IMG/VR virus record: IMGVR_UViG_3300049846_000628 | Span: 124,001-188,000 of that record | DNA from: a virus | Strand: one strand, 5' to 3' | DNA: 64,000 nucleotides | Part shown: piece after piece, positions 1 to 64,000 of the stretch | Layout of the letters: each line of letters starts with the position of its first letter | How positions within the stretch are numbered: position 1 is the first letter of the stretch | Notes under the pieces: generated by a model | Databases searched by the model: none | Seen by the model: the letters and a program-made list of their open reading frames with translations, nothing else | What the model was told of the DNA's origin: nothing | Translations under genes and position numbers: made by a program

Positions 1-1615
1 ATGTTGTTCCATCTTCTGCAGTAACAGAGTATGGTTTTACGATTGAAATGATACCAGTCTTGAGATCTGAGTTGGGAGTATCTGTGAAGAAAACGGTATC
101 TGATACTCCAAACAGATTAAATCCAGTTGATTTGATGTTATATCCAGATTCCTTTACGTGGAACTGATTACCAAAGCAAATTTCATATTGGGTTAGTCTA
201 TTAATTTGTGCCTTTAAGTCTCTTCTGATTCTAACCTTTGTGATATTAGATGTGATTGCAGAATCAGTGTTATCAATAACTTGAAGTACTTTACTATACT
301 TGAATCTACCACCAAACGCATTCAAGTTAGGTGATGCTGCATAAGTATTCAGAGAGTTGATTACTCTATTTCTGAGATCATCGACGGTTGATACTTGTGA
401 GTAGTTATAGTAGATTGAAGAATCTACTTCCACATATAGCGTCTGTAGGTCAACAATTTGAGGTTCTATACCAGCGATTGTGTACTGTCTTAACTTATTT
501 TGAATTTGCTGTTTATTAAACTCAGATACGTATGAACCATTTTTTGGTTTGATGCTGATTATAACTTTACCAAATTGAGGTGGATCTAATTCTTCTCCAC
601 CAACAACGGAAACAGATTCAGTATCTGGATATATTTTTGTCTTTATAATCGCCTCATAATCTCTTCCAGTAACAGCTCTGTACTGAGAAGAATATATTCT
701 TGGTGCAAAGTATCTAATCGAATCAATGTTCTCAATGTTAGATCCATTTTGAGATCTTTGATTTGTAGAAACTACAATAGTATTTGTTGGAATAATTGTA
801 TTTCCTGAGGAAGCTTTCAGAGTTCCTGCGAAGGAGAATGAATTGACTCCATTACCATCCTCACCATCAGTCACAATGTATGTGACTGTGATTACAGATC
901 CATTTTCTAATTTCTTACCAAACTTTCCATCACCAAATAAAATTTGATATTTTTCATCCTTGATTTCTTGAATCAGATAGATTTCAGAAGTACCGTCTAT
1001 ATCAAAAATATTATCAGCAACTGAATATTCTCTACCTAATCCAGTATCACTTAATCCTTTTACATATACAACAATTGTTGAAGTATCAATAAAAGAGTTA
1101 TCTAAGATAAATTTCTGATCTAATGATCCATCAACTACAAATTGTTTTCTTAAAAACGTTCCTTGCTTGATTCTAACGTTATTAAATGCTGCGATCCCGT
1201 TTACAACACTTGCAGAAACATTCTCTGGAGAAGAGAACACATAAGATGTATTTTCTGTGTTACCAGTGCATACTAGACCCGCCTGTAAGGTCAGTGTAGA
1301 AGTACTTACTGTAGTACTCACGTCAAATGAAACAACCGCCTCAGAGGCAATCCTGGAGCGTGGTACGTACCCAATATTTCTTGCTAGAGAAACAACATTC
1401 TCTCTCAGAGTTGCAGAATCTAAGAAAGATTCGTTTACAACTAAGTTAGAGTTAAATGCTGTAATATAAGTGTTATATGCTAGAGTGTCGATTAAAACTG
1501 AGAAGTTAGATCCTTCAAAATCAAAGTCGGTGAATGTAGAATTCGCACGTAAATAATCTTTAATTGAAGCTTTAATCTGATCAAAGTCTAGATTGGAAAA
1601 CTTAGTAAAAGGCAT
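1..1615 (-). CDS. 6: Baseplate wedge protein gp6 (partial, C-terminus outside window)
   Basis: The first 538 codons of a large structural protein starting MPFTKFSNLDFDQIKASIKD, a typical cyanophage gp6 N-terminus. In T4-like phages gp6 forms the baseplate wedge core and joins neighbouring wedges. The ATG at 1613-1615 lies one base beyond the gp25 stop, so the two genes are translated in tandem, gp25 first. The open frame runs off the left edge of the window. The identification rests on overall sequence character and on the gp25 neighbour, which is the T4 arrangement. Confidence 0.85.
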   Translation of the reverse strand, partial: MPFTKFSNLDFDQIKASIKDYLRANSTFTDFDFEGSNFSVLIDTLAYNTYITAFNSNLVVNESFLDSATLRENVVSLARNIGYVPRSRIASEAVVSFDVSTTVSTSTLTLQAGLVCTGNTENTSYVFSSPENVSASVVNGIAAFNNVRIKQGTFLRKQFVVDGSLDQKFILDNSFIDTSTIVVYVKGLSDTGLGREYSVADNIFDIDGTSEIYLIQEIKDEKYQILFGDGKFGKKLENGSVITVTYIVTDGEDGNGVNSFSFAGTLKASSGNTIIPTNTIVVSTNQRSQNGSNIENIDSIRYFAPRIYSSQYRAVTGRDYEAIIKTKIYPDTESVSVVGGEELDPPQFGKVIISIKPKNGSYVSEFNKQQIQNKLRQYTIAGIEPQIVDLQTLYVEVDSSIYYNYSQVSTVDDLRNRVINSLNTYAASPNLNAFGGRFKYSKVLQVIDNTDSAITSNITKVRIRRDLKAQINRLTQYEICFGNQFHVKESGYNIKSTGFNLFGVSDTVFFTDTPNSDLKTGIISIVKPYSVTAEDGTT

Positions 1616-1616
1616 T

Positions 1617-2018
1617 TTATCTTGTTGCCTCTAGAATGAATGAATATTGCTGTGATGGAATTTCTTGTCCGATGATGTTATAGAATATTGTAACTTCAAA
1701 CGCATTTTCATCAGGATTTGGATCAACATTCACTCGAACACTATTCACTCTTGGTTCAAAATTTTGAATAGTATTGATAATTTGATCTCTTATGACGCCA
1801 GCAGTACCATAATCAACAAAATCAAATAAACTTGAACGAACTTTTGACCCAAGAACAGAGTTAAAAAACCTTTCTGTAGGAATAGTTTCTACTAAATTGC
1901 GTATTGAACGCATAATAGCACGTTCATTATTCAAAACAGGCAGATCCTTTGTAACGGGATGTGGTTCAAAGGATAAACTAATATCTTTAAATGATCTAGA
2001 TATCCTTGTAACAGCCAT
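1617..2018 (-). CDS. 25: Baseplate wedge protein gp25
   Basis: A 133-residue protein of the gpW/gp25 family. T4 gp25 is 132 residues, forms part of the inner baseplate wedge and contacts the sheath. The stretch around residues 30-60 (NNERAIMRSIRNLVETIPTE, then GSKVRSSLFDF) matches the family pattern, in which a conserved Arg-Ser-Leu-Phe segment follows the first helices. The C-terminal half is the expected strand-rich region. gp6 follows one base downstream and a late promoter lies upstream. Confidence 0.9.
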   Translation of the reverse strand: MAVTRISRSFKDISLSFEPHPVTKDLPVLNNERAIMRSIRNLVETIPTERFFNSVLGSKVRSSLFDFVDYGTAGVIRDQIINTIQNFEPRVNSVRVNVDPNPDENAFEVTIFYNIIGQEIPSQQYSFILEATR

Positions 2019-2031
2019 CGGACATAAAATT

Positions 2032-2048
2032 TCTTTATTTATTTATGA
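2032..2048 (-). promoter_or_regulatory. Late promoter for gp25-gp6
   Basis: On the minus strand the sequence reads CATAAATAAATAAAG about 20 bases upstream of the gp25 start. It contains the T4-type late box TAAATA in two overlapping registers. It overlaps the end of the preceding small gene. Confidence 0.6.
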
Positions 2049-2291
2049 CTATTTCCAGGGAGAACCATAGATTGCATCGGTTCCATACTCCCAATCATCA
2101 TAGTCTTCATCATTTCTAATCTTTTCGTGCAACTCAACTTGTTTATGTAAATCGTGTTTGGGTGCAGGGTCGTGCATAACCTCTTGAATGACTCTCTTTT
2201 GCTCAATTTGACCATAATCAGTGACTAATTTCTTAGTTCCCCACATTTCATACATATAATTTTTGTCTCTATCGACTGGTAAGTTGGACAT
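2049..2291 (-). CDS. Conserved small cyanophage-type protein, function unknown
   Basis: An 80-residue acidic, Tyr/Trp-rich protein with no transmembrane segment and no recognised domain. The ATG at 2291 is preceded by ACAGGAGC, a good ribosome site. That site lies in the 3' arm of a small hairpin (CTGTTTTA/TAAAACAG), which could modulate translation. It sits between speD and the gp25-gp6 pair. Confidence 0.7.
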   Translation of the reverse strand: MSNLPVDRDKNYMYEMWGTKKLVTDYGQIEQKRVIQEVMHDPAPKHDLHKQVELHEKIRNDEDYDDWEYGTDAIYGSPWK

Positions 2292-2324
2292 AGTAGCTCC
2301 TGTTTTAACGAATAAAACAGAACT

Positions 2325-2351
2325 TTTATAAAGGAGGTTGCTATCTCCTTA
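2325..2351 (-). terminator. Hairpin downstream of speD
   Basis: On the minus strand AAGGAG-ATAGCAA-CCTCCTT forms a G+C-rich stem followed by TATAAAAG. The T-run is poor, so termination may be partial and allow read-through into the 80-residue gene. Confidence 0.5.
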
Positions 2352-2358
2352 CTACTAT

Positions 2359-2700
2359 TTAACGATCTATCTCACGAATCGTATATGAGTCAGAATTGAG
2401 GTATTTGAGAATCTCAAGAGCGATTAATTTTGGATTTCCTTCACCACAAGTGTACACATCAACTGCTAAGCACCCATTTTCTGGCCAAGTGTGGCAAGAA
2501 ACGTGACTTTCTGCGAGTGCAATGACGACTGTACACCCTTGTGGTATAAAACAATGCGAAAATGTGTTCAGAATCGTCATTTTCGCACGATTTATGCCTC
2601 TAATCATAGCATTTTGAAGTGATTCTACGTCATTAATCGCTTCAAAATCAACATCATACACCTCTAAGAGCAGGTGTTTGCCCATCGAATACTGCTTCAA
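2359..2700 (-). CDS. speD: S-adenosylmethionine decarboxylase SpeD
   Basis: A 113-residue proenzyme of the short bacterial/archaeal AdoMet decarboxylase class. This class makes decarboxylated AdoMet, the aminopropyl donor for spermidine. The signature ESHVSCHTWPE spans residues 64-74. In the family, self-cleavage occurs before the Ser (here S65), which becomes the pyruvoyl cofactor. His70 and Cys85 (VYTCG) match the conserved proton donors. speD is a known cyanophage auxiliary gene. No spermidine synthase is seen in this window, so host SpeE would have to complete the pathway. A late-type box lies 17-30 bases upstream. Confidence 0.92.
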   Translation of the reverse strand: MKQYSMGKHLLLEVYDVDFEAINDVESLQNAMIRGINRAKMTILNTFSHCFIPQGCTVVIALAESHVSCHTWPENGCLAVDVYTCGEGNPKLIALEILKYLNSDSYTIREIDR

Positions 2701-2716
2701 CTCAATTTTGTTAAAA

Positions 2717-2731
2717 AATTTATTTATTCGA
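2717..2731 (-). promoter_or_regulatory. Late promoter for speD
   Basis: Minus-strand CGAATAAATAAATTT contains the AATAAATA late box 17-30 bases upstream of the speD start. It overlaps the 3' end of the 196-residue gene, so speD would be expressed late with the structural genes. Confidence 0.55.
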
Positions 2732-3314
2732 CATAAAATCCCTTACGAAGATACTCATTATCTTCAATAAAGGTCATATTTTCTACTTTTTCATCATCCC
2801 AAACGGGTATTGCTAAAGAATTTCCATAACGAAAGTCAGGATTTCTTCTAAAATGCACCTCAATCAGGTTTCCATTGATAAATTCACAGTTGATCCACTC
2901 ATAGTTCCCTTTTAAGGACCTTAAAATTTCAAAAAATTCCATTTTTTGATCAACTTTTTCCCATTTTTTCCACTTGTAGTAAGGATCATCTGGATTACGA
3001 GTGCCCAATACAACCAATTCTGCGGTTTGGTTCTTAAAATCTACGCTTAGATGCTCTCCTTCAAAGATCTCACACCAAAACTCAGATGGATGAGCGTGTT
3101 CTATATCATTCTCAATCCATTCTTTACGAGCAAAACGCCCCATCCCAAGTAAATTAAACGATGGGCGCACAATATAAAAGTCGGGCTTGGGAACTGTGGT
3201 GCCCACTGGACCACAAGTATAACCCAAAACCCGACTTAGAAATAACTTATTATAAACCCAGAGGTCTGATGGATGTATGTGATTCCATTCATCATTACCG
3301 TCTAGGTGATACAT
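2724..3314 (-). CDS. Conserved cyanophage-type protein, 196 aa, function unknown
   Basis: A soluble, aromatic-rich protein with many Trp and charged residues. I do not recognise a catalytic domain. The segment YIVRPSFNLLGMGRFARK (about residues 47-64) recalls the nucleotide-binding strand of ATP-grasp proteins, but the rest does not support that call. Its start codon overlaps the stop of the 51-residue basic gene upstream by one base. Confidence 0.7.
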   Translation of the reverse strand: MYHLDGNDEWNHIHPSDLWVYNKLFLSRVLGYTCGPVGTTVPKPDFYIVRPSFNLLGMGRFARKEWIENDIEHAHPSEFWCEIFEGEHLSVDFKNQTAELVVLGTRNPDDPYYKWKKWEKVDQKMEFFEILRSLKGNYEWINCEFINGNLIEVHFRRNPDFRYGNSLAIPVWDDEKVENMTFIEDNEYLRKGFYVE

Positions 3315-3469
3315 TATCCTTTACCTTGTCCGCGATACTTCTTACGTGCTTTGTTACGAGACGAAGAAGCATACTTAGTTCCCATACCGTCTCCTTGACG
3401 AGACTTCTTAGGAGGTCCAGGCATATAAGAGCTGTTCTTATTCAGTCCGACTTTTGATTTTGCAGCCAT
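3314..3469 (-). CDS. Small basic protein, 51 aa
   Basis: The minus-strand ATG at 3467-3469 opens a 51-residue frame that is strongly basic (Lys/Arg plus Gly/Ser) and ends RKKYRGQGKG. The composition suggests nucleic-acid binding or an intrinsically disordered tail, but no family is recognised. It overlaps both neighbours (28 bases with the upstream gene, one with the downstream gene). Confidence 0.65.
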   Translation of the reverse strand: MAAKSKVGLNKNSSYMPGPPKKSRQGDGMGTKYASSSRNKARKKYRGQGKG

Positions 3470-3636
3470 AGTTTATTCTCCACTAAAATTTCAGTTTCAA
3501 GATCTTCAGGTTTTGGAGAACCTGTCTGATAATATTCAATCGACAGATCCTCCATTACATTGAAATATTCTTCTTCTGAGAGAGAAGAGTAAATTCTCCT
3601 CCCTTTACAAAGAATATTATAGAGTTCGTTAGCCAT
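3442..3636 (-). CDS. Small acidic protein, 64 aa
   Basis: The frame is open further upstream, but the ATG at 3634-3636 is preferred because it follows the stop of the glycosyltransferase-like gene by five bases, and an upstream start would overlap that gene by about 150 bases. The product begins MANELYNILCKGRRIYSSLS, is acidic, and has no recognised domain. Confidence 0.6.
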   Translation of the reverse strand: MANELYNILCKGRRIYSSLSEEEYFNVMEDLSIEYYQTGSPKPEDLETEILVENKLWLQNQKSD

Positions 3637-3640
3637 TCTA

Positions 3641-4405
3641 TCAGATAATTCTTGACTTTTCGTGACCAACTCTGATACGAGGGTCGCACCAGATTTCAAA
3701 GCCTGCTTCCTTAGCATCCAAACAGAACGATACGTCTTCTCCACACATATCTTGTACTTGTCCAGATTCAAAGACTTGCATCTTCGGAGCAAACCAAGGA
3801 TACTTCATCTCCGAATGCTCAAAGACACCCTTCTTAATCAGAACCCATCCAAAACCAGTGTAGTCTACAGTGAATGGCTTACGACGCTTTGAGATGCTAT
3901 CTACGGTTTCGTGATTCATTACACCACCGTTTCCACGGAAGTCATCCTCATCCAACCAATGCGCCACTGAGGTCGTGTGACCGTCTTCCGTTGCATACCA
4001 ACCAGCAGCGATATCTTTCTCCATCAGAACCAATTGCCAAAACTTTTCAGTACTGAAAACGATATCTGAATCAATCCACAACTGCCAATCATAATTCAGT
4101 TTTCCATCCCAGGGAATTTGATCAGGTCCACGCAGTACATTCGCACCCAAACATTTGCATCTTGCAAAGTTTACCATTGATGAATAATCCTGCGAGATCT
4201 GGATACTTGCTCCCGATTGCACTAAGTCAAAACAAAGTTGTACAAAGTTCTTCAGGTAAGTATAAGAAACACCTCTACCAGGAAGACAGAATACAATGGA
4301 CTTCCCCTTCACCATTTCTCTTGCCAGATCATAGTCCCATTCTGGGGCATTTGCTGCTGATGCGACTACGGGCGATTTTGCTTTTACAGTAAATCCTTTA
4401 GCCAT
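3641..4405 (-). CDS. Glycosyltransferase-like protein (GT-A fold)
   Basis: A 254-residue protein. The segment LNYDWQLWIDSDIVFSTEKF holds a D-S-D triad typical of the metal/nucleotide-sugar site of GT-A enzymes. It is followed by an aromatic region and GEDVSFCLDAKEAGFEIWCD, a pattern common near the acceptor side of GT-A proteins (acidic residues, then a Cys/Gly-rich segment). Related proteins are widespread in T4-like cyanophages. The target is unknown (host surface glycan, phage protein or modified base). Confidence 0.65.
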   Translation of the reverse strand: MAKGFTVKAKSPVVASAANAPEWDYDLAREMVKGKSIVFCLPGRGVSYTYLKNFVQLCFDLVQSGASIQISQDYSSMVNFARCKCLGANVLRGPDQIPWDGKLNYDWQLWIDSDIVFSTEKFWQLVLMEKDIAAGWYATEDGHTTSVAHWLDEDDFRGNGGVMNHETVDSISKRRKPFTVDYTGFGWVLIKKGVFEHSEMKYPWFAPKMQVFESGQVQDMCGEDVSFCLDAKEAGFEIWCDPRIRVGHEKSRII

Positions 4406-4438
4406 AAGATAAGTTGATTACTTCAGTATCATACTCTA

Positions 4439-4636
4439 TTATGTATGTTCCGTCAAGACAACCTCATCTCCCTCTATTGTAAATCTTATTTGAGTGTCTT
4501 CGTACCAGGACAGTTCATTCATAATCCTTTCGGGAATCACCACATAATACTGCCCAGTGATTGGATCAACTTGTACGGACTCAAAAATATCTCCGGAATT
4601 TTTTTGCATTTCGGTATAATATTCAACCTTTTTCAA
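4439..4636 (-). CDS. AbrB/SpoVT-like DNA-binding domain protein
   Basis: A protein of up to 65 residues with the pattern TGQYYVVIPERIMNELSWYE followed by D-x-x-x-x-x-x-x-G-D-E-V-V-L. This is the swapped-hairpin AbrB/MazE layout (beta strand, P-E-x-hydrophobic helix, acidic turn, beta strand). The frame opens with TTG at 4636 and the first ATG is at 4609. The HNH gene ends only 15 bases upstream, so the original start may have been altered by that insertion. A similar domain occurs in the 258-residue protein at 21.1 kb. Confidence 0.65.
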   Translation of the reverse strand: MKKVEYYTEMQKNSGDIFESVQVDPITGQYYVVIPERIMNELSWYEDTQIRFTIEGDEVVLTEHT

Positions 4637-4651
4637 GATTATATATTTAAA

Positions 4652-5392
4652 TCAATATTCAATAAGTAAATTCCAAATTTTTGTTTTCTTTCTTCTTGCT
4701 ACTGAAAGATTACTTGCAATTTTATTGATAGGTAATGTTTTATTTTTCATTCGACTGAAAACAAACTCATAATGATCCTTAACCCAACTTCTTAGGTTAT
4801 ATCCTTTCCATACTTGACCAGTTAAAGTATCTGTAATTGTATAAGATTTATGATTTGGTTCGGAGGCATTTTTAAATCTACTGATCCATCTCAAATTTGT
4901 ATAATGATTGTTTAATTTATTTCCATCGATATGATCAATTTCTGCATGATGCTCTGAATTTGGTATAAAAGTCTCTGCAACTAATTGATGAATAGATTTC
5001 TTAATTTGTTTGTAGTTATTGTTTTCATCTCTAATTGAAATGTTGATGCATTCATACCGATGCTCAGGATATCTTGCATGTCCTCTAAATGCTGGTTTGA
5101 GGTAAATTAGTCCATACTCATTTATTTCTCCATATTTTCCAGTTCTATCATACTTACCCGGTCTTCGGTATGCTTTACCATCCTCTGTGATGTAGTATCC
5201 AGGATATTGTGTTTCTTTCATATCCTCAGGTATTTTTACATCAGGGTAATTGTAAGTTACTTTCTGTTTTGGTTTTGCAATCGGAATATTCCATGTTTCT
5301 CTGGGTTTTTTTAAGTAAACCCATTTGCCGTCCTTTTTAATAAATTGATTTCCATGTTTATCTGTTCTGATTGTCCCCTCTGGATATCTCAT
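4652..5392 (-). CDS. HNH homing endonuclease
   Basis: A 246-residue free-standing HNH endonuclease. The core runs from His135 (IHQLVAETF) through DHIDGNKLNN (about 153-162) to NLRWIS. The repeated (K/R)DGK-like N-terminal half and the Lys-rich C-terminus are the usual DNA-recognition modules. It sits between the AbrB-like gene and the fragment at 5461-5523, where it may have landed beside or inside an ancestral gene. Unlike the other endonuclease genes here it lacks a TATAAATA box in its leader, but has an A/T hairpin at 5416-5437. Confidence 0.88.
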   Translation of the reverse strand: MRYPEGTIRTDKHGNQFIKKDGKWVYLKKPRETWNIPIAKPKQKVTYNYPDVKIPEDMKETQYPGYYITEDGKAYRRPGKYDRTGKYGEINEYGLIYLKPAFRGHARYPEHRYECINISIRDENNNYKQIKKSIHQLVAETFIPNSEHHAEIDHIDGNKLNNHYTNLRWISRFKNASEPNHKSYTITDTLTGQVWKGYNLRSWVKDHYEFVFSRMKNKTLPINKIASNLSVARRKKTKIWNLLIEY

Positions 5393-5460
5393 AGTATTAT
5401 TAAGGTTTTTTGGATAAATTTTTTGCGAAAAAAATTTTGAATTCGTCTGTATTTTGTTTT

Positions 5461-5523
5461 CTATTTTAACATATAATTAGCTGCCTCTCGTAACACTTTA
5501 TAGCCTGCAGGGACCCATTGATT
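5461..5523 (-). pseudogene. C-terminal fragment of a lost gene
   Basis: A 20-codon minus-strand frame reads NQWVPAGYKVLREAANYMLK and then stops. It looks like the tail of a genuine protein and has an A+T-rich base composition, while the DNA directly upstream turns abruptly G+C-rich and closes the frame with TAA at 5524-5526. I read it as the remnant left when the GC-rich cassette island replaced the rest of the gene. I do not know the parent family. Confidence 0.4.
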
Positions 5524-5625
5524 TTAAACACGGGGGCGGGGCACCCGACCGCACCCCCCGTAGAACTGCCGAACACGAACGCATAAGACTGCCCCCCACG
5601 AACGAACGCAGGGGGCGGGGCAGGG

Positions 5626-5802
5626 TCACCCCCACTGAATCGGTTGCACGTCGGCGGCGTGGGTCTCTGCCCACTGGGCGGCGAGCAGGGTGGCGGGGTG
5701 ACCCACGGGGTCGGTGATCCGATTGAACTTGCTGCCGTCGTTACGGTAGGCGACCCACACGGTCTGGCGGTCACGAAGGCGGGTGGCGGGGGAGAAACGC
5801 AT
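5626..5802 (-). CDS. GC-rich cassette gene 1, 58 aa
   Basis: The ATG at 5800-5802 sits 24 bases below a TTGACC-17-TAGAAT promoter. The product begins MRFSPATRLRDRQTVWVAYR, is basic at the N-terminus and neutral after, and has no recognised domain. The first residues and the overall layout resemble the cassette gene at 8510-8671 (MRFEVRYQT), so the two may be distant paralogues. A longer GTG-initiated frame in this interval is out of phase and not favoured. Downstream, to 5524, is about 100 bases of very G+C-rich DNA in which I see no gene. Confidence 0.6.
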   Translation of the reverse strand: MRFSPATRLRDRQTVWVAYRNDGSKFNRITDPVGHPATLLAAQWAETHAADVQPIQWG

Positions 5803-5826
5803 TGGGTTCGGGTGTGAACTGAGAGA

Positions 5827-5855
5827 ATTCTACAGGGTCAGGGGGCAGGGGTCAA
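5827..5855 (-). promoter_or_regulatory. Sigma70-type promoter, TTGACC-17-TAGAAT
   Basis: On the minus strand TTGACC (5850-5855) and TAGAAT (5827-5832) are separated by exactly 17 bases. The TGA inside the -35 hexamer is also the stop codon of the upstream cassette gene, so one gene's end and the next gene's promoter share bases. Confidence 0.75.
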
Positions 5856-6043
5856 TACCCCAGCCAGACCAGAAACTCACCAGCGTCAACCCCGCCGAAG
5901 GCAGCGGTCGTTCCGTAGTCGGTGCGGAAGTCATCCCACAGACCGTGGAGTTTGGCAGCGTATGCCGCTTCGATCCAGAAGATGGTCCCGTTGTCGGGGT
6001 TGGTGATGGAGGCGATCTGACTGGGGAAGCAGGGGTCGGTCAT
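5852..6043 (-). CDS. GC-rich cassette gene 2, 63 aa
   Basis: An unknown acidic protein rich in aromatic residues (WDDFRTDYG, FLVWLGY). The start ATG at 6041-6043 follows the recurrent leader ending CCCG-ATG with no clear Shine-Dalgarno. The stop lies inside the -35 box of the next promoter. GC content is far above that of the structural genes in this window. Confidence 0.6.
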   Translation of the reverse strand: MTDPCFPSQIASITNPDNGTIFWIEAAYAAKLHGLWDDFRTDYGTTAAFGGVDAGEFLVWLGY

Positions 6044-6065
6044 CGGGTGCCTTGCGGTTGAGAGA

Positions 6066-6095
6066 ATTCTACAGGGTCAGGGGGCAGGGCGTCAA
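6066..6095 (-). promoter_or_regulatory. Sigma70-type promoter, TTGACG-18-TAGAAT
   Basis: The minus-strand copy of the cassette promoter. The spacer is nearly identical to that at 5827-5855 (CCTGCCCCCTGACCCTG), which shows that the promoter segment itself is duplicated. Confidence 0.7.
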
Positions 6096-6100
6096 CCTGC

Positions 6101-6265
6101 TCACCAGAGCAGGTCCGCGATTGACTGCAGGCGCTTGGCACGGGTTGCCAGTTCCTTAAGGATGGCCCGCTCCTCCTTGGCAGTGGGGTTGCCTTCCCAC
6201 AACCACTCCTCCAGTTGGAAGGAGGTCATGTCGTCGAAGGCGGTGGCGATGGTTCCGTCCAGCAC
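6101..6265 (-). CDS. GC-rich cassette gene 3, 54 aa (GTG start)
   Basis: A GTG at 6263-6265 occupies the position where neighbouring cassettes have ATG (leader GCACC-GTG). The frame gives a 54-residue helical, charged protein (FDDMTSFQLEEWLWEGNPTA). An internal ATG at codon 13 would shorten it to 42 residues. No domain is recognised. Its stop lies six bases upstream of the next -35 box. Confidence 0.55.
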   Translation of the reverse strand: MLDGTIATAFDDMTSFQLEEWLWEGNPTAKEERAILKELATRAKRLQSIADLLW

Positions 6266-6291
6266 GGTGCGCTCCGTTGGTTTGCTCTGGA

Positions 6292-6320
6292 ATTCTACAG
6301 GGTCGGGGGCGGGAGGTCAA
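6292..6320 (-). promoter_or_regulatory. Sigma70-type promoter, TTGACC-17-TAGAAT
   Basis: The third near-copy of the cassette promoter, serving the GTG-start gene. The spacer TCCCGCCCCCGACCCTG differs slightly from the two neighbours. Confidence 0.7.
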
Positions 6321-6336
6321 CCCACCCCCTGGCGGA

Positions 6337-6561
6337 TCAGACCGCCACCCAGTAGGACTTGCCGTTGATCTCCTGCTGTTCTGCCATAATGTAGGAGGCA
6401 GATCCCATGCTACCGCGCCAACCCTGAACCTGGAAGTAGCACTCCTCCAGGGAGTCCTGATAGGCAAGGGTGCTGGTGATCTTACCATCCTGCACGTGCG
6501 CCACAGCGTAGGGATAGCGTTCGGGGGAGAGGATGGTCAGCAGAGGGGTGGGGGCGGTCAT
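6337..6561 (-). CDS. GC-rich cassette gene 4, 74 aa
   Basis: The start MTAPTPLLTILSPERYPYAV is chosen at 6559-6561 because a TACAAT -10 box lies 30 bases upstream at 6591-6596 and the leader ends CCG-ATG like its neighbours. A longer open frame upstream overlaps the next gene and is rejected. The product looks like a small beta-rich domain (VAHVQDGKITSTLAYQD, then CYFQVQGW). Function unknown. Confidence 0.6.
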   Translation of the reverse strand: MTAPTPLLTILSPERYPYAVAHVQDGKITSTLAYQDSLEECYFQVQGWRGSMGSASYIMAEQQEINGKSYWVAV

Positions 6562-6590
6562 CGGTCGGGGGTGTCGGTTGAACTGAGAGT

Positions 6591-6596
6591 ATTGTA
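6591..6596 (-). promoter_or_regulatory. -10 box TACAAT of cassette gene 4
   Basis: Minus-strand CTACAATACTCTCAG, the same core seen at 6849-6854. No convincing -35 is visible. It abuts the end of cassette gene 5. Confidence 0.5.
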
Positions 6597-6601
6597 GCAG
6601 G

Positions 6602-6826
6602 TCAGCGGCGCTCGGCGTTGAAGTCCTGCAGTCCCTTAAGGATGCCCTCCAGGAAGGCGGTGCCGATGCCCTCCCAGAATTTGGGGTCGCGGACCAGTTC
6701 AGCAATGGCAGCGAACCAGTCAGCAGGGGTCGCCGCGGCCAACTGTTCGCGCTCTGCAGGAGTCAGGTCTGCCATCATCTGATTCCAGTCGTTCAGCAGT
6801 TGGGTTTCCAGGTTCGGGCGGGTCAT
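6602..6826 (-). CDS. GC-rich cassette gene 5, 74 aa
   Basis: A predominantly helical protein, MTRPNLETQLLNDWNQMMAD then PAEREQLAAATPADWFAAIA. Its stop almost touches the -10 box of the following gene, leaving no room for a separate terminator. Not recognised. Confidence 0.6.
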   Translation of the reverse strand: MTRPNLETQLLNDWNQMMADLTPAEREQLAAATPADWFAAIAELVRDPKFWEGIGTAFLEGILKGLQDFNAERR

Positions 6827-6848
6827 CGGGTCCGTTGCGGTTGAGAGT

Positions 6849-6854
6849 ATTGTA
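6849..6854 (-). promoter_or_regulatory. -10 box TACAAT of cassette gene 5
   Basis: Minus-strand GCTACAATACTCTCAACCGC lies 23 bases before the start. The downstream half matches the leader of cassette gene 2 (CTCTCAACCGCAA), so leaders are duplicated together with promoters. Confidence 0.5.
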
Positions 6855-6872
6855 GCAGATGGGGCGGACCCC

Positions 6873-7058
6873 TCAGATCATCACAGTGGTGGGCAGTGCC
6901 CGAACGATGGGGGAGTGGTGGCGGTAGCAGAACTCCCGCAGATCGTGGATGCTCTCACCAGCGAAGTCATCAGCGGTAAAGGTCCAACCGTGGAACTCAC
7001 GGTCGATCTCAGTCAGGGTGTGAGCGATCAGGGAGCGGAGGTTCTGAGCGGTAGTCAT
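6873..7058 (-). CDS. GC-rich cassette gene 6, 61 aa
   Basis: Starts MTTAQNLRSLIAHTLTEIDR, amphipathic helix first, then GWTFTADDFAGESIHDLREF. Small soluble protein of unknown role. A TATACT box lies 23 bases upstream of the ATG at 7058. Confidence 0.6.
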   Translation of the reverse strand: MTTAQNLRSLIAHTLTEIDREFHGWTFTADDFAGESIHDLREFCYRHHSPIVRALPTTVMI

Positions 7059-7080
7059 CGGTTTCGTTTGAACTGAGATC

Positions 7081-7086
7081 AGTATA
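7081..7086 (-). promoter_or_regulatory. -10 box TATACT of cassette gene 6
   Basis: Minus-strand CTTATACTGATCTCAG. The TATACTGA(G/T) form is one of two recurrent -10 types in this island and is shared with the genes at 7130 and 8510. Confidence 0.55.
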
Positions 7087-7098
7087 AGGGGTTGGGGT

Positions 7099-7116
7099 GG
7101 GGTCTCCGGAGACCCC
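7099..7116 (-). terminator. Perfect 18-bp G/C palindrome downstream of cassette gene 7
   Basis: GGGGTCTCCGGAGACCCC is fully self-complementary and follows the gene ending at 7130. There is no T-run, so it may be a transcript-stabilising or protein-bound element and not an intrinsic terminator. Confidence 0.45.
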
Positions 7117-7139
7117 GTGTGCCAGTGCCTCAGGCGTCC
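7117..7139 (-). repeat. Stop-codon-spanning dispersed repeat, copy 1
   Basis: Minus strand GGACGCC-TGA-GGCACTGGCACAC. The TGA is the stop codon of the gene at 7130-7318. Member of the roughly 24-bp family described in the findings. Confidence 0.6.
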
Positions 7140-7318
7140 ATCCCCATCGCATCCCGCAGGATGTTGTAGGCGTTCAGGTAGTAGTCTGCGTCAGCACCCT
7201 TACCAGCGACGCGGCAATCGACTGCCAGGCAGAGCACGGCGGTGCGGATAGTGCTCCACTGTGCCTCAGTCAGGGTGATGGAGCAGAGGTCGTTGGGGAG
7301 GACGTTGGTGCGGGTCAT
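7130..7318 (-). CDS. GC-rich cassette gene 7, 62 aa
   Basis: MTRTNVLPNDLCSITLTEAQ, then AVLCLAVDCRVAGKGADADYY. Helical, slightly acidic. It resembles cassette gene 10 in the central TVRTALI/TIRTAVL segment, which suggests a paralogous pair. The stop is embedded in the dispersed repeat. Confidence 0.6.
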   Translation of the reverse strand: MTRTNVLPNDLCSITLTEAQWSTIRTAVLCLAVDCRVAGKGADADYYLNAYNILRDAMGMDA

Positions 7319-7341
7319 CGGTCGTTTGCTTCGGTTCCCTC

Positions 7342-7347
7342 AGTATA
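7342..7347 (-). promoter_or_regulatory. -10 box TATACT of cassette gene 7
   Basis: Minus-strand CTCTATACTGAGGGAACCG directly follows the terminator hairpin at 7353-7376, giving a compact terminator-promoter junction. Confidence 0.55.
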
Positions 7348-7352
7348 GAGGC

Positions 7353-7376
7353 AAAAGGGAGGGGTCGTCCCCCTCC
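7353..7376 (-). terminator. Intrinsic terminator of cassette gene 8
   Basis: Minus strand GGAGGGG-GACGA-CCCCTCC followed by CTTTTG. Strong stem, short T-run. It lies 12 bases after the stop of the 44-residue gene. Confidence 0.65.
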
Positions 7377-7388
7377 GTTGTGCCACTA

Positions 7389-7523
7389 TCAGAATTGGAT
7401 TTCTTCGGCGGTCGGCTGGGCATCGGGCATGGTATCATCCTCTGCGATCGTTTCCAGGATCTGCAGGATGCTGTCGCCGTTGCTGCCTTGGCGGAGCAGG
7501 GACATGGCAAGGTCGCGGGTCAT
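7389..7523 (-). CDS. GC-rich cassette gene 8, 44 aa
   Basis: ATG at 7521-7523, product MTRDLAMSLLRQGSNGDSIL, then EDDTMPDAQPTAEEIQF. The same frame stays open for more than 25 codons upstream (reading STPESISPEHDFKLLSNLYS), which looks protein-like, so the true start may be a rare codon further upstream overlapping the next gene. Small helical protein; similar short proteins occur in marine picocyanobacteria, but the function is unknown. Confidence 0.55.
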   Translation of the reverse strand: MTRDLAMSLLRQGSNGDSILQILETIAEDDTMPDAQPTAEEIQF

Positions 7524-7581
7524 TTGAGAATCAGAGTAAAGGTTGCTGAGCAGTTTAAAGTCGTGCTCAGGACTGATAGAT

Positions 7582-7833
7582 TCAGGAGTCGAAAACGTCG
7601 CCGTTGATCTCAGCGCGGTTGATCTTAGGGTCGTCCCACTTTACACCGTCAGGGGTTTCTTTGCTGCCGCAATCATAGAATGCTTCCAGAAGTTCTTCAT
7701 AGCAGCAGATGTCATTCTCCTGAATGAAGTTGTAGATGCTTTCATCATTCTCAATCCAGAGCACCACGTTCCAGGTCTCATAATTGGTCCAACCGTTGTA
7801 GGTCTTGGTGGGAGCGGTGAGGGTGGCGGTCAT
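7582..7833 (-). CDS. DUF7249-like small protein, 83 aa (cassette gene 9)
   Basis: The motif YNGWTNYETWNVVLWIENDE (residues 12-31) is characteristic of a small phage/plasmid family of unknown role (the N-x-W-x-N-Y-E-T-W signature). The remainder is acidic with a paired Cys (ICCYEELLEAFYDCGSKETP). A TATACT box at 7858-7863 lies 24 bases upstream. Confidence 0.75.
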   Translation of the reverse strand: MTATLTAPTKTYNGWTNYETWNVVLWIENDESIYNFIQENDICCYEELLEAFYDCGSKETPDGVKWDDPKINRAEINGDVFDS

Positions 7834-7857
7834 TGGGGTTCGGTTCGGAACTTGTTT

Positions 7858-7863
7858 AGTATA
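7858..7863 (-). promoter_or_regulatory. -10 box TATACT of cassette gene 9
   Basis: Minus-strand CCCTATACTAAACAAG, preceded by the G/C hairpin GGGGGCACC-TCCC-GCCCCC, the same block found in front of the gene at 8510. Confidence 0.55.
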
Positions 7864-7892
7864 GGGGGCGGGAGGTGCCCCCTGGTGGGTCA

Positions 7893-7918
7893 GTGTGCCA
7901 GTGCCTCAGGCGGCACAA
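7893..7918 (-). repeat. Stop-codon-spanning dispersed repeat, copy 2
   Basis: Minus strand CTTGTGCCGCC-TGA-GGCACTGG. Inverted GTGCC/GGCAC arms flank the stop codon of the 66-residue gene, which therefore ends in Cys-Ala-Ala. Confidence 0.65.
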
Positions 7919-8106
7919 GCGGCAGGGGTCAGGGTGACTTCTACGCTACCGTCGATCGCCAGCAGCGCCGCGTCGATGGCATCCAGGCGGGCTTCCACAA
8001 TGGAAGGCGTGAAGTGCTCAGGATGCTTCACTGCCAGACTCAGCAGCTCACCCTTCCAGGAGATCAGGGCAGTGCGGACGGTGGCGGTGGGGAGGGTCGC
8101 GGTCAT
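7906..8106 (-). CDS. GC-rich cassette gene 10, 66 aa
   Basis: MTATLPTATVRTALISWKGE, then HFTPSIVEARLDAIDAALLA. Ala-rich helical protein ending CAA, a tail dictated by the dispersed repeat across its stop. The TAGAAT box at 8129-8134 lies 22 bases upstream. Confidence 0.6.
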   Translation of the reverse strand: MTATLPTATVRTALISWKGELLSLAVKHPEHFTPSIVEARLDAIDAALLAIDGSVEVTLTPAACAA

Positions 8107-8128
8107 CGGGGTCGTTTGATCTGAGAGT

Positions 8129-8134
8129 ATTCTA
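8129..8134 (-). promoter_or_regulatory. -10 box TAGAAT of cassette gene 10
   Basis: Minus-strand CCCTGTAGAATACTCTCAG. The preceding GCGGGCAGACCCGC hairpin is part of the end of cassette gene 11. Confidence 0.5.
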
Positions 8135-8139
8135 CAGGG

Positions 8140-8310
8140 TCAGCGGGTCTGCCCGCAGTAGGAAGGGGACACTTTACAGAGTGCCTCTGCCTGCCGCTCC
8201 TGGTGCGCGTTGATGGTAGCGACTGCCTCCAGTGCCCAGGCACCTGCCACAATGCTCACCATGGCGAAGCACATAATGGCGAGAGAGTTCTGAAAGGAAC
8301 GTTCGGTCAT
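8140..8310 (-). CDS. Small membrane protein, 56 aa (cassette gene 11)
   Basis: After MTERSFQNS a single hydrophobic segment LAIMCFAMVSIVAGAWALEA (about residues 10-29) should span a membrane, followed by a short polar tail with two Cys. The ATG at 8308-8310 has the cassette leader ACCG-ATG and a TAGACT box 25 bases upstream. Topology and role unknown. Confidence 0.6.
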   Translation of the reverse strand: MTERSFQNSLAIMCFAMVSIVAGAWALEAVATINAHQERQAEALCKVSPSYCGQTR

Positions 8311-8334
8311 CGGTTCGGTTCGGTTGATGGAATC

Positions 8335-8340
8335 AGTCTA
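8335..8340 (-). promoter_or_regulatory. -10 box TAGACT of cassette gene 11
   Basis: Minus-strand CCCTGTAGACTGATTCCATC. The downstream part matches the leader of the gene at 8510 (CTGATTCCATCAGC). Here a TTGACC lies only three bases upstream of the -10, too close to act as -35. Confidence 0.45.
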
Positions 8341-8345
8341 CAGGG

Positions 8346-8513
8346 TCAACGGGAGATGAGGTCGCCTGCAGTGTACAGTGCCTCAGCTGTCACACTGCGA
8401 ATCGGTTGCATCGGACCCCAGAACGTGTAGAGCAGGGCACCGCCGATCAGGAGTTTAATCATGGTAGCACGGTGAAACTCAGGAGAGCGGGAGCGGGTCA
8501 GGGAGCGCATCAT
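8346..8513 (-). CDS. Small protein, 55 aa or 38 aa (cassette gene 12)
   Basis: The ATG at 8511-8513 overlaps the stop of the upstream gene as ATGA, favouring coupled translation of 55 residues. A second ATG at 8460-8462 would give a 38-residue form beginning MIKLLIGGALLYTFWGPMQP. That form looks like a membrane-anchored peptide family in picocyanobacteria, so either start may be used. A dispersed-repeat copy lies within its 3' part. Confidence 0.55.
   Translation of the reverse strand: MMRSLTRSRSPEFHRATMIKLLIGGALLYTFWGPMQPIRSVTAEALYTAGDLISR
8371..8393 (-). repeat. Dispersed repeat, copy 3 (inside coding sequence)
   Basis: Minus strand GTGACAGC-TGAGGCACTGTACAC. Here the TGA is out of frame and the repeat is translated, unlike copies at stop codons. 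Confidence 0.5.
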
Positions 8514-8671
8514 CGCTGCAGTTGGGCAAGGGAGGAAGGGGCGATGTGGGAGGGGGAACCACAGGAGCGGTAGAAGTCTACCATGCGGTCTGCTTCCTCT
8601 TTAGTGGTGAACCACTGCGAGCGCCACTCACAGGCATTGTAGGGGGTCTGGTAGCGGACTTCGAAGCGCAT
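8510..8671 (-). CDS. GC-rich cassette gene 13, 53 aa
   Basis: MRFEVRYQTPYNACEWRSQW, then FTTKEEADRMVDFYRSCGSP. A compact alpha/beta-looking protein with two Cys. Its start resembles cassette gene 1. The stop overlaps the downstream start (ATGA). Function not recognised. Confidence 0.6.
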   Translation of the reverse strand: MRFEVRYQTPYNACEWRSQWFTTKEEADRMVDFYRSCGSPSHIAPSSLAQLQR

Positions 8672-8694
8672 CGGTGTCGTTTGCTGATGGAATC

Positions 8695-8700
8695 AGTATA
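8695..8700 (-). promoter_or_regulatory. -10 box TATACT of cassette gene 13
   Basis: Minus-strand CTTATACTGATTCCATC, preceded by GGGGGCACC-TCCC-GCCCC, the hairpin closing the upstream 251-residue gene. Confidence 0.55.
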
Positions 8701-8730
8701 AGGGGCGGGAGGTGCCCCCAGAGAGGTTAG

Positions 8731-8753
8731 GTTGACGGTTCAGTAACTGTCAC
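8731..8753 (-). repeat. Stop-codon-spanning dispersed repeat, copy 4
   Basis: Minus strand GTGACAGTTAC-TGA-ACCGTCAAC. Arms TGAC/GTCA and GTT/AAC pair around the stop codon of the 251-residue gene. Confidence 0.6.
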
Positions 8754-9495
8754 AACGGGCATTGACTGCCTCCAGAAGTTTTGCCACCTTATCTTGTTGC
8801 AGTTTGAATACAACGGAAGAGTTTTTGTTTGCTTTACTCAGTCCCAGAAATGCCTTAATTCCGTTGTTACTAGTAACGCGAATTCGCAGACCACAATCAT
8901 ACTCCTTCACGCCATCAGTGAACAACAGTCGGCGGGAACCTTTTGCGCGACCTTTGAGAAAAGGAGTGTAACCCTGTTGAATGTAACCAACTGCAGGATG
9001 TTGGTCTGCTTTGTAAGTATGAAGGTTCTTTGCTACAGTATCATTCACAGCGACCATCATTTCGCTGTTAGCATCAATCATCTGAGTTTGAATGAATGAT
9101 GCTAACTGTTCGGCAGTGAAAGAATCAAGAACACCGCTGCACAGATCATTAAAGTCTTTGCGAACTTGCTTCACAAAAGAAACAGCGGAACGCTGAGACT
9201 TGGGCAGTTGGCGGTATTCTTTGATCTGCTCAAGAAAATGGGTGAAAGTATCACCAACTACATCAGAAATCTTAGTTGTGTGAATCCAATCGAACGAACC
9301 ATTCTTTACACCTTGCTTGTGTTTGATGGTCCACTTGATGTTACGCTCAGGATCAAACGCATCCGCTTTGTTCTTCGTTCCACCTTGCAGATAAATGGAG
9401 AGAGAAGCAAGGTCAAAAAAGATTAGAAGATTCTTTGTATCTTCTTCATTCTTGACGCCTTCATAATGAACGCGCCCAGTGTTGTCAAAAGTCAT
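8740..9495 (-). CDS. Conserved protein, 251 aa, function unknown
   Basis: A soluble protein with a Lys-rich middle and a regular alpha/beta pattern. No catalytic signature is visible. GC content is lower than in the cassettes on either side. Unlike them it has a proper ribosome site (AGGAGAATTAA-ATG). Its leader carries two perfect palindromes (9507-9518 and 9551-9560), suggesting post-transcriptional or operator control. The C-terminus (ARCDSY) is set by the dispersed repeat. Confidence 0.7.
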   Translation of the reverse strand: MTFDNTGRVHYEGVKNEEDTKNLLIFFDLASLSIYLQGGTKNKADAFDPERNIKWTIKHKQGVKNGSFDWIHTTKISDVVGDTFTHFLEQIKEYRQLPKSQRSAVSFVKQVRKDFNDLCSGVLDSFTAEQLASFIQTQMIDANSEMMVAVNDTVAKNLHTYKADQHPAVGYIQQGYTPFLKGRAKGSRRLLFTDGVKEYDCGLRIRVTSNNGIKAFLGLSKANKNSSVVFKLQQDKVAKLLEAVNARCDSY

Positions 9496-9506
9496 TTAAT
9501 TCTCCT

Positions 9507-9518
9507 GTGGAATTCCAC
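9507..9518 (-). promoter_or_regulatory. Palindrome GTGGAATTCCAC next to a ribosome site
   Basis: A perfect 12-bp dyad directly upstream of AGGAG for the 251-residue gene. It could be an operator or an RNA hairpin that competes with ribosome binding. A second dyad, GGAACGTTCC, lies 32 bases further upstream in the same leader. Confidence 0.45.
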
Positions 9519-9572
9519 TAGATGATTTGTGCTCCGTCTTTATGGGGCGCGGAACGTTCCCCTGATGAACAC

Positions 9573-9601
9573 AGAATAGAACGAAACAGGGGGCAGCGCA
9601 A
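9573..9601 (-). promoter_or_regulatory. Promoter TTGCGC-17-TATTCT
   Basis: Minus-strand hexamers with exact 17-base spacing, about 78 bases upstream of the 251-residue gene. The rest of 9519-9763 holds a dispersed-repeat copy (9606-9630), the hairpin GATGCCC-tgct-GGGGCATC, and no credible open frame on either strand. Confidence 0.5.
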
Positions 9602-9605
9602 GGGG

Positions 9606-9630
9606 TTGTGGACGGTTCGGGAAGTGGCAC
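9606..9630 (-). repeat. Dispersed repeat, degenerate intergenic copy
   Basis: Minus strand GTGCCACTTCCCGAACCGTCCACAA. It matches the family outline but follows no gene, so it is either a relic of a deleted cassette or an independent element. Confidence 0.4.
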
Positions 9631-9753
9631 AGGATGCCCTGCTGGGGGCATCTGGGGGCTCTATACTAAGGGCACAAGCGAAGGAGGGGCGGGGTAGCCC
9701 TTAAGACGAAAAAGGTCGCCACTGGGGCAGCTTTGAAATAGTAGAGTGGAAAG

Positions 9754-9782
9754 TATAAAAAAAGGGAGGCAATCGCCCCCCG
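9754..9782 (-). terminator. Intrinsic terminator
   Basis: Minus strand GGGGGGC-GATT-GCCTCCC followed by TTTTTTTATA. A strong stem and T-run just below the stop of the 115-residue gene; one of the best terminators in the window. Confidence 0.85.
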
Positions 9783-9787
9783 ATTCT

Positions 9788-10135
9788 TTATGCGAACATA
9801 AAACCATTGCGGAACTCATACTCATTGTAGACAGGAGAAGTTCCTGCCTGTCCAACGAACTTGTGAACGAACCAATTCCAGTTCCGCTGGAATACACATT
9901 CACCACCACATCCGTGATCGTGAAGAATAGCATTCAGGCGGGACTTGGTAGTGTTAGACTGATACCCACCGTCAAAGATTTGCACGAAGTCATCACCAAC
10001 CGTGGCGATGTGATTGCCGTAAAGATACACTTTGGATTCGTTAGTTTCAGGATCGAAAGTAACTTTAGTGTTATCTTTCTGCCAGTTCTGATTGTTCAGA
10101 ATGGCGGCGTTCATTTCGCGTTCAATCTTACGCAT
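9788..10135 (-). CDS. Conserved protein, 115 aa, function unknown
   Basis: A soluble, Asn/aromatic-rich protein (NNQNWQKDNTKVTFDPETNE, then GGYQSNTTKSRLNAILHDHG). Similar proteins occur in cyanophages, but I know of no assigned function. The leader TTCCTGAGGGATTCAC-CCAATG is nearly identical to that of the gene at 12257. It has a CATACT -10 box and ends in the terminator at 9764-9781. Confidence 0.7.
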   Translation of the reverse strand: MRKIEREMNAAILNNQNWQKDNTKVTFDPETNESKVYLYGNHIATVGDDFVQIFDGGYQSNTTKSRLNAILHDHGCGGECVFQRNWNWFVHKFVGQAGTSPVYNEYEFRNGFMFA

Positions 10136-10196
10136 TGGGTGAATCCCTCAGGAACAAACGTAGTATGGCGTGGATTGGGGGCAATTGCAACCCCCT

Positions 10197-10220
10197 GTGT
10201 GCCAGTTCTTCAGGCGGCAC
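10197..10220 (-). repeat. Stop-codon-spanning dispersed repeat, copy 5
   Basis: Minus strand GTGCCGCC-TGA-AGAACTGGCACAC closes the nucleotidyltransferase gene, then GGGGGTTGCAATTGCCCCC forms a second hairpin before the next promoter. Confidence 0.65.
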
Positions 10221-11109
10221 ACTGGAAGCGACCGCTGTTGAAGTTGTGATAGCTGAACACCTCACGATTCACCAGTTTAAACATACCAAACTCATTGGTC
10301 AGAACGTAACCCTCAGCATCAATACGATTACCGTTCACGTATGCTGCAGGACCAGAATTGCGGCACAGGAACAAACAATCATCCTTGATGCTCTTTACCA
10401 ATGCCCACAGACGAATCAGGTTAGGGTCACAATCAAACGTGTCATCCTCACTGATAGGACGACCCTCACGAATGATAGAGTTGATTTGCTGCTTAATCTT
10501 TGCCGCTTGCTTATCAGTTACGAACTCACAAGCAGTAGACATTTGACGGGCAAAGTCGCAGACTTCTTTTACATCAGCGAACGATTCTTGACCGTGCAGA
10601 ATGTAAGCTTCAGGACGAACAAACTTCACATAAGGAGTATCGGTGATAGTAAAGTTCATCGGATACGCTACAGCATCACGCAGATCATTCTCTGCAATGT
10701 AGTAAGTGTGAGGTGCAATGATGATCTCTTCAGATACTACATCACCGAACTTGTAAGTGATAGTATTGGGGGTGTATTCAGTTTCACCACCAAACCCGAT
10801 AAAATCACCTTGAATAATACCATTCACGCGAGGCAGATAATCAAAGCAAGCGTGAAGAATTTGGGCAACTTCGCCCTGATAGTGTTGATCAATCTCCTGG
10901 TGATTGTGGGCGATACGAATCTTTTTCTTGTTAAAGACTGCCTTAGTTCCTACAAAGAACTCACCGCAGGCAGGGTCGATTCCCCATACGATTGCAGGAG
11001 CTCCGTCAATCTTAACGCTGAGAGATCCAGCAGCAGTGAACCAATCAAGACACGAAAGATCACCCGTGAGGATGGTATCTTCGGGGTGCTCAAGGTGGAG
11101 GTTTTGCAT
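10210..11109 (-). CDS. Nucleotidyltransferase/ligase-superfamily protein (DUF6267-like)
   Basis: A 299-residue protein with the motif layout of covalent nucleotidyltransferases: motif I Lys33-x-Asp35-Gly36 (SVKIDGAPAIVWG), a central IIQGDFIGFGGE that fits motif III, motif IV EGYVL (266-270), and motif V around Lys278 (MFKLVNRE). Ligases and capping enzymes use the motif I Lys to form a nucleotidyl adduct. The ATG at 11107-11109 is preferred over one 16 codons upstream, because an AATACT box and cassette-type leader lie just ahead. Its substrate (RNA nick, DNA or protein) cannot be told from sequence. Confidence 0.75.
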   Translation of the reverse strand: MQNLHLEHPEDTILTGDLSCLDWFTAAGSLSVKIDGAPAIVWGIDPACGEFFVGTKAVFNKKKIRIAHNHQEIDQHYQGEVAQILHACFDYLPRVNGIIQGDFIGFGGETEYTPNTITYKFGDVVSEEIIIAPHTYYIAENDLRDAVAYPMNFTITDTPYVKFVRPEAYILHGQESFADVKEVCDFARQMSTACEFVTDKQAAKIKQQINSIIREGRPISEDDTFDCDPNLIRLWALVKSIKDDCLFLCRNSGPAAYVNGNRIDAEGYVLTNEFGMFKLVNREVFSYHNFNSGRFQCAA

Positions 11110-11164
11110 TGCGTTTGTTTTGATGCTCTTAGTATTGCACGAATCAGGGGGCAGCACAAGGGGT

Positions 11165-11188
11165 CTTGTGCCAGTTCTTCAGGTGTCC
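11165..11188 (-). repeat. Stop-codon-spanning dispersed repeat, copy 6
   Basis: Minus strand GGACACC-TGA-AGAACTGGCACAAG across the stop of the 57-residue gene; followed by GGGGTCTTGTG-like sequence and the promoter of the nucleotidyltransferase gene. Confidence 0.6.
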
Positions 11189-11352
11189 TCAGAGTGAAGA
11201 ATGTCTAGCATTTGCTGGTGATAGTTGTCAGCATCACGAACCACATTTGCTGCCTCAGATACATCTTCAATTTCATACTGTGTCATCTCCAGAGAGTGAA
11301 TCACATTGGAGAGAAGATCAGTCAGTGCCTCAATCTTTTGTGCGTCAGTCAT
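11179..11352 (-). CDS. Small acidic helical protein, 57 aa
   Basis: MTDAQKIEALTDLLSNVIHS, then MTQYEIEDVSEAANVVRDAD. The N-terminal pattern M-T-(D/E/N)-x-Q-I is shared with the next three upstream genes, which looks like a family of tandem duplicates. Its start overlaps the upstream stop (TATGA). Confidence 0.6.
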   Translation of the reverse strand: MTDAQKIEALTDLLSNVIHSLEMTQYEIEDVSEAANVVRDADNYHQQMLDILHSEDT

Positions 11353-11543
11353 ACATTCTCATCTCCCATATCAAGAGAACAATTGCTGTAACCTTCATCG
11401 TATCCCCTGTCATAACCTTCATCATACATTGCTCGGGCAAAGTTTAAGATTTGTAGAGTATCTGCCTTCCAACAAATATCCTCCCACTTTTCAAAAGTTA
11501 GATAATTTTCAGCAAGTTGTAGGATTTGTTCTTCAGTCATCAT
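11349..11543 (-). CDS. Small acidic protein, 64 aa
   Basis: MMTEEQILQLAENYLTFEKW, then NFARAMYDEGYDRGYDEGYS with a short D/E-G-Y repeat. ATG at 11541-11543 overlaps the previous stop by one base (TGATG). Member of the M-T-x-x-Q-I group. Confidence 0.6.
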   Translation of the reverse strand: MMTEEQILQLAENYLTFEKWEDICWKADTLQILNFARAMYDEGYDRGYDEGYSNCSLDMGDENV

Positions 11544-11713
11544 CAAACCTCTTCACGCATTTTGAGAAGTGCTCTACGAAGTTCGCCACCTTCATAAGCA
11601 AGAAGACCTGTAGTTTCAATCATATTATACCATCCTTCATCTTGATGATACTCAATCAGGGCAATTAGAGCGTCAATTTGTGTGGTTGTCAGAGTGGTTT
11701 TTTTGTCAGTCAT
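11543..11713 (-). CDS. Small protein, 56 aa
   Basis: MTDKKTTLTTTQIDALIALI, then EYHQDEGWYNMIETTGLLAY. Helical, mildly acidic. Overlaps both neighbours by stop-start fusion, so the four genes at 11179-11853 are translationally coupled. Confidence 0.6.
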   Translation of the reverse strand: MTDKKTTLTTTQIDALIALIEYHQDEGWYNMIETTGLLAYEGGELRRALLKMREEV

Positions 11714-11853
11714 TTGAGTGCGTTTTGTCCGATTGTGTGCTGAACCATTCTCACTGCCATACGAAAGTTTCCAAAGTCCATAGTTTTGTCTTCTTCACAA
11801 AAATCCTCAAAAATCTTTTTGATTTGTTCGTCAGTGATTTGTGCGTTAGTCAT
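11710..11853 (-). CDS. Small protein, 47 aa
   Basis: MTNAQITDEQIKKIFEDFCE, then FGNFRMAVRMVQHTIGQNAL. The first gene of the coupled M-T-x-x-Q-I group. Upstream, to 11926, lie G/C-rich hairpin sequence and a dispersed-repeat copy. Confidence 0.6.
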   Translation of the reverse strand: MTNAQITDEQIKKIFEDFCEEDKTMDFGNFRMAVRMVQHTIGQNALK

Positions 11854-11913
11854 CAGGGGTGCCTCTCAACTGAAACTAAGATAACAGGGGGTCACGGTCT
11901 CCCGCAACCCCCC

Positions 11914-11937
11914 GTGTGCCACTAGGTCAACTGTCAC
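11914..11937 (-). repeat. Stop-codon-spanning dispersed repeat, copy 7
   Basis: Minus strand GTGACAGT-TGA-CCTAGTGGCACAC at the end of the 59-residue gene. Confidence 0.55.
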
Positions 11938-12106
11938 CCTCCAGCAGTTCGGGATAGTATTGATTAACCTCTTCGGTCAATTCTTCGTCCGAATACTTAT
12001 CATAACCCTCCATCAGATAATCATAACAGAGACAAGTCATAGTTTTGAGATCCATGTCATCCAGCATTTGCTGAACCATTTGATCTTGAAGGTCTTTGCG
12101 GTTCAT
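11927..12106 (-). CDS. Small acidic protein, 59 aa
   Basis: MNRKDLQDQMVQQMLDDMDL, then SDEELTEEVNQYYPELLEGD. ATG at 12104-12106 lies just after the upstream stop (12108-12110). It resembles its upstream neighbour (both M-N-x-x-D-L/T), perhaps another tandem pair. Confidence 0.6.
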   Translation of the reverse strand: MNRKDLQDQMVQQMLDDMDLKTMTCLCYDYLMEGYDKYSDEELTEEVNQYYPELLEGDS

Positions 12107-12107
12107 T

Positions 12108-12257
12108 TCAGGAAGTGTAAAGTGCGTGATGATACTGTTGCTGAAGACGGGAAAGAATGTCAGTCCAGAACTCTACATCCTCATCGTCATTGTACTGATT
12201 GTTTTCTTCAACCAAACGAATCAGATTGTTGAGATCGTCAGCAGTGAGATAGTTCAT
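12108..12257 (-). CDS. Small acidic protein, 49 aa
   Basis: MNYLTADDLNNLIRLVEENN, then DEDVEFWTDILSRLQQQYHH. Start fused to the upstream stop (TGATG). Confidence 0.6.
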   Translation of the reverse strand: MNYLTADDLNNLIRLVEENNQYNDDEDVEFWTDILSRLQQQYHHALYTS

Positions 12258-12385
12258 CAGTAATCGTAGTTTGCGTTCAGGTACTCATTCACATCGAACT
12301 TCTCATCATCACGAAGTTCGGGAATGTCCATGTCAAAGATCTCACCAGGAGCATCCTGAATCTCAGACCACATCTCATCAAACAT
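12257..12385 (-). CDS. Small acidic protein, 42 aa
   Basis: The start MFDEMWSEIQDAPGEIFDMD at 12383-12385 is chosen because its leader TTCCTGAGGGATTCACC matches that of the 115-residue gene at 9788. An open frame extends 18 codons further upstream without a leader and is not favoured. Strongly acidic; function unknown. Confidence 0.55.
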   Translation of the reverse strand: MFDEMWSEIQDAPGEIFDMDIPELRDDEKFDVNEYLNANYDY

Positions 12386-12425
12386 TGGTGAATCCCTCAG
12401 GAACGAATGTAATGTAGAACGGATT

Positions 12426-12446
12426 GGGGGGCATTGCAACCCCCCT
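12426..12446 (-). terminator. G/C hairpin after dispersed repeat
   Basis: Minus strand GGGGGGTTGCAATGCCCCCC, the counterpart of GGGGGTTGCAATTGCCCCC near 10177-10195. No T-run follows. The paired repeat-hairpin arrangement is the standard 3' end of genes in this stretch. Confidence 0.45.
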
Positions 12447-12469
12447 TGTACCAGTTACTCAAGCGGCAC
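12445..12469 (-). repeat. Stop-codon-spanning dispersed repeat, copy 8
   Basis: Minus strand GTGCCGCT-TGA-GTAACTGGTACAAG; the encoded gene ends Ala-Cys-Ala-Ala. Confidence 0.6.
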
Positions 12470-12605
12470 AAGCAACGAATTCTTGAATATAATAATCCAA
12501 GGGCAATTCAAGGCGGTTAGCCTCACTTTCCCATTCTGCCCATTCTTGCTCCGAAGCATCATTAATGAAGTCTTCGAAAGTATACTCAAAAGCAGGACCG
12601 CACAT
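12459..12605 (-). CDS. Small acidic protein, 48 aa
   Basis: The first ATG, 12603-12605, gives MCGPAFEYTFEDFINDASEQ and ends YYIQEFVACAA. The Y-Y-I-Q-E-F-V tail is shared with the gene at 15238-15420, implying a common family. A GTG 20 codons upstream would place the start inside a G/C hairpin and seems less likely. Confidence 0.5.
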   Translation of the reverse strand: MCGPAFEYTFEDFINDASEQEWAEWESEANRLELPLDYYIQEFVACAA

Positions 12606-12674
12606 AATCTTTTCGGGGTCAATTGCGACGACTTGAGTAACATAACCGATATCCGCCCCCAGCACAAGGGGGTA

Positions 12675-12697
12675 TGTGCCAGTTTCAGAACTGTCCC
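12675..12697 (-). repeat. Orphan dispersed repeat
   Basis: Minus strand GGGACAGTTCTGAAACTGGCACA followed by CCCCC-TTGTGCT-GGGGG. It has the full 3'-end layout but no credible gene upstream, suggesting a deleted cassette. Confidence 0.45.
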
Positions 12698-12709
12698 ATA
12701 TAACGACAC

Positions 12710-12735
12710 TGTTATATCGTTTTATAATGATATAA
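12710..12735. repeat. Inverted repeat GTTATATC/GATATAAC
   Basis: A perfect 8-bp inverted repeat around GTTTTATAAT, with a third GTTATAT-type half site just to the left. It lies between two dispersed-repeat copies in DNA without a gene. It may be an operator or promoter region for the gene below 12605. Confidence 0.35.
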
Positions 12736-12738
12736 CGA

Positions 12739-12761
12739 GAGTCCAGTTATTCAAGTGTCAC
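12739..12761 (-). repeat. Dispersed repeat downstream of the 61-aa gene
   Basis: Minus strand GTGACACTTGAATAACTGGACTC, four bases after the stop of the gene at 12766-12951. Here the repeat follows the stop instead of spanning it. Confidence 0.5.
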
Positions 12762-12765
12762 ATTA

Positions 12766-12951
12766 TCAGAAGGGATCGATTTCCTTCGTGGTAGCATACA
12801 CTTCCTCATCACCTTCGAGTTCCAGTAACTCTTTCCAGTCCATATGTTCTACATCTAGATCATCATAACACATGATGTCTAGATTAACACGTACAAGGCG
12901 TTTCTGTACTAACATGGCGTCTAGATGTGTATGTGTACTAGATTGTATCAT
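12766..12951 (-). CDS. Small acidic protein, 61 aa
   Basis: ATG at 12951 overlaps the stop of the Tyr/Asp-rich gene as ATGA. The product begins basic (MIQSSTHTHLDAMLVQKRLV) and ends acidic (DWKELLELEGDEEVYATTKE). An internal ATG would give the acidic half alone (about 35 residues). No family recognised. Confidence 0.45.
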   Translation of the reverse strand: MIQSSTHTHLDAMLVQKRLVRVNLDIMCYDDLDVEHMDWKELLELEGDEEVYATTKEIDPF

Positions 12952-13255
12952 GCATAATGACGATACGCAAGATCTTGATAATCATGCGCGTCTCGTGCAT
13001 AGTCCTCGTCGAGATCCTGTGTATAATACTCGTCGAGATCCGCGTAATCGTTTGTGTATGTATAGTCGAGATCGTAGTCGTCGTACATAGCTCGTCGAGA
13101 TTGTGTGACTAGATGATTATAGCATGAATCTAGACTAGATGCAAGAACTAGATTTGGGGTCTAGACTAGATTATGATAATATATATGAGTTCTCGACTAG
13201 ATTTGTGTTGATATGATAATATAATGCTATTGTGATATCTCGACTAGATTTTATG
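12850..13255. repeat. CTAG-dense tract with CTAGA/CTCGTCGAGAT repeats
   Basis: About a dozen CTAG tetranucleotides in 400 bases, mostly as CTAGAT or TCTAGACTAGAT, plus three CTCGTCGAGAT copies and two CTCGACTAGATTT copies. CTAG is normally rare in bacteria and phages. The left part is translated in the Tyr/Asp-rich gene; 13089-13255 is non-coding. Confidence 0.55.
12948..13088 (-). CDS. Tyr/Asp-rich low-complexity protein, 46 aa
   Basis: ATG at 13086-13088 gives MYDDYDLDYTYTNDYADLDE, then YYTQDLDEDYARDAHDYQDL. The repeated Asp-Leu-Asp-Glu comes from GATCTCGACGAG units in the DNA. Either a genuine disordered acidic peptide or a by-product of the DNA repeats. The ATGA junction with the next gene supports translation. 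Confidence 0.45.
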   Translation of the reverse strand: MYDDYDLDYTYTNDYADLDEYYTQDLDEDYARDAHDYQDLAYRHYA

Positions 13256-13292
13256 AGAATTGTGTGCGTCTTGTGACCTTCTGCGCGGGGGG

Positions 13293-13321
13293 TTGACTTT
13301 GAGAGCTTCGTGTGTTATAAT
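13293..13321 (+). promoter_or_regulatory. Near-consensus sigma70 promoter facing right (TTGACT-17-TATAAT)
   Basis: TTGACT (13293-13298) and TATAAT (13316-13321) with a 17-base spacer. It points against all neighbouring genes and reads into the 11-mer array and the A+T-rich tract. No plus-strand gene follows for many kilobases, so its product is a non-coding RNA or a replication primer. Confidence 0.8.
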
Positions 13322-13348
13322 GCGCTCGCTAAGCTTGCATAAGGATCA

Positions 13349-13524
13349 GACATTTATAAGGTTTTAATGGGGTCTTTATAAGGTCTTTATAAGGTCTTTA
13401 TAAGGTCTTTATAAGGTCTTTATAAGGTCTTTATAAGGTCTTTATAAGGTCTTTATAAGGTCTTTATAAGGTTTTAATGGGGTTTTTATAAGGTTTTAAT
13501 GGGGTTTTAATGAGGTATTAAACA
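13349..13524. repeat. Tandem array of sixteen 11-mers
   Basis: Nine identical GGTCTTTATAA units (13371-13469) are flanked by seven degenerate units in the same 11-base register (GACATTTATAA and GGTTTTAATGG before; GGTTTTAATGG, GGTTTTTATAA, GGTTTTAATGG, GGTTTTAATGA and GGTATTAAACA after). Eleven bases is close to one helical turn, so all units present the same face to a bound protein. Non-coding on both strands. Confidence 0.9.
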
Positions 13525-13626
13525 GATAATATAAGCATATAACACTAACATTATACAACCGAATAAAAAACAATAATATATTTTTTAATATATTTTTTAA
13601 TTGATTTTAACCTTTTTTATTGATTT
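13525..13626. other. A+T-rich tract, possible DNA-unwinding element
   Basis: About 100 bases that are almost only A and T, with ATATATTTTTTAATATATTTTTTAATTG at 13576-13603. It lies between the 11-mer array and a small gene. Low melting stability next to a strong promoter and iteron-like repeats is the usual makeup of an origin. Confidence 0.45.
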
Positions 13627-13797
13627 TTATGCCTTTTGGAGGTTAGAAAGTTCGTGTTCTGCTCTTCTTTCTAACTCTCCGTGTACGTGTCTACGTTGTT
13701 GACGACTCGCAATCGCATTCTGTCTAGCACGGAACATTGAGAGTGAAGTTTGTGGAGCAGAAGGAATCTGTTCCATAAATTGTTGAAACGTTTTCAT
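13627..13797 (-). CDS. Small protein with MKTFQQF start, 56 aa
   Basis: ATG at 13795-13797. The N-terminus MKTFQQFMEQIPSAPQTSLS is followed by a basic Arg/Gln/His-rich part. Small proteins starting M-K-T-F-x-x-F are common in T4-like cyanophages, several of them probably head-associated, but I cannot assign this one. Confidence 0.65.
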   Translation of the reverse strand: MKTFQQFMEQIPSAPQTSLSMFRARQNAIASRQQRRHVHGELERRAEHELSNLQKA

Positions 13798-13832
13798 TCT
13801 CTATATAAGGACTGTATTGATCCTATTTATTT

Positions 13833-13982
13833 CTACAAGACAGGGATGATCTCACTATGAACATATCCTTGTTGTTGAATATGTTTCTCCCATAGAGTAG
13901 CATCTTCAATCGTATAGAAAGTTGCGATTTGTTTTGATTGTTTGTTCTTCTTGTTTTTGAGATAGATTACTTGGTAATTCAT
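13833..13982 (-). CDS. Conserved small protein, 49 aa
   Basis: MNYQVIYLKNKKNKQSKQIA, then FYTIEDATLWEKHIQQQGYV. A beta-strand/helix pattern resembling other short cyanophage proteins with a Y-x-I-E-D-A-x-x-W-E core. It overlaps the C-terminal part of the membrane protein gene by 77 bases in another frame. Confidence 0.65.
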   Translation of the reverse strand: MNYQVIYLKNKKNKQSKQIATFYTIEDATLWEKHIQQQGYVHSEIIPVL

Positions 13983-14175
13983 ACTGATAAATGATAATTG
14001 GTTTTGAATCATTCCAATGTCTGACTACACCTGCAATGATGAATCCATTGGTAATCAAATAGGAGAGAAAGATGACCGTTCGTATGATCGCAATAGTATC
14101 AGACTCTTTATCACACTTGGATGCTTTCTCTCCTAATGCTTTTGCCCACCATCTCCATACTGTCTTATTCTTCAT
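13906..14175 (-). CDS. Membrane protein, 89 aa
   Basis: A charged N-terminus (MKNKTVWRWWAKALGEKASK) precedes one hydrophobic segment, IIRTVIFLSYLITNGFIIAG (about residues 30-49), then a polar tail. The W-R-W-W-A-K-A-L-G start is familiar from cyanophage membrane proteins. The last 25 or so codons overlap the next gene, so the tail may be a recent extension caused by loss of an earlier stop. Confidence 0.7.
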   Translation of the reverse strand: MKNKTVWRWWAKALGEKASKCDKESDTIAIIRTVIFLSYLITNGFIIAGVVRHWNDSKPIIIYQYELPSNLSQKQEEQTIKTNRNFLYD

Positions 14176-14398
14176 AGATTGATTGCCTTGTTCGGATGTA
14201 CGTTAACTCTTTCCATTGATTCGCATAACACAAGACTAATAACCTTTCATTTTTATGAAGACGACAGGCTTCGTAGTTAATCTCATCTTTTGGTTTTGTT
14301 GCGACCTCGATTGTAATATACTGCTTATCAACGAAGTATATCCATCCTTCTACACCTTTAGTCCACGTTACATAATCATTTACCTTGGGAACATACAT
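14165..14398 (-). CDS. Conserved small protein, 77 aa
   Basis: MYVPKVNDYVTWTKGVEGWI, then YFVDKQYITIEVATKPKDEI. Beta-rich, SH3-like in pattern (short strands, Trp and Gly turns), with paired Cys later. Found in many cyanophages; no assigned role. Overlaps both neighbours by 11-19 bases. Confidence 0.7.
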   Translation of the reverse strand: MYVPKVNDYVTWTKGVEGWIYFVDKQYITIEVATKPKDEINYEACRLHKNERLLVLCYANQWKELTYIRTRQSIYEE

Positions 14399-14676
14399 TG
14401 CTCTAATGGAGTTAGATTTGGAATCATTGCAGAATAAGGTGTTGTATCATCAATACTCACACGCTTACCCACTGTCTTACTATTGACTGGGGAGAAGTAT
14501 TCTTTTGTTTTTGAATTGTAGAATCCCCAGATACAACGAACATCCCCACCAAGATTGTAGTCAAACTTACGATGATGTAGAATCCAGATTGCAACAATAT
14601 TACGTTTGAATGACTCAGTTTCATAACTATAACCTTGAGGTGCTTTGTGGGGGAATTCAGGAATCACGGACTGCAC
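14380..14676 (-). CDS. Conserved protein, 98 aa (GTG start)
   Basis: The GTG at 14674-14676 gives VQSVIPEFPHKAPQGYSYET, then FKRNIVAIWILHHRKFDYNL. It overlaps the upstream gene by 20 bases. Contains several His and Cys, but no clear metal site. Unknown. Confidence 0.65.
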   Translation of the reverse strand: MQSVIPEFPHKAPQGYSYETESFKRNIVAIWILHHRKFDYNLGGDVRCIWGFYNSKTKEYFSPVNSKTVGKRVSIDDTTPYSAMIPNLTPLEQCMFPR

Positions 14677-14818
14677 GGAGACGATTTGGATTATAACCTA
14701 AAGCAAGATATTGTTGAAGACGTGCATCACATTGCTCTTTGGTTAATTGCTTCGCATCCTCTTCAATCAATGCCCAACCATCCGTGTAAAATTCTTCAAT
14801 GCGATAGAGTTGATTCAC
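14657..14818 (-). CDS. Conserved small protein, 53 aa (GTG start)
   Basis: GTG at 14816-14818 overlaps the upstream stop as GTGA. The product reads NQLYRIEEFYTDGWALIEED, then AKQLTKEQCDARLQQYLALG, a pattern I associate with a short cyanophage family (Y-R-I-E-E-x-x-T-x-G-W). It ends inside the next gene. Confidence 0.65.
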   Translation of the reverse strand: MNQLYRIEEFYTDGWALIEEDAKQLTKEQCDARLQQYLALGYNPNRLRAVRDS

Positions 14819-15045
14819 GTTGTAAATGCCTCCAGAAGACCAGATCCAAATTCATCTACCAGTGCGAACTTTTGTGCATTGACCACTCTTTCCATAATGC
14901 GATCAGTATACCGATCATCAAAAGACTGTTCGTTAGAAAGAATCTCAAATGCTTCAGTATCAGACTCAGCAATTAGATTAATCAGACCACCGTATTCAGA
15001 AGAAGGAAACGGCACCCAGTAATCAACAATGTACAGATATTTCAT
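14815..15045 (-). CDS. Conserved small protein, 76 aa
   Basis: MKYLYIVDYWVPFPSSEYGG, then LINLIAESDTEAFEILSNEQ. Alpha/beta pattern, soluble, acidic. Common in cyanophage early regions, function unknown. Confidence 0.65.
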   Translation of the reverse strand: MKYLYIVDYWVPFPSSEYGGLINLIAESDTEAFEILSNEQSFDDRYTDRIMERVVNAQKFALVDEFGSGLLEAFTT

Positions 15046-15055
15046 CGTTTGTGTT

Positions 15056-15241
15056 TTAGGACTCCTTCATTTTAGATTGTTTGTGAGCATTTGTCAAGCA
15101 GCTGAGTTGTCTCTCAATCTCATACTTAATCGGCAGTAGATGAGAAGAAAAGAATCCAGCATACTCTCCATCTTGTAGCAAACTGTAGATGTTCTCAGTT
15201 TGCATTAATGCAAAATTTAACTTCATTCTCCGATCCATCAT
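15056..15241 (-). CDS. Conserved small protein, 61 aa
   Basis: MMDRRMKLNFALMQTENIYS, then LLQDGEYAGFFSSHLLPIKY. Helical; coupled to the upstream gene by a TGATG overlap. Not recognised. Confidence 0.6.
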   Translation of the reverse strand: MMDRRMKLNFALMQTENIYSLLQDGEYAGFFSSHLLPIKYEIERQLSCLTNAHKQSKMKES

Positions 15242-15420
15242 ACAAACTCCTGAATATAATACTCAACCGATACATCAAGTTTTTTGGCTTGCTTCTCATA
15301 AAAACGTTTCGTGTATTGTTTTGCTTCACCCCATTGCTGATAAGAATGAATCTCCATCTCAGAGTGCTTCATAAAATCTTCAAAAGCATTCATAAATTGT
15401 TTGATGTCTTCGTCGTTCAT
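15238..15420 (-). CDS. Small protein ending YYIQEFV, 60 aa
   Basis: The ATG at 15418-15420 is fused to the upstream stop (TAATG) and gives MNDEDIKQFMNAFEDFMKHS. The C-terminus EYYIQEFV matches the gene at 12459, so the two share a family. Confidence 0.6.
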   Translation of the reverse strand: MNDEDIKQFMNAFEDFMKHSEMEIHSYQQWGEAKQYTKRFYEKQAKKLDVSVEYYIQEFV

Positions 15421-15563
15421 TAGTCTACAGGGCAATGAGGATGATCACTGGATTTAACACAAGCATCATAAGACTTCATCAGTTTAGCATCACGCTCAAT
15501 TAGAAATACATTCCAACCGATCATCAATCCAAACAGAATCAAGAAAACATAAGGGAACTTCAT
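15420..15563 (-). CDS. Small single-span membrane protein, 47 aa
   Basis: MKFPYVFLILFGLMIGWNVF forms a hydrophobic anchor at the very N-terminus, then a polar segment with two Cys. Start fused to the upstream stop (TGATG). Confidence 0.6.
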   Translation of the reverse strand: MKFPYVFLILFGLMIGWNVFLIERDAKLMKSYDACVKSSDHPHCPVD

Positions 15564-15811
15564 CAGCAGGCACCTTGCATAACGTTGTACTCTTGTACCA
15601 GATCAATGTTATCACCAGTGATCAGATAATCCAGCGCCAGACGCTCATCAATCTCACGCTGAGCATCCTTTTTGCTGATGCACTTGCGGGAGATGGTATC
15701 CACACCCTTCCAAGAAAGAACCTTGAGAGTGTAGTTGGAACAATCAGCAATCGGATAGAAACCAACCAGCATCGTGCCGTCTTTGGACTGGAGAGTGGGG
15801 AAGTCAATCAT
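15563..15811 (-). CDS. Conserved small protein, 82 aa
   Basis: MIDFPTLQSKDGTMLVGFYP, then SKKDAQREIDERLALDYLIT. Beta strands followed by a helix. A TATAAT box (15837-15842) lies 25 bases upstream; the leader contains an alternative ATG (ATGCCCCCC) in another frame. Confidence 0.65.
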   Translation of the reverse strand: MIDFPTLQSKDGTMLVGFYPIADCSNYTLKVLSWKGVDTISRKCISKKDAQREIDERLALDYLITGDNIDLVQEYNVMQGAC

Positions 15812-15836
15812 TGGGGGGCATCCCGATTACCTTTGT

Positions 15837-15842
15837 ATTATA
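15837..15842 (-). promoter_or_regulatory. -10 box TATAAT
   Basis: Minus-strand CTATAATACAAAGG upstream of the 82-residue gene; perfect hexamer, no clear -35. Confidence 0.55.
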
Positions 15843-15844
15843 GG

Positions 15845-16048
15845 TCAGAAGGACGGCACCACGTCGTTGCGGAGGACAGTTCCGGATCTGTCCATTCGCT
15901 CAAAGACCGTGTAAAGTTTGTTATACAGTGCAGGAACACTTCCATATTCCCGTGCGATTTGATATTCATCACGAAGGTCTAAGGTCTGCAATGCAGATAG
16001 AATTACACCAATTTCGTGAACATTCAGTTGTAAAGTCGTTTCAGTCAT
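15845..16048 (-). CDS. Small helical protein, 67 aa
   Basis: Start MTETTLQLNVHEIGVILSAL at 16046-16048. Resembles a short family beginning with a beta strand and the helix H-E-(I/L)-x-x-I-L-x-A-L. Its stop lies immediately before the -10 box of the following gene. Confidence 0.6.
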   Translation of the reverse strand: MTETTLQLNVHEIGVILSALQTLDLRDEYQIAREYGSVPALYNKLYTVFERMDRSGTVLRNDVVPSF

Positions 16049-16053
16049 TGTTA

Positions 16054-16407
16054 TCAGTCCCAAGAAACATTTTCAAGAAGAACACCAGGCATTACATAAG
16101 TCCAGCCAGTTCCACCAGGTTTGTAATCCCATTTGTATTCATATTTGTTATGACTATCCCAAGTCATATATCCTTTCTCTTTATCAAACCTACCCTTAAT
16201 GGTCAGAGCAAATCTGTTAGAGAAGATATTGCGAGTACGAAGCGCACCGCTCTTTTCACGAGTTTCAATCACAACACAAGTATCCTCATAGAATTCAGTA
16301 CCAGACTCAATTCCACAGGCAGTTTCATAACGAAACGGACGATAGGCATCTTGTGCAAGTGCAGGAGACGCAAGAAGGAAAAAAGAAAGAAAAATAGATT
16401 TCATCAT
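16054..16407 (-). CDS. Secreted/periplasmic protein, 117 aa
   Basis: A clear signal peptide: MMKSIFLSFFLLASPALAQD with a Lys, a hydrophobic core and an Ala-x-Ala site near residue 19. The mature part has two Cys (ACGIES, DTCVVIE) that could form a disulphide, and is beta-rich. Exported proteins are unusual among early phage genes; a role at the host envelope is plausible but unproven. Confidence 0.75.
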   Translation of the reverse strand: MMKSIFLSFFLLASPALAQDAYRPFRYETACGIESGTEFYEDTCVVIETREKSGALRTRNIFSNRFALTIKGRFDKEKGYMTWDSHNKYEYKWDYKPGGTGWTYVMPGVLLENVSWD

Positions 16408-16442
16408 CTGTGAATCTGCTTGTGTCGGTTAGTGACCTTCAT

Positions 16443-16448
16443 ATTATA
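16443..16448 (-). promoter_or_regulatory. -10 box TATAAT of the secreted-protein gene
   Basis: Minus-strand CAGTATAATATGAAGG, 35 bases upstream of the ATG; it overlaps the end of the metallopeptidase gene. Confidence 0.55.
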
Positions 16449-16920
16449 CTGCCTGCGTCAAGCGGTTGGGGAAGAATTGTACCACTTCTGGAACTGGTAC
16501 ATTCAGTTCGTCAAACAAATACTCAACATATAAGGTTTCTTCCTGTTCCCGTGCTTCAATTTCGTGTGGTTGCATCCAATAGTCCATATCTTCCACACAT
16601 TCTTTACCATAACACATTTTTCCACGTCGGAGTCGCAGCGAACCGACCACCCACTGTCGCAGGTGCGTCAGTTCGTGCAAAAGAGTTTTTATATACAACT
16701 CATCATCCATATAGGTATTCAATTCAATCAGAAAGTGACGGGGACGATAGGTTTCACCTACAACGTCACAATATCCATAAACCTGCTCACGATTCAAACC
16801 ACGATGCACAATATCAACTTGAATCTTATGCCGTGGAAAGAAACGATTCAGAAACCAAGCGGTAACATCCTCACAGACCCGCTTGCGATAACCATATCCA
16901 GTGTGCGTAATGTAAGACAT
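16444..16920 (-). CDS. SprT-like zinc metallopeptidase
   Basis: A 158-residue protein with the zinc signature His82-Glu-x-x-His86 (LLHELTHLRQW) and a third possible ligand in the His/Glu-rich MQPHEIEARE segment. The N-terminal half matches the small SprT/Wss1-type fold (FFPRHKIQVDIVHRGLNREQ, then YGYCDVV). The start MSYITHTGYG at 16918-16920 is preferred over an upstream alternative. Cellular SprT proteins degrade DNA-crosslinked proteins; the phage target is not known. Confidence 0.75.
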   Translation of the reverse strand: MSYITHTGYGYRKRVCEDVTAWFLNRFFPRHKIQVDIVHRGLNREQVYGYCDVVGETYRPRHFLIELNTYMDDELYIKTLLHELTHLRQWVVGSLRLRRGKMCYGKECVEDMDYWMQPHEIEAREQEETLYVEYLFDELNVPVPEVVQFFPNRLTQAV

Positions 16921-16982
16921 TGACCCCAGTGCAAAAACCAAATGAACGCAGAAACAAACAGGAGTTTTTCTTTAGCAGTCAT
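16848..16982 (-). CDS. Possible small membrane protein, 44 aa
   Basis: ATG at 16980-16982 follows the upstream stop by two bases and gives MTAKEKLLFVSAFIWFLHWG, a credible membrane anchor. The frame then overlaps the metallopeptidase gene by 73 bases. Tight spacing to the upstream gene supports it; the long overlap argues against. Confidence 0.4.
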   Translation of the reverse strand: MTAKEKLLFVSAFIWFLHWGQCLTLRTLDMVIASGSVRMLPLGF

Positions 16983-16984
16983 AA

Positions 16985-17425
16985 TCAACGGGCATACAAA
17001 TATTGCCCGCTCCAATCTGCGTGTTGGAACAACCATTCACGCTGCTCAATGATGCGAAGGTCATAACGAACACCTTTCGCAGGAGCTTTGAACGATGCAG
17101 ACTTATACACTTGACCAGTCTGCTTATCCACAAAAGCGTGGACAGAGCGAGAACCATTGGCGACCATAATGATTTTGTGATACTTACGACCCGTTTCAGG
17201 GTAGAACTCATAACCACAAATACCCTCTTTCAGTTTAGCAATCTGCTTTTGATGATACTCGTGAGTATCAGCATCATCTACAAACTTTTGATGAGATTTG
17301 ATGCTATACTCAATGAAGTTCTGGCGCAGCGCCTCACAGAGGGCATAGGTGTGACCCAGAACTGCCTCTGCGATGTTCTTCCGTGCCTCTGCTTGGGCGG
17401 AGTATTCAGCGAAGGTGGTCGTCAT
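16985..17425 (-). CDS. Conserved protein, 146 aa
   Basis: The start MTTTFAEYSAQAEARKNIAE at 17423-17425 follows a TATAAT box by 21 bases. The middle reads GYEFYPETGRKYHKIIMVAN, then RSVHAFVDKQTGQVYKSASF, a beta-hairpin domain with the pattern V-H-A-F-V-D-x-x-T-G-x-V-(Y/F)-K seen in small phage proteins of unknown role. Confidence 0.7.
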   Translation of the reverse strand: MTTTFAEYSAQAEARKNIAEAVLGHTYALCEALRQNFIEYSIKSHQKFVDDADTHEYHQKQIAKLKEGICGYEFYPETGRKYHKIIMVANGSRSVHAFVDKQTGQVYKSASFKAPAKGVRYDLRIIEQREWLFQHADWSGQYLYAR

Positions 17426-17446
17426 TGCTTGGTTGCGTATGTGCTT

Positions 17447-17452
17447 ATTATA
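17447..17452 (-). promoter_or_regulatory. -10 box TATAAT of the 146-aa gene
   Basis: Minus-strand GCTATAATAAGCAC, perfect hexamer, directly after the G/C-rich end of the 41-residue gene. Confidence 0.6.
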
Positions 17453-17478
17453 GCGGCACCTAGGCACCGCTCAGGAGG

Positions 17479-17604
17479 TCAGTAGACCAGTTCCTCATCT
17501 GGCACCCAGTAGTCATCAGAACTCATATATCCCATCCAATCTGAAGGTTCGGACCCATAGATTTCAATTTCCCGCAGTTCATCAATCAGCTCAGATAGAT
17601 CCAT
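17479..17604 (-). CDS. Small acidic protein, 41 aa
   Basis: MDLSELIDELREIEIYGSEP, then SDWMGYMSSDDYWVPDEELV. Own TATACT box 25 bases upstream. The 3' end (TGCCAGATGAGGAACTGG) resembles the dispersed repeat. Confidence 0.6.
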   Translation of the reverse strand: MDLSELIDELREIEIYGSEPSDWMGYMSSDDYWVPDEELVY

Positions 17605-17628
17605 TGTGAGTTCCTCAGTTACTTGAAT

Positions 17629-17634
17629 AGTATA
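17629..17634 (-). promoter_or_regulatory. -10 box TATACT of the 41-aa gene
   Basis: Minus-strand GCTATACTATTCAAG; the leader then contains AACTGAGG-like repeat sequence. Confidence 0.55.
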
Positions 17635-17639
17635 GCAGA

Positions 17640-18056
17640 TCAGACTGCTAAAGCACCAGAGGGAATTTCAACAACTTCAGGAAGTTTTTGTTCATAGCAA
17701 TTCATATTGTAGCAAACCCACTCACCGTTGCGGAAGACATAGTGATACTCTTCACCATTCTCAGGGAGCAGATACTCTGCAAGGTCAGCATCAAGACGCG
17801 GGGGGCAATCTTCACCACGCTCGGAATAGTATTGAGGACCATATTCCTGTGCTTTGGTCTCACTATTCCAGCGGTCTTCAGTCCAGCAGGAGGACATATC
17901 ACCACCATCAATCAGTTCTGCAACTTTATCTTTGGTGTTATAGTGAGTCTTCAGGATACGACCCAGCCAAGACTCATACGAGTCCCAATGATGATAAACC
18001 GAAAGAATAGACCCATCAGAGAGTTCAATTCCGATACGACCACGAGTAGCGATGAT
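17640..18056 (-). CDS. Conserved phage protein, about 138 aa, with an apparent ATC start
   Basis: The first ATG in frame (17895-17897) would give only 85 residues, but the frame runs on upstream without a break for 53 codons of convincing protein: IIATRGRIGIELSDGSILSV, then YHHWDSYESWLGRILKTHYN. That segment is a familiar phage/bacterial domain whose members normally begin M-(I/F)-x-T-R-x-R-I-G-I. A TATAAT box lies 24 bases upstream, at the spacing seen for other genes here, and places the start at ATC. Either ATC is used or a substitution destroyed the ATG. Confidence 0.65.
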   Translation of the reverse strand: MIATRGRIGIELSDGSILSVYHHWDSYESWLGRILKTHYNTKDKVAELIDGGDMSSCWTEDRWNSETKAQEYGPQYYSERGEDCPPRLDADLAEYLLPENGEEYHYVFRNGEWVCYNMNCYEQKLPEVVEIPSGALAV

Positions 18057-18079
18057 AGGTGCCTCAAATCAACAAATAT

Positions 18080-18085
18080 ATTATA
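18080..18085 (-). promoter_or_regulatory. -10 box TATAAT ahead of the ATC-start gene
   Basis: Minus-strand CCCTATAATATATTTG. The TAA inside this box also ends the GIY-YIG gene. Confidence 0.6.
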
Positions 18086-18680
18086 GGGTGTCCTGCTCCC
18101 GCTTGGATGGTGCTTGTGACAGTTTCTGAACTGCCACAATGTCCTTATATGTTTTCCTGTCCCCAGCAATAATTCCTCTAATTTTAGAAGGACAATAATT
18201 TCTTTCCTCACAAAATTTGGATAAATGATCAACTATAATTACTTCTCCAGATTGAAGTGTAATCTCATATGTTTTTCTTCTACTTTCCAACCATTTTTTA
18301 TTTTGACTTCGTTTTTTTATTCCTTCAAGATAATTTTCTCTATGAGAGTTCATAATATTATTTTCTTTCATTCTTTGTCTCAATATTTCTTTATTTTTTT
18401 GAGAGACAAGTAATCCACTATTACCTTCCCCACCATTACTCTTGTTCCTTAATATTCCAGTTCGCAAATCCTTCCTACCAAACACAGCAATCATATAGAT
18501 TTCGTGTCTAAATGCTTCTTGTTCGGTAAGATTACATTTAAGATATATTCTTTTAGTTTTATCTTTGGGAGGTTTTGTTGGTCTTCCAGTTGTATCGTTT
18601 ATTCTATCCCCCTTCCCCTTACCAATATAATAAGGAGTTCCATCTTCACGCAAGTAAGCGTAAGTGTAATAGTTATTCAT
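18081..18680 (-). CDS. GIY-YIG homing endonuclease
   Basis: A 199-residue free-standing endonuclease. The N-terminus YYTYAYLREDGTPYYIGKGK supplies the GIY-YIG core (Tyr-Tyr-Thr-Tyr in place of GIY, then YYIGKG); later Arg and Glu (RHEIYMIAVFG) complete the site. The remainder is Lys/Arg-rich with a NUMOD-like C-terminal helix-turn-helix (LSKFCEERNYCPSKIRGI). ATG at 18678-18680 is chosen because the hairpin-late-promoter leader ends there. Its last 15 or so codons run through a dispersed-repeat copy and stop within the next gene's -10 box, so the tail was acquired at the insertion site. Confidence 0.88.
   Translation of the reverse strand: MNNYYTYAYLREDGTPYYIGKGKGDRINDTTGRPTKPPKDKTKRIYLKCNLTEQEAFRHEIYMIAVFGRKDLRTGILRNKSNGGEGNSGLLVSQKNKEILRQRMKENNIMNSHRENYLEGIKKRSQNKKWLESRRKTYEITLQSGEVIIVDHLSKFCEERNYCPSKIRGIIAGDRKTYKDIVAVQKLSQAPSKREQDTL
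18113..18137 (-). repeat. Dispersed repeat inside the endonuclease tail
   Basis: Minus strand GTGGCAGTTCAGAAACTGTCACAAG, a nearly perfect hairpin, here translated as part of the endonuclease C-terminus. Confidence 0.6.
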
Positions 18681-18686
18681 TCTTGT

Positions 18687-18766
18687 CTTAAAAGTCGCAA
18701 TAATATTTATATTAAAAGAGGGACATTTCTGTCCCCCCAACTTTGCTTTTAGATGCGACTCCTAAG
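18687..18766 (-). promoter_or_regulatory. Inverted repeat enclosing a late promoter (endonuclease leader)
   Basis: Arms CTTAAAAGTCGCA (18687-18699) and TGCGACTCCTAAG (18754-18766) pair over 13 positions counting two G-T pairs. Between them lie GGGACA-GAAA-TGTCCC with a T-run (18720-18735) and the late box TATAAATA (18704-18711). The 3' arm ends six bases before the endonuclease ATG. Confidence 0.7.
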
Positions 18767-18775
18767 CATCAATAT

Positions 18776-19753
18776 TTAGTATAGTGCCTCCACCAGCGCA
18801 TTCGACTGCTGCTGTGCCAGTTCATCAACTGTCTCCTGGGCAATGCTGATTGCGTCTGGATTCACATCCATCGTGATACAATTTCGCCCCAAACCAAAAG
18901 CGGAAATTGCTGTCGTTCCAGATCCACAGAAGGGGTCCAGCACCCATCCATCAGGAGGACAAGACGACTTTATGATACGTTCTAACAGTTTCAGAGGCTT
19001 TTGTGTAGGATATTTACGCTTATTCTGTTCACTTCTGCTGATAAAGTATACATCATCCCACAAATTCTGCACTGGGACACCTTTAGACTCGTGAGAATAG
19101 ATTTTTTTGTAAATATTGTTTGCTCCGTAGTGCAGACGACCCTGGGCGTCCAGTTCTTCCAGTTTTTCCCTTGTTATACGGAATCCATACTGAGGATTAT
19201 AACCTTTATACTCAAAACGGGCACAAGGACGACTCTTTTCACCAGTCACCTTTGCGAGAGCATAATATCCAACTTCATCTTTATTCTTGAAGCTGTTCTC
19301 AGCATACACTGGATCAAGAGATGTATATTCAACTTCAAAGTATGGTTTGCCTTTCTGCAGCACCATAATACTATCTACAATGTTACCCCAACCATTCTTG
19401 AGGTTGTTCTTTGGTCCACTACGTTTCCAAGAGATGTTAGTGTAGAAAGCATCCCTAACTTTAGGATCTACCTTAGAAAGGACTAAAGCATTACCAATAA
19501 AGTTATTGTGGGCATATAACCACCCATTCTTATTCAACTTAGCAAAACAGTTATTGATGACTTCTGCATACCAGTCAATATAGTCATCAAAGGAACTCCA
19601 ATTATCACTAAAACCTTTCTCTTGACCATCTTCCTCCTGCATTGTAAAATCCCGCTGCAATCCAAAGGGAGGGTCCATATAAATCAGATCAAATGTCTGG
19701 TCAATGGTATTGAGTTCTTCAACAGGCTTCTGAAGAATCTTAATCTCAGGCAT
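18776..19753 (-). CDS. DNA adenine methyltransferase (beta-class order)
   Basis: A 325-residue N6-adenine/N4-cytosine type methyltransferase. The catalytic motif Asp27-Pro-Pro-Phe30 comes first (LIYMDPPFGLQRD), and the AdoMet-binding motif WVLDPFCGSGTTAISAFGLG comes near the C-terminus, the order of beta-class enzymes. Start MPEIKILQKP at 19751-19753. It could protect phage DNA from host restriction or mark it for packaging or repair. A dispersed-repeat-like sequence (GACAGTTGATGAACTGGCAC) encodes part of its C-terminus. Confidence 0.88.
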   Translation of the reverse strand: MPEIKILQKPVEELNTIDQTFDLIYMDPPFGLQRDFTMQEEDGQEKGFSDNWSSFDDYIDWYAEVINNCFAKLNKNGWLYAHNNFIGNALVLSKVDPKVRDAFYTNISWKRSGPKNNLKNGWGNIVDSIMVLQKGKPYFEVEYTSLDPVYAENSFKNKDEVGYYALAKVTGEKSRPCARFEYKGYNPQYGFRITREKLEELDAQGRLHYGANNIYKKIYSHESKGVPVQNLWDDVYFISRSEQNKRKYPTQKPLKLLERIIKSSCPPDGWVLDPFCGSGTTAISAFGLGRNCITMDVNPDAISIAQETVDELAQQQSNALVEALY

Positions 19754-19786
19754 CACCGAAAAAATCTTATCCCGTCATTCTACCAT

Positions 19787-19812
19787 AAAAAAAGGAGGGG
19801 ATCAACCCTCCT
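19787..19812 (-). terminator. Intrinsic terminator of the cp12 gene
   Basis: Minus strand AGGAGGG-TTGAT-CCCCTCCT followed by TTTTTTATGG. Strong stem and T-run directly after the cp12 stop. A truncated copy lies at 62308-62333. Confidence 0.85.
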
Positions 19813-19817
19813 TAAAA

Positions 19818-20030
19818 TCAATCATCGTAGACTCTACATTCTAACGCATCGGGGTTAGCATCACAATATAACTCAAATGCTGTTGGATCGTGGGAATCAT
19901 CAGGATGATTTGCCTTATAAGCCTTTAGTGCTTCTAATTCTTCTTCTGTATGTCTTCTTGATTGTGCAGAAATCGTAGGATCACTCAAAAGTTCTTCATC
20001 CTTCTGGATGTGTTGATCGATGTTTTCCAT
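19818..20030 (-). CDS. cp12: CP12-like Calvin-cycle inhibitor
   Basis: A 70-residue protein whose C-terminus FELYCDANPDALECRVYDD matches the CP12 signature (Y-C-x-x-N-P-x-x-x-E-C-R-x-Y), with Cys56 and Cys65 forming the regulatory disulphide pair. The N-terminal Cys pair of plant CP12 is absent, as in many cyanobacterial and phage forms. CP12 links GAPDH and phosphoribulokinase into an inactive complex and would divert host carbon from the Calvin cycle to the pentose phosphate pathway. ATG at 20028-20030 follows a late-type AATAAATA box. Confidence 0.85.
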   Translation of the reverse strand: MENIDQHIQKDEELLSDPTISAQSRRHTEEELEALKAYKANHPDDSHDPTAFELYCDANPDALECRVYDD

Positions 20031-20046
20031 TGTTTTGTAGCGTGAT

Positions 20047-20058
20047 AATCTATTTATT
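20047..20058 (-). promoter_or_regulatory. Late promoter upstream of cp12
   Basis: Minus-strand GAAAATAAATAGATT, 17-28 bases upstream of the start. It suggests cp12 is also transcribed late. Confidence 0.5.
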
Positions 20059-20061
20059 TTC

Positions 20062-20268
20062 TCACTCACTCAGAGCAGATCCTCTCCAATTCTTTGGTGG
20101 GAGAGGATCACACTTGCCCTCAAGTGAACGAACCATTAGTTCAGTGAACTTTTCCATTTTTTCGGCAGAAACTGTCTGTGGAGCGTAGGTAATAGCATCT
20201 TTAAGAGCTACAAGTTCACTCCATTCTTCTTGTGTAAGGTTTTCAGATCCAGTTTTTGCTAGAGTCAT
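20062..20268 (-). CDS. Conserved small protein, 68 aa
   Basis: MTLAKTGSENLTQEEWSELV, then ALKDAITYAPQTVSAEKMEK. Helical, acidic N-terminus, basic/proline tail. Frequently seen near cyanophage metabolic genes; no function known. Confidence 0.65.
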   Translation of the reverse strand: MTLAKTGSENLTQEEWSELVALKDAITYAPQTVSAEKMEKFTELMVRSLEGKCDPLPPKNWRGSALSE

Positions 20269-20352
20269 AAGTCTTTTGCGATGTGTCCCAATGTTAGCAT
20301 TCTAATATATTACTATCTAGAAACTTAATGTTTTCTTCGGGATCACGTTACA

Positions 20353-20709
20353 TTACTTAATAAAATCATCAAGTGCATCAAGATCATCTTTCAGTTCTTG
20401 GTGTATTTTTTCGTCTTGATAATAAGACCAGAGAGCATTGTGAACGTGAATTAGATGATCTACCCAGAAACCAGCAGGATAAATTCCAAGTGCATCTTGA
20501 AGACCACGATGACTAGTTCCTTCGCTCTCTGCCTTACACATAATATAGCAGATTGCTTGTACCATATCAAGTTTATCCTCTTCAGAAAGCATAAAATACT
20601 TTCCTACTGCACGTTGCTTTGCTTCTTCATTTTCTTTTTGCATTTCTTTGAAAGCATCAGAATCCCACCATTCTTTTAGTGCTTTACCAAGTTCGTTAGG
20701 TTTAGTCAT
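20353..20709 (-). CDS. Conserved protein, 118 aa
   Basis: The start MTKPNELGKALKEWWDSDAF at 20707-20709 overlaps the upstream gene by eight bases. Helical, acidic protein with an ICYIMCKAESEGTSHRGLQD segment and a His-rich WVDHLIHVHN stretch. Not recognised. The gap 20269-20352 shows nothing notable. Confidence 0.65.
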   Translation of the reverse strand: MTKPNELGKALKEWWDSDAFKEMQKENEEAKQRAVGKYFMLSEEDKLDMVQAICYIMCKAESEGTSHRGLQDALGIYPAGFWVDHLIHVHNALWSYYQDEKIHQELKDDLDALDDFIK

Positions 20710-20932
20710 CTTTTCCAAAGATAGTTCCAAAGAAACCAGAGTCTCCTGGTTTACGATTTTCAAGTTTATCCAGAATAGAATCAGTCGTTTGTAGAGTTTC
20801 AATACGACTGATCATATCAGCGATTACACTACAAACCATTGGACGTTCTTGACGTGCAGCATATGCTAATGCATTACGCAAAGATGCTTCTGCTTCCTTT
20901 AGACTTGTTTCAACAGATTCACTTAGCGCCAT
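20702..20932 (-). CDS. Conserved small protein, 76 aa
   Basis: MALSESVETSLKEAEASLRN, then ALAYAARQERPMVCSVIADM. All-helical pattern followed by a Gly-rich tail (GDSGFFGTIFGKDD). Unknown. Confidence 0.65.
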   Translation of the reverse strand: MALSESVETSLKEAEASLRNALAYAARQERPMVCSVIADMISRIETLQTTDSILDKLENRKPGDSGFFGTIFGKDD

Positions 20933-21089
20933 TTAATCTATCCTCACATTTAGTATAAAAAGTTCCATTTACATAACAAGACTTACCTGGTTCATAGTAT
21001 TTTATCACAGGTATTTGTGTTCTTGGATATTCTACCACATTTTTTACGTGGCAGAATATATTATAACCACAAACAAGAGTTTCAATCAT
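20919..21089 (-). CDS. Small protein, 56 aa
   Basis: ATG at 21087-21089 fused to the upstream stop (TGATG). MIETLVCGYNIFCHVKNVVE, then KYYEPGKSCYVNGTFYTKCE with a Cys-x(8)-Cys motif. Beta-rich, possibly a small Cys-stabilised fold. Confidence 0.6.
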   Translation of the reverse strand: MIETLVCGYNIFCHVKNVVEYPRTQIPVIKYYEPGKSCYVNGTFYTKCEDRLNGAK

Positions 21090-21865
21090 CAACACTCATC
21101 CGATTTAAGTTCAGAATGTTGCCAACGACCATCGATCATTTTATATCCAGCAGCAAGCATTTCTTCTTTATAAGGATCTTTCCATACTTTTTTGAGTGTA
21201 TAAGATCCATTACCATTATCGACCCATTCAACTTGATCACCCTCTTTCAGATTTGCTGCTTCAAGAAGATCATCGGGGAAAGAAACAAAATATTCTGTTT
21301 CATCGGTATCAGTATCTTTCGCTTCTTCGACAGGAAGAACCCATTTCTTTACTTTATCTTCTTTTTGAGATGGAATCCAGAAGCCATCGGCAGTCATTTC
21401 CCAACCAGCAGCAACTGCTTCATCATATGTGAGGAAAGGATTTAGGCGATTAAAATCATTACGAGTATAATCGTAATAATGTTTAGAGTGCTTCGCGTCA
21501 AGTTCTGCTCGCTTATCATAGTATTCTGCTTCACGCAGGTTATACTCGCGGCATTGTTCTTTTTCTTGATCCGATGCTGCCTTGTCGCACATCGCATTCA
21601 GTTCTTCTTCAGTATATTGGACGCTACTTACCGTTGAACCCCTGAATTCATCATATACAGGAATGCGATGCTTACGATCATCATTCAGAAGAGCAAGTAA
21701 TTGATAACAACGATTTGCTTGCTCTTTGAAGTAAACATATTGTTCTTCTACTACACCCTTGATTACATCATAGATTTCTTGGGGAGTTGCCTCTGCACAA
21801 GACAAAGCATCGTGCATCCAGTTATCAAGTTGTTCAAGAGAATACTTCTTGTAGTCAAAGTCCAT
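21089..21865 (-). CDS. AbrB-domain protein with internal duplication, 258 aa
   Basis: The N-terminal 140 residues are helical and charged. From about residue 190 the pattern EYFVSFPDDLLEAANLKEGD, then QVEWVDNGNGSYTLKKV is an AbrB/SpoVT strand-helix-strand unit. A short motif occurs on either side of it: AAGWEMTADGFWIPSQ and AAGYKMIDGRWQHSEL. It may bind DNA or act as a scaffold; no enzyme signature. Confidence 0.65.
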   Translation of the reverse strand: MDFDYKKYSLEQLDNWMHDALSCAEATPQEIYDVIKGVVEEQYVYFKEQANRCYQLLALLNDDRKHRIPVYDEFRGSTVSSVQYTEEELNAMCDKAASDQEKEQCREYNLREAEYYDKRAELDAKHSKHYYDYTRNDFNRLNPFLTYDEAVAAGWEMTADGFWIPSQKEDKVKKWVLPVEEAKDTDTDETEYFVSFPDDLLEAANLKEGDQVEWVDNGNGSYTLKKVWKDPYKEEMLAAGYKMIDGRWQHSELKSDEC

Positions 21866-22013
21866 CGGTAAAGTCCTTGATTGCTTGCTCTACTATAACC
21901 TGAATCTCTTTGGAAGTCAAGCCATTCAACCACTTCCAATTTGGGTCTTCTGGATCCCAGTCCATAGAAAAAGACCCATCTTCATTTTGTGTTATTTTAA
22001 GCGTATCTTCCAT
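21855..22013 (-). CDS. Conserved small protein, 52 aa
   Basis: MEDTLKITQNEDGSFSMDWD, then PEDPNWKWLNGLTSKEIQVI. The G-S-F-x-x-x-W-D-P-x-D-P-x-W-x-W-L core is a recurring cyanophage small-protein pattern. Start overlaps the upstream stop (TGATG). Confidence 0.65.
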   Translation of the reverse strand: MEDTLKITQNEDGSFSMDWDPEDPNWKWLNGLTSKEIQVIVEQAIKDFTDGL

Positions 22014-22219
22014 CAATCTCTTGGTTTTGGTTTAGAACATTCATGACAATAATATGAAAATCCGTCACGAAAGTATTTCACAACTTCATAATGGTCTTTA
22101 TTAAGTGGTTTTTCTACACCACACTTATCACATATCCTTGTCTTTTTTGATGGACTTTCGGAGACGTTTGAGCTCTTTGAGTTCCATTTTAATATTTTTG
22201 TAAGCAGTTTCAGCATCAA
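22013..22219 (-). CDS. Zinc-ribbon protein, 68 aa
   Basis: Cys-x2-Cys (CDKCGVEKPLNKDHYEVVKY) and a second Cys-x2-Cys (YYCHECSKPKPRD) form a treble-clef-like zinc site often fused to HNH domains. The N-terminal half overlaps the next gene by 92 bases; no later in-frame ATG exists, so either the overlap is real or a rare start is used. Confidence 0.6.
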   Translation of the reverse strand: MMLKLLTKILKWNSKSSNVSESPSKKTRICDKCGVEKPLNKDHYEVVKYFRDGFSYYCHECSKPKPRD

Positions 22220-22307
22220 ACTTTCCTCCCATCTCCATTGCTATGATAACATCAACTCTTGTTCCAAAGTGTGCAAGTGCTTTTTCAAAATCATCTAAAT
22301 CATACAT
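22128..22307 (-). CDS. Conserved small protein, 59 aa
   Basis: ATG at 22305-22307 gives MYDLDDFEKALAHFGTRVDV, then IIAMEMGGKFDAETAYKNIK. Helical with a Lys/Arg-rich tail. It overlaps the zinc-ribbon gene in another frame; both products look protein-like. Confidence 0.6.
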   Translation of the reverse strand: MYDLDDFEKALAHFGTRVDVIIAMEMGGKFDAETAYKNIKMELKELKRLRKSIKKDKDM

Positions 22308-22503
22308 CGTAATTGATCCTACAACGCTCAGCAAGAATATCTATACGCGAATCCAGAGAATTTTCCATCCTATACAATTCGTTAATCAACTCTACGTTTT
22401 CTTCTTCAAGTCTTTCTACTTTTGCTTCCAACTCATAAAGTCTCTTGTAGACATCATCCATTGGAACATCATCAGAAAAAGACCATTTGCTAAACCAACT
22501 CAT
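22300..22503 (-). CDS. Coiled-coil protein, 67 aa
   Basis: MSWFSKWSFSDDVPMDDVYK then a heptad-patterned stretch (RLYELEAKVERLEEENVELI). Likely a short coiled-coil dimer. Start fused with the upstream stop (ATGA). Confidence 0.65.
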   Translation of the reverse strand: MSWFSKWSFSDDVPMDDVYKRLYELEAKVERLEEENVELINELYRMENSLDSRIDILAERCRINYDV

Positions 22504-22637
22504 AATATACCAACAGATTTAAGATAATTTCGATAAGCCATATAACGTTGAATGGATGGTGTTACTCCAAGACTTTCACAGCACCTACAATATGAAATGA
22601 ATTCATACCAAGGTGCTGTTGGGTCTGTATCACTCAC
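22500..22637 (-). CDS. Small protein, 45 aa (GTG start)
   Basis: GTG at 22635-22637 overlaps the upstream stop as GTGA. Product SDTDPTAPWYEFISYCRCCE, then LGVTPSIQRYMAYRNYLKSV. A short Cys cluster (C-R-C-C); unknown. Confidence 0.55.
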   Translation of the reverse strand: MSDTDPTAPWYEFISYCRCCESLGVTPSIQRYMAYRNYLKSVGIL

Positions 22638-22843
22638 AATTTACCTCCTACTTGACCCTCATAAATTTTGGATTCAGGGAAACCTTCCTGCCGTCCTTTA
22701 AGAATGTAACGGGTTGCTGATATACATTGCTCTTCAGTGAGAGACGTGACCAGTCCCTTACCATCTTTGTCGGTTGAATCCCAGAGTCCATACTTTTTTT
22801 GTTCAATGTAAAAGCAGTCGTCAATTAGTTTCTTTTTTGTCAT
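22634..22843 (-). CDS. Conserved small protein, 69 aa
   Basis: MTKKKLIDDCFYIEQKKYGL, then WDSTDKDGKGLVTSLTEEQC. Common cyanophage pattern; function unknown. Confidence 0.6.
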   Translation of the reverse strand: MTKKKLIDDCFYIEQKKYGLWDSTDKDGKGLVTSLTEEQCISATRYILKGRQEGFPESKIYEGQVGGKL

Positions 22844-22952
22844 TTACTTCCTTTACAGTTTTATGAAGTTGTTTCAGTGCCTCAATGGTTTCTGGAGTTT
22901 CTTCCCAAAACCACGAATTACCATTCTTATCTACAAAAGTACGTTCAGTCAT
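22821..22952 (-). CDS. Small protein, 43 aa
   Basis: MTERTFVDKNGNSWFWEETP, then ETIEALKQLHKTVKEVNDKK. The F-V-D-K-N-G-N-x-W-x-W-E-E-T-P core recurs in cyanophages. ATGA overlap with the upstream epimerase gene; 3' end overlaps the next gene by 23 bases. Confidence 0.6.
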   Translation of the reverse strand: MTERTFVDKNGNSWFWEETPETIEALKQLHKTVKEVNDKKETN

Positions 22953-23974
22953 AGAGTAATCCAGCGTTCGTTTGAAAGAGTCCATTGAGTCACTTCTGCG
23001 ATACGCTCACGAACTGACTTTTGGGGGACCCATCCCAACTCTTTCATTTTATCACCAGATAGAGCATAACGCAAGTCATGTCCAGGGCGGGATGAGTGGA
23101 AATCCACAAGTTCATACTTGAGTTCTTGACCTTGTGCTTCTGCAATAATCTCAGCAAGTTCTAGGTTGTTGAGTTCTTCTGAACCAACAATGTTGAACTT
23201 AGGACACTTAGCGTTGCCCCAAGTAGGTTCAAACTTACCCTCATAGTTCAACAGAAATAGGACAGCAGATGAAACATCTTCGGCATGAATGTAATGGCGT
23301 GACCCAGGAATCGTACAGGTACTATCACTATGAATGGTTACAGTTTCACCGTCACGAATTTTACGAATACACATAGGAATAAACTTCTCTGGATGCTGAC
23401 GCTCACCAAAGACGTTCATCGTGTGGGTAATGTATACTGGAAGACCGTAGGTGTTCTCATAAGCAACAGAAAGTTCTTCACCACCTGCTTTAGATGCACT
23501 ATAAGGATTCGTGGAGTTATAACGGTCGTTCTCCTCATACTTGATTCCATCAGGAGCAGGACCGAATACTTCATCAGTGCTAAAGTAAACAAACCTTTCA
23601 AGATTAGTTTGAGTACGGGCAAACTCAAGAATGTTGCAGGTTCCTACTACATTATCAAGTACAAACTCCATAGGATATTCAATACTACGGTCAACGTGAG
23701 AACCAGCAGCAAGATGGAGAATGTAATCAACTTGACCGATTTCAGAACGGACAAGAGGATTAAGTTCAGCTTTGAGGTCATGATGAACAACACGAACACG
23801 CTTACGAACTTCAGGATCGAATGAGAGCATTAGATCGTGAAGTCGATTCAAATTTCCACTGTAATCAAGACGATCAAGAGTAATAACCTCCCAATCAGTT
23901 GTCTTCAAAATTTGACCAATCAGATGGTGTGCAATAAATCCAGCACCACCAGTAATCAATGCTCTCTTAGTCAT
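22949..23974 (-). CDS. NAD-dependent dTDP-glucose 4,6-dehydratase-like epimerase
   Basis: A 341-residue extended short-chain dehydrogenase. The NAD motif is T8-G-G-A-G-F-I (ITGGAGFIAHH); Tyr158-x-x-x-Lys162 (PYSASKAGG) is the catalytic pair; STDEVFG (Thr133-Asp134-Glu135) is typical of RmlB-type 4,6-dehydratases rather than simple epimerases. It probably modifies nucleotide sugars, perhaps for host surface glycans or phage glycosylation together with the glycosyltransferase-like gene at 3.6 kb. Confidence 0.85.
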   Translation of the reverse strand: MTKRALITGGAGFIAHHLIGQILKTTDWEVITLDRLDYSGNLNRLHDLMLSFDPEVRKRVRVVHHDLKAELNPLVRSEIGQVDYILHLAAGSHVDRSIEYPMEFVLDNVVGTCNILEFARTQTNLERFVYFSTDEVFGPAPDGIKYEENDRYNSTNPYSASKAGGEELSVAYENTYGLPVYITHTMNVFGERQHPEKFIPMCIRKIRDGETVTIHSDSTCTIPGSRHYIHAEDVSSAVLFLLNYEGKFEPTWGNAKCPKFNIVGSEELNNLELAEIIAEAQGQELKYELVDFHSSRPGHDLRYALSGDKMKELGWVPQKSVRERIAEVTQWTLSNERWITL

Positions 23975-24137
23975 ACTTGTAACTCAGTTGAATGTCTTTC
24001 TTTTTAAGATTGTATCGGTCAATGTGCTTTTGACGATTGTGTTCGCTATCAAAATAACACTTGCGGGTTTCTTTTCCTTCTTTGTAAACCAACTTCCAAG
24101 GAAACTGATCAAAGGGAAATTCTTCAGTGTAGTCCAT
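23967..24137 (-). CDS. Small basic protein, 56 aa
   Basis: MDYTEEFPFDQFPWKLVYKE, then ETRKCYFDSEHNRQKHIDRY. Aromatic, with a Lys-rich C-terminus. Its last eight bases overlap the epimerase start. Confidence 0.6.
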   Translation of the reverse strand: MDYTEEFPFDQFPWKLVYKEGKETRKCYFDSEHNRQKHIDRYNLKKKDIQLSYKYD

Positions 24138-24298
24138 CAGGTAGGTTGCTCAACACGTTGAGTATACACGATATCAAAGAGTCCGTCAAGTATCTCATTG
24201 CACTGCTGATACTCGTCACTATTCAGAATAGCCTTCTCAATCTGATATCGACGAACAGCAGTGTGAATGAGTTTGTAATGTTCAGGTGTAAAGTTCAT
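24137..24298 (-). CDS. Conserved small protein, 53 aa
   Basis: MNFTPEHYKLIHTAVRRYQI, then SDEYQQCNEILDGLFDIVYT, ending QRVEQPT. The Y-T-Q-R-x-E-Q-P-T tail is a pattern I associate with a small cyanophage family. TGATG overlap with the next gene. Confidence 0.65.
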   Translation of the reverse strand: MNFTPEHYKLIHTAVRRYQIEKAILNSDEYQQCNEILDGLFDIVYTQRVEQPT

Positions 24299-24474
24299 TC
24301 CGTTCCTCCATAAATTCTTTGCCCATCTTCATAACCCACTTGATATGCTGCCTGCAACCACTTGATGATTGCTCCATAATCATTTGTTTTTGCTGCAAAA
24401 TCAAAGTCATCATAGAATCTTTCAGAGCGGAATGAGTACCCTTCCATTTCTTCAAACCAATCTTCAAATTTCAT
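24295..24474 (-). CDS. Small acidic protein, 59 aa
   Basis: MKFEDWFEEMEGYSFRSERF, then AIIKWLQAAYQVGYEDGQRI. The ending A-Y-x-x-G-Y-x-x-G-x-x-x-Y is a helix found in several small phage proteins. ATG overlaps the upstream stop (TAATG); ATGA to the next gene. Confidence 0.6.
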   Translation of the reverse strand: MKFEDWFEEMEGYSFRSERFYDDFDFAAKTNDYGAIIKWLQAAYQVGYEDGQRIYGGTE

Positions 24475-24644
24475 TAGTCGTAAAGATTCTGCTCGTGCTG
24501 CAATCTATCTAGGTAATGATAAATCGTCTGCTCTGAATACCGAAACTCTTCAAATCGTTGCGGATTTCCTTCTTTCATTTTGTTCAGCATATTAATCCAG
24601 TCATAGTGTTTGTTCACGACCCACCCATAATGTTCATCATTCAT
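24474..24644 (-). CDS. Small protein, 56 aa
   Basis: MNDEHYGWVVNKHYDWINML, then RFEEFRYSEQTIYHYLDRLQ. Helical, His/Tyr-rich; unknown. Confidence 0.6.
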   Translation of the reverse strand: MNDEHYGWVVNKHYDWINMLNKMKEGNPQRFEEFRYSEQTIYHYLDRLQHEQNLYD

Positions 24645-24804
24645 TTTTCATAATCAGTAATTTTCCCACAATCATACCATAAAAAAGTTCACTTACCTTA
24701 TCATCGGCATTTTTCATTTGATCTTTTGTAAGACGAATTAACTCACTAATCTCAACATCAGTAAGTTTCCATTCAGTAATGTTGTGCTCGGTTACTTTCA
24801 TCAT
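24637..24804 (-). CDS. Small protein, 55 aa
   Basis: MMKVTEHNITEWKLTDVEIS, then LIRLTKDQMKNADDKVSELF. Two adjacent ATGs; either may start. Ends inside the next gene by eight bases. Confidence 0.6.
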   Translation of the reverse strand: MMKVTEHNITEWKLTDVEISELIRLTKDQMKNADDKVSELFYGMIVGKLLIMKNE

Positions 24805-24977
24805 TTCAAGTGCTTTGGTTTTTCAGTATCAAATTGATAGAACTTTACATCCTTCATATCAAGACACATACGCACAGTTTCGTGCTCTCTGTGTTCTCTA
24901 TCTGTTCCTTTATATATCCCTCTGCGTTGATAAGCACAACACCAGACATTATAGTAGATTTTAGATTTATCATTCAT
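24801..24977 (-). CDS. Small basic protein, 58 aa
   Basis: MNDKSKIYYNVWCCAYQRRG, then GTDREHREHETVRMCLDMKD. Cys/Arg-rich start; unknown. ATGA overlap with the upstream gene. Confidence 0.6.
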   Translation of the reverse strand: MNDKSKIYYNVWCCAYQRRGIYKGTDREHREHETVRMCLDMKDVKFYQFDTEKPKHLK

Positions 24978-25189
24978 TGACCTATCCTCAACTTGCGTTC
25001 ATCTGAAATAATGATATTGTAAGGGTCATCATAAGGATAGATGTATTCCATATACCATCCCAAAGATAAACCTTCCCAGAACTCATCATATCCCCAAGTA
25101 TCACCATCATTATAACAATCCAGACAATTCCAGAAGTTATGGAAACCCTCAAGGAAGATTTCCCATTTTGTTGGATTATCAAATCTCAC
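24974..25189 (-). CDS. Conserved aromatic-rich protein, 71 aa (GTG start)
   Basis: GTG at 25187-25189 overlaps the upstream stop (GTGA). RFDNPTKWEIFLEGFHNFWN, then WGYDEFWEGLSLGWYMEYIY. Extremely Trp/Tyr/Phe-rich; could be a membrane-surface or protein-binding peptide. Confidence 0.6.
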   Translation of the reverse strand: MRFDNPTKWEIFLEGFHNFWNCLDCYNDGDTWGYDEFWEGLSLGWYMEYIYPYDDPYNIIISDERKLRIGQ

Positions 25190-25374
25190 GGCGTTTCATC
25201 ACTCCAATAGTAACGCAGTTTATCACCATCGGCAGAAATATTCAAGTGATAGATTTTATCATCCTCAGTATACACACCAATCCAAAGTGTGCGTTCATTC
25301 ATACTTTCCAGGTGAAACATTTGAATGTCTTGGAGTACGATTTCGTCTGGGTTTTCAGTCCATTTTCGGGACAT
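25186..25374 (-). CDS. Small protein, 62 aa
   Basis: MSRKWTENPDEIVLQDIQMF, then RTLWIGVYTEDDKIYHLNIS. Beta-rich. Its leader contains TATGATAC and TTATAAATTG, a sigma70-like and a weak late-like box, just below the terminator at 25411-25436. Confidence 0.6.
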   Translation of the reverse strand: MSRKWTENPDEIVLQDIQMFHLESMNERTLWIGVYTEDDKIYHLNISADGDKLRYYWSDETP

Positions 25375-25410
25375 TAGAGTTTTCTCAATTTATAAAAGTA
25401 TCATATCAGA

Positions 25411-25436
25411 AAGGGCATCCAAAATCAACTGCCCTT
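25411..25436 (-). terminator. Terminator-promoter junction hairpin
   Basis: Minus strand AAGGGCA-GTTGATTTTGGA-TGCCCTT followed by TCTGATATGATACT. Close relative of the hairpin at 29348-29373 (AAGGGCAC...GTGCCCTT, TCTGGTATTATACT): hairpin and following -10 box are duplicated as a unit. Confidence 0.6.
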
Positions 25437-25456
25437 ATTCCAGTTCTCAAAGTGTC
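25434..25456 (-). repeat. Dispersed repeat downstream of the homing-endonuclease remnant
   Basis: Minus strand GACACTTTGAGAACTGGAATAAG, directly after the stop at 25458. It probably marked the end of the gene that preceded the insertion. Confidence 0.5.
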
Positions 25457-25457
25457 T

Positions 25458-25820
25458 TTATGATATTCTTTTTCTTTTAGAAGTATCTATATTTCTTTTT
25501 TGTTGGTATCGTGTAAGTGCCCCTGATGTAGTTATAAACCCAGTTTCAAGACACATCCATTTTTGAGAATTAGTTATTTTTGAACCTTGTTTTCCAGCAT
25601 TTTTTCTTATATTATAAAGTTCTTCTGTTGATAAAGCAAAAAATCCAACACCTTTTTCATAAGATGTTTTTCCTCCTATTTTTCCACCAGGAAGAAAAGA
25701 ATGTTTATGAACTACCATTTTTCCTTCAAGTTCAAGAAAATCAATCAGTATTCTATCACACTCATAAAATTCTTTGAGGTATTGTGATACTTTTACATAA
25801 TCTATGTGTTTATCAATCAT
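25458..25820 (-). CDS. Homing-endonuclease DNA-recognition remnant, 120 aa
   Basis: Start MIDKHIDYVKVSQYLKEFYE at 25818-25820, fused to the upstream stop (TAATG). The middle GGKIGGKTSYEKGVGFFALS resembles NUMOD3-type modules, and KWMCLETGFITTSGALTRYQ plus RNIDTSKRKRI resembles the DNA-reading C-terminus of HNH endonucleases. No HNH or GIY-YIG catalytic residues are visible, so it is either a truncated endonuclease or a recognition module put to another use. Confidence 0.65.
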   Translation of the reverse strand: MIDKHIDYVKVSQYLKEFYECDRILIDFLELEGKMVVHKHSFLPGGKIGGKTSYEKGVGFFALSTEELYNIRKNAGKQGSKITNSQKWMCLETGFITTSGALTRYQQKRNIDTSKRKRIS

Positions 25821-25945
25821 TAGATTAAAGAAGCAATAATTACAAGAATAAAAAATCCCCAAGGAATATTCAAACTAATGACTTCTCCCTTGTCGTTTCT
25901 ATCCGCATATGGAACAAAAAACTTGATAATGTCTAAAGTGTTCAT
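25820..25945 (-). CDS. Small membrane protein, 41 aa
   Basis: MNTLDIIKFFVPYADRNDKG, then LNIPWGFFILVIIASLI: a C-terminal membrane anchor. Fused to both neighbours by stop-start overlaps. Confidence 0.6.
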   Translation of the reverse strand: MNTLDIIKFFVPYADRNDKGEVISLNIPWGFFILVIIASLI

Positions 25946-26175
25946 CGGAAACTCTTCAATACTTTACGAATAAACTGAATAGAACCATAAAACTCTTGAC
26001 CATCCTGTCCACCAATTACAATCCAATCAACTTCTTCCAGAGCAAGTTTAATTCTTTCATCTCTGGTGAGGTCTTCAAATGATTTCTTTGCGAGTTCTTG
26101 TCGTGCTGCTGCATCCATAACCTTTTCAAAGTCTTCTTCGGATACTTTTGCGGTGGTTGGTTGTTCGTCAGTCAT
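25942..26175 (-). CDS. Conserved small protein, 77 aa
   Basis: MTDEQPTTAKVSEEDFEKVM, then DAAARQELAKKSFEDLTRDE. Helical and charged with a beta-like DWIVIGGQDGQEFYGSIQF end. Unknown. Confidence 0.6.
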   Translation of the reverse strand: MTDEQPTTAKVSEEDFEKVMDAAARQELAKKSFEDLTRDERIKLALEEVDWIVIGGQDGQEFYGSIQFIRKVLKSFR

Positions 26176-26468
26176 TTTGTTCCTGGTGCAAAAGGACTGC
26201 TGCTATAAGTTTCCTTTGGTGCTTTTACATCACACCAAATATTGGGTTCATGGGGTGTAGTTTTCAAAGGAATTGGAGGAGTATAAGGAACTGCGATTGG
26301 TTGAGTAAGTGGTTGAGAGAATGAGTATTGTTTGGTCTCATAAATCCATCGTTCCAGAATGTTGCAATCCCATCCATCATAATGTTTCTTACCATATTCC
26401 ACACAATCCTCACGATTGGGGAAAGCAACAACAAAAGTGTCTTTGTAATAAAGTGCGTAGATTTTCAT
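26172..26468 (-). CDS. Protein with Pro-rich tail, 98 aa
   Basis: MKIYALYYKDTFVVAFPNRE, then DCVEYGKKHYDGWDCNILER; the folded part resembles other small D-C-x-x-Y-G-K-(K/R)-H-Y phage proteins. The C-terminal 40 residues are Pro/Thr-rich and probably disordered. Confidence 0.6.
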   Translation of the reverse strand: MKIYALYYKDTFVVAFPNREDCVEYGKKHYDGWDCNILERWIYETKQYSFSQPLTQPIAVPYTPPIPLKTTPHEPNIWCDVKAPKETYSSSPFAPGTK

Positions 26469-27034
26469 AATGCCTCATCAATCCACACAAAGCCCAAACA
26501 AGTTTTCATAAAGAACCTCACCAAACGATTAGGTTTATCAGGCATATAATACCTGAAATATCGTTGATTACCAATCGTATAATAACCTTTATGAGTATTT
26601 CCCTGTTTGATTACAAAAGAGGTTTCAGTATAAGGACTAGTATAAGCAGTCAATCCAGTTGTTGTATAAGCAAGTTTTAGTTCAGGTGGAAAATGTCCGT
26701 GCTCCTTTGCGTATTCAAATTTCTCAAAAATCCTATCAAACTTTCGGTTGTATCTCTCCTCGGCATGTTCTCTTGACCATTTAGAGCACATTTTGAACTT
26801 CTCTATCTGAGCACCAATCTTCTCATCAAACTCTTGTTGGATTTCATCCAGAGTTTTAGGAGGTTCTGGAATATCCAAGTATGGTTTAATTACATCAAAA
26901 TGCTCATAATCTTTGTTGAAGTAAATAAACCCAAGCAAATAAGGAAGAATACTTTGAGATGCTCCTTTGAGTTTCTCTGGATTGAGTTTATACCCCGATG
27001 TCCCTATTTTTAGTGTTCCTTGTGGTTCAATCAT
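26465..27034 (-). CDS. Conserved protein, 189 aa, function unknown
   Basis: MIEPQGTLKIGTSGYKLNPE, then helical middle (LDEIQQEFDEKIGAQIEKFK) and a beta-rich Tyr/Thr-rich C-terminus. No recognised motif. ATGA overlap with the next gene. Confidence 0.6.
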   Translation of the reverse strand: MIEPQGTLKIGTSGYKLNPEKLKGASQSILPYLLGFIYFNKDYEHFDVIKPYLDIPEPPKTLDEIQQEFDEKIGAQIEKFKMCSKWSREHAEERYNRKFDRIFEKFEYAKEHGHFPPELKLAYTTTGLTAYTSPYTETSFVIKQGNTHKGYYTIGNQRYFRYYMPDKPNRLVRFFMKTCLGFVWIDEAL

Positions 27035-27198
27035 CGTATTCCAGTATCAAAGAGTTTTCTCAGTTCATTATACACCAATATAATGTCGTGGTCAGTAGTC
27101 ATATGACCACGATCTTTTTCTAATTTTAGAAGATCATAAAGTTGTCGTGCTTGGTCTTCTGTGAGTGTGAGTTTATACTGCTTTTCAACTTCAATCAT
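27031..27198 (-). CDS. Small protein, 55 aa
   Basis: MIEVEKQYKLTLTEDQARQL, then YDLLKLEKDRGHMTTDHDII. A T-L-T-E-x-Q-A-R-x-L helix followed by a second helix; common layout for small phage inhibitors, but no target is known. Confidence 0.6.
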   Translation of the reverse strand: MIEVEKQYKLTLTEDQARQLYDLLKLEKDRGHMTTDHDIILVYNELRKLFDTGIR

Positions 27199-27204
27199 TT
27201 TCAA

Positions 27205-27405
27205 TCACTCCACATAATGATATAAAGGTTCTTTGTATTTTCTCAGTAGTCGTATTGCATCTTGTGCTTCTTCAAGTGTTTGGAATATAGCATCTGAATA
27301 AAGAAAATACTTTTGGTCTTTAATACTATATCTTTGAATAAAAAAATAAGGTTTCAAAGTTTTTAAATTGAGGTCTTCTACAATTCGGTAATCATATACT
27401 TTCAT
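27205..27405 (-). CDS. Small protein, 66 aa
   Basis: The start MKVYDYRIVEDLNLKTLKPY at 27403-27405 is fused to the upstream stop (TAATG). Pattern beta-beta-helix (FLYSDAIFQTLEEAQDAIRL), like the small protein at 27620. Confidence 0.6.
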   Translation of the reverse strand: MKVYDYRIVEDLNLKTLKPYFFIQRYSIKDQKYFLYSDAIFQTLEEAQDAIRLLRKYKEPLYHYVE

Positions 27406-27623
27406 TATTTCCGTGCCTCCCAATACTTACCTTCTTCACTACATTTACCATAAGTTCGTCTCATCAAATCACAAAAACGACCACCTTTGACTTTTCCAGT
27501 CACCAGATTTTCACTCAATACTGGATTGAAGCATAAGTCAAATCGGTCTCCACCACCAGTAAGATGTTCAAACCAATCTTTCTTATACCACTTACAATCT
27601 TTACAGAGCTTTAGATCAGTCAC
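27405..27623 (-). CDS. Cys-rich protein, 72 aa
   Basis: MTDLKLCKDCKWYKKDWFEH, then FDLCFNPVLSENLVTGKVKG and FCDLMRRTYGKCSEEGKYWE. Four to five Cys in a C-x2-C ... C ... C ... C layout of a small zinc-binding phage family. Confidence 0.65.
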   Translation of the reverse strand: MTDLKLCKDCKWYKKDWFEHLTGGGDRFDLCFNPVLSENLVTGKVKGGRFCDLMRRTYGKCSEEGKYWEARK

Positions 27624-27844
27624 TGGGATTCTCCATAATCACAATCAAAGGACAAATACTCAATCACAGGTTTCCTCAAATAGTTACAAAGGTGCCACTG
27701 TGCTTCTTCAAATGTAGAATAATCACCATCCCTATATTCGTCTACAAATAGATTATACCAAAACAATCCAAATCTTTTGTGTTGTGGATAGTATCTGGTT
27801 GAGTGTCCGTCTGTTACTTTTTTGATGCGGTAGTTTTTAGTCAT
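27620..27844 (-). CDS. Small protein, 74 aa
   Basis: Start MTKNYRIKKVTDGHSTRYYP at 27842-27844. Pattern V-D-E-Y-x-D-G-D-Y-S-T-F-E-E-A-Q-x-H-L resembles the neighbour at 27205 (helix with E-E-A-Q). Possibly paralogues. Confidence 0.6.
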   Translation of the reverse strand: MTKNYRIKKVTDGHSTRYYPQHKRFGLFWYNLFVDEYRDGDYSTFEEAQWHLCNYLRKPVIEYLSFDCDYGESQ

Positions 27845-27845
27845 T

Positions 27846-28046
27846 TCAAATACCTGCGTCGGCATCAATAGTGAAGTTTGGTTTGTCTATGATGACCTCT
27901 ACACTCATACTACCCATAATCCCAGCAATCACATTCCTTACATTCTCCCTTGATTTAGCAGTATAGTATCCATTCCAGTTTGATACTGTTAGAGAATGGT
28001 TGAGTGTATCAATAATAACTGCGAGTTCGTGTGCTGTAAGTTTCAT
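27846..28046 (-). CDS. Small protein, 66 aa
   Basis: MKLTAHELAVIIDTLNHSLT, then SNWNGYYTAKSRENVRNVIA. The H-E-L-x-x-I-I-D-T-L start resembles the gene at 15845 (V-H-E-I-G-V-I-L-S-A-L), suggesting a shared family. Confidence 0.6.
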   Translation of the reverse strand: MKLTAHELAVIIDTLNHSLTVSNWNGYYTAKSRENVRNVIAGIMGSMSVEVIIDKPNFTIDADAGI

Positions 28047-28339
28047 TTCAATACCTCATCAACATCAACACCATCATAATCATCAATACCAAGTTTGAAC
28101 CTTACGAAATCAGTGAGGTCAGTAGCATCCCGTTCATACACACAATACCCACCATTATTATCACTTTCTGTGTAATTGGTGAAGTAATCATCAAATACTA
28201 CCATAATAGCAAGGGCACGGGATTGGTCGTGTTCTGTGATGGTCTTATGGGGATGTGCTACAATTTTAGTGATACACTCAAAGAGTTCCTCACGAGTGTA
28301 TGAGAATGCTTTTGCTTCTGGATTGAGTTGGTAAGTCAT
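28043..28339 (-). CDS. Conserved protein, 98 aa
   Basis: MTYQLNPEAKAFSYTREELF, then ECITKIVAHPHKTITEHDQS. Helical first half, acidic tail (DYDGVDVDEVLK). Unknown. Confidence 0.6.
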   Translation of the reverse strand: MTYQLNPEAKAFSYTREELFECITKIVAHPHKTITEHDQSRALAIMVVFDDYFTNYTESDNNGGYCVYERDATDLTDFVRFKLGIDDYDGVDVDEVLK

Positions 28340-28593
28340 TTCAGTTCCTCTTCTCTTTGGAGTTCATAAAACATATCATTCAAAAATGCAAGTGCGTGTT
28401 TTCCAACAAACCAAGCATCTTTATCCTCAAAGAATCTATCACCAACAGTTCTCATATCATAACCTTCTTTGGTTTCATCAAAGAAAGCAACAACATAACA
28501 TAACTCTTTGTCGTTGCTGTCCTTATACCACTTTACGAGTTCATACTTTTTGTTGAATTCACTCCAACGGAACTCTACATCACGAAACCTCAC
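28336..28593 (-). CDS. Conserved protein, 85 aa (GTG start)
   Basis: GTG overlaps the upstream stop (GTGA). RFRDVEFRWSEFNKKYELVK, then WFVGKHALAFLNDMFYELQR. Alternating strands then a helix; unknown. Confidence 0.6.
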   Translation of the reverse strand: MRFRDVEFRWSEFNKKYELVKWYKDSNDKELCYVVAFFDETKEGYDMRTVGDRFFEDKDAWFVGKHALAFLNDMFYELQREEELK

Positions 28594-28766
28594 TCTTCAT
28601 CCTCCTCATAAGGAAACATTTCATCATACTCTTCGTCAGTGAGAGTAAGATACTGAACATCAGCATTCTTGTGCTCTTCGGCATACACTAACTGGTAGTG
28701 TGCGAAAGAAGAAGGGTCTGAACTAGCAAATTCTAGCAGACCATCAACAAAACAAAGGTAGTTCAT
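28590..28766 (-). CDS. Small acidic protein, 58 aa
   Basis: MNYLCFVDGLLEFASSDPSS, then VQYLTLTDEEYDEMFPYEED. Beta-rich start and very acidic end. Fused to both neighbours. Confidence 0.6.
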   Translation of the reverse strand: MNYLCFVDGLLEFASSDPSSFAHYQLVYAEEHKNADVQYLTLTDEEYDEMFPYEEDEE

Positions 28767-28924
28767 TTTAGTTCTCCAAGATTCACAGGAGGTTTGATGT
28801 CCATAAGTTCATCATACAGCATCTGGGCAAACCCGTAGTGGGGTCTTGTACCAGTTTCAATACTGGTACTGGTCGCCACTGCCCACATAATATCAAGTTC
28901 TCTTTTATCAGGTAGTTTCTTCAT
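28763..28924 (-). CDS. Small protein containing a translated dispersed repeat, 53 aa
   Basis: MKKLPDKRELDIMWAVATST, then RPHYGFAQMLYDELMDIKPP. Residues 18-26 (TSTSIETGT) are encoded by a repeat copy (28844-28868), so the element is tolerated inside coding sequence. Confidence 0.6.
   Translation of the reverse strand: MKKLPDKRELDIMWAVATSTSIETGTRPHYGFAQMLYDELMDIKPPVNLGELK
28844..28868 (-). repeat. Dispersed repeat inside coding sequence
   Basis: Minus strand GTACCAGTATTGAAACTGGTACAAG: arms GTACCAGT/ACTGGTAC form a perfect 8-bp stem. Confidence 0.55.
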
Positions 28925-29315
28925 CTTCCTCATCAGTCAGGACAGTTCCCATCGGACCCTTTTTCAATCGTGCCCAGTCTTCATCACGCTGTTTCCAGTC
29001 TTGAAACTTTTTCTCCAAGTCCTCATTCACAGTCAGGTCAAATTCATCAGCAACCTTACGCATTTCTTCAGGACTTCGCATATCATTGAAGGCAAGGGCA
29101 CAGGCACCTTTCATAATACCTTGCTCACTATGACCCATTGTGCGAGCAATCGTTCCAAAGAAACGGAACAATTGAATGCTGTTAATGTCTTCGGTAGAAA
29201 TCTCAAAAGTATAATGCTCTTCTGGAAGACTTTCATCATCATAAATTCCAGACCCACCATAGGTAGGAGTCCATTCAGCGTCAAAATGCACACGAAGTTT
29301 TGCCTTGTAAGTCAT
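28908..29315 (-). CDS. Conserved protein, 135 aa
   Basis: MTYKAKLRVHFDAEWTPTYG, then FEISTEDINSIQLFRFFGTI and a long helix, ending in an acidic tail. A TATACT box at 29334-29339 lies 19 bases upstream. Similar proteins occur in many cyanophages with no known role. Confidence 0.65.
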   Translation of the reverse strand: MTYKAKLRVHFDAEWTPTYGGSGIYDDESLPEEHYTFEISTEDINSIQLFRFFGTIARTMGHSEQGIMKGACALAFNDMRSPEEMRKVADEFDLTVNEDLEKKFQDWKQRDEDWARLKKGPMGTVLTDEEDEETT

Positions 29316-29333
29316 TGGTTTGTTGCTTATGAG

Positions 29334-29339
29334 AGTATA
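29334..29339 (-). promoter_or_regulatory. -10 box TATACT of the 135-aa gene
   Basis: Minus-strand GGTATTATACTCTCATAAGC directly after the terminator hairpin at 29348-29373. Confidence 0.55.
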
Positions 29340-29347
29340 ATACCAGA

Positions 29348-29373
29348 AAGGGCACCTGAAATCAAGTGCCCTT
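29348..29373 (-). terminator. Terminator-promoter junction hairpin
   Basis: Minus strand AAGGGCAC-TTGATTTCAG-GTGCCCTT followed by TCTGGTATTATACT. Near-duplicate of 25411-25436. Confidence 0.65.
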
Positions 29374-29394
29374 GTGACGGTTCTTCAAGTGTCC
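29371..29394 (-). repeat. Stop-codon-spanning dispersed repeat
   Basis: Minus strand GGACACT-TGA-AGAACCGTCACAAG; TGA ends the 116-residue gene. Confidence 0.6.
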
Positions 29395-29735
29395 TCGTCG
29401 GGTAGTTCTTCATCTAAATCCACATCAATTCCATCAGTGAGTTCTTTTATTCGTTCAAAGAAATCTTCATCTAATGGAATGAGTTTCTCTTCTCCTCTAT
29501 CAATTCTATCACACATTTCCATCAGATGTTCAAGAAACTCTTTTGGATAAGTCTCATCAAGGTTGATACTTGTCCAGAACCATTGATAACATTCTTCATA
29601 AGGGTCATCGGTTGGAAGTAGGGCATAATCTGCATAATTTCCACTGATGAGGTCTCTCCACATCTTGAAATTATTCCACATCTCACGCCACCCTGTTTGA
29701 AAGCAGTGACCAATGTAATACTCAAACCAGTTCAT
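29385..29735 (-). CDS. Conserved acidic protein, 116 aa
   Basis: The start MNWFEYYIGHCFQTGWREMW at 29733-29735 overlaps the upstream gene by 14 bases; upstream in-frame ATGs would overlap more. Aromatic-rich, ending in a Glu/Asp tail. It resembles the W-G-x-F-x-x-L type protein at 24974 in its repeated Trp/Tyr. Confidence 0.6.
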   Translation of the reverse strand: MNWFEYYIGHCFQTGWREMWNNFKMWRDLISGNYADYALLPTDDPYEECYQWFWTSINLDETYPKEFLEHLMEMCDRIDRGEEKLIPLDEDFFERIKELTDGIDVDLDEELPDEDT

Positions 29736-30003
29736 CTTTTTGGACATAGAACAATTCATCCCGCCAGTTTCTACCAGCAATATCAAAAGTGAAACCTACC
29801 CTACCAATAGAAAATAAGCAGGAGAACAACTTACCATATCCCATAGAGATTTGAAGATAAGGAAACTCAATCCACTTCCCATACTCACCATAATCAATTG
29901 CAACCTGAAGAAGTGAGTATCGTTCTGTAAGAAAAAGTGCTAGATACCACTCTTTACCATAATCTTCTCTCACACCCCATTTTGCAACTTGAAAGATTTT
30001 CAT
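29722..30003 (-). CDS. Conserved protein, 93 aa
   Basis: Start MKIFQVAKWGVREDYGKEWY at 30001-30003. Beta-rich, Tyr/Gly-rich (ISMGYGKLFSCLFSIGRVGF). Unknown. Confidence 0.6.
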   Translation of the reverse strand: MKIFQVAKWGVREDYGKEWYLALFLTERYSLLQVAIDYGEYGKWIEFPYLQISMGYGKLFSCLFSIGRVGFTFDIAGRNWRDELFYVQKDELV

Positions 30004-30005
30004 AA

Positions 30006-30212
30006 TCAACCAAATCCTTTTTTGTCTTTTTTATCCAGAACTTCAATATGACTCACAAAGTCTGATGGAGTGTTCCACCAAGACTCCTGCACATCCTGAT
30101 AGTTATCGTAAATCACTTCTTGCCCATTACTATAGACCAACTTGTAGATATGTCGGTCATACAGTTTGTCTGATGTTTGTTTGAATGTTTCAGTCACGCT
30201 GTCTCCAATCAT
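30006..30212 (-). CDS. Small protein, 68 aa
   Basis: MIGDSVTETFKQTSDKLYDR, then HIYKLVYSNGQEVIYDNYQD, W-W-N-T-P near the end. Beta-strand pattern; unknown. Overlaps the upstream gene by 23 bases. Confidence 0.6.
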   Translation of the reverse strand: MIGDSVTETFKQTSDKLYDRHIYKLVYSNGQEVIYDNYQDVQESWWNTPSDFVSHIEVLDKKDKKGFG

Positions 30213-30504
30213 CTGGTTTGTCTTCTGTCCACCAGTCTATCATATCATCTACACTTTCAAAACATCTTTTACCAAATCTTTCGTGACCCATTCCACCAAG
30301 ATCTAATTGGTTGAGAAAGTCATCCATCTCATCCATATCAGGATTTTCTGCTTTTCTCCTTGCCTGACGGAGTATTGTGGCGGCAGAGCGGTTTGATTTT
30401 GCAAGTTTTTCTGCCCAAATCATATCTTCTAAACTCACCTCTTCACCTTTTACAATCTTTTCGCAGATTGCTTCAAGACGCAGGCGATATTGTGTAGAGA
30501 GCAT
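30190..30504 (-). CDS. Conserved protein, 104 aa
   Basis: MLSTQYRLRLEAICEKIVKG, then EEVSLEDMIWAEKLAKSNRS. Helical N-terminal half with a well-known cyanophage pattern (L-E-D-M-x-W-x-x-K-L-A-x-x-N-R-x-A), acidic linker, Trp-rich tail. Confidence 0.65.
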   Translation of the reverse strand: MLSTQYRLRLEAICEKIVKGEEVSLEDMIWAEKLAKSNRSAATILRQARRKAENPDMDEMDDFLNQLDLGGMGHERFGKRCFESVDDMIDWWTEDKPDDWRQRD

Positions 30505-30524
30505 ATGTATTACCAGATATAAGA

Positions 30525-30758
30525 TTATTTATTTTGATATTCGTCCATTAACTCTTTTGCGAGTTTCATAGACCTACGCCATATCAAATACTTTACAATT
30601 GGATTTGCAGGGTTGTGAAGTATCCACCACTTTGTTTTTTCGTATTGAACTTGTGCAAGTTGAGACAGCATATAAAATGCCCTCGCTACTGATTGATCTG
30701 TAATAATCAGGTAAGCAATACAAAAAAATATAACAAAGTAAATGTATGATACACTCAT
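30525..30758 (-). CDS. Membrane protein, 77 aa
   Basis: An N-terminal membrane segment SYIYFVIFFCIAYLIITDQS (about residues 3-22) followed by a helical, positively charged cytoplasmic part. Confidence 0.6.
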   Translation of the reverse strand: MSVSYIYFVIFFCIAYLIITDQSVARAFYMLSQLAQVQYEKTKWWILHNPANPIVKYLIWRRSMKLAKELMDEYQNK

Positions 30759-30928
30759 TGTCTTAGAGTTTTGAGGTATTCTAGCACATTCTCACGCACT
30801 GCCATGAGTTCATTGTAACATTTCTGATTATGAGCACAATTGCGAAGCTCAGCATCAGGTTTCAATACACTCTCTTCAAACAAGGTCAAACCACGATTCC
30901 ACTTATCTACTTGGTCTTCTTGGGTCAT
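30755..30928 (-). CDS. Small helical protein, 57 aa
   Basis: MTQEDQVDKWNRGLTLFEES, then NCAHNQKCYNELMAVRENVL. Two Cys six apart, helical; unknown. ATGA overlap with the membrane-protein gene. Confidence 0.6.
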   Translation of the reverse strand: MTQEDQVDKWNRGLTLFEESVLKPDAELRNCAHNQKCYNELMAVRENVLEYLKTLRQ

Positions 30929-31088
30929 CTTTGGTTACTCTAACAGGGCAAGAGGGGATAACTTTACGAATCTCCCGAACAATCTCAGTTTTTTGAGATT
31001 CGGTCAATCCGACAATTTTTGTGACGCGATGAATAATATTCAATGCATCGCTGCAGGAGATAATGGTTGATGCAAGTAGAACAACCAT
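30903..31088 (-). CDS. Small exported or membrane-anchored protein, 61 aa
   Basis: A short hydrophobic start (MVVLLASTIISCSDA) resembles a signal peptide, then LNIIHRVTKIVGLTESQKTE and CPVRVTKDDPRRPSR. Members of this cyanophage family share the C-P-V-R-V-T-K-D-D end. Overlaps the next gene by 26 bases. Confidence 0.6.
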   Translation of the reverse strand: MVVLLASTIISCSDALNIIHRVTKIVGLTESQKTEIVREIRKVIPSCPVRVTKDDPRRPSR

Positions 31089-31133
31089 AGGTTTTTTCCT
31101 ATTCTTCTATTATTTAACTGTGTTTATAATTTT

Positions 31134-31367
31134 TTAATGAATGAATGCCTCTAGGGTAGCAGTTTTCTTTTTCTTTGAGGATTTAACCTCTTTTGCAATG
31201 TAAGACCTAGCAGAATTGTAATTGTTTGCAGTATGAACCTGCTGCCCGTTGTGAAGAATCATAAACTTTTTACCAAACGGAACAGCAGCCCACATACCAT
31301 CTTTAGTCACATAACCATTTGGATTGCCTGGTTTTGCATTCAAAATACCTTCGTTTTGAACGTTCAT
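31134..31367 (-). CDS. Small protein, 77 aa
   Basis: MNVQNEGILNAKPGNPNGYV, then GMWAAVPFGKKFMILHNGQQ, ending with a Lys cluster. Beta-rich; unknown. ATGA overlap with the upstream gene. Confidence 0.6.
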   Translation of the reverse strand: MNVQNEGILNAKPGNPNGYVTKDGMWAAVPFGKKFMILHNGQQVHTANNYNSARSYIAKEVKSSKKKKTATLEAFIH

Positions 31368-31507
31368 TTCATCACAGCGTTCACAGAAATGACCTTAGCA
31401 CTTGGATTGCGGGCGAGAGCAGTTTTCCTAGCATCCTGATAGTCCCGTGCTTCCACTTCCTCATAAAAGACCTTACCAGCGACGTAGAGTTGGACTTTGC
31501 AGCGCAT
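31364..31507 (-). CDS. Conserved small protein, 47 aa
   Basis: MRCKVQLYVAGKVFYEEVEA, then ARDYQDARKTALARNPSAKV. A strand-strand-helix-strand pattern common to many cyanophages (R-N-Y/DY-x-x-A-x-x-x-A-x-A-R-N-P). Confidence 0.7.
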   Translation of the reverse strand: MRCKVQLYVAGKVFYEEVEARDYQDARKTALARNPSAKVISVNAVMK

Positions 31508-31547
31508 TGGATTTCTCCTTGTGTGTTTGGATATTGTAGCAGAAAAC

Positions 31548-32783
31548 TCAGCGTTTTACAACACTGATGGCGGGCTGACCCTGCTCGAACACGGTGTCCA
31601 CCACCGCCTGCACCTTTTTAGCGGTGCTGATGCCCACAGAAGAGTACACAGGGATGCAGACCAGTCCAAAGGACTTGGTGTAGTCTCCAAGGGCACCAGG
31701 GGCAATCCTGCCGCTCCTGAGCGCCTCTGCGTCGTCCTTGTGCAGGCGGATCACGCGCCCGATGGTCTGAGAGATCCCGATGTAGTCCATAGAGCGCATA
31801 AACAGCACCGCTTCCAGACCAGAAACGTTGATTCCCTCAGAGAGAATGCTGTGGTGAAGCACAACGAATTTCTTGTCGTTGTCCTTACCCCAGGCACTCA
31901 GGGTATCAAAGAAAACCTCACGGTTAACCTTCTGACCATCAATCACGGCACCAGTCTTAGAAGTAATATACATCCAAGAGAAACCACGATCCTCCAGTTG
32001 CTTGCAGAAATCAGTCTGGGAAACCAGATTCTGAATCTGTTTGGTTGCCTTGGAGCAAACAAGAACCTTGCCCACTTCCTGAGCATCAATAGTCTGAATC
32101 AGGTTCTCACAGTCAACATCAGCAACGATCTGACCCTTAGAGAGCATCTCAAACTGCTGCACCACAACCTTAGGAGGAACGATGAAACCACCCTCCACCA
32201 GTTCGGGAGCGGGAACGTTGCAGATGACCTGCCCGTAGACAGCACCATCGTTCATCCCAGGTTTGGAAATAGTAGCAGAATGCTTAGGAGTAGCAGTGAA
32301 GAAATAGCAGCGGTCAGCAGTAGCAGCAAAGTGCTCGGTTGCTGGAAAAAAGTTACGCTGAACCGAATTGTGCGCTTCATCAAAGTAAATGGTGTTGACG
32401 TGAATATCTGCCTGCTGAAGACGTTGCAGGGAGTTGTAGGTGGTAAAGATTAGTTTGTTGCCGCGAGTTTGATCGACCCAGTTACGGATCTCATTCGGGC
32501 GAGTCGTGCTTTGGTGATGCGTTTCACCACTGTGGACGTGCAGCACCTGAGCATTGGTGATAAACTCAAGATACTCAGAAGACAGTTGCTCGGCAAGCAG
32601 AATGCGGGGAGCAACAACTACAATCGTCTGAGGAGTCTCTTTCAGAAACTCACGCATTGCATCACAGATGCCCACAAGGGTCTTACCACCACCAGTAGGG
32701 ATAATCACTTGACCCTTCAGGTACTTAGCAAGGGCGTCAAGGGCACGTTGCTGGTGAGGTCGGAGTTGAATCACAGGTCCCAT
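31548..32783 (-). CDS. SF2 DEAD/DEAH-type helicase
   Basis: A 411-residue two-domain helicase. Motif I PTGGGKT (29-35), motif Ia VVVAPR, motif II Asp135-Glu-Ala-His138, motif III FTATPKHSAT, motif V VVLHHSILSEGINVSG, motif VI QTIGRVIRLH. The layout is that of UvsW-like or type III restriction-like helicases; T4 UvsW resolves recombination intermediates and R-loops. A TATAAT box lies just upstream, and codon use is G+C-richer than in the neighbouring structural genes. Confidence 0.85.
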   Translation of the reverse strand: MGPVIQLRPHQQRALDALAKYLKGQVIIPTGGGKTLVGICDAMREFLKETPQTIVVVAPRILLAEQLSSEYLEFITNAQVLHVHSGETHHQSTTRPNEIRNWVDQTRGNKLIFTTYNSLQRLQQADIHVNTIYFDEAHNSVQRNFFPATEHFAATADRCYFFTATPKHSATISKPGMNDGAVYGQVICNVPAPELVEGGFIVPPKVVVQQFEMLSKGQIVADVDCENLIQTIDAQEVGKVLVCSKATKQIQNLVSQTDFCKQLEDRGFSWMYITSKTGAVIDGQKVNREVFFDTLSAWGKDNDKKFVVLHHSILSEGINVSGLEAVLFMRSMDYIGISQTIGRVIRLHKDDAEALRSGRIAPGALGDYTKSFGLVCIPVYSSVGISTAKKVQAVVDTVFEQGQPAISVVKR

Positions 32784-32796
32784 CGCGTATGAAACT

Positions 32797-32802
32797 ATTA
32801 TA
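32797..32802 (-). promoter_or_regulatory. -10 box TATAAT of the helicase gene
   Basis: Minus-strand GCTATAATAGTTTC, 14 bases before the ATG, directly after the terminator at 32809-32839. Confidence 0.6.
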
Positions 32803-32808
32803 GCAGAA

Positions 32809-32839
32809 AACCGCCCCTGGTGCGACCCAGTGGGCGGTT
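32809..32839 (-). terminator. Terminator ahead of the helicase promoter
   Basis: Minus strand AACCGCCC-ACTGGGTCGCACCA-GGGGCGGTT followed by TTCTGC. It overlaps a dispersed-repeat copy (32831-32851). Confidence 0.6.
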
Positions 32840-32840
32840 C

Positions 32841-32894
32841 TCAAAGTGTCCTATAGAAGCTCAGACTCCCATCTTCAACCCAGACAAAGGTAGT
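32841..32894 (-). pseudogene. Remnant of a short gene (17 codons)
   Basis: The frame reads TTFVWVEDGSLSFYRTL and ends at the TGA inside the dispersed repeat, the usual 3'-end layout, but there is no start codon and a TAG precedes it. A CATAATAC box lies further upstream. I read it as the tail of a deleted cassette. Otherwise 32840-32923 holds no gene. Confidence 0.35.
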
Positions 32895-32923
32895 CTAGCA
32901 GTATTATGAGTATGAGTCAAGTG

Positions 32924-34642
32924 TTACCAGAAGCTATTCCAGTTTGTACCATCATATCCCTGGTGTCTATTTAAACTTGAGTTATAAATGACTGCTCCAG
33001 CTGTAATTCCTCCTGAGGTATAAGTATCTCTTTCTGCAGTTGTCATGATTGGTGGATAGAATGCCGAAGTAGTAATAGAACTTAAATCAAGTGCATCTGT
33101 AAGAGATAACGTTGATGAAGCTATTGATACTGCAGTAACACCAGCTACATTTACAGCTCCAGATCCATTTCCAAAATTATTCGCAGTAATTGTTGAACTG
33201 ACGCTAACGTTTGTTGCCGAAACTGTAGTTGCTGAAACCGTTGTTGCTGAAACTGTAGCAGCAGTAACAATACCACTTACTCTTAGATTTCCTAAGGAAC
33301 TAATACCAACACCATTTGATCCAGAATCTGGATTAGCACCAACCTGAAGATTATAAGTTGTTGGTAAACTGCTGGTAGATACTCCTAAAGTTCCAACTAG
33401 TTGAGAATTAAGTGAAAATGCTCCAGTAACTGAGAGTGTTCCACCAATATTCAAATTACCTGAGATTGTTGAAGAACCACCAACAAATGAATTTCCAGTT
33501 ACGGTAGATGTTCCAACAACGTGAAGTGTATTAGTTGGATTTGCCTGATTGATTCCTAATTTACCATCATAAGTCAGAGTCATTAATGATGTATTTGGAT
33601 TCTGCCCATAAATCCAATTGAAGTTTCCTGTACCTACACCAGCACTTCCATATTGTAGATAAGAGTTAATATTACCATCATCATAGTTTATGATATCAAG
33701 AGATTGATCTGTACTGTAATTGTAAGATAGGTTAGCATTTCCAAATCTTATTTTACCTAATCCCTTACCAGAACTATCAGATCTAGCTACGGAAACACTT
33801 GCTTCATTACTTGTACTTCTAATATGAATTGAAGATATTCCAGACTGTCTGATTTCTACTTGAGTAACTGGATTATCTGTTCCTAATCCAATTTTTCCAT
33901 TTACATTTATATTGTTCGTAACTGTTGCAACTCCAATGGAAGCACCAGATACAGAAATAAATGCAGTCGTTGTAATTCCACTCGCAGTGGAAGCAGTTCC
34001 AGTTAGATTACCAACAAATGATCCTGCAGTAACGATACCAGATACAACAATATTTGATGGGAGTCTTGCAGTATCTAATGTTCCTGTAATGATATTGCTA
34101 GCATTTAAAGCAGTGATGTTTCCACCATCACCAACAAAAGCATTTGCTGTAACAATACCAGTAATTTTAGCGTCACCAGTTGAATTAAATCCAACACCAG
34201 AAGCAGCGTCTGGATTTCCACCAATTTGGAAATAGTAGTAAGGATAGTTTGTTGCTACTCCAACAGCACCTGCGGCATAAATGCTTGTTATTCCTATTCC
34301 AGTATTAACATCAACCCATTGTGATGTTGGAATATTAATAAGACCAGATCCATCACCATAGAAAGTCGCTACACCAACTGATGATGTAATAATACCTGAA
34401 CTAATTCTAACTGTTCCATCAGTCAGAGAGACAAATGTTCCAATTCCAGTTACAAGTAAATTAGAGATTGTAGCACTTGATGCAGTAATAAGACCAACAA
34501 CCTTTGCCGTTCCTCTAATATCTAATAGTTCAGTTGGTGAGGAAGTTCCAACACCAACCAAACCATTTGAATTTACAATAAAATTATCATCATCAACCTG
34601 AACACCATTCCTAAGATTAAATGACTTTCTATAATTTGCCAT
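32924..34642 (-). CDS. Tail-fibre-like structural protein, 572 aa
   Basis: Built from short beta repeats with Gly/Ser/Thr/Val and G-I-V-T-A motifs, typical of cyanophage fibre shafts. It contains three near-perfect VSATT pentapeptide repeats (33211-33258 on the DNA), and ends NRHQGYDGTNWNSFW, a tip-like sequence seen in several cyanophage fibre proteins. No collar or chaperone domain. A late box lies 20 bases upstream. Probably determines host contact. Confidence 0.75.
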   Translation of the reverse strand: MANYRKSFNLRNGVQVDDDNFIVNSNGLVGVGTSSPTELLDIRGTAKVVGLITASSATISNLLVTGIGTFVSLTDGTVRISSGIITSSVGVATFYGDGSGLINIPTSQWVDVNTGIGITSIYAAGAVGVATNYPYYYFQIGGNPDAASGVGFNSTGDAKITGIVTANAFVGDGGNITALNASNIITGTLDTARLPSNIVVSGIVTAGSFVGNLTGTASTASGITTTAFISVSGASIGVATVTNNINVNGKIGLGTDNPVTQVEIRQSGISSIHIRSTSNEASVSVARSDSSGKGLGKIRFGNANLSYNYSTDQSLDIINYDDGNINSYLQYGSAGVGTGNFNWIYGQNPNTSLMTLTYDGKLGINQANPTNTLHVVGTSTVTGNSFVGGSSTISGNLNIGGTLSVTGAFSLNSQLVGTLGVSTSSLPTTYNLQVGANPDSGSNGVGISSLGNLRVSGIVTAATVSATTVSATTVSATNVSVSSTITANNFGNGSGAVNVAGVTAVSIASSTLSLTDALDLSSITTSAFYPPIMTTAERDTYTSGGITAGAVIYNSSLNRHQGYDGTNWNSFW

Positions 34643-34662
34643 TTGTAGCTGCTTTATTTGAA

Positions 34663-34672
34663 GTATTTATTT
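34663..34672 (-). promoter_or_regulatory. Late promoter of the 572-aa fibre gene
   Basis: Minus-strand AAAATAAATACTTC, 20-30 bases upstream of the start, in the short gap after the 1,895-codon gene. Confidence 0.6.
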
Positions 34673-34678
34673 TTAAAA

Positions 34679-37600
34679 TCACGCATAACGAATAATGTAT
34701 CCAAGAGCAATATATGGAGGTAGGTTTGCATCAGTTCCAGAAACTCCCTTATCGGCGGTTGTGAAGGTATGTGTATGGTTTTGACTCTCTCCACCAGTTC
34801 CTCCACCGTGAGAGTGGGATCCTGCGTCATTACTTCTACCAGCATCTGGTCCATTTCCTGTACCTTTAAGGGCATATCTATAATCATTATTGTTATTGAG
34901 TATCGCAGTTCTTAATAAGAATGGAACCCCACCATTATCAACTAAATTAGTAAATCTATTTGTATCAGATCTTTCACCACTGTTAACAACAAGGTGGTTA
35001 TGGTTTCCATCTCCACTGATTCCGTGGTTATGTCCTCTATTATTACCATCAGTTGTTCCTGTATGGTTGTGAGAGACAACTACAGCATCCTTTGTACCAC
35101 CCGTTCTAGTTACAGCTCCTGTAACAGTTGTTCCACCGTTTGCACTTGATCCAATAATGAATCTATCAGTTAGATTTGGAAGGTTGAAGGTTGTTGATCC
35201 GTTTCCAGCACCAAAAGTTGTTCCGGTGATTGCAAATAGAGCACTAAATGTAGTTCTAGAAACAGCAGATCCATTACATAGTAACCATCCAGTTGGAACA
35301 CTGGTCACATTTCCAGCCCACATTACAACAGATCCAATTGGTGCAATGCTCTGAGAGAAAATTTGACCAATTGTAGCAATTCCAGAAATTGAAGCATTAT
35401 TTGAAACACTTAGATCTGTTGTAGTAGTAACACCAGTAACAATAGCACCAGTTGATGTTGTTTCAATTTTCTTAGAATTATTATGATAGAGTTCAGAAGA
35501 TCCATCTACACTAAACTTACTTAGTATTTCTCCACCTATTGATTCTAGAGTAATAGAACCACTGGTTGTTCTCAGGGAAAGGTTTCCAACAGCGTTATCA
35601 ACAAAGCTACCAGTACCATTAGTGTAGATTGATAGATTAACACTATCACCAAAGATTATCTTATTAGTTCCTTTGATGTTTACATTATTAAAGGCATTTG
35701 TTCCACCAAAAATATTGATAGAATCTGATGCTGTGTTAGTAAATCTTACTTTTCCACTAAAAGTAGATTGTGCTTTAATTCTAAGATCTTTGTTGAAGGT
35801 TACAGGACCATCAAACTGAGAAAGAACTTGTCCAGAATCACCACCCTCAACAAGAAGTCTTTCCTTAATTGTAACCTCATCATATACTACACTGAGTCTT
35901 GAAGGATCTTCACCAGTGATGGTTGGATTTGGAATATCGTAGGAAACAGTTTCTCCACTTGCTGCAGAAGTTTTTGTATTTCCATTGAATACATCACCAT
36001 CACTATTCATAGCAGTGTAGACAACAACACCACCAGAACGTTCCTGAGATTGTGCTAGGAAGTCCTCTCTTTCGGTGAGAGTCTTGACTTGAATCTGTGG
36101 TAAACCAGTTGAATAGTTACCAGGACCATATCCAAGATATTCAAATGTGTGTCCAGAAGCACGAAGAATAGATGGTCTACGGAATTCAATAGCGACTGGA
36201 TCAATCTTACGAATTAGTGATCCACCATCGTGATTTTCTTGACGTGTACCGAGAGCACCACGAATAACGCTAATCTGAGCAGCATTATCACTGGTCGTCA
36301 CTCTCATAATCTCATTATCAATTTGGATATAAGATCCAAGAGGCAATCTGTTTGATGTAGCACCTACACCAGCAATTGCGAATGTTGACTCAGTTGTAAT
36401 TGAAGCAGAGAGTGTAAATGTTTCACTAGCATAGAATGGAACAGATCTTGTCCCGATATTCTCTCCATTTGCATCAGAAATGCCCTGGTTTGCTGATAAA
36501 CCGTGCTTCAGGATATAACCGTTTGTTGCCGAAATTGATTGGTTGGTTATCGCACTGAATGTGTTTACGCCAACTCTTTCATAGACTAAGTAATCTCCAA
36601 GATTATTATTGCTAGAATCAATGACTCTAAACTGGTTACCAGCAACCAATCCGTGAGCATCTGATGTAGTAAATGTGGAAATTCCTGTTGCTGAACCGTA
36701 AGAAGTTCCAGTAATTAAAACTGAAGGTCCGACTAAGAATCCATACTGACTGCTGAGAATCGTTGGATCTCCAGAAGTCTTAGCAACTGAAATAGTTGTT
36801 GCAGATCCAACTGAAGTGATTCTGTAATATCCGTCAGCGGTTGTTCCAGCACCAGTAAATTGAATTACATCACCAATATTTGTAGAAATACCTGCATTGT
36901 TAATTGCAATAGATGCATCTGCAGTTCCACCAATCTTAGCAGTATCAAAGTACAGAGTCTCTCCGCTTACATATCCAGAACCACCTGCTTGAATATCAAC
37001 ACCAACAACAGATCCACCAGAAACTACAACCTTAGCAGTAGCACCATCCCAGTTTACAAGTCCTGCTTCATTATAAAGTTTAACATTGTAGAACGTTCCA
37101 TTTGTATGTCCAGTTCCACCAGTCAGTGAACTATATGTTGCGATTCCTGCAAGACCGTGATTTCTTCCAAAGGTGATCGTTGCAATTCCACTGTTAGATA
37201 CAACTGAAGATATTGTAAGACCAATACCAATATTCTTCAGCATCAAGTCGGATGCTTCTCTTGTAATACTCTTCTTCAGATCGTTTGTTATAACATCACC
37301 AATTGGAGAACGCTTCGCAAAGGACTTCGCAGCTCTTGGGTTTGCGTCTACATTATCTCTATCCAGCTGAGGATAAAGATCTACAGGTGACTGACTGAAC
37401 TTAAGATTTGTAAATTCTGATGGTATTGCATTGTTTGCATCAAGAACATATAGGTGGTAAATACCATCCTGAACATTATAAACATATGGAGAAATAATCT
37501 CATTTCTATAAACATACAGGTTACCCTGCATATCATTTCTTTCAAATCTTGGTAGATCAATGTCTCTAACATTTACATCACTAGTGAATGTTCCTGGAGT

Positions 37601-40366
37601 ATGTGCAACTCCAAAAACGTCAGTTGTAGAATACTTAAATGTTACATCATCAGAAACAGAAACCTGGAATACACCATTATATCCAAGATTATTCTCACCA
37701 GTTGTATTGGTTGTACTCTTAACACTCTTAATCGCTACAAGATCTCCAGTTTGAAGATTATGTGGGAGTTCAGAAATAACGGTTACTGTATTTGAAGCTA
37801 CAGAGCAAGTGCTAATGAATCTTGGATTCTTATTGTATCCATAATCAGTGGTCGCAATGCTTACTCTTGTGAAATCAGCATTATTTCTAGCACCAGTTGA
37901 ACTTGAAGTTTGAATAATAAATCCAGTCTCAGGATCTTTTGCGTTTACAAGTTCTTTTGGAATTACAACTCTCATCTTGTAGAGTTTTTCATCCAAACTT
38001 CTTTCGTCAGAAATTCTCTTTACATAGATAAGATCTGTTGTAGTTCCATAAGTTTCTGTTCCACCAGACGCAAATGCATTATAAATTTGGTTATTTGCAT
38101 TAGTGTGAATAAACCAGTTTGATCTAACTGGATCATATTGTACTGGTGATCCAATGTCTCCAGATTCTTTATCAGATACTCTGCTTAAAATGCTAAGGCT
38201 GGTTCCACCATAGACTGTAAGAGTCTGATTGGAGATTGAGTTAGTATATGAAGTAGCAAGTTTGATTTCAGTCGCACTAGTACGAACAGCATAATAGATA
38301 CGATGTGGTTCAATATTCTCTGGATAATCTCCATCATCACTTATGAGAATAACTCTTTCTCCAGTCTGAATCTTGTGATTTCCAAGAGTAAAGACACTAG
38401 ATGTTAATGAAGATACTGTGTATGACTTAATAGCACTAATTGTTCCAATCGCTGTTGTAAATCCACTGCTTGCGATAATATTATCGCACATATAGATATC
38501 AGCTGAGAATGTGCTTCCTGCACCAACAAAATATAGTTTATCATTTAATCTAGCACCAATTCTATATCCCTGTGTTTGAGAAGAAGGAGCACTATCTGAT
38601 GCTGTAAATCCAGCTATGTATAAATGACTTGAAATACCGACAGAAGTAGTAAGACCTACATCTAAAGATAACCATTCAATATTATCTTCATTAGTAGTAT
38701 TAACTGCTCTTGGAGGAATAACAGCAGTAATGAAGGCATTATTGTCCTTATCAAATGCCGCCTTTCTAAATCCTACAGAGTTTAGAGATATCTGACCAAA
38801 GTTGGAGTTGGAGTTGGTAATAGAAGCATCTCCACCACTTTCTGCATCAAAGTGTTTTGTAAATCCAATTGCAAACACCGAAACAATCTGAATGAATGCA
38901 TCATTACTGATCTTAATATGACTTGTTTCCCATCCAGATCTATAAACTGCATCTGGATCTAAGTGATAGACTTGATTTGAGTCTGTCTGTGAAGCACCTT
39001 CCGTAAGAGTGGATCCATAAACAGGAGTGATTGGGTTTACACCCTGATAAGTTCTAGATGTCTTGTTATATTTTACAAACGCACGGTCGTCTTTTTGTAG
39101 TGAAACAGCAGTAAACTGTGCAACAACGGTACTTCTAAATCCAGATGCTTTACTACCATCGGCGTGAAGACCGTTCATACCCCAAACGGAGCGCATAGAA
39201 ATATTGAAAATGTATGGCGATGCGCCAGACACTGTATCAGTTTCAATTGTTACTGTCGCAGATGCAGCACTTGGGCTTGGATTGATATTTGGATAAGATG
39301 CTAATCCAGGCAGCAAGTAGGTAAATGATGTATCGCTAAGTACATTCTGAACCTTTGTTGAAATATTATATGGTGCTGTTACACCAGATCCACTAACTCC
39401 TCTGATCTTAATTGGAGTTCCTGCATTTAATCCGTGATTTGCTGAAGTTGTTACCGTTACAACTGCACTTGCAGTGCTTCCATTTCCAGAAATGATGGAA
39501 GAAATTGTAATAGGATCTGGAGCAAAAGCACCAACAATTTCCCATTCTGAACGTTGCTTTGCAAATCCTTCCCCATCAACAGGGAACTTCTGGTCTATAT
39601 CACGAATCGCATTATATGCGTTAGAGACCTTGCTATAGTACATATCAAGATCAGTAATTCCATAATTACCAATCTTGTTTACACCATCACAGAATTCAAA
39701 ACAAGTGAGTTTGTGGTGTGAGAATGATGGAATTGATTGATATGTAGTTCCGAAGTTATCAGGGTTTGTATAAACAAGACCATTATCATCACCATCAAAA
39801 ATTGAGAACTGCCAGAAATAGCAAGCACCAGTAATTCTGAAGATAGCAGACTTGCTAACAGAAGAATCTGTTGGATTTGGTACGTACTTTGGTCTGATTT
39901 TTGTCTTACGAAGGTCAAGACCAACAATAGAAGTTCCTCTTGGAACTACAACACCACCATAATAACTGTTAAACTTATAAAGAATATTGTCTTCTTGTGT
40001 TAGGTCAAAAACAGAATCAAGACCTAACGATAATACTGAGGATGCTAAAACACCAGCGCCGCCTGCTCTGGAAACTGCATAAGCAGATCCACCATTATCA
40101 TAGATCGCAAATCCAGGTCTATTATCAACTAAGTGCTCTCCAGGGAATAACAGAATTGTAGTTTTTTCTACTAAATCGTTATTATCACCCTTAACGTAAG
40201 AGAACCTCGCTGCTTCTATAAGAGCTCTCTGAATCGTTTTGAACGGACGGGCAAGGGAATTTCCCTGATTTGTAATTGAGTCGGTAGCATCTAGATCATT
40301 GGGATTTACATATAGAATGCGACCCTCAGTGTTCTTAATAAAATTATCTAATTTGTTTAATGGCAA
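34679..40366 (-). CDS. Large tail-fibre/baseplate protein with collar domain, 1895 aa
   Basis: The largest gene in the window. The N-terminus (PLNKLDNFIKNTEGRILYVN, then GNSLARPFKTIQRALIEAAR) is a widely conserved cyanophage head-on structure leading into a parallel beta-helix-like stretch. The body is beta-rich with many T/S/G/N. The C-terminal 180 residues are a phage tail-collar domain: PIGSVVMWAGNVTSVPTGWL, LCNGSAVSRTTF, GNGSTTFNLPNLTDRFIIGS, then a His-rich (SHNHTGTT, NRGHNHGISG, SHSHGGG, NHTHTF) metal-binding tip as in T4 gp12-like trimers. Some cyanophage genomes call similar proteins VrlC. The frame starts with TTG at 40364-40366 after GCGGAAA. Confidence 0.82.
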   Translation of the reverse strand: MPLNKLDNFIKNTEGRILYVNPNDLDATDSITNQGNSLARPFKTIQRALIEAARFSYVKGDNNDLVEKTTILLFPGEHLVDNRPGFAIYDNGGSAYAVSRAGGAGVLASSVLSLGLDSVFDLTQEDNILYKFNSYYGGVVVPRGTSIVGLDLRKTKIRPKYVPNPTDSSVSKSAIFRITGACYFWQFSIFDGDDNGLVYTNPDNFGTTYQSIPSFSHHKLTCFEFCDGVNKIGNYGITDLDMYYSKVSNAYNAIRDIDQKFPVDGEGFAKQRSEWEIVGAFAPDPITISSIISGNGSTASAVVTVTTSANHGLNAGTPIKIRGVSGSGVTAPYNISTKVQNVLSDTSFTYLLPGLASYPNINPSPSAASATVTIETDTVSGASPYIFNISMRSVWGMNGLHADGSKASGFRSTVVAQFTAVSLQKDDRAFVKYNKTSRTYQGVNPITPVYGSTLTEGASQTDSNQVYHLDPDAVYRSGWETSHIKISNDAFIQIVSVFAIGFTKHFDAESGGDASITNSNSNFGQISLNSVGFRKAAFDKDNNAFITAVIPPRAVNTTNEDNIEWLSLDVGLTTSVGISSHLYIAGFTASDSAPSSQTQGYRIGARLNDKLYFVGAGSTFSADIYMCDNIIASSGFTTAIGTISAIKSYTVSSLTSSVFTLGNHKIQTGERVILISDDGDYPENIEPHRIYYAVRTSATEIKLATSYTNSISNQTLTVYGGTSLSILSRVSDKESGDIGSPVQYDPVRSNWFIHTNANNQIYNAFASGGTETYGTTTDLIYVKRISDERSLDEKLYKMRVVIPKELVNAKDPETGFIIQTSSSTGARNNADFTRVSIATTDYGYNKNPRFISTCSVASNTVTVISELPHNLQTGDLVAIKSVKSTTNTTGENNLGYNGVFQVSVSDDVTFKYSTTDVFGVAHTPGTFTSDVNVRDIDLPRFERNDMQGNLYVYRNEIISPYVYNVQDGIYHLYVLDANNAIPSEFTNLKFSQSPVDLYPQLDRDNVDANPRAAKSFAKRSPIGDVITNDLKKSITREASDLMLKNIGIGLTISSVVSNSGIATITFGRNHGLAGIATYSSLTGGTGHTNGTFYNVKLYNEAGLVNWDGATAKVVVSGGSVVGVDIQAGGSGYVSGETLYFDTAKIGGTADASIAINNAGISTNIGDVIQFTGAGTTADGYYRITSVGSATTISVAKTSGDPTILSSQYGFLVGPSVLITGTSYGSATGISTFTTSDAHGLVAGNQFRVIDSSNNNLGDYLVYERVGVNTFSAITNQSISATNGYILKHGLSANQGISDANGENIGTRSVPFYASETFTLSASITTESTFAIAGVGATSNRLPLGSYIQIDNEIMRVTTSDNAAQISVIRGALGTRQENHDGGSLIRKIDPVAIEFRRPSILRASGHTFEYLGYGPGNYSTGLPQIQVKTLTEREDFLAQSQERSGGVVVYTAMNSDGDVFNGNTKTSAASGETVSYDIPNPTITGEDPSRLSVVYDEVTIKERLLVEGGDSGQVLSQFDGPVTFNKDLRIKAQSTFSGKVRFTNTASDSINIFGGTNAFNNVNIKGTNKIIFGDSVNLSIYTNGTGSFVDNAVGNLSLRTTSGSITLESIGGEILSKFSVDGSSELYHNNSKKIETTSTGAIVTGVTTTTDLSVSNNASISGIATIGQIFSQSIAPIGSVVMWAGNVTSVPTGWLLCNGSAVSRTTFSALFAITGTTFGAGNGSTTFNLPNLTDRFIIGSSANGGTTVTGAVTRTGGTKDAVVVSHNHTGTTDGNNRGHNHGISGDGNHNHLVVNSGERSDTNRFTNLVDNGGVPFLLRTAILNNNNDYRYALKGTGNGPDAGRSNDAGSHSHGGGTGGESQNHTHTFTTADKGVSGTDANLPPYIALGYIIRYA

Positions 40367-40388
40367 TTTTCCGCACCAATTACTACTT

Positions 40389-40928
40389 CTATGCTTTATT
40401 TATTATTCTTCCCAATTTATAATCTTTACCCGGACACTCTTTTGAAAACTTACATTCTACTCCATTATTCCACCATTTTTTGCCCCAAGAAGGATTCTTT
40501 TCCTTTGACATAATACCCACCATAACAGCACTCACACTCTCCCTCCATTTATCACTTGCCTTTCTTTTCTTTGCTGCTTTACTCAATGCTTTTCTATGTG
40601 CCTCACTTTTCTTTCTGCCTTTATGTGCCTCACTTAACTTCCTTTTAGTTTCCTCACTCAAAACCCTACCGGCACATCCTTCACCACCATCAGTCATATT
40701 TCTCAAAATACCTGTACCTAAATCTTTTCTACCAAGCACGGCAATCATATAAACCTCGTGCTTTCGTGCTTCTTCGTCTGTAAGGTTTTGCTTTAAGAAT
40801 ATTCTTCTATCTTCTTCTGGGGGCAGATGTATTGCGTGCAGTTTATTGTTAATTCTACCTGCCTTTCCCTTACCAATGTAGTATGGAGTTCCATCTTCAC
40901 GCAAGTAAGCGTAAGTATAATAATTCAT
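40389..40928 (-). CDS. GIY-YIG homing endonuclease
   Basis: A 179-residue endonuclease whose first 20 residues (MNYYTYAYLREDGTPYYIGK) nearly equal those of the 18.1-kb gene. Arg/Glu catalytic positions are preserved (ARKHEVYMIAVLG). The middle GGEGCAGRVLSEETKRKLSE, then AHKGRKKSEAHRKALSKAAK is a NUMOD3-type DNA-binding repeat. It ends WWNNGVECKFSKECPGKDYK, a second recognition motif. Inserted upstream of the 1,895-codon gene, with a hairpin-late-promoter leader. Confidence 0.88.
   Translation of the reverse strand: MNYYTYAYLREDGTPYYIGKGKAGRINNKLHAIHLPPEEDRRIFLKQNLTDEEARKHEVYMIAVLGRKDLGTGILRNMTDGGEGCAGRVLSEETKRKLSEAHKGRKKSEAHRKALSKAAKKRKASDKWRESVSAVMVGIMSKEKNPSWGKKWWNNGVECKFSKECPGKDYKLGRIINKA
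40394..40406 (-). promoter_or_regulatory. Late promoter of the 1895-aa gene
   Basis: Minus-strand AATAATAAATAAAGC, about 30 bases upstream of the TTG start. It overlaps the 3' end of the GIY-YIG gene. Confidence 0.55.
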
Positions 40929-40930
40929 TC

Positions 40931-41014
40931 TGCTTTAATCGTGGTTATGAATATTTATATGAGAAAAGGAGCATTTCTGCTCCTACTCTTTGCTTAAACA
41001 ACCACGATTAAGCA
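40931..41014 (-). promoter_or_regulatory. Inverted repeat enclosing a late promoter (endonuclease leader)
   Basis: Arms TGCTTTAATCGTGGTT (40931-40946) and AACCACGATTAAGCA (41000-41014) pair over 15 bases with one bulge. The loop holds TATAAATA (40952-40959) and a terminator-like AGGAGCA-GAAA-TGCTCCT (40967-40984) with TTTT. The 3' arm ends two bases before the ATG. Confidence 0.75.
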
Positions 41015-41021
41015 CTAATAT

Positions 41022-41324
41022 TTATGAAGTCAAATCTTCCCCATATTCAAGTTCAAAGTCATCTGGAAGATCCTCTGGATTTTCCAGTTCTATTGGAAAC
41101 AACATTGGATGTGCTTCTTCATCTATAAGGTAAAACGAAGATTTATATAAGTCTTCTGGATCAAATGTACGGTTTTTATCTGCTTCTCTACACAAATCTT
41201 GGTCATATAAATGTCCCTCTGGTAATTCATCAAATGTAAAAGGAACGTGATTGATGAAATACATTTTCACAATCATACTGCCGTCATTGTACCAACAATA
41301 TGCGTGATCGATACGATAAGACAT
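41022..41324 (-). CDS. Conserved acidic protein, 100 aa
   Basis: Start MSYRIDHAYCWYNDGSMIVK at 41322-41324 after a late-type AATAAATA box (41342-41353). Aromatic first half, very acidic tail (LENPEDLPDDFELEYGEDLT). Unknown. Confidence 0.65.
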   Translation of the reverse strand: MSYRIDHAYCWYNDGSMIVKMYFINHVPFTFDELPEGHLYDQDLCREADKNRTFDPEDLYKSSFYLIDEEAHPMLFPIELENPEDLPDDFELEYGEDLTS

Positions 41325-41357
41325 AGGGATTTTCCCATATCTCTTATTTATTTTAAG

Positions 41358-41439
41358 TAGGGCGAGCGGGACTTGAACCCGCAAGGCTTGCGCCACCGGT
41401 TTTTAAGACCGGAATGTTTACCGATTTCATCACCGCCCC
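41358..41439 (-). tRNA. tRNA-Leu (anticodon UAA)
   Basis: An 82-base class II tRNA. Acceptor GGGGCGG/TCGCCCT (two G-U), anticodon stem CCGGT/ACCGG around CTTAAAA (anticodon TAA), a variable arm (GGCGCAAGCC), T arm GCGGG-TTCAAGT-CCCGC, discriminator A. Decodes UUA, common in A+T-rich phage genes and rarer in G+C-rich Synechococcus hosts. Confidence 0.9.
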
Positions 41440-41482
41440 GTGATGTGAGACCATTATAACTCTTTGAGTCTGAATGGTCAAG

Positions 41483-41555
41483 TGCTCCTTGCGTGGATCG
41501 AACACGCCTCAGGCGAATTATGAGTTCGCTGCATTCACCAGATTGCTAAAGGAGC
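41483..41555 (-). tRNA. tRNA with CAU anticodon (Met or Ile2)
   Basis: A 73-base class I tRNA. Acceptor GCTCCTT/AAGGAGC, anticodon stem GCGAA/TTCGC around CTCATAA (anticodon CAT), T arm GCGTG-TTCGATC-CACGC, discriminator A. It may be elongator Met or, if host TilS modifies C34 to lysidine, an AUA-reading Ile tRNA; phage CAU tRNAs are often the latter. Confidence 0.88.
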
Positions 41556-41559
41556 AAGG

Positions 41560-41647
41560 TACGAGTGCCTGGATTCGAACCAGGTCAAAGCCGCTAATCT
41601 GGCGGAAAGAGTTTATAAGACTCCTCTGACTACCAAGTCTCACTCGC
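41560..41647 (-). tRNA. Class II tRNA with unusual UAU anticodon
   Basis: An 88-base tRNA-like gene. Acceptor GCGAGTG/CACTCGT, D arm GACT-TGGT-AGTC, anticodon stem GGAGT/ACTCT (one G-U) around CTTATAA, long variable arm CCGCCAGATTAGCGG, T arm CCTGG-TTCGAAT-CCAGG, discriminator A. The anticodon reads UAU (Ile AUA), but a long variable arm is expected only in Leu, Ser and Tyr tRNAs. Amino-acid identity is therefore uncertain. Only four bases separate it from the next tRNA. Confidence 0.8.
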
Positions 41648-41670
41648 ATAAAAACCCTAAGTATCAGGGT
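41648..41670 (-). terminator. Hairpin between antitoxin gene and tRNA cluster
   Basis: Minus strand ACCCT-GATACTT-AGGGT then TTTTATG. It overlaps the end of the antitoxin gene; the stop TGA is in the loop. Confidence 0.5.
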
Positions 41671-41837
41671 GCTTCGTTATTTAACTCAGTGTGTATTCGT
41701 ATGAGGTCATCATCTGCGGGCATCATAACTGCTGCCTGCCCGTCTTCGTTGATGATTCCTAAACGCTCTCCATTTTCAACTCGTTCCATCAGTTCATCAA
41801 ACCTCTCTTGAAACTCTTCCACTGTGAAAATTTCCAT
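41664..41837 (-). CDS. Phd/YefM-like antitoxin-fold protein, 57 aa
   Basis: MEIFTVEEFQERFDELMERV, then ENGERLGIINEDGQAAVMMP. This is the compact DNA-binding half of Phd/YefM antitoxins (strand, two helices, strand-strand). No toxin partner is encoded next to it. Orphan antitoxins in phages may neutralise a host toxin or act as transcription regulators. Confidence 0.7.
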   Translation of the reverse strand: MEIFTVEEFQERFDELMERVENGERLGIINEDGQAAVMMPADDDLIRIHTELNNEAP

Positions 41838-41859
41838 TTTCGATATTTATATTATAGCA

Positions 41860-42060
41860 TCACTGCCCATAAATTGCAAGATCTGCATACTCAATCTGCT
41901 CAGGTTGAAGATTTGCAGTAACAACTTCCAGAACGTTCATAAATTCGTCTACAGTATCACACTCTACCAGACGTTCACTACCTCGATCACTCAAAAGCAG
42001 GAAGGTACGGGTGCATACGTCAATCACAATACCTTGTACGGTTTCTTGTGCAGTGCTCAT
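41860..42060 (-). CDS. Conserved small protein, 66 aa
   Basis: MSTAQETVQGIVIDVCTRTF, then SERLVECDTVDEFMNVLEVV. Beta-rich start resembling a small barrel, then a helix. A perfect TATAAT box lies 26 bases upstream. Confidence 0.65.
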   Translation of the reverse strand: MSTAQETVQGIVIDVCTRTFLLLSDRGSERLVECDTVDEFMNVLEVVTANLQPEQIEYADLAIYGQ

Positions 42061-42085
42061 TCGGTGTTCCGTTGATTACCCCCAT

Positions 42086-42091
42086 ATTATA
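42086..42091 (-). promoter_or_regulatory. -10 box TATAAT
   Basis: Minus-strand CCCTATAATATGGGG ahead of the 66-residue gene. Confidence 0.6.
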
Positions 42092-42120
42092 GGGTAGATG
42101 GGTCCTGGCGTCAAGGGGTC

Positions 42121-42798
42121 TTAAGGATAATTTTTGACCACCTCAATGGACCCAATGATTCTTGTATTTTCTTCTTGAAGTTCTTTAATTGTAAAATTCT
42201 GCCCATATCTTTCAAACTCATATTCTCTTCTTTCAGTTTTAATCTGATTTGATCCAGTAACTAAACTTGTTAATTGACTTCTCAAAGATACAATTTGTGC
42301 TTGCTTTGATGTAATGGACGATGCGTGTGAAACACAAACTGAAGATGTGCAGGGTATTCCATAACAAGTAGACAAGTCACCATATAAACTTCCTATTCCG
42401 GTCTGTGTAGAATCATTTTGCGTATAAACTAGCCACGTACCTATTCCAACATTTGCTGAAATCAAAAGTGTATTAGAACTATCAAAAGGATCTTCACCAT
42501 TATAAGTTGGAGAGGACATATTTTCACTATAAACTCTCACAACATCAGGGAAAACAGTTGCAACTCCAACGGTTGTTCCACATCCAACAGCATAAGCATT
42601 CTGCGAAAGAGATACTATTTCTGTTTGAAGAGCGATAATTGATGCCGCAATAGAAACTATCTTTCTATCAACATTTATGGAAGGAGATGAAAATAGATCA
42701 ATATTTTCTTGAGACTCACTTTTACTCTCATTAAGAAAAGAGATTGCATCATTGTTTGAAACTAATTTTTCATTTAATACTTCAGTTAGAAATTTCAT
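42121..42798 (-). CDS. Virion structural protein, 225 aa
   Basis: Helical, Ser/Thr/Ile-rich start and end with a central Gly/Val-rich beta part (CGTTVGVATVFPDVVRVYSE). Two conserved Cys pairs (TCYGIPCTSSVC). It sits in the fibre/hub operon, overlapping the next gene by 17 bases, so a structural role is inferred from position and style. Confidence 0.6.
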   Translation of the reverse strand: MKFLTEVLNEKLVSNNDAISFLNESKSESQENIDLFSSPSINVDRKIVSIAASIIALQTEIVSLSQNAYAVGCGTTVGVATVFPDVVRVYSENMSSPTYNGEDPFDSSNTLLISANVGIGTWLVYTQNDSTQTGIGSLYGDLSTCYGIPCTSSVCVSHASSITSKQAQIVSLRSQLTSLVTGSNQIKTERREYEFERYGQNFTIKELQEENTRIIGSIEVVKNYP

Positions 42799-43453
42799 TT
42801 ATCTTCTCCTTCAGTTCTTCAATCTGTTTTTGTTGTTCTTTAATTGCTTCAATTAAGAGACCAACAATGTTTCCATATTGGACGCCCTTGTATCCATCAG
42901 GGTTTTCTCCGACAACTTCTGGTATAATTTTTTCAACTTCTTGTGCAATAACTCCAATTTGTGGTTGTTTGTTTTCTTTAAAGTCAAAAGATACTCCACG
43001 AAGAGCAGAAACTTTATCTAATGCATTTTCAATCGTATGAATATTTTCTTTGAGTCTTTCGTCAGATGATGGAAGTCTCTTCGCTAATGCAATTTCTGCT
43101 TCTAAATCTTTATTATTAATTCTAACCTTTCCAAAAAAATTAGTTCTACCAATAACAGTTAATCTTCCAGATATGTAACTTGTTCCAAATAGATAAACTC
43201 CAGAAAAATTAAGAATTTTTCCTCTGGTTCCTATGATATTAGGTGGTGTTTTTGGATTAAATGGATTCTTAAGCATCCATAAATTTCCACAAATACCTTT
43301 TTCACCAAGAGTTAAGGAATTGCTTTGTGCTACTAACTCTCCAGTGACTTTTACATTCTGATTAAAAGTACTATTGTCATGATAAAACGTTTCCTTACCC
43401 TTTACAGGAAGAGTTGGGAAACCAATAAGACTGAATAGTGATTGTATAGACAT
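42782..43453 (-). CDS. Fibre/spike protein with S74 intramolecular chaperone, 223 aa
   Basis: The N-terminal 125 residues are beta-structured repeats. From Ser130 the sequence SSDERLKENIHTIENALDKV, FDFKENKQPQIGVIAQEVEK and GYKGVQYGNIVGLLIEAIKE is the peptidase S74/endosialidase chaperone. That domain helps trimer folding and cuts itself off, here most likely between Ser130 and Asp131. It ends in a coiled coil. Confidence 0.88.
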   Translation of the reverse strand: MSIQSLFSLIGFPTLPVKGKETFYHDNSTFNQNVKVTGELVAQSNSLTLGEKGICGNLWMLKNPFNPKTPPNIIGTRGKILNFSGVYLFGTSYISGRLTVIGRTNFFGKVRINNKDLEAEIALAKRLPSSDERLKENIHTIENALDKVSALRGVSFDFKENKQPQIGVIAQEVEKIIPEVVGENPDGYKGVQYGNIVGLLIEAIKEQQKQIEELKEKINEISN

Positions 43454-44019
43454 TAAGCTACTCCTACAATACTACTAATTGCACCAAAGACATTAAACCC
43501 ACCAAGAAATACATCATCAATGTATTCATTTCCAACAGGTGAAAGTGCAAATGCTCTCTTACCAAATGTATTAAGAATTGCATTACCAGTAAGAGCAACC
43601 TGATCTATTTTATTTGCTTTCATAATGATTCTACCAGATCCAGATATTGCATTGATATTTCTACCTGCTTTAAGATCTAGATCTTCTAAAGCTTCAATCA
43701 TAATTGTTTTTCCTTTGATCTTCACTGTTCCATTAGATGTAGCAGTAATACAAATGTCTCCGCCTTTTCCGGTAATACATATATCTACATCACCTTCAGA
43801 TCCATTTTGACCTGCAACAATTTCAATACCTTTACTATTAATTATTTTGTAGGCACCAGATTCATTAAAAGTTTGTAGATGAATATCATTATCATTTGTA
43901 TAAGCATACATGTTATATACTGATGATCCATCCGCTCCAATCATAGGATCGTTTGTGGTAATTCTAAATTTTGGACCAACACTGATGTAATCTCTTGCTT
44001 CGTAATTTCTGTGAGTCAT
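43453..44019 (-). CDS. Beta-helix structural protein, 188 aa
   Basis: A repeated D-I-(C/H)-I-x-(G/A) ladder (DVDICITGKGGDICITATSN, TVKIKGKTIMIEALEDLDLK) fits a triple beta-helix needle such as gp5C/VgrG tips. Its place directly downstream of the OB-fold hub gene suggests that the needle has become a separate polypeptide in this phage. Confidence 0.65.
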   Translation of the reverse strand: MTHRNYEARDYISVGPKFRITTNDPMIGADGSSVYNMYAYTNDNDIHLQTFNESGAYKIINSKGIEIVAGQNGSEGDVDICITGKGGDICITATSNGTVKIKGKTIMIEALEDLDLKAGRNINAISGSGRIIMKANKIDQVALTGNAILNTFGKRAFALSPVGNEYIDDVFLGGFNVFGAISSIVGVA

Positions 44020-44020
44020 C

Positions 44021-46069
44021 TTATATAATACAATCTACTTGACGTTGTTCTTTTCCAGTTTGTGTAATCGGTCCAAGAATTGGTTTTAGGACTGCACCAA
44101 ATCCAGTGTTTGAATTAATTGTAATTACTGGTATACCAGTCGCTTCTACAGTATTTAGAGGTTTTGCAGAAAGTATCAGTCCATTATCAACTGTTAGTTG
44201 ATATGAATTTCCCAAGTTGTCCACAGCAATATCACCATTTGAATACTCCAATCCTGGAGTTTGAACTACAACATCAACAACTCCATATGAACCTTGTTGT
44301 TCTGGTAAGTATGGATATCCTTCTCCAGGAGAAGTTATATAAATTGAACTAATCTCACCTTTATCATTAATTGTTGCTCTTGCTCTAGCACCATATCCTA
44401 ATCCACAATCATCAACAATTTCAACAAATGGTGGAAAACGATAACCAGATCCAGCGTTAGTAACAACTGCTCCTATAATACTAGCAGTTTCAGTTACGTT
44501 ATTATAAATTGAAGTGCTCTGGACTGCTGCTCCAAGAATAGGAACTGCTGCTCCACCAATTCCTCCACCACCAAAGATGTTTAGTTTAGGTGGACCACAA
44601 GAGGTTGGAGTTCCAGTAAAACATGCCCCTGCAGCATCCAGGGCGCTTTGTAAGGACTCATTTAAAGAATCTCCACTGAAAACATTAACTACTCCCGTAG
44701 CACTATTTTGTATTTGTTGCAACTGAGATGGAACTGATTTTGCATTTTCAACAAGAGCGTTAATATTAGAGGCAATAGTTTGAATATTTTTAAAAGCACT
44801 ATCAACGTCTAAATCTTGTTTAGGTCCAATTCCAACTTTCCATTCTTTAACTCCATCACATTTTGTATTGGTTTGATTACAGTCAAACAATCCACCTAAA
44901 CCTTGAATTGCATCGATGGTGCTTGTTACAAATTCAACAACATCAAAAACTCCACCGATTAATCCAGATACACCATCTAAAGCTGAAGATAGTCCATCAG
45001 CAACACTATCTACGATAGTGCTAAGAAGAGCACCAATAAATTGTTCAGCGGCACAGGTTGTAAAATTTTTAACATTTTGTAGAAGAGATTCTAACAACTC
45101 TACAATTAAATCTTTTAATCCTTCTACAATTTTATTCGCAACACACGAGATTGCTTCCTCTAAAATTTTAATTGGAATCACAAAGACTTCATTTGATTTA
45201 TATCCTGCAGTATGGGCAGCTGCTGGATTTCGTGTTGCTGCAAAAGTTGCTCCATAAACACTAACATATAATGCACTTAAAGCTCTTGGAATAATGCCTG
45301 GTTTTTCTTCAGTTCCAACTAAAAAATTATAAATTGCATCAATTATCTGACCAACTAACCAGTTTAAAGCAGTTTTAATAACTTCAGCAGTATCTTTAAT
45401 TTTTTGTTTGTATTGATCTATCTTTCCTTGAGCATCTTTTAAAAATTTTAATAAATTATTAACTTCTGCCTTGATTGTTTTAACAGTTGTATTTTCGCAA
45501 GTATCGGCAAAAACAACCTCATCACCAATTCCAGGAATACCAATTTCCCCTAATCGCCTAGCAACTTCAGGAGGAACTTGTCTTGGATTTTGTTGAGCAG
45601 TAGGTGTTGCTTCGTTTGTTTGATTTGGATAATTTCTACCACTAGAACTTGGATTAACAATATTATCAGTATAACCTGTAAATGGAACAAATGGATTAGT
45701 ATATCCCGCAGTGGAATATTGACTTGTTCTTCCAAGTGCTCCCATAACAATGGGTATTTGTGCATTATCACCATCTAAAAAGAATCCAATAACAGTATCA
45801 CCTTGCTGTAACTTATGATTAATAGCATAATTAGCAGCTCCAGTTCCAGCAATTGGATCTAATAATACTTGGGCCCAAGGTAAATCTTGATTTGGTAATA
45901 ACTTATCATCTAATGGATGATATCCAAGAATTCTAACCTTAACTCTATTTCCCCACCCTTCTTTATTTGCTTGATCTGCCCAATCTTTTTTAGGAGCAAT
46001 CTGTCCGATCCACCAACGGAAACCATCCCTTCCTATAAAATGACTCTGTAGTAATGATTGATCTAACAT
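44021..46069 (-). CDS. 5: Baseplate hub protein, gp5-like (no lysozyme domain), 682 aa
   Basis: The N-terminal 130 residues match the gp5/VgrG OB-fold: FRWWIGQIAPKKDWADQANK, GWGNRVKVRILGYHPLDDKL, LPWAQVLLDP, LQQGDTVIGFFLDGDNAQIP, VMGALG. The middle is helical with hydrophobic stretches; the C-terminus is beta-rich (GYRFPPFVEIVDDCGLGYGA). No lysozyme motif is present, unlike T4 gp5; a lysozyme-like domain is instead found in the gene at 47.4-49.4 kb. Confidence 0.78.
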   Translation of the reverse strand: MLDQSLLQSHFIGRDGFRWWIGQIAPKKDWADQANKEGWGNRVKVRILGYHPLDDKLLPNQDLPWAQVLLDPIAGTGAANYAINHKLQQGDTVIGFFLDGDNAQIPIVMGALGRTSQYSTAGYTNPFVPFTGYTDNIVNPSSSGRNYPNQTNEATPTAQQNPRQVPPEVARRLGEIGIPGIGDEVVFADTCENTTVKTIKAEVNNLLKFLKDAQGKIDQYKQKIKDTAEVIKTALNWLVGQIIDAIYNFLVGTEEKPGIIPRALSALYVSVYGATFAATRNPAAAHTAGYKSNEVFVIPIKILEEAISCVANKIVEGLKDLIVELLESLLQNVKNFTTCAAEQFIGALLSTIVDSVADGLSSALDGVSGLIGGVFDVVEFVTSTIDAIQGLGGLFDCNQTNTKCDGVKEWKVGIGPKQDLDVDSAFKNIQTIASNINALVENAKSVPSQLQQIQNSATGVVNVFSGDSLNESLQSALDAAGACFTGTPTSCGPPKLNIFGGGGIGGAAVPILGAAVQSTSIYNNVTETASIIGAVVTNAGSGYRFPPFVEIVDDCGLGYGARARATINDKGEISSIYITSPGEGYPYLPEQQGSYGVVDVVVQTPGLEYSNGDIAVDNLGNSYQLTVDNGLILSAKPLNTVEATGIPVITINSNTGFGAVLKPILGPITQTGKEQRQVDCII

Positions 46070-47428
46070 TTATTTCTTAATACCAAATGTATCTCTAACT
46101 AGTTTTAAAGAAGTATATGAATTTTTAGCGTCAAAATGATGACACAACTCTTTAATCATATATAGACCACTTTGATCAATGTCATATTCTCTAGCAGGAT
46201 CTCGTGTAATTTTAGGGAATAAACACTCTATAACATCACCTGCTCTCAAATTTGTATTTGATGGAATCATTACATTGAGGGTTTGAACAAATAGATTATT
46301 ATATCTCATTAGTGCTTGAGATTGGTACTCTAATGGATTTGCATTCTTTGCGGTTGAAATTCCTTTATCCATTGTCCCAACATCAAGAATTCCAGTCATA
46401 ATTCTAGAAGGAAGATCGCCAAGAGTTTGATCAGAATTTTGAGAAACTCTTGGTAATCTAATTTGTTCTTGTCCTAGGGTTTTTGTCTTATCTATGTAAT
46501 TTTCTAGTCTGAAATGGGCTTTATCTGGTGGGGTAATAGTACCATCAAGTGGATTGAAGAATATTCTATAGTTAGAATAAGTTCCTAATCTTAATTTTTC
46601 AAGTAAATTTTGGTTTCTCTCAATATTATAGTTCAGAATTTTAAAGTTATTGTTAATTCTTGCGCCATCAGTAGTATAAGACTGTGTTGCTTCACTATAG
46701 ATATATGTTGCTTTTGGTGCCTGTTGATTTAACAAGTCAATAGATCTGAATTGAAATCCATCCACAGTTTGGTAGAAGAAGAATCCTGCAGTTCCTTCTT
46801 GTGAATTTACAGATGTGGAACCATCACTTGAAACTATAGGAACACTCTTAGATGCTAACCAAGTCAAAACTGTAAATGGTTTTCTCAGGTTACCAATAAA
46901 TCCATATTTGTTTGATGTTTTATCAATTGTCGTAGGTTTGTCTGTCTTTAGAACATTAGTAAGAATCCGACTTACAGATTCATTAATAGGCAATGAGGGA
47001 TCAAATTTTGTTGCAACTCTTGTGGTTTCATTTGAGATAGCATCTCTAGAAACAAGATTTAATGTAAAGCTTTCTTTATTGTTCTCCGCAATTACATCAC
47101 TAATGCTAGAAACATACAAATAATTTTTAGGATCAGTTGAAAAATCTAATCCAGGGTTTTTATCTGTGTTACCTGCAATTTTGATCGCAATTCTTTCTCC
47201 ACCCCTCAAAGGTAAACCATTATATATTGATTGGAGTTTACCATCCTTACTGTCTGGAGAAGCAACAGTATTTCCTGTGTTTACAACTCTTATTTTAGCA
47301 GTAATTGTTGGAGAAAATACATCTTCATAATAATCAATCATAATTGAACCAGAAGTAATGTCTACTGCTCTACTTCCGTCGTTTGATTCTATAACTATCT
47401 GTTGAAATATAGACCTTTGAATAGACAT
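46070..47428 (-). CDS. Baseplate hub protein, gp27-like, 452 aa
   Basis: Beta-rich throughout (IVIESNDGSRAVDITSGSIM, DYYEDVFSPTITAKIRVVNT). The ending GDVIECLFPKI, then SGLYMIKELCHHFDAKNSYT, SLKLVRDTFG matches the pattern of hub proteins of the gp27/gpD type (a Tyr-hydrophobic-I-K-x-(L/V)-x-H-x-F strand near the C-terminus). It stands one base from the gp5-like gene. Confidence 0.6.
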   Translation of the reverse strand: MSIQRSIFQQIVIESNDGSRAVDITSGSIMIDYYEDVFSPTITAKIRVVNTGNTVASPDSKDGKLQSIYNGLPLRGGERIAIKIAGNTDKNPGLDFSTDPKNYLYVSSISDVIAENNKESFTLNLVSRDAISNETTRVATKFDPSLPINESVSRILTNVLKTDKPTTIDKTSNKYGFIGNLRKPFTVLTWLASKSVPIVSSDGSTSVNSQEGTAGFFFYQTVDGFQFRSIDLLNQQAPKATYIYSEATQSYTTDGARINNNFKILNYNIERNQNLLEKLRLGTYSNYRIFFNPLDGTITPPDKAHFRLENYIDKTKTLGQEQIRLPRVSQNSDQTLGDLPSRIMTGILDVGTMDKGISTAKNANPLEYQSQALMRYNNLFVQTLNVMIPSNTNLRAGDVIECLFPKITRDPAREYDIDQSGLYMIKELCHHFDAKNSYTSLKLVRDTFGIKK

Positions 47429-49416
47429 TAGACGTAACTTAAATCGGAGAGTAATTTGTTTTTCATAAAGTTATTTACCAAGAAAGATTCGTCAGTTGAA
47501 AGGTCAAGATCAAGAGATCCACCAGATGCTGCTACAACTTGCTGAGTCGCTGGTTGTCTATCATCAATCACAATAACTTTTCTACCAGTTCTCTCTTGCT
47601 TTACGCCTTCAAGAACACCAGCTAAGTAAGATTGTCCCTCCATATCTACCTCAGCAGCAGTCTGTGTAGCAATACTTGCACCTGCTGGTCTCATTGAGAC
47701 TAATGGTTGAGAGGGTTGTGCGAATCCTTTACCAATTGGTTTATTTGTGAGGAATAGAAGGCGAACGTATTGATCCAACTTAGCAGCATAATTAGGATCA
47801 TCATTGATAGCACCACCACCACGACTACCCTTTTTAGTATCATACTCTAAGTGAATATGTGGTCCAGTAACTCTTCCAGACTTTCCTACTCTTGCAAAAG
47901 AAGTTCCTGCTGGTATTTTTCCAGATTTGATGATTACCGAACTCAAGTGAGCCATTCTTAATTGAATGCCCAAACTTGGAACCCAAACATCTATCAATAA
48001 ACCATAATCACCGTATGTTCCTTGTGCTACAACCTCACAATCAACTCTCAAGGAAATATAAGTTCCAGTAGGTGCTGCAATATCAATTCCTCCGTGACCT
48101 CTACCATCTCCAACAAGACTCGATACCTCAATATAATCAACACCTCTACCTAGAGACTTTGTAAAGACATCACCCTCCCTCAATCTTCTTTGTCCTGCTG
48201 CTCCACCGGTGAGTAATGCAAGTAGTGCTGCTGCAGGCGATCCAAATTGAGATAAAACTTGAGCGGGGGATGGTGTTTGAGATGTTGGTGTAGCAGTTGA
48301 CTTTCCTAGAGGAGTATCCTTCGCCCTATACATTATTTCTATCTCTTTTCTAGAATATTTTGAATATTTCGTCCAAGCACTAGGACCTTGAGTTTTTAAT
48401 ATTCCAATCGCCAATAGATCTTGATTATTTTGATCAAACATATCAGTATCTTTTAATCCAGCAGCAGATTGTGCTGAAGGTAAAGTACCTGGTACAATCT
48501 GATATCTTCCAGCAGCCCATAAAGTTTTTTTAACATTTTGATAATTTTTAACTTCACCAATGGTCATATCAGTAAGATTTTTTCCAAGCCATTTTTTTGA
48601 TCCTCCTGGTCTATCACCAGACTGTCCATTATTGATTGCATTATAATCTCCTCCACTTTCTGGTCCAGAAATAATATCAAGAGCCTGTTTATGAATTGGT
48701 TTTAACTTACTACCAGATACTGAAGGTTGTGCAGATGGTGGAGTTCCAGGAATCCCAGGTATTGTTGATGGTAATTGACCAAAAGCATCAGGAATCTTTT
48801 CTAACTCTTTAAATGGTTGTATGAGAACAGCAAAAGCATCACTAATTCCTCCACCAAGCTCATCAATTGATAGTTTTAAATCATTCAGAGAACTTCTTAC
48901 AAGATATGAACTATCAGAAAAATCAAACTTGGAAATATTAACCAATCCTGCACTAAAAACATTTCCAATGCTAGATATAACTTCAACCAGTTCATCTCCA
49001 TATCCACTTAGAATACTTCCAGCCGCTACAATTCTTTGTGAAAATTGTTCTCCCAAGGAAATCCAAGTTGGTAGATTACTTAATATCCATCCAGCAGAAA
49101 GATAACCAACAAATCCAAGTAATCTATCAGTAATACTTGTACTTCTATCAGATGCTGCTAATAGTCTTGGACCTTTTGGTTTAACAGCAATGAGTGGAGC
49201 TGCTAAACGATCTCTTAAAACATTTCTATTTTCTCTTTCAATTCTTTTTTGTTTTATACTTCTAATATTAGATGATAGATTTCTTTTAGTGGATATATTC
49301 TTATTCAGTAACTTTGATAGATTAATAGCTGTATTTTTAGTTTCCTTCGTCTGCCTTTTTGTGGAAGACACTGAATCAGAAATTTTTTTAAATGAGATAG
49401 AGGGAGATATAGCCAT
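47428..49416 (-). CDS. Baseplate protein with lysozyme-like and M23 peptidase domains, 662 aa
   Basis: N-terminal about 215 residues structural, then a Pro-rich linker. Residues 242-370 look like a small muramidase/transglycosylase (IISGPESGGDYNAINNGQSG with Glu253, then LWAAGRYQIVPGTL). Residues 425-535 are an M23/LysM-type metallopeptidase: His441-G-G-I-Asp445, His490 (LRMAHLSS), His520-I-His522 (GPHIHLEYD). The two domains should attack glycan strands and peptide cross-links of peptidoglycan during tail penetration. Confidence 0.82.
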   Translation of the reverse strand: MAISPSISFKKISDSVSSTKRQTKETKNTAINLSKLLNKNISTKRNLSSNIRSIKQKRIERENRNVLRDRLAAPLIAVKPKGPRLLAASDRSTSITDRLLGFVGYLSAGWILSNLPTWISLGEQFSQRIVAAGSILSGYGDELVEVISSIGNVFSAGLVNISKFDFSDSSYLVRSSLNDLKLSIDELGGGISDAFAVLIQPFKELEKIPDAFGQLPSTIPGIPGTPPSAQPSVSGSKLKPIHKQALDIISGPESGGDYNAINNGQSGDRPGGSKKWLGKNLTDMTIGEVKNYQNVKKTLWAAGRYQIVPGTLPSAQSAAGLKDTDMFDQNNQDLLAIGILKTQGPSAWTKYSKYSRKEIEIMYRAKDTPLGKSTATPTSQTPSPAQVLSQFGSPAAALLALLTGGAAGQRRLREGDVFTKSLGRGVDYIEVSSLVGDGRGHGGIDIAAPTGTYISLRVDCEVVAQGTYGDYGLLIDVWVPSLGIQLRMAHLSSVIIKSGKIPAGTSFARVGKSGRVTGPHIHLEYDTKKGSRGGGAINDDPNYAAKLDQYVRLLFLTNKPIGKGFAQPSQPLVSMRPAGASIATQTAAEVDMEGQSYLAGVLEGVKQERTGRKVIVIDDRQPATQQVVAASGGSLDLDLSTDESFLVNNFMKNKLLSDLSYV

Positions 49417-49417
49417 C

Positions 49418-50644
49418 TTATACTACATTATAGTTGAGTTGGGAATATAATGTATAAAAATTATCAGTATTTTTTGAAGAAATCAAAGGAACATCAGTTA
49501 GTGTTTGTGGAGTAGAAACAGATGCTACCGATTGCTGCCCTTTTTGCCCAGATTGTAAATAAATTAAGTCTGGTGCTGCCTCCGGAACAGGTCCAATGTT
49601 TGGTGTTTGTAATTTTGGAGTCTGCACTTGAGAAACAAAAGCATCCATCTTGGTAGTCTTTGTTTCCTCCACCTTTGCAACAAATGTTCTCTCTGCGGGA
49701 ACATCAAGATTTGCAGCACCCATAATGTTATCCTTCATTGAAGAGAAATCAAAGTTCGGAAGTTTAAAACTTTCTGGTAGTGAAATATTCCCTGACTTTA
49801 TTCCACCACCAGTCATCATTTCATATCCAACACTTCCAATTGCTGCTGGAATTTGTAATGGTGATGGAATTGTGGCGGCACCACTCAATATCGCTCCAGG
49901 AATATCTCCCTCTTGAATATTTTGTGCTGTTGCTACTGCACCCAATGCAGTACCCCCAACTCTTAAAGCTGTTCCACCAACACCACGCAACAACCCAGAT
50001 AAACCTTCCATAGCATCATCTGCTGCAGAAGATACTGCAGATGATGCTGCTTGTGCAGAAGGTTTACCACCCTTGAATAAATTCTTAAATATTTCAGATA
50101 TTGCTTTAAATGGAGACTTTGTAAGTTCAACAGCACTTTTAGAAACTCTTTGAGTTACATTAGTAACTGAAGTAATAATAGATCCAATACCACTTCTTAA
50201 ATTCGAAAATGCCCCTGTAATAAATCCTAATGAATTTCTGACTACAGTTCCAATATTGGAAAGTGCTTGTCCAGTTTTGAGGGCACTAAATTTTATTGAT
50301 CTTAGGAGTTGAAATCCTAAAACAGATGTAAATAAGTATTTTAAAGAACTTGTAATTCCTTCAAAAGTTGAAGTTAATTTATTCTCTAAATTTTTAACAG
50401 GTCGAATTAGAGAAGAGGAAATTCTTTGCTGTAATTGTTCTTCCTGCCCAATTCTAATTTCTCTTTCAGCAAGTATTCTTTCTTGCTCTCTTTCTTCACG
50501 AAGTCTTTGTTGATCTAGAAAAGAATCTGTTTGAATTAAACCCGCAATATTTTGAAGTCCAGAGTTAACCGTAAAAACTTCTGAACGAATTGTATTTAAT
50601 TGTTCTTGGAGACCTACAAGAGCTGTAGCATTCTCTTTATCCAT
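49418..50644 (-). CDS. Baseplate hub/tail structural protein, 408 aa
   Basis: Start MDKENATALVGLQEQLNTIR at 50642-50644. Coiled-coil N-terminus (RLREEREQERILAEREIRIG), hydrophobic central helices and a Gly/Ala-rich segment (GLLRGVGGTALRVGGTALGA). This composition suits a tape-measure-like or gp29-like hub protein; the length is short for gp29 (590 in T4). Unassigned. Confidence 0.6.
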   Translation of the reverse strand: MDKENATALVGLQEQLNTIRSEVFTVNSGLQNIAGLIQTDSFLDQQRLREEREQERILAEREIRIGQEEQLQQRISSSLIRPVKNLENKLTSTFEGITSSLKYLFTSVLGFQLLRSIKFSALKTGQALSNIGTVVRNSLGFITGAFSNLRSGIGSIITSVTNVTQRVSKSAVELTKSPFKAISEIFKNLFKGGKPSAQAASSAVSSAADDAMEGLSGLLRGVGGTALRVGGTALGAVATAQNIQEGDIPGAILSGAATIPSPLQIPAAIGSVGYEMMTGGGIKSGNISLPESFKLPNFDFSSMKDNIMGAANLDVPAERTFVAKVEETKTTKMDAFVSQVQTPKLQTPNIGPVPEAAPDLIYLQSGQKGQQSVASVSTPQTLTDVPLISSKNTDNFYTLYSQLNYNVV

Positions 50645-50810
50645 TAGATGAATTCCTTTGGTTTTCCTCTTCAATATATTGCTGTAGGAGACCTATGTAA
50701 ATTTCTCTCTCCCACGGGATCATATTTTCTAGTTCAGTCAAAGAATATTTATGATGCTGAACGAGGGCAAAATTAGTCTTATAGTATGACGCAAGATCAA
50801 CGTGCGCCAT
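50637..50810 (-). CDS. 51: gp51-like baseplate hub assembly protein, 57 aa
   Basis: MAHVDLASYYKTNFALVQHH, then KYSLTELENMIPWEREIYIG, LLQQYIEEENQR. The L-T-E-L-E-N-M-x-P-W-E-R-(D/E)-I-Y motif is the one usually annotated gp51 (hub assembly catalyst) in cyanophages. It lies directly after gp26, as expected. The assignment to T4 gp51 rests on position and that motif. Confidence 0.65.
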   Translation of the reverse strand: MAHVDLASYYKTNFALVQHHKYSLTELENMIPWEREIYIGLLQQYIEEENQRNSSNG

Positions 50811-50812
50811 CC

Positions 50813-51532
50813 CTAGACGAAAAAAGACGCTAATCCCTCCAAAACAACTTCACTTTCAACACCAGTATTTGGATTCGTAACATTGATTGTATGAGAAAGT
50901 TTAGGCATAGTTTGGAAAAACTTCTCAATCTGTTTAAATTGTTTTGAACTCAATTGCTCTAAGAATTCATTAAGTTCTTTCTTAGTTACATCTGATGCAG
51001 TCCAAGATTCTTCCTGATTATAAATTTGCTCTATGCAAGAAGAAACCATTCCAAATGTATCATCAACACTCATATCATTTTGACTTGAAAAGTTATTCTT
51101 CACAAACTCTTGCATTGATGGATACTTCATTCTTAATGTAAGATCAGCATCCAACTGAATATCTCTAGAATGCTCTGGACTTACAACGACTTGGATATCA
51201 TCTAAATTAATACTTACAGGAACCTGAGTGACTCCATCATCAGGACAAGTAATCAGAACATCAACATCTTCCCCAACAGATTTTCCACGAATATTAAGGA
51301 ACAAATATTCAATATCAAACGTTGATAGTTCGTCAATCTTAACTCCTCTAGTAAGAATACAATTTCCGATAACTGTTTTAATTGCTTCCGAAATTTGTTT
51401 AGGATCCTCACTCTCCATCGCAATGATGAGGATCTTTTCTTCTTTAACTAGAAAGGGGCGATACTTAACTGTTTTCTTTAATGAAGGAATTTCCAACTCA
51501 TAAGTTGGCGTAGCAATTTTTGGTAAAGGCAT
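50813..51532 (-). CDS. 26: Baseplate hub protein gp26
   Basis: A 239-residue protein of the T4 baseplate gp26 family. MPLPKIATPTYELEIPSLKK, TVKYRPFLVKEEKILIIAME, ILTRGVKIDELSTFDIEYLF, LNIRGKSVGE follow the well-known K-x-x-x-(Y/F)-R-P-F-L-V-K-E-E-K and F-D-x-E-Y-L-F-x-x-I-R-x-x-S-V-G-E pattern, and a set of C-terminal helices. Late-type AATATTTTTATCT upstream is not a clean promoter. Confidence 0.82.
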   Translation of the reverse strand: MPLPKIATPTYELEIPSLKKTVKYRPFLVKEEKILIIAMESEDPKQISEAIKTVIGNCILTRGVKIDELSTFDIEYLFLNIRGKSVGEDVDVLITCPDDGVTQVPVSINLDDIQVVVSPEHSRDIQLDADLTLRMKYPSMQEFVKNNFSSQNDMSVDDTFGMVSSCIEQIYNQEESWTASDVTKKELNEFLEQLSSKQFKQIEKFFQTMPKLSHTINVTNPNTGVESEVVLEGLASFFV

Positions 51533-51572
51533 ATCAAGATAATGATAGTCAGATAAAAATATTTAGTGGGTA

Positions 51573-52367
51573 TTATTCAATGATGGTTGGGATTACAGAT
51601 CCAGCAGGAGTATAAGTTCTTCTTACACCAGGCTCATTTCCAAGAGATTGTCCCGTTCTGGGAATAAGACGATCTTGATTTTCATTTGGAAGTTGCGGAA
51701 TTGTTGGATCAAGATTAAATCCATCACCATTGAAGATGTTTATACTCATTGCTCTACCAGCAATATAACGATCATATCGGAAAGATATTGAAACTTTTAG
51801 AACATCAGATTGAACATACGAAATTTGTGGAGAACTCATCGCTACTGGCCAAAGACCAATAAAACGATATTCAATCTCAGCATTATAATCCCTATCAAAC
51901 TTAATAATTCTAGTATAGTTTGACTTATAGTATTCTGGATATTGCATCCTCGCAAAATATCCATAGTTAGCCTGACTAACCGATCCTGCTACACCATCAA
52001 TTGGATTATAAGATCCACTAGCAATAAACTCCATCCAAGACTCTATGAATTTCAAAGTTTTATAATTACTATCAACATAAAACTGTAAATCTATCTCATT
52101 GTAAAGTCTAGCAACAGCAAAGTTCTCTTGGACTCCAGTAAAGTTTCCATCAACTTGTTTTGAACTAAATGTAGATGTTGGTAAAGATGCATTAAAACAC
52201 AATAGTCCAGCATCCTCACCAATAAAGAGTGGAGAAATACCCTTGCGACTCACATAATTTCTCAATTCAACAGGCAATCCACCAAACAATACTTGATAGT
52301 GTGATGTTTGGGCTAGATTTGTAAATAGGGGTTTAATATCCGATATTTTACGGGGTTTTGCAGGCAC
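51573..52367 (-). CDS. Tail-tube-like/tube-initiator protein, gp54-like (GTG start), 264 aa
   Basis: Starts with GTG at 52365-52367. SDIKPLFTNLAQTSHYQVLF, LLCFNASLPTSTFSSKQVDG, VARLYNEIDLQFYVDSNYKT, LKVSISFRYDRYI have the tube-fold signature of T4 gp19/gp54 (P-x-x-x-F/Y start, F-x-V-D-x-x-Y, closing D-V-L-K-V-S-I-x-F-x-Y-D-R). gp54 initiates tail-tube polymerisation on the baseplate. The paired gp48 gene is on the other strand at 53.9 kb. Confidence 0.62.
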   Translation of the reverse strand: MPAKPRKISDIKPLFTNLAQTSHYQVLFGGLPVELRNYVSRKGISPLFIGEDAGLLCFNASLPTSTFSSKQVDGNFTGVQENFAVARLYNEIDLQFYVDSNYKTLKFIESWMEFIASGSYNPIDGVAGSVSQANYGYFARMQYPEYYKSNYTRIIKFDRDYNAEIEYRFIGLWPVAMSSPQISYVQSDVLKVSISFRYDRYIAGRAMSINIFNGDGFNLDPTIPQLPNENQDRLIPRTGQSLGNEPGVRRTYTPAGSVIPTIIE

Positions 52368-52368
52368 T

Positions 52369-52407
52369 CTAAATACCCTATATGACTTTTATAGTATAAG
52401 TATTTAG
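52369..52407. promoter_or_regulatory. Facing pair of late promoters (CTAAATAC ... GTATTTAG)
   Basis: CTAAATAC at 52369-52376 reads right toward gp4; its exact inverse GTATTTAG at 52400-52407 reads left toward the gp54-like gene. The 39-base gap is the divergent promoter region and both boxes overlap the other gene's 5' edge. Confidence 0.75.
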
Positions 52408-52842
52408 ATGGCTTCTTACAAAGGAAAATATAAACCATCTTACCCACAAAAATATAAAGGAGATCCAACAAACATTGTATACAGATCTTTGTGGGAAAGA
52501 AAATTTATGGTTTATTGTGATACGAATCAAAAAATATTAGAATGGGGTAGTGAAGAGATGTATGTCTGGTATAAATCCCCCATTGATGGAAAACCTCATC
52601 GTTATTTTCCAGATTTCTACATTAAAGTCCAAGAAGGAAATGGAAGTATAAAAAAATATTTAATTGAAATCAAACCTCAGAAGCAAACTGTCCCCCCACC
52701 CAAACCACAAAGACAAACTAAAAGATACATTAGTGAAGTCTATGAGTATGCTAAAAACCAATCAAAATGGGAAGCTGCAAGAGAATGGTGTGCTGATCGT
52801 GGATATGAATTTAAAGTAATTACTGAGAATGAATTATTTTAA
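52408..52842 (+). CDS. 4: Head completion protein gp4 (gp50/gp4 nuclease-like)
   Basis: A 144-residue protein. YRSLWERKFMVYCDTNQKIL, KPHRYFPDFYIKVQEG, KYLIEIKPQKQTVPPP, KWEAAREWCADRGYEFKVIT follow the nuclease-like Pro-Asp-Phe-...-Glu-x-Lys arrangement (D at PDFY and E-I-K), as in T4 gp4, which finishes heads before tail joining. First gene of the plus-strand block, preceded by CTAAATAC and without a strong Shine-Dalgarno. Confidence 0.85.
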   Translation: MASYKGKYKPSYPQKYKGDPTNIVYRSLWERKFMVYCDTNQKILEWGSEEMYVWYKSPIDGKPHRYFPDFYIKVQEGNGSIKKYLIEIKPQKQTVPPPKPQRQTKRYISEVYEYAKNQSKWEAAREWCADRGYEFKVITENELF

Positions 52843-52869
52843 TTATAAATAATAGTATATTATTAAAAT
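52836..52869 (+). promoter_or_regulatory. Inverted repeat enclosing a late promoter (plus-strand endonuclease leader)
   Basis: Arms ATTTTAAT (52836-52843) and ATTAAAAT (52862-52869) flank TATAAATA (52844-52851). The arms are A/T only, so the stem is weaker than in the other leaders. It begins inside gp4 and ends seven bases before the endonuclease ATG. Confidence 0.55.
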
Positions 52870-52876
52870 ATAAAAA

Positions 52877-53536
52877 ATGAGTGAATATTATACATATGCC
52901 TATTTGCAAAATAATGGGTTTCCATATTATATTGGAAAAGGCAAAGGAAATAGATTATATGATCATAGAGGTAAAAATTGCAATCCACCAAAAGATAAAA
53001 GTAGAATAATAAAATTAAAACAAAATATAACTGAAGAAGAAGCGTTTAAGCACGAAATTTATATGATTGCTTTATTTGGAAAAAAATGTGATAATACAGG
53101 CATTTTAATGAATATTGCAGATGGTGGAAATGCTCCTCCAACATACTATGGAGAAGATAGTCCAACAAAAAGGTCTGAAGTTAGAGCAAAAATTGGTGCT
53201 GCAAATAAAGTAAGTTTGAAGGGAAGAAAAATTCCAGAAGAGGTAAGAAAAAAGCAATCAAATACTTGGAAAGAGAAATTAAAAAATAATCCAAGACCAA
53301 TATCATATTATACTGAAAATTTAAAAAAAATGGCAGAAAGAAATCGTAATGATAAAAAAAAGCATAGAAAACATAGTGAAATGATGAAAGGCAGACCAAG
53401 TGCCAATAGAAAACCTGTCATTTATGATAGAAAAATATATGCATCTATGACTGAAGCCATAGAAAAGACAAAACTATCTCGTTATCTTATCTTAAAAAAT
53501 GGTGGAATGTTCCTTAATAAAGAAGATATCAAATAA
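52877..53536 (+). CDS. GIY-YIG homing endonuclease
   Basis: A 219-residue endonuclease, MSEYYTYAYLQNNGFPYYIG as core, AFKHEIYMIALFGKKCDNTG for the following catalytic strand. The NUMOD3-like stretch GKLKGRKIPEEVRKKQSNTW-type (about residues 115-140) and a C-terminal helix-turn-helix (IYASMTEAIEKTKLSRYLIL) bind DNA. Inserted between gp4 and the 125-residue gene on the plus strand, unlike the other endonucleases. Confidence 0.88.
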   Translation: MSEYYTYAYLQNNGFPYYIGKGKGNRLYDHRGKNCNPPKDKSRIIKLKQNITEEEAFKHEIYMIALFGKKCDNTGILMNIADGGNAPPTYYGEDSPTKRSEVRAKIGAANKVSLKGRKIPEEVRKKQSNTWKEKLKNNPRPISYYTENLKKMAERNRNDKKKHRKHSEMMKGRPSANRKPVIYDRKIYASMTEAIEKTKLSRYLILKNGGMFLNKEDIK

Positions 53537-53913
53537 TGCCTAGAAAGACACTTCAACAAAGAAAAATAAATCGCGTTGCTCCTCTTGTTAAAAAACTGAT
53601 TGGAACAGAGAATCCTGATGATTTAATGCTTCAACTGTTAAGTGTACTAACAGAAACAAGCGAACCACCTAGAGTTGGTAGATTTTATATTTTTGTTTAT
53701 AATGCTAAGACTACCAGTATAAGATATGATCAGAATCCATTTGTTGTCGTAACTGCAGTTTATGGATGGGGATTTAGAGGAATTAACTATCACTGGGGTG
53801 AAGAAAGGCAATATACTTGGGATGAGATTGCTGGGGGAATGTATGAAGTGTATAAGGAAGAAGTGGGTGATCTAAGAAGGATACCATTTGGAAATATCCG
53901 TCTAAATAGTTAG
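53536..53913 (+). CDS. Conserved cyanophage protein, 125 aa
   Basis: The ATG overlaps the stop of the endonuclease gene by one base (TAATG). MPRKTLQQRKINRVAPLVKK, then RVGRFYIFVYNAKTTSIRYD, GWGFRGINYHWGEERQYTWD. Conserved in many T4-like cyanophages between gp4 and gp48/gp53; likely virion-associated but unnamed. Confidence 0.7.
   Translation: MPRKTLQQRKINRVAPLVKKLIGTENPDDLMLQLLSVLTETSEPPRVGRFYIFVYNAKTTSIRYDQNPFVVVTAVYGWGFRGINYHWGEERQYTWDEIAGGMYEVYKEEVGDLRRIPFGNIRLNS
53902..53909 (+). promoter_or_regulatory. Late promoter of gp48
   Basis: CTAAATAG lies 14-21 bases upstream of the gp48 ATG, at the end of the 125-residue gene. It matches the late box form used for gp4. Confidence 0.6.
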
Positions 53914-53922
53914 AAAACATAA

Positions 53923-54963
53923 ATGGCGGACTCATATACAACTGGACAAAGTATTAGTTCATACGGTTCATTTGGAACCACTTCGCCTACTTCTAATTCT
54001 ACTACTATTACTTCTGGACAAAGTATTAGTGAGTTTGGATCTTTTCAATCTCCTGGAAATACAAAAACGAGTTATTTTAATTATAGATATCCACTCACAA
54101 AACTTACATCAGCAGACGATTATTTAAAGATTGATATATTTGAATATATTCCTCCAGGATTTGAATCTGCAGAAGGAAATTTTGCATTGCCATCTTCAGA
54201 TACTGTGGGATATAATAATCCTATAGGAACGATTATGCTTCCAGTTCCAGAAAGTATCGGAGATAATAATTATACTAATTGGGGAACAAGTGAATTTAAT
54301 CCACTTCAAGCAGCAGCTGCTAGAGTTGCTGGTGGTGTAATTGACGCGAAAACAGCGCAAGATGCACTCAATACAATGACTGGAGAAGTTGATAGAGTTT
54401 TTAAAGCAGCAAAATCTGGAACAACTCAAAAATATTTACAAGCACTTGGAATTAGTTTTGCTTCAAACATTGTTCTTGGTCGTGGAAGTGTAGGGAACAT
54501 AAATGAAGTAGCATCCCGTTATGCTGGTGTAGTCGTTAACTCTAACGTTGAACTAGTCTTTACTGGCGTTAAACTGAGAGATGGATTTGTTTTTACTTTT
54601 GATATCGTTCCTCGTTCCAAGAAAGAATCAGACGAAGTTAAAAAAATTATCAAAACTTTCAAACAAGCAAGTGCTGCTAAAAAAGGAGTTACGGGAGCAG
54701 GAGCTGCTGGATTGTTCTTAAAAGCACCAAATGTATTTAAGATTCAATATATGAGTGGAGGTAGACCACACCCATACTTAAATAAATTTAAAATATGCGC
54801 TCTTCAAGGAGTTGGTGTTGACTATACAGGATCTGGAACTTATGCTACTTACTCAGATTCTACGCCAGTTAATATGAAATTAACTTTAGCATTCCAAGAA
54901 CTCACACCAATTTATGCTGAAGATTATGATACTGCAGAGGGTCAACAAGGAGTTGGTTACTAA
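53923..54963 (+). CDS. 48: Baseplate tail-tube cap gp48
   Basis: A 346-residue protein (T4 gp48 has 364). A Ser/Thr/Gly-rich start with a repeated G-Q-S-I-S-x-(Y/F)-G-S-F motif (residues about 8-16 and 28-36). Then KLTSADDYLKIDIFEYIPPG, and the tube-fold end VNSNVELVFTGVKLRDGFVF, TFDIVPRSKKESDEVKKIIK, NKFKICALQGVGVDYTGSGT, PVNMKLTLAFQELTPIYAED. The F-x-F-x-(L/I)-x-P-R-(S/N)-x-x-E-(A/S) segment is typical of gp48. The next gene, gp53, overlaps its stop by one base. Confidence 0.82.
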   Translation: MADSYTTGQSISSYGSFGTTSPTSNSTTITSGQSISEFGSFQSPGNTKTSYFNYRYPLTKLTSADDYLKIDIFEYIPPGFESAEGNFALPSSDTVGYNNPIGTIMLPVPESIGDNNYTNWGTSEFNPLQAAAARVAGGVIDAKTAQDALNTMTGEVDRVFKAAKSGTTQKYLQALGISFASNIVLGRGSVGNINEVASRYAGVVVNSNVELVFTGVKLRDGFVFTFDIVPRSKKESDEVKKIIKTFKQASAAKKGVTGAGAAGLFLKAPNVFKIQYMSGGRPHPYLNKFKICALQGVGVDYTGSGTYATYSDSTPVNMKLTLAFQELTPIYAEDYDTAEGQQGVGY

Positions 54964-55613
54964 TGTCTTACTTCAGAGAACTTCCAAACTTACAATACCA
55001 ATCATTTCTTCCAGATAGTCAATCGTCAGATGATTACATTCTGATTAAAAATCTATTTCGTCGCGTAAAACTTCGTGATGATCTTCAGAATGTCTTTACC
55101 GTGTTTGATAAGTATGAAATTGTTGATGGTGCTCGCCCAGACACAGTTGCAGAAGAAGTTTATGGTAGTTCCCAATATGATTGGGTTGTTATCATTGGTG
55201 CTGGTATTACACGAGTCAGAGATGAATGGCCTCTAAGTGATAAAGAACTTTATGATTATGCTGTCGAATTATATGGTGATGATTTAAATAGCATTCATCA
55301 TTATGAAACAACAGAAGTAAAAGATTCGAAAGGAAGACTCATCCTACCTGCTGGGAAAGTAGTTGATCCAACTTTTACAATTTCTGATCCTGCAGTTCCA
55401 ACAACGACATTAAACCCTGTGGTTGGAATAAGTAACTATGAATATGAAGTTCTAAGAAATAATAAAAAAAGATCTATCTATATTCTAAAACCACAATACT
55501 TACAGCAAGTTCTTTTAGATACAAGAAGAGAGATGACTTACGACCAGTCATCTCAATATGTAAGTAATAACGTAATTAAGACTGAAAATACTAAATCATC
55601 AAACCCATTTTAG
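54963..55613 (+). CDS. 53: Baseplate wedge protein gp53
   Basis: A 216-residue protein (T4 gp53 has 196). MSYFRELPNLQYQSFLPDSQ, then DDYILIKNLFRRVKLRDDLQ, DTVAEEVYGSSQYDWVVIIG, ITRVRDEWPLSDKELYDYAV. The pattern (R/K)-P-D-x-(V/L)-A-x-x-(V/Y)-Y-G-x-x-x-Y-D-W and (E/D)-W-P-L/M-S are the gp53 hallmark; it contains a LysM-like fold in T4. Its 3' end overlaps the convergent Mom-like gene by 15 bases. Confidence 0.9.
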   Translation: MSYFRELPNLQYQSFLPDSQSSDDYILIKNLFRRVKLRDDLQNVFTVFDKYEIVDGARPDTVAEEVYGSSQYDWVVIIGAGITRVRDEWPLSDKELYDYAVELYGDDLNSIHHYETTEVKDSKGRLILPAGKVVDPTFTISDPAVPTTTLNPVVGISNYEYEVLRNNKKRSIYILKPQYLQQVLLDTRREMTYDQSSQYVSNNVIKTENTKSSNPF

Positions 55614-56189
55614 ATTTAAGTTCTTATCAAAGATCATTACATATCGGTGCTTGCGGGAGCGTTCTTTCCACTCTCCTTCAGCACCTTTTACTTTTCCGCG
55701 AGAGTGTTTAGTTCCGTCTGCAAAGTAGAAATCTTTTTTTGGATCTGTGAGACCTGCATACTTAAAGTTACAAGCCCGATAGATTGTACCACTATGCAAA
55801 CTGCTATCAGCATAAGATATAATTGCTGATACTTTTGTGTCCTTCCGAAACTGTTTAATCGCTTTTGCAACGAACCAAGAAGTAATGTTGTACTCTTGTG
55901 ACTGGACATCTGGATGGATACAAAGTCTGGAGAGTTCAAAGAGTCCTTGTTGTTCATTTCTTTCTAACCCAAACGCTCCTTGTGCTATTTCTGGAACAGG
56001 GAGTCCAGTAAAAATACAAACTCCCTGGATACCACCTATATTTAACGGACAGAACTCATTTTTCTTGAAAAGACCGTAGTTATATCCTGATTTAAAATCT
56101 TTTGAAATATCTTTGAGATAATGAAACCGCAGAAGTAACTCTGCGGCTTCGGATTTACTTACACGGTCAATGTAGTAATCGGATTTCAC
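55599..56189 (-). CDS. Mom-like/GNAT-fold DNA-modification protein, 196 aa
   Basis: A 196-residue acyltransferase-fold protein: FELSRLCIHPDVQSQEYNIT (GNAT strand and helix), WFVAKAIKQFRKDTKVSAII, SYADSSLHSGTIYRACNFKY, AGLTDPKKDFYFADGTKHSR. The S-Y-A-D-x-x-x-x-H-x-G-x-I-Y-(R/K)-A-x-N-(F/W) motif recurs in the phage Mom family, where Mu Mom converts adenine to a carbamoylmethyl form that blocks restriction. GTG start overlaps the gp32 stop as GTGA. Confidence 0.68.
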   Translation of the reverse strand: MKSDYYIDRVSKSEAAELLLRFHYLKDISKDFKSGYNYGLFKKNEFCPLNIGGIQGVCIFTGLPVPEIAQGAFGLERNEQQGLFELSRLCIHPDVQSQEYNITSWFVAKAIKQFRKDTKVSAIISYADSSLHSGTIYRACNFKYAGLTDPKKDFYFADGTKHSRGKVKGAEGEWKERSRKHRYVMIFDKNLNLKWV

Positions 56190-57109
56190 TCCTCAGCAAG
56201 ACGTGCGAAATAACTGAGTGCATCATCATCTTCATCCTCTTCTACTGCCGCAGCACGGCGGGTAGGTTGAAGATTGTTGAGTTCAGTGCGAAGATCTTCA
56301 TCAAGATCTTTCACAGGACCACGGGTGTTATCCTCATCAAACTCTTCAGGATCCTGATAACGGGGAGTACCTTTATTACCCAGCACATAGTCCAGACGCT
56401 TTTTCAGTTCATCATAAGATTTGAACTGATCAGCAGCAATATGCTCAGCAAGAGAATATTGCTTACGCCATACTGCTTCCAGAGCCTCATCATCGTCTAG
56501 AAGAGGAGAAGGATTAGCAAACTCACTGGAATCATAGTTACGATAACCAGCAACGTTCTTCGCCTTCAGTTTGAAGTTAGCACCCTTCCAGAAGTCAAAG
56601 GGATCAATTGCTTCCTCATCTTCAAACTCAGGTTGCATTGCAGCAGTGAGTTTATCAAAGATCTTCTTACCATACTTGAACAGGAAGACCTTACCTTCGT
56701 TTGCAGGATTAGCAGGATCCTTCACCACATAGATGTTGGACACATAGGTGAGTTTACGCTTCTGCTTACGGGCAAGTTCTTTACCAGCATCAGTACCGTT
56801 GTTCCACAGTTCGGAGTTCAGTTCCGACACGGGATCCTTCTGACCCAGAGTAGTCAGAGAATTCTCAATATACCAACCACCAGGACCTTGGAATGCGTGA
56901 CTGTAGAGTTTCACGAAGGGCAGGTCTTCACCTTCGGGAGCGGGAAGGAAACGGATAACGGCATAACCATTGCCGCTTTTATCTACATCCAGTTTCCACA
57001 GACGGTCATCACTAGAACCGCTGTTAGTATTCATTTTTTCAACTTCCTTGACCAGTTTGGCGGTCAGGGAACCAAGTTTAGACTGTTTCTTAAGATCGGC
57101 AAAGCCCAT
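56186..57109 (-). CDS. 32: Single-stranded DNA-binding protein gp32
   Basis: A 307-residue protein (T4 gp32 has 301). MGFADLKKQSKLGSLTAKLV (the N-terminal B domain with Lys-rich LAST-like motif), WKLDVDKSGNGYAVIRFLPA, PFVKLYSHAFQGPGGWYIEN (core aromatic residues), RKQKRKLTYVSNIYVVKDPA, KVFLFKYGKKIFDKL, FKLKAKNVAGYRNYDSSEFA; acidic C-terminal tail (VEEDEDDDALSYFARLAEE) that recruits replication partners. A TATACT box lies about 45 bases upstream. Confidence 0.92.
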   Translation of the reverse strand: MGFADLKKQSKLGSLTAKLVKEVEKMNTNSGSSDDRLWKLDVDKSGNGYAVIRFLPAPEGEDLPFVKLYSHAFQGPGGWYIENSLTTLGQKDPVSELNSELWNNGTDAGKELARKQKRKLTYVSNIYVVKDPANPANEGKVFLFKYGKKIFDKLTAAMQPEFEDEEAIDPFDFWKGANFKLKAKNVAGYRNYDSSEFANPSPLLDDDEALEAVWRKQYSLAEHIAADQFKSYDELKKRLDYVLGNKGTPRYQDPEEFDEDNTRGPVKDLDEDLRTELNNLQPTRRAAAVEEDEDDDALSYFARLAEE

Positions 57110-57151
57110 TTAGATACCTCGGATAGTTTGGATTCGGGGGATTACTCGGAT

Positions 57152-57157
57152 AGTATA
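57152..57157 (-). promoter_or_regulatory. -10 box TATACT of gp32
   Basis: Minus-strand CTGTTATACTATCCGAG, about 43 bases upstream of the gp32 ATG; the leader repeats the motif CTATCCGAG twice, possibly for autogenous gp32 binding. Confidence 0.55.
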
Positions 57158-57169
57158 ACAGGGTTTCTC

Positions 57170-57502
57170 TCAGCGGTCAATGTATTGCTTGAGAGATTCA
57201 ATCGTCTTGTTCATACTACTGAATAAAACTTGCATATCAGTCTCTGGTGGGAAACCCATCAGGGCAACTGACTTGCGTAGGTTCTCTTTCATTTCAACCG
57301 CTTGAGGGTCGTCTGAAAGGGATAACCTAGTATACATCACTCTCTGCTTTTCTAGCAAGAGCTCAAGTTTCTCAATGTGTTTCAATTTGGTCTCACGGGG
57401 CATTCCACCGAAAGTTAAAATACTTCCGTAGATTTCTTCTTGTAACTTATTAATTTCTTTCAGTTCTTCCTGAATGATATCTGAGTCAAAAAAGTTACTC
57501 AT
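57170..57502 (-). CDS. DUF1825 family protein, 110 aa
   Basis: MSNFFDSDIIQEELKEINKL, QEEIYGSILTFGGMPRETKL, KHIEKLELLLEKQRVMYTRL, SLSDDPQAVEMKENLRKSVA follow the cyanobacterial DUF1825 pattern (F-F-D-S-(E/D)-I-(V/I)-Q-x-E; M-E-x-L-x-E-x-x-x-(I/V)-(F/M)-x-x-R-(F/L)-x-L-S-x-D). Entirely helical. The family occurs in cyanobacteria and their phages with no known function; it lies between gp32 and gp59. Confidence 0.78.
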   Translation of the reverse strand: MSNFFDSDIIQEELKEINKLQEEIYGSILTFGGMPRETKLKHIEKLELLLEKQRVMYTRLSLSDDPQAVEMKENLRKSVALMGFPPETDMQVLFSSMNKTIESLKQYIDR

Positions 57503-57547
57503 CTATGATTTCCCGTAAAATTTTCTTATAATTGAACACATCAATAT

Positions 57548-57853
57548 TTAGAAACTGTTTTTTATCCTTTGTTTTCTTTCTCTTGCCCGTTTTTTACGGG
57601 TTTCCCTATCTTTATTATTTTCCCAATACCTCTTTTTTTCTCTAGCCCGTCTAGCTAAAACTTGTTCTTCAGTTAATCCCTTTGCCCACCTTTTCTTTTC
57701 ATAATCTGGATTTTTTTCTCTCCATTTTTGACGAGATTGTTCTCTTTGAACTTCTCTAGATGGAAATTTTTCAGAATCTGTAATTGATATGTCTTCTATA
57801 AAGTCAGGACCATCAATATTAAGGGCACGGTTAATACCTGATACATTTAACAT
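57548..57853 (-). CDS. Basic protein, possible truncated HNH endonuclease, 101 aa
   Basis: MLNVSGINRALNIDGPDFIE, then a highly basic helical tail (SREVQREQSRQKWREKNPDY, AREKKRYWENNKDRETRKKR). The tail resembles the Lys/Arg helices at the start of some HNH endonucleases, but no HNH follows. Its leader has the hairpin-late-promoter layout of the intact endonucleases, which supports descent from one. It separates DUF1825 and gp59. Confidence 0.55.
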   Translation of the reverse strand: MLNVSGINRALNIDGPDFIEDISITDSEKFPSREVQREQSRQKWREKNPDYEKKRWAKGLTEEQVLARRAREKKRYWENNKDRETRKKRARERKQRIKNSF

Positions 57854-57862
57854 ATTCTTTTA

Positions 57863-57921
57863 GTAGGGGTAATACTATTTATATTGTAAAGGCGGGACTT
57901 ACACAAGTCAAATACCCCTAC
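57863..57921 (-). promoter_or_regulatory. Inverted repeat enclosing a late promoter
   Basis: Arms GTAGGGGTA (57863-57871) and TACCCCTAC (57913-57921) pair over nine bases; TATAAATA lies between (57876-57883), with the 3' arm 9 bases before the ATG. Outer GGCGGG/CCCGCC arms (around 57890 and 57935) add a second stem. Confidence 0.65.
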
Positions 57922-57941
57922 CCGACTTTGCTGCCCGCCAA

Positions 57942-58538
57942 TTATAAAATTATTTCTTTGAGTATTTTTTTATAACTAGAAATATCTACTTGAATGAAAG
58001 GAGAATACTTCTTAATCTTTAAGGAAACACACTCCCACACTGGGTCCAAAAGTTTCTTATCAAAATCTACGGAGAAACGGAATATTTTTTCGTAGATTGT
58101 TAAAGTTTCTAGCGATAACTGCCCGCTTAGAAACTTTTTGAGGACTATTGGATGCCCCTTTGAACAATTCAAAGCATCCTCTAATTTTGTCCCCAAGAAC
58201 AATTCGCTGCTTTGTTCTTTGAATAAGTAACTCAAACTCTGTTGTCTTCGCATCCACTCTGAGTATGTTCTTTCTCCAGAATTGATAATTTCTCCAATCC
58301 ATAAGTTCTGTGGGTTATCTGCTGATACAAAGTTTGATACTAGAAAATCTATAATTTCTTTATCTGAAAATTTGCGACTTGTGCGTTCGAAAAAATATTT
58401 ATCTTTGCGTCGATTAAACGAAGTCATACTCGCACGAGTCTTCGCACCATACTTAAAGAAGTCGTATTTGGGGTTTGTGAAATGATTTTTTAAAGACAAA
58501 TAATGTTGATAGGTTTCAAAGGGTGTCACTTTCAGCAT
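57942..58538 (-). CDS. 59: Helicase-loading protein gp59
   Basis: A 198-residue protein (T4 gp59 has 217). MLKVTPFETYQHYLSLKNHF, TNPKYDFFKYGAKTRASMTS, FNRRKDKYFFERTSRKFSDK (T4: K-R-R-D-K-Y-F-F), EIIDFLVSNFVSADNPQNLW, IGEIINSGERTYSEWMRRQQ. gp59 loads the gp41 helicase on gp32-covered DNA at forks and recombination intermediates. It lies close to gp32, its partner, as in T4. Confidence 0.88.
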   Translation of the reverse strand: MLKVTPFETYQHYLSLKNHFTNPKYDFFKYGAKTRASMTSFNRRKDKYFFERTSRKFSDKEIIDFLVSNFVSADNPQNLWIGEIINSGERTYSEWMRRQQSLSYLFKEQSSELFLGTKLEDALNCSKGHPIVLKKFLSGQLSLETLTIYEKIFRFSVDFDKKLLDPVWECVSLKIKKYSPFIQVDISSYKKILKEIIL

Positions 58539-58725
58539 CTACAAATCCAGCAAATTCAATATCTTCAATACAATCAACTGTGACTTGGTGTTCACCAATA
58601 CGATACCAGTGTTGATTGAGACCCAAAGTATCTGGATAATAACCAAGATATTCTAAGTCATTCGATTTATTTTCACGCAACCAAGCTTGAAGGCGATGGT
58701 GCATTAGTTCATCACGAGAAATCAT
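58516..58725 (-). CDS. Conserved small protein, 69 aa
   Basis: MISRDELMHHRLQAWLRENK, then YPDTLGLNQHWYRIGEHQVT, DCIEDIEFAGF. ATGA overlap with gp33 upstream; 23-base overlap with gp59. Frequent between gp33 and gp59 in cyanophages, unknown. Confidence 0.65.
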   Translation of the reverse strand: MISRDELMHHRLQAWLRENKSNDLEYLGYYPDTLGLNQHWYRIGEHQVTVDCIEDIEFAGFVDAESDTL

Positions 58726-58982
58726 AGGGGCAACTTCGCACGCGATGTTTTCTTCATAAAGTTAAGACGAATAGCGTCCCACTTTAACCGTTCCTTTAAA
58801 GGTTTTGAAATGAGTTTTGTTACTGATTCTACTTCAAGATTATTGATTTCGCAATAATGAACAATCGCATCAATATAATTGAGGTTTTCTTCAACAACAA
58901 TCTTTTCAATCTCAAGAGCAAACTTGGAAGGAGTTAGAAACTTGTTCTCAATAACTTGTTCTAGTTCTTTATTCGTTTCCAT
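58722..58982 (-). CDS. 33: Late-transcription accessory protein gp33
   Basis: ATG at 58980-58982 overlaps the nuclease gene stop by 14 bases. METNKELEQVIENKFLTPSK, FALEIEKIVVEENLNYIDAI, VHYCEINNLEVESVTKLISK, PLKERLKWDAIRLNFMKKTS. The helix-turn-helix layout (I-E-x-x-V-x-E-x-x-(L/M)-(N/S)-Y-(I/L)-(D/E)-A) matches gp33, which links RNA polymerase to the sliding clamp at late promoters; consistent with the TATAAATA-type boxes in this window. Confidence 0.82.
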   Translation of the reverse strand: METNKELEQVIENKFLTPSKFALEIEKIVVEENLNYIDAIVHYCEINNLEVESVTKLISKPLKERLKWDAIRLNFMKKTSRAKLPL

Positions 58983-59649
58983 AGAGTTCCAGTTTATCTC
59001 TAACAAACTTTCTAATGTATTCTGTGAGAAGTTTGATGTATTTTGATTTGTTTCGTTCTTCATAGACGACGCATTCTCCATTTTCACAAGCCATAATGAT
59101 TACAAGTTTTTTGACTGAAATACCAGTCAGTTCGTATAGCATACATCCGTAAGCCATACATTGAACAAAATAATGTTCGATCCACTCTCGTGGTTTTGGT
59201 TTTTTAGAAGTCTTAAAGTCGATTATTGCTAGTTCACCATCGTATTCGGCAATGCAGTCAACAGTTCCAGCAATGCCTAGTTGTTTACTATATAAAGACC
59301 CTTCAAGGGCGTAAATATTATTTATACGATTTAAATCTGTCTTTGCAATCTTAAACAGAAAGTCAGATATTGGTTGAACGGGGGGCAGATTTTTATTGTA
59401 AAGATAATTCTCTACAAGAGTATGCATATCAGTTCCACGACTTGTTGCCGCTTTTGTGATACGCTCTGCCTCTTCATTCCCAACTTTCTTTCTCCAATTA
59501 ACAAAAATTTCTTTATTAAAATGACTGGTCACCGAAGTGATGGAGACCAGTCGGAGAAGTTCTTCTTCTGTGGGAACTTTGTAATACCTTACACCATCAA
59601 TAGTCTCCCTTTCAAGGTCGGGGAGGTCAATATCAATATGTTTGAACAT
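58969..59649 (-). CDS. PD-(D/E)XK exonuclease, 226 aa
   Basis: Start MFKHIDIDLPDLERETIDGV at 59647-59649. GIAGTVDCIAEYDGELAIID, then FKTSKKPKPREWIEHYFVQC hold the core: Asp (TVD) and Asp-x-Lys (IIDFKTSKK), with Gln-Tyr-type motif IV (YFVQCMAYG). Upstream RGTDMHTLVENYL fits the N-terminal (R-G-(T/S)-x-x-H-x-x-(V/L)-E) motif of MGME1-like/Cas4-like exonucleases. It probably acts in recombination or genome processing. Confidence 0.82.
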   Translation of the reverse strand: MFKHIDIDLPDLERETIDGVRYYKVPTEEELLRLVSITSVTSHFNKEIFVNWRKKVGNEEAERITKAATSRGTDMHTLVENYLYNKNLPPVQPISDFLFKIAKTDLNRINNIYALEGSLYSKQLGIAGTVDCIAEYDGELAIIDFKTSKKPKPREWIEHYFVQCMAYGCMLYELTGISVKKLVIIMACENGECVVYEERNKSKYIKLLTEYIRKFVRDKLELYGNE

Positions 59650-60404
59650 CAAAAACCAGCTTCCATTTTTGCAAGGATGTATTCTTTAACAAGTCCAGAG
59701 CGGACAATATCATCTACACCAAATTCAATTATATCAAAGGAAGGCATTTTACGCAATACCGTCATAAAGTCTACAATACCATTGCGTTCATTTGTTTTCT
59801 GCAAGTCAGACTGAGAAGCATCACCACAGAAACAAATTTTAGTATTTTCACCAACACGAGTGATGATTGAATCTAATTCGTGGAAATTGAGGTTTTGGAA
59901 TTCATCTACAATGATAATGGAATTATCCAAAGTTGTTCCACGAAGGAATGAAGTTGACCAGAACTTAATCGTTTCTTGTGCTTTAAGATTTCCATAAAGC
60001 ATTTCAAACTCGCTGTCGCTAGGCATTTGGAACATATACTTCACCATATTCTTATAGGGAATCTGGTAGATGTCTGCCTTATCATCGTGAGAACCAGGAA
60101 GAAATCCAATTTCACGAGTAGCAACTAAAGAACGAACAATGTAGACTTTTTCGTAAGGACTTCTTTCGTTCAATACATCTTGAATAGCATTATAGAGTGT
60201 GATAAAAGTCTTACCAGTTCCAGCGCACCCATAAGCGACGATATGCTTTTGGTCTTTATAAGAATCAAATAATCTTTTTTGATTATCTGTGAGTGGTTCA
60301 ATATCTACAAGATATTCAGAACTTAATGGTTTTCTACGCTTCATTTGACGGGTTGTTAAACCAACCCCTATTGGTTGGTCGTTCGTCCTTTTTCTTCTAG
60401 CCAT
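59649..60404 (-). CDS. phoH: PhoH-like ATPase
   Basis: A 251-residue P-loop ATPase. Walker A GCAGTGKT (59-66), Walker B SIIIVDEFQNLNFHELDSII, sensor motif TKICFCGDASQSDLQ. These match PhoH, found in nearly all T4-like cyanophages, often as a phosphate-stress-related gene. Activity in phages (possibly RNA-related helicase/ATPase) is unknown. TGATG junction with the exonuclease gene. Confidence 0.88.
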   Translation of the reverse strand: MARRKRTNDQPIGVGLTTRQMKRRKPLSSEYLVDIEPLTDNQKRLFDSYKDQKHIVAYGCAGTGKTFITLYNAIQDVLNERSPYEKVYIVRSLVATREIGFLPGSHDDKADIYQIPYKNMVKYMFQMPSDSEFEMLYGNLKAQETIKFWSTSFLRGTTLDNSIIIVDEFQNLNFHELDSIITRVGENTKICFCGDASQSDLQKTNERNGIVDFMTVLRKMPSFDIIEFGVDDIVRSGLVKEYILAKMEAGF

Positions 60405-60405
60405 A

Positions 60406-61005
60406 TTAGAGTTTTTGATGATTTGCTATTTTTAAAATATGGTTCATAAATGAAGAAACATTCATATCACTTTTCATATAGTTACATTTAGTACAACAGG
60501 GGACACAATTTTCTTTTTCATATCCTCTCATACTATCTATTCGGTCAATTCCATTGTAAGGAACAGGAACACCTACATATTTCCCCCTACCTCTGTGAGG
60601 TTGCTTTAACTCTGGTTCTGAACCACAATAATAACAATTTCGTTTAATAATTTCAAGATATTCTTCTTTTGATAAATCAAAATTTATATTTCTAGTTTTT
60701 GCTCCAGATTGATATTGTTCGTAAATGTATCTATAGACACTTTCTGGTTTTCTTCTTTTTTGAGCATTAAAGTTGTTTCTGTAAGTATGTTTGCAACCAC
60801 AACTTTTTGCTCTGTCTAGTTCATTTTTACACACAAAACTATCATATCTAAAAACTTTTTCTGTTCCACAAACACATCTACACAAAAGTTTTTTTCTTTT
60901 TCTGCCATTTGAATAAGTTTCATAAAAAGGATTAGATATAACTTCAAGATGATAAAATTTATCGCCCACCTTTATCTCAGGGTGTTTTTTATATTCTCTA
61001 GTCAT
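60406..61005 (-). CDS. HNH endonuclease with zinc-ribbon, 199 aa
   Basis: The N-terminal half, GDKFYHLEVISNPFYETYSN, CRCVCGTEKVFRYDSFVCKN, AKSCGCKH, contains a Cys-rich AP2/HNH-associated zinc ribbon. The C-terminal half, NCYYCGSEPELKQ, YNGIDRIDSMRGYEKENCVP, CCTKCNYMKSDM, is the HNH core (NGIDRIDS-x-x-G-Y-x-x-x-N-C-V-P-C-C-x-x-C-N) as in mobile HNH endonucleases. Free-standing, between PhoH and a small gene; leader with hairpin and late promoter. Confidence 0.88.
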   Translation of the reverse strand: MTREYKKHPEIKVGDKFYHLEVISNPFYETYSNGRKRKKLLCRCVCGTEKVFRYDSFVCKNELDRAKSCGCKHTYRNNFNAQKRRKPESVYRYIYEQYQSGAKTRNINFDLSKEEYLEIIKRNCYYCGSEPELKQPHRGRGKYVGVPVPYNGIDRIDSMRGYEKENCVPCCTKCNYMKSDMNVSSFMNHILKIANHQKL

Positions 61006-61060
61006 ATTATAAACCAGGTTGGAATGTTTAAATTATTTATATTATAACCTGGTTTATAAT
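61006..61060 (-). promoter_or_regulatory. 15-bp inverted repeat enclosing a late promoter
   Basis: Arms ATTATAAACCAGGTT (61006-61020) and AACCTGGTTTATAAT (61046-61060) are a perfect match. TATAAATA (61034-61041) lies between. The inner arm abuts the ATG of the HNH gene, and the outer arm contains the stop of the upstream gene. Confidence 0.85.
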
Positions 61061-61293
61061 TTTTTTACTGTTGATCCTGGAGCTCTGCTGGCTTTTTCAA
61101 GGACAGTGTTCCAGGAAGGATGTTTGGAGGTGAGTTTATTCCTCCAATCACCCACTTCACCAACATTCATTTGTGTTGGAATAAGTGGTTTAAGGTGAGG
61201 ATTTTCTTTAAGATATGGTTCCTTTTCTGCCATAAGCATCCATTTTTCAAAGATTTCACCAGTTTCTGTATTTTCAAATCTATAGGTCGGCAT
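61054..61293 (-). CDS. FmdB-like small protein, 79 aa
   Basis: MPTYRFENTETGEIFEKWML, then KPLIPTQMNVGEVGDWRNKL. The M-P-T-Y-x-F-E-N start resembles FmdB-type zinc-ribbon regulators but lacks the Cys pairs. Conserved in cyanophages. Its final Lys-Leu-stop lies inside the inverted repeat of the HNH leader. Confidence 0.65.
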   Translation of the reverse strand: MPTYRFENTETGEIFEKWMLMAEKEPYLKENPHLKPLIPTQMNVGEVGDWRNKLTSKHPSWNTVLEKASRAPGSTVKKL

Positions 61294-61319
61294 AAAGTTA
61301 CGAATTCAAGATAATTTAT

Positions 61320-61955
61320 TTAGATCCACTCTAGAGCTTCAGACACTGAGGGGAATTGCTCCTTAAAAACTTCTTTGCAAGCAAGTGCAATATCCATATG
61401 CTCTTTCTGAGTACCGTTTGCAGAACGCAGATTGATATAATGTATCCACGAACGGCAAGAACCGGTCATATAGATGCGTGTGGGCGTCGCCAAGGGCAAT
61501 ACAAACCTTGAACACTCCTTTGCTACTCCGTGAGCAAGAAGTTCCTTGTAGAGGCGCATAGACTGTGCAAAATGCTCTTGAATTTTACTCTGCAAAGTCA
61601 GTTTCTCATACTCAGGAATATCATCAATTGAGTTCTGACGATTCTTAGTATCCTGACGACGAAGTTCTGGTACAGGAATGTATTCGGAAATCAGAGAAGT
61701 ATCAGCATACCGTTGCGAAAATTCTTGATATGTAAATGAACGGTGACGAAGGATTTGAGCTGCGATTCCACGATTTGTTTCAATCTCAAGAGTCATAGAA
61801 GACTGTTCAAAAACAGACCAATGATTGTGATTAATACAATAAGCAAGCAACTTGGCATAGTTTTCGTTGTCTTGATTCGCAGGATTAGAAACTCGCGCAA
61901 TATACGCCATTGTTTTTTCTGCATCGGGAGTCACCGAAATAAGTTTTACAGTCAT
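61320..61955 (-). CDS. thyX: Flavin-dependent thymidylate synthase ThyX
   Basis: A 211-residue ThyX. The signature R70-H-R-x7-S (RHRSFTYQEFSQRY) is complete; EQSSMTLEIETNRGIAAQIL before it, and NLRSANGTQKEHMDIA near the end, are the nucleotide/FAD-binding parts. It methylates dUMP to dTMP with FAD and methylene-tetrahydrofolate, aiding A+T-rich genome synthesis. TGA-ATG overlap with the upstream small gene. Confidence 0.92.
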   Translation of the reverse strand: MTVKLISVTPDAEKTMAYIARVSNPANQDNENYAKLLAYCINHNHWSVFEQSSMTLEIETNRGIAAQILRHRSFTYQEFSQRYADTSLISEYIPVPELRRQDTKNRQNSIDDIPEYEKLTLQSKIQEHFAQSMRLYKELLAHGVAKECSRFVLPLATPTRIYMTGSCRSWIHYINLRSANGTQKEHMDIALACKEVFKEQFPSVSEALEWI

Positions 61956-62119
61956 TTCTTTCCAAATCCTTTTGATGTTTTTGCTTCGAGTTCTGCGAGT
62001 TCTTCTTTTAGTGCTCGCAGTTGTTGTTTCATTTCTAAAATTTTTTCATCTGTATAAAGATGCTCTTGCTTCACAAGGCGTTCAAGCAACTTTATAAGTT
62101 TCCGTGCTCTACTAGTCAT
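61952..62119 (-). CDS. Small coiled-coil protein, 55 aa
   Basis: ATG at 62117-62119. MTSRARKLIKLLERLVKQEH, then MKQQLRALKEELAELEAKTS: leucine-heptad coiled coil, basic ends. ATGA overlap with thyX. Confidence 0.65.
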   Translation of the reverse strand: MTSRARKLIKLLERLVKQEHLYTDEKILEMKQQLRALKEELAELEAKTSKGFGKK

Positions 62120-62285
62120 CTAAATCAGAGTCCTCAAAAATTTCGTCGTAATCTAAAATCGGTCTTTTTCTCACATCTGGTTCTGTGTATTTGTATGCAG
62201 ATGTATCAGAATAAACTTCTGCTTTCAGAGAATCAACCAATAATTCAAGATTACGGACAATCAGTTTTAGTTTGTCCTTGTCCAT
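62112..62285 (-). CDS. Small acidic protein, 57 aa
   Basis: ATG at 62283-62285. MDKDKLKLIVRNLELLVDSL, then DVRKRPILDYDEIFEDSDLD. Helical start, acidic tail. The L-R-x-L-E-x-L-V-D-x-L-K-A-E-V-Y-S-D core is a pattern I associate with small cyanophage proteins near thyX. Confidence 0.65.
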   Translation of the reverse strand: MDKDKLKLIVRNLELLVDSLKAEVYSDTSAYKYTEPDVRKRPILDYDEIFEDSDLDD

Positions 62286-62307
62286 AAGATACCATTCTCT
62301 CTCAGGA

Positions 62308-62333
62308 TTTTAGCATAAAAAAAGGAGGGGATC
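62308..62333 (-). repeat. Truncated copy of the cp12 terminator
   Basis: Plus strand AAAAAAAGGAGGGGATCAAC followed by CCT is identical to the left part of the terminator at 19787-19812, but the matching right arm is missing. A degenerate or recombined copy. Nothing else notable lies in 62286-62394. Confidence 0.55.
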
Positions 62334-62394
62334 AACCCTATAATTATATAAGTTTTTTTGTAATATTTGTTACAATTTTATAAAATCTTAAGGG

Positions 62395-62424
62395 ACAAAA
62401 AAATTGCCGGGAATTTTTCCCAGC
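62395..62424 (-). terminator. Intrinsic terminator
   Basis: Minus strand GCTGGG-AAAAATT-CCCGGC followed by AATTTTTTTG, ten bases past the stop of the gene at 62435-62788. Confidence 0.8.
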
Positions 62425-62434
62425 ATTTGGTAAA

Positions 62435-62788
62435 TCACTTTCGCTTTTTCTTTTCGGGTGACTTGTAACCCCACAGTTTTGGATTGACTCGCCCATATCC
62501 AAAGTCAATACTCTTCAGATTCCCACGAAACTTGTCCCAGTACATATCAAACAAACGAACTCTTGTTCCTCTTGTAAGATCAAAACAAATTTTATCATCC
62601 ACAGAATACTTGATGATATAAGCATCGTTGGGTGCATCTTTCGTACAGACTTCAGCATAAGAACTGTTTTCAATTAGAATATCACATCCGTAGCGTGACT
62701 TACAGGTTTCTTTTTCTGCTGATGTCCAGTGGTCCATATGCTTTTCTATATTTTGTGGTGTTTGAGTTACATCACGAACTTGACTCAC
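62435..62788 (-). CDS. Conserved protein, 117 aa (GTG start)
   Basis: The GTG at 62786-62788 overlaps the upstream stop as GTGA. SQVRDVTQTPQNIEKHMDHW, then CKSRYGCDILIENSSYAEVC, ending with a basic tail (WGYKSPEKKKRK). Three Cys; soluble; unknown. The terminator follows. Confidence 0.65.
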   Translation of the reverse strand: MSQVRDVTQTPQNIEKHMDHWTSAEKETCKSRYGCDILIENSSYAEVCTKDAPNDAYIIKYSVDDKICFDLTRGTRVRLFDMYWDKFRGNLKSIDFGYGRVNPKLWGYKSPEKKKRK

Positions 62789-63399
62789 GAACGACCTCCC
62801 CAATGAATATCTGGATAAGCTTCAGCAACGATCTCTTTTGTGATCTTATACTTATCACCAAGTTTTTTATCCTTTACAAGGCAAACAATTTCTGCTTCAA
62901 GAGGATGAAGCCCTTCAAGGATTGAAATGAACATTGATTCTCTACGAATATTATTCAGTCCATCATTACCACCTTTTACAAAGTGATAGAAGTTCTTGAA
63001 CTCTTTACGGATTGTTGTACGTCCCTGATTATCACTAGATCCAAGAGAGAAGGATCCAGTCTCGTGCATCTTACGGACTTCCTCAGTGATTTTAGTGCTT
63101 AAGGTTCCATTGTAGGAAGTTTGATCCGAGTATCCTGAGTAAGGAACTGGTCCTTCAGGAAGCATTGAAATTACAGTCTCATCAAAGTTCCAAATGAGAA
63201 CTGCTTTCAACGATGGATGCTCATACTTTTTAAGGATCTCCACCTTTTTAGCATTTGACCTTTGCCTTGATACAAGATCAAAAATCTCAAATGTAAAAGG
63301 ATTTGATGGGAGATTATCTACAACTGCTGGAGTTGTGGGTTTTTTTGTCTGAACTACCTTTGCTTTAGGCGTCGTCGTCTTCTTCTGTGTCGTAGTCAT
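62785..63399 (-). CDS. DUF6433-like cyanophage protein, 204 aa
   Basis: Start MTTTQKKTTTPKAKVVQTKK at 63397-63399, a Lys/Thr/Pro-rich flexible N-terminus. Then FTFEIFDLVSRQRSNAKKVE, ILKKYEHPSLKAVLIWNFDE, TVISMLPEGPVPYSGYSDQT, YHFVKGGNDGLNNIRRESMF, ILEGLHPLEAEIVCLVKDKK, AYPDIHWGGRS. This pattern is nearly universal in T4-like cyanophages (D-E-x-V-I-S-x-L-P-E-G-x-V-P; W-G-G-R-S end), with no assigned function. Confidence 0.78.
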   Translation of the reverse strand: MTTTQKKTTTPKAKVVQTKKPTTPAVVDNLPSNPFTFEIFDLVSRQRSNAKKVEILKKYEHPSLKAVLIWNFDETVISMLPEGPVPYSGYSDQTSYNGTLSTKITEEVRKMHETGSFSLGSSDNQGRTTIRKEFKNFYHFVKGGNDGLNNIRRESMFISILEGLHPLEAEIVCLVKDKKLGDKYKITKEIVAEAYPDIHWGGRS

Positions 63400-63592
63400 A
63401 ATAGTTTTCAAAATTAAATGCAATTACTTCGTCAGGTATAAGATTACCTTGTTGGTCGAACATCTCAGGATGAGGTCTAGGAATTTCCCGATAGTTCATC
63501 ATATATTCTCTTGCTACCCAACCAGTTACAAGTCCCACTATAAGAAACAAAACGGTTAAAAATGAACCGAAAACTAGGCTAACTGCGAGCAT
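63365..63592 (-). CDS. Small membrane protein, 75 aa
   Basis: MLAVSLVFGSFLTVLFLIVG then LVTGWVAREYMMNYREIPRP: a membrane anchor at residues 2-25, followed by a cytoplasmic acidic tail (DYDTEEDDDA). The A-R-E-Y-(M/L)-x-x-Y-R-E-x-P-R-P-x-x-H-P-E-M-F motif is typical of a cyanophage membrane-protein family. Overlaps the DUF6433 gene by 35 bases. Confidence 0.7.
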   Translation of the reverse strand: MLAVSLVFGSFLTVLFLIVGLVTGWVAREYMMNYREIPRPHPEMFDQQGNLIPDEVIAFNFENYYDYDTEEDDDA

Positions 63593-63767
63593 TTTTCTTT
63601 CTCCGGGAAACTACTGTTTTTTTCTTTACATCTAAAGAAAATTCAAAATAGATGGTTACTTCCCGATGGAGAAAGCAAACCAATTTCTGAAAAATAATGT
63701 GGAAGTATTTGGGTTGCTTTCTTTTCCCTCCATTTAGAAAAATTTCAACACCACGATTCCTGTGGTT

Positions 63768-63781
63768 AAACTTATTTATGT
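63768..63781 (-). promoter_or_regulatory. Late-type promoter box
   Basis: Minus-strand ACATAAATAAGTTTAACC just after the glutaredoxin stop, about 175 bases upstream of the membrane-protein gene. Confidence 0.5.
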
Positions 63782-63786
63782 TCGTA

Positions 63787-64000
63787 TCAGACAATTTGTT
63801 TTTCTTTCAGGAATTTTACAGTGTCCGTACACCCACCCAATTTTTGATTATCACAGATAACTTGAGGGAATGTAGTTCCTTCACCAAACTCAGCATAAAA
63901 TTCATCTTTGGTGAAGTGCTCATCAAGATTATACACTACAAAGTTGCTTCCCGTCAACTCTAATACTTGTTTGACCTTGTAACAATAAGGACAATTATCT
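63787..64000 (-). CDS. grx: Glutaredoxin (partial, N-terminus outside window)
   Basis: The incomplete frame reads DNCPYCYKVKQVLELTGSNF, VVYNLDEHFTKDEFYAEFGE, GTTFPQVICDNQKLGGCTDT. Cys-Pro-Tyr-Cys is the glutaredoxin active site, TFPQV the cis-Pro loop and GGCTD the glutathione-contact Gly-Gly. It likely supplies reductant for ribonucleotide reductase. It ends GTC-TGA at 63787. The gap 63593-63786 holds a late-type ATAAATAAG box near 63770-63780 and no credible gene. Confidence 0.9.
   Translation of the reverse strand, partial: DNCPYCYKVKQVLELTGSNFVVYNLDEHFTKDEFYAEFGEGTTFPQVICDNQKLGGCTDTVKFLKEKQIV

Follow-up and report, generated by a model that had tools for sequence, protein, structure and literature searches.

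What is the role of a strong rightward promoter, followed by a tandem array of 11-mers and an A/T-rich block, in a region where the neighbouring genes are all on the other strand? The window analysed here is a stretch of 64,000 nucleotides, representing positions 124001-188000 of a linear virus record from IMG/VR with a length of 211,201 bp (G000), whose baseplate hub protein matches T4-like cyanophages, with S-SKS1 and S-SRM01 as the best matches. The original prediction regarded this locus as a candidate replication origin, and comparison with related phages strongly supported it, based on a single-copy module, DnaA boxes in the relatives, phased repeats and a block of low stability. Very probably, this T4-like cyanophage starts its replication at the element, which is probably its only origin and where early transcription would act together with an initiator on the array. 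Its parts and borders are as follows (window coordinates):

12948-13088, minus strand: 46-aa acidic ORF at the left border of the element; a counterpart was recognised by eye in S-SRM01
13004-13248, no strand assigned: near-palindromic 11-mer of the TCTCGWCKAGA type, eight copies with at most one mismatch, upstream of the promoter (genome count)
13293-13321, plus strand: sigma-70 type promoter TTGACT-17-TATAAT with an extended -10 (TG before the -10), 11/12 consensus bases, conserved in related phages
13322-13360, plus strand: conserved initially transcribed block, here GCGCTCGCTAAGCTTGCATAAGGATCAGACATTTATAAG (alignments A2 and A3, models R1 and R2)
13349-13524, plus strand: sixteen 11-bp units, putative initiator-binding array (tandem repeat score 222)
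13525-13630, no strand assigned: A/T-rich block containing repeats of the ATTTTTTAAT type, a candidate DNA unwinding element (A+T content and stability rank)
13627-13797, minus strand: 56-aa ORF at the right border of the element, no family found

The predicted plus-strand promoter was confirmed, and its -35 hexamer, TTGACT, is near-consensus for sigma-70. Only three plus-strand sites with 11/12 consensus bases were found in the 211-kb genome, versus 21 on the minus strand. The element occupies a gap among minus-strand genes, and the nearest credible plus-strand genes rightward of the promoter were found at ~52.4-55.6 kb, in agreement with the earlier observation that no plus-strand gene follows for tens of kilobases. 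No terminator was detected 3' of the promoter in the window copy, and an Rfam search of the element returned no family; the repeats matched microRNAs, but below the threshold. When the exact promoter pattern GGGGGTTGACTTTGAGAG was searched in IMG/VR, the hits were chance matches within a glutaredoxin-like gene. Upstream of the promoter, 8 of the 11 TCTCGWCKAGA-type sites of the genome are clustered within 13004-13248, the leftmost copies overlapping a small minus-strand ORF. Similar clusters precede the element in G001, S-SRM01, L202, S-BM3, G011 and S-SKS1 (two sites), and are absent there in Syn9 and S-SM2.

Several other features of the record were noticed. A G+C-rich island (~55-61% vs 37.7% for the genome) at 5480-8700 of the window contains many small minus-strand ORFs, several of which are preceded by near-identical promoter-like sequences resembling CCTGTAGAATTCTC, and an HNH endonuclease gene (PF13392) is located at 4652-5392 on the minus strand. 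Both ends of the record (its positions 1-130 and 210561-211201) carry short repeats (TAAGTTGCTATACCAGCATAAGTAGCA), which perhaps belong to a single repetitive gene that was cut when a circular map was made linear.

The array consists, as predicted, of sixteen 11-base units, nine of which are identical (GGTCTTTATAA, at 13371-13469), while the first and last units are degenerate; a near-identical contig breaks within the array, and thus the assembled number of units may be inexact. The TTTATAAGGTC unit was also found downstream of this promoter in L034, an independent contig from IMG/VR whose end cuts it off. Matches to GGTTTTAATGGGGTTTT in IMG/VR, with the exception of the near-identical contig, were unrelated. 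The A/T-rich tract that follows is present with an A+T content of 86% at 13526-13625 and 92% in its best 60 bp (13561-13620), so that its original description as almost pure A/T slightly overstates the case. Only one locus of the 211-kb genome is less stable.

To what extent is this arrangement shared by other phages? Distant blastn matches to the promoter region were first found in intergenic gaps of S-SRM01 and SynMITS9220M01, followed by S-SM2, Bellamy, S-SSM4, S-SSM6b, Sf-CH5, S-8S53/55/56, S-CAM9, S-PRM1, S-SCSM1, S-SCSM2R, S-SKS1, S-BM3, Sf-FS3, Syn19 and one single-cell virus, and thirteen further copies were read in IMG/VR. The copies in relatives lie mostly amid small minus-oriented genes, several of them near purM or a glycosyltransferase gene, and in several phages an apparent terminator of a convergent minus-strand gene is seen by eye just right of the element. 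In rightward order, the module comprises the promoter, a conserved first transcribed block (family consensus approximately GCnCGCTTAGATCACAAnACCTGAGCACATTTAA), a variable repeat region and the A/T block. The -35/-10 pair is rearranged in the group formed by S-SSM4, Syn19, Syn9 and S-PM2.

A sequence-only model (R1), built from 17 copies with Syn9, G001 and G011 kept outside training, identified one strong copy each in 20 of 20 named cyanomyovirus records as well as in G000, G001 and G011, the training phages being included in this count; S-8S53 (at the end of its record), Sf-FS3 and G001 also contained further matches, weak or partial. The E value of the Syn9 copy was 1.3e-6. A second model (R2) recovered S-PM2 from outside its training (E = 2.2e-5) and, more weakly, S-RSM4 (0.0018) and P-SSM2 (0.013). 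No match to the module was found in T4, P-SSM4, P-HM1 or S-CAM7. When a 69-nt consensus was compared with 50,697 records, all 18 matches were cyanophages or a marine single-cell virus. Judged by these sequence comparisons, the array of the window is one version of a conserved module. The conservation of promoter and A/T block in other phages, like the tandem repeat score, indicates that the arrangement exceeds chance.

The A/T block, of the TATATTTTTTAATACATTTTTAATTGATTTT type, is retained in the relatives. The fraction of 100-bp windows less stable than this block was 0.014% in G000, 0.004% in SynMITS9220M01, 0.039% in S-SKS1, 0.165% in S-SM2 and 2.2% in Syn9; it is therefore among the least stable DNA in four of the five genomes ranked, and not extreme in Syn9. 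In S-PM2, the A/T block comes before the DnaA boxes described below.

Without any preset motif, the commonest 9-mer after the promoter was TTTTCCACA, present in 10 of 20 windows; after shuffling, the highest count of any 9-mer with three or more G or C was 4. Cyanobacterial chromosomes use this 9-mer as their DnaA box (PMC4674748, PMC3480399). Of the 113 DnaA boxes (TTWTCCACA) counted in 23 genomes, 24 were located within 300 bp of the element, whereas 0.21 were expected, although the formal enrichment probability overstates the case because several boxes had been seen before the test and the phages are related. At least one perfect box is present at the element in 13 of these genomes and none in the other 10. 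The result for S-PM2, three of whose nine genome boxes fall within ~110 bp at the element, is cleaner because the element had first been located by the model alone. Direct spacings between boxes were 8, 10-12, 20-22, 32 and 42-43 bp, and 28 of 30 deviated from a multiple of 10.5 by no more than 1.5 bp. No DnaA C-terminal domain was encoded in 14 phage genomes examined, implying that DnaA, if it acts here, is that of the host; the gp59 helicase loader was encoded in 13 of the 14. Elements lacking perfect boxes (G001, S-SRM01, L202, S-RSM4, Bellamy and G011) contain repeated motifs similar to TATTCTCAA or TTGAGAATA, possibly another initiator site.

How does the 11-mer array relate to these boxes? 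In S-SKS1, five 22-bp units containing TTTATAAGAG at +57, +79, +101, +123 and +145 are directly continued by DnaA boxes at +156, +177 and +198, which places repeats and boxes in one 11-bp register. TTA units spaced 10 bp apart are seen in S-SRM01 and L202. The array thus holds the place and the helical spacing of the relatives' DnaA boxes. In the window copy itself, no 9-mer with at least 7/9 matches to the DnaA box was found in the 330 bp scanned. The TTTATAAGG units stand in place of DnaA boxes in this phage. Read on the minus strand, the unit may be taken as a 9-mer, TTATAAAGA, with 6/9 bases like TTATCCACA, plus a 2-bp spacer, which is the spacing of low-affinity DnaA sites in the oriC of E. 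coli.

No initiator-like family was detected among the neighbouring ORFs tested, and screening for an initiator gene confined to the phages with an array produced a long list of clade-specific ORFs with no clear candidate. A small protein encoded at 4439-4636 (minus strand) is weakly similar to MazE/AbrB DNA-binding antitoxins, below the Pfam cut-off, and is conserved in array-bearing phages; it is a possible but unsupported initiator candidate.

The anatomy of the element, its conservation, its single strong copy, the box enrichment, the phasing and the low duplex stability were established by the analysis, and we infer every functional step of the origin reading. Host RNA polymerase would initiate rightward from the early-type promoter, and transcription, together with an initiator bound to the helically phased array, would open the adjacent A/T block. 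The gp59/gp41 helicase-primase and the gp43 polymerase could then be loaded at the opened block, where the promoter transcript might serve to prime first. Host DnaA would most likely be the initiator in those relatives that carry TTTTCCACA/TTATCCACA boxes; in this phage, the 11-bp TTTATAAGGTC units might be bound by an initiator of the phage, or they might be weak sites for DnaA. We see about an even chance that, in most cyanobacterial T4-like phages, replication begins at a single oriC-like origin via host DnaA, and that this lineage swapped the boxes for an 11-bp array with a different initiator while the promoter and the unwinding block were kept. GC skew, which had been proposed as a check, was computed for the G000 and Syn9 genomes; it was near-monotonic with the coding strand and marked no origin.

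Other explanations of the locus should be considered. An R-loop origin of the T4 oriF/oriG kind, in which the transcript remains paired with the DNA of the A/T block, priming the leading strand, while the array serves only as a spacer or R-loop aid, is rather unlikely. In T4, too, an A/T-rich block comes after the promoter (PMC3016281), and the transcript strand is G-rich in this phage (skew +0.51). However, it is C-rich in most relatives and G-rich in G000 and S-SKS1, so that conservation does not extend to a G-rich R-loop, and neither DnaA boxes nor helical phasing nor repeats would be expected of such an origin. Priming by the transcript and opening by DnaA are compatible with each other. 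The locus might instead drive early synthesis of a small regulatory RNA, with a regulator bound to the array and no origin involved, as the original prediction had also envisaged. The strong promoter, the conservation of the first ~35 transcribed bases and the lack of a conserved ORF in the window copy would fit this, but the DnaA boxes and the very low-stability block are unexpected and left unexplained, and neither an Rfam family nor a terminator accompanies the promoter; we regard this possibility as improbable.

Promoter function for protein-coding genes is a related idea. Plus-strand genes lie within ~250 bp downstream in S-8S55/S-8S56, S-CAM9, S-PRM1 and S-BM3, and thus the promoter may also serve a gene in some relatives; that it is just an ordinary early promoter for plus-strand genes since lost in this phage is nevertheless quite improbable, considering that the downstream genes differ and that most phages lack any, yet the repeats and the A/T block persist. 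On the minus strand, the units read TATAAAGA, one base off the T4 late octamer TATAAATA, which itself occurs 26 times on the minus and twice on the plus strand of G000, matching the main gene orientation. A late-promoter-like array bound by a late sigma factor could be imagined on this ground, but it is very doubtful, as the octamer is missed by one base and relatives carry DnaA boxes there instead. Finally, 11-bp direct repeats beside a promoter recall a centromere or partition-like site: in parC of plasmid R1, 11-bp repeats flank a promoter. Such a role is extremely improbable here, since relatives hold DnaA boxes at this place and no partition family, parM/parR included, was found among the neighbouring ORFs tested.

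The preferred reading, a replication origin, can be compared with known systems. Iteron plasmid and P1-type origins combine phased direct repeats with an A/T-rich region, some of them with DnaA boxes. The original iteron interpretation fits the 16 direct 11-bp repeats in helical phase, although units in the present module are shorter (10, 11 or 22 bp) and an adjacent initiator gene was not recognised. A search of titles and abstracts in the open literature returned no description of this element and no mapped origin of a cyanomyovirus. For Syn9, a single theta origin has been predicted, as cited in PMC2984593; the present module, which may or may not be the predicted site, occurs once in that genome, at 52.6 kb and with DnaA boxes. 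The module offers one testable coordinate in each of many sequenced phages, including Syn9 and S-PM2, in the latter at 19.3 kb.

In T4, the origins share no common motif, oriE contains 12-nt iterons whose role is undefined, and oriF and oriG form R-loops from MotA-dependent middle promoters (PMC3016281). The array resembles oriE in that short direct repeats follow one another at even intervals, but unit length and sequence are different, and T4 has several origins whereas the present module is single. A promoter followed by a DNA unwinding element, here a putative one, is shared with oriF and oriG; on the other hand, the promoter here looks like an early one of the sigma-70 type and repeats lie in between. 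DnaA is not mentioned in the T4 replication review (PMC3016281), and its use would depart from the known start of this model virus. In the oriC of cyanobacteria such as Synechococcus elongatus PCC 7942, Anabaena 7120 and Cyanothece 51142, a cluster of TTTTCCACA lies by an A/T stretch in an intergenic gap (PMC4674748, PMC3480399), as in many of the phage relatives. Unlike these chromosomal origins, the phage element is located on a lytic phage, has a strong promoter pointing inward and no dnaA or dnaN seen alongside, and in the window copy carries 11-mers in place of boxes. If the reading is true, phage replication would be tied to the host's own replication initiator.
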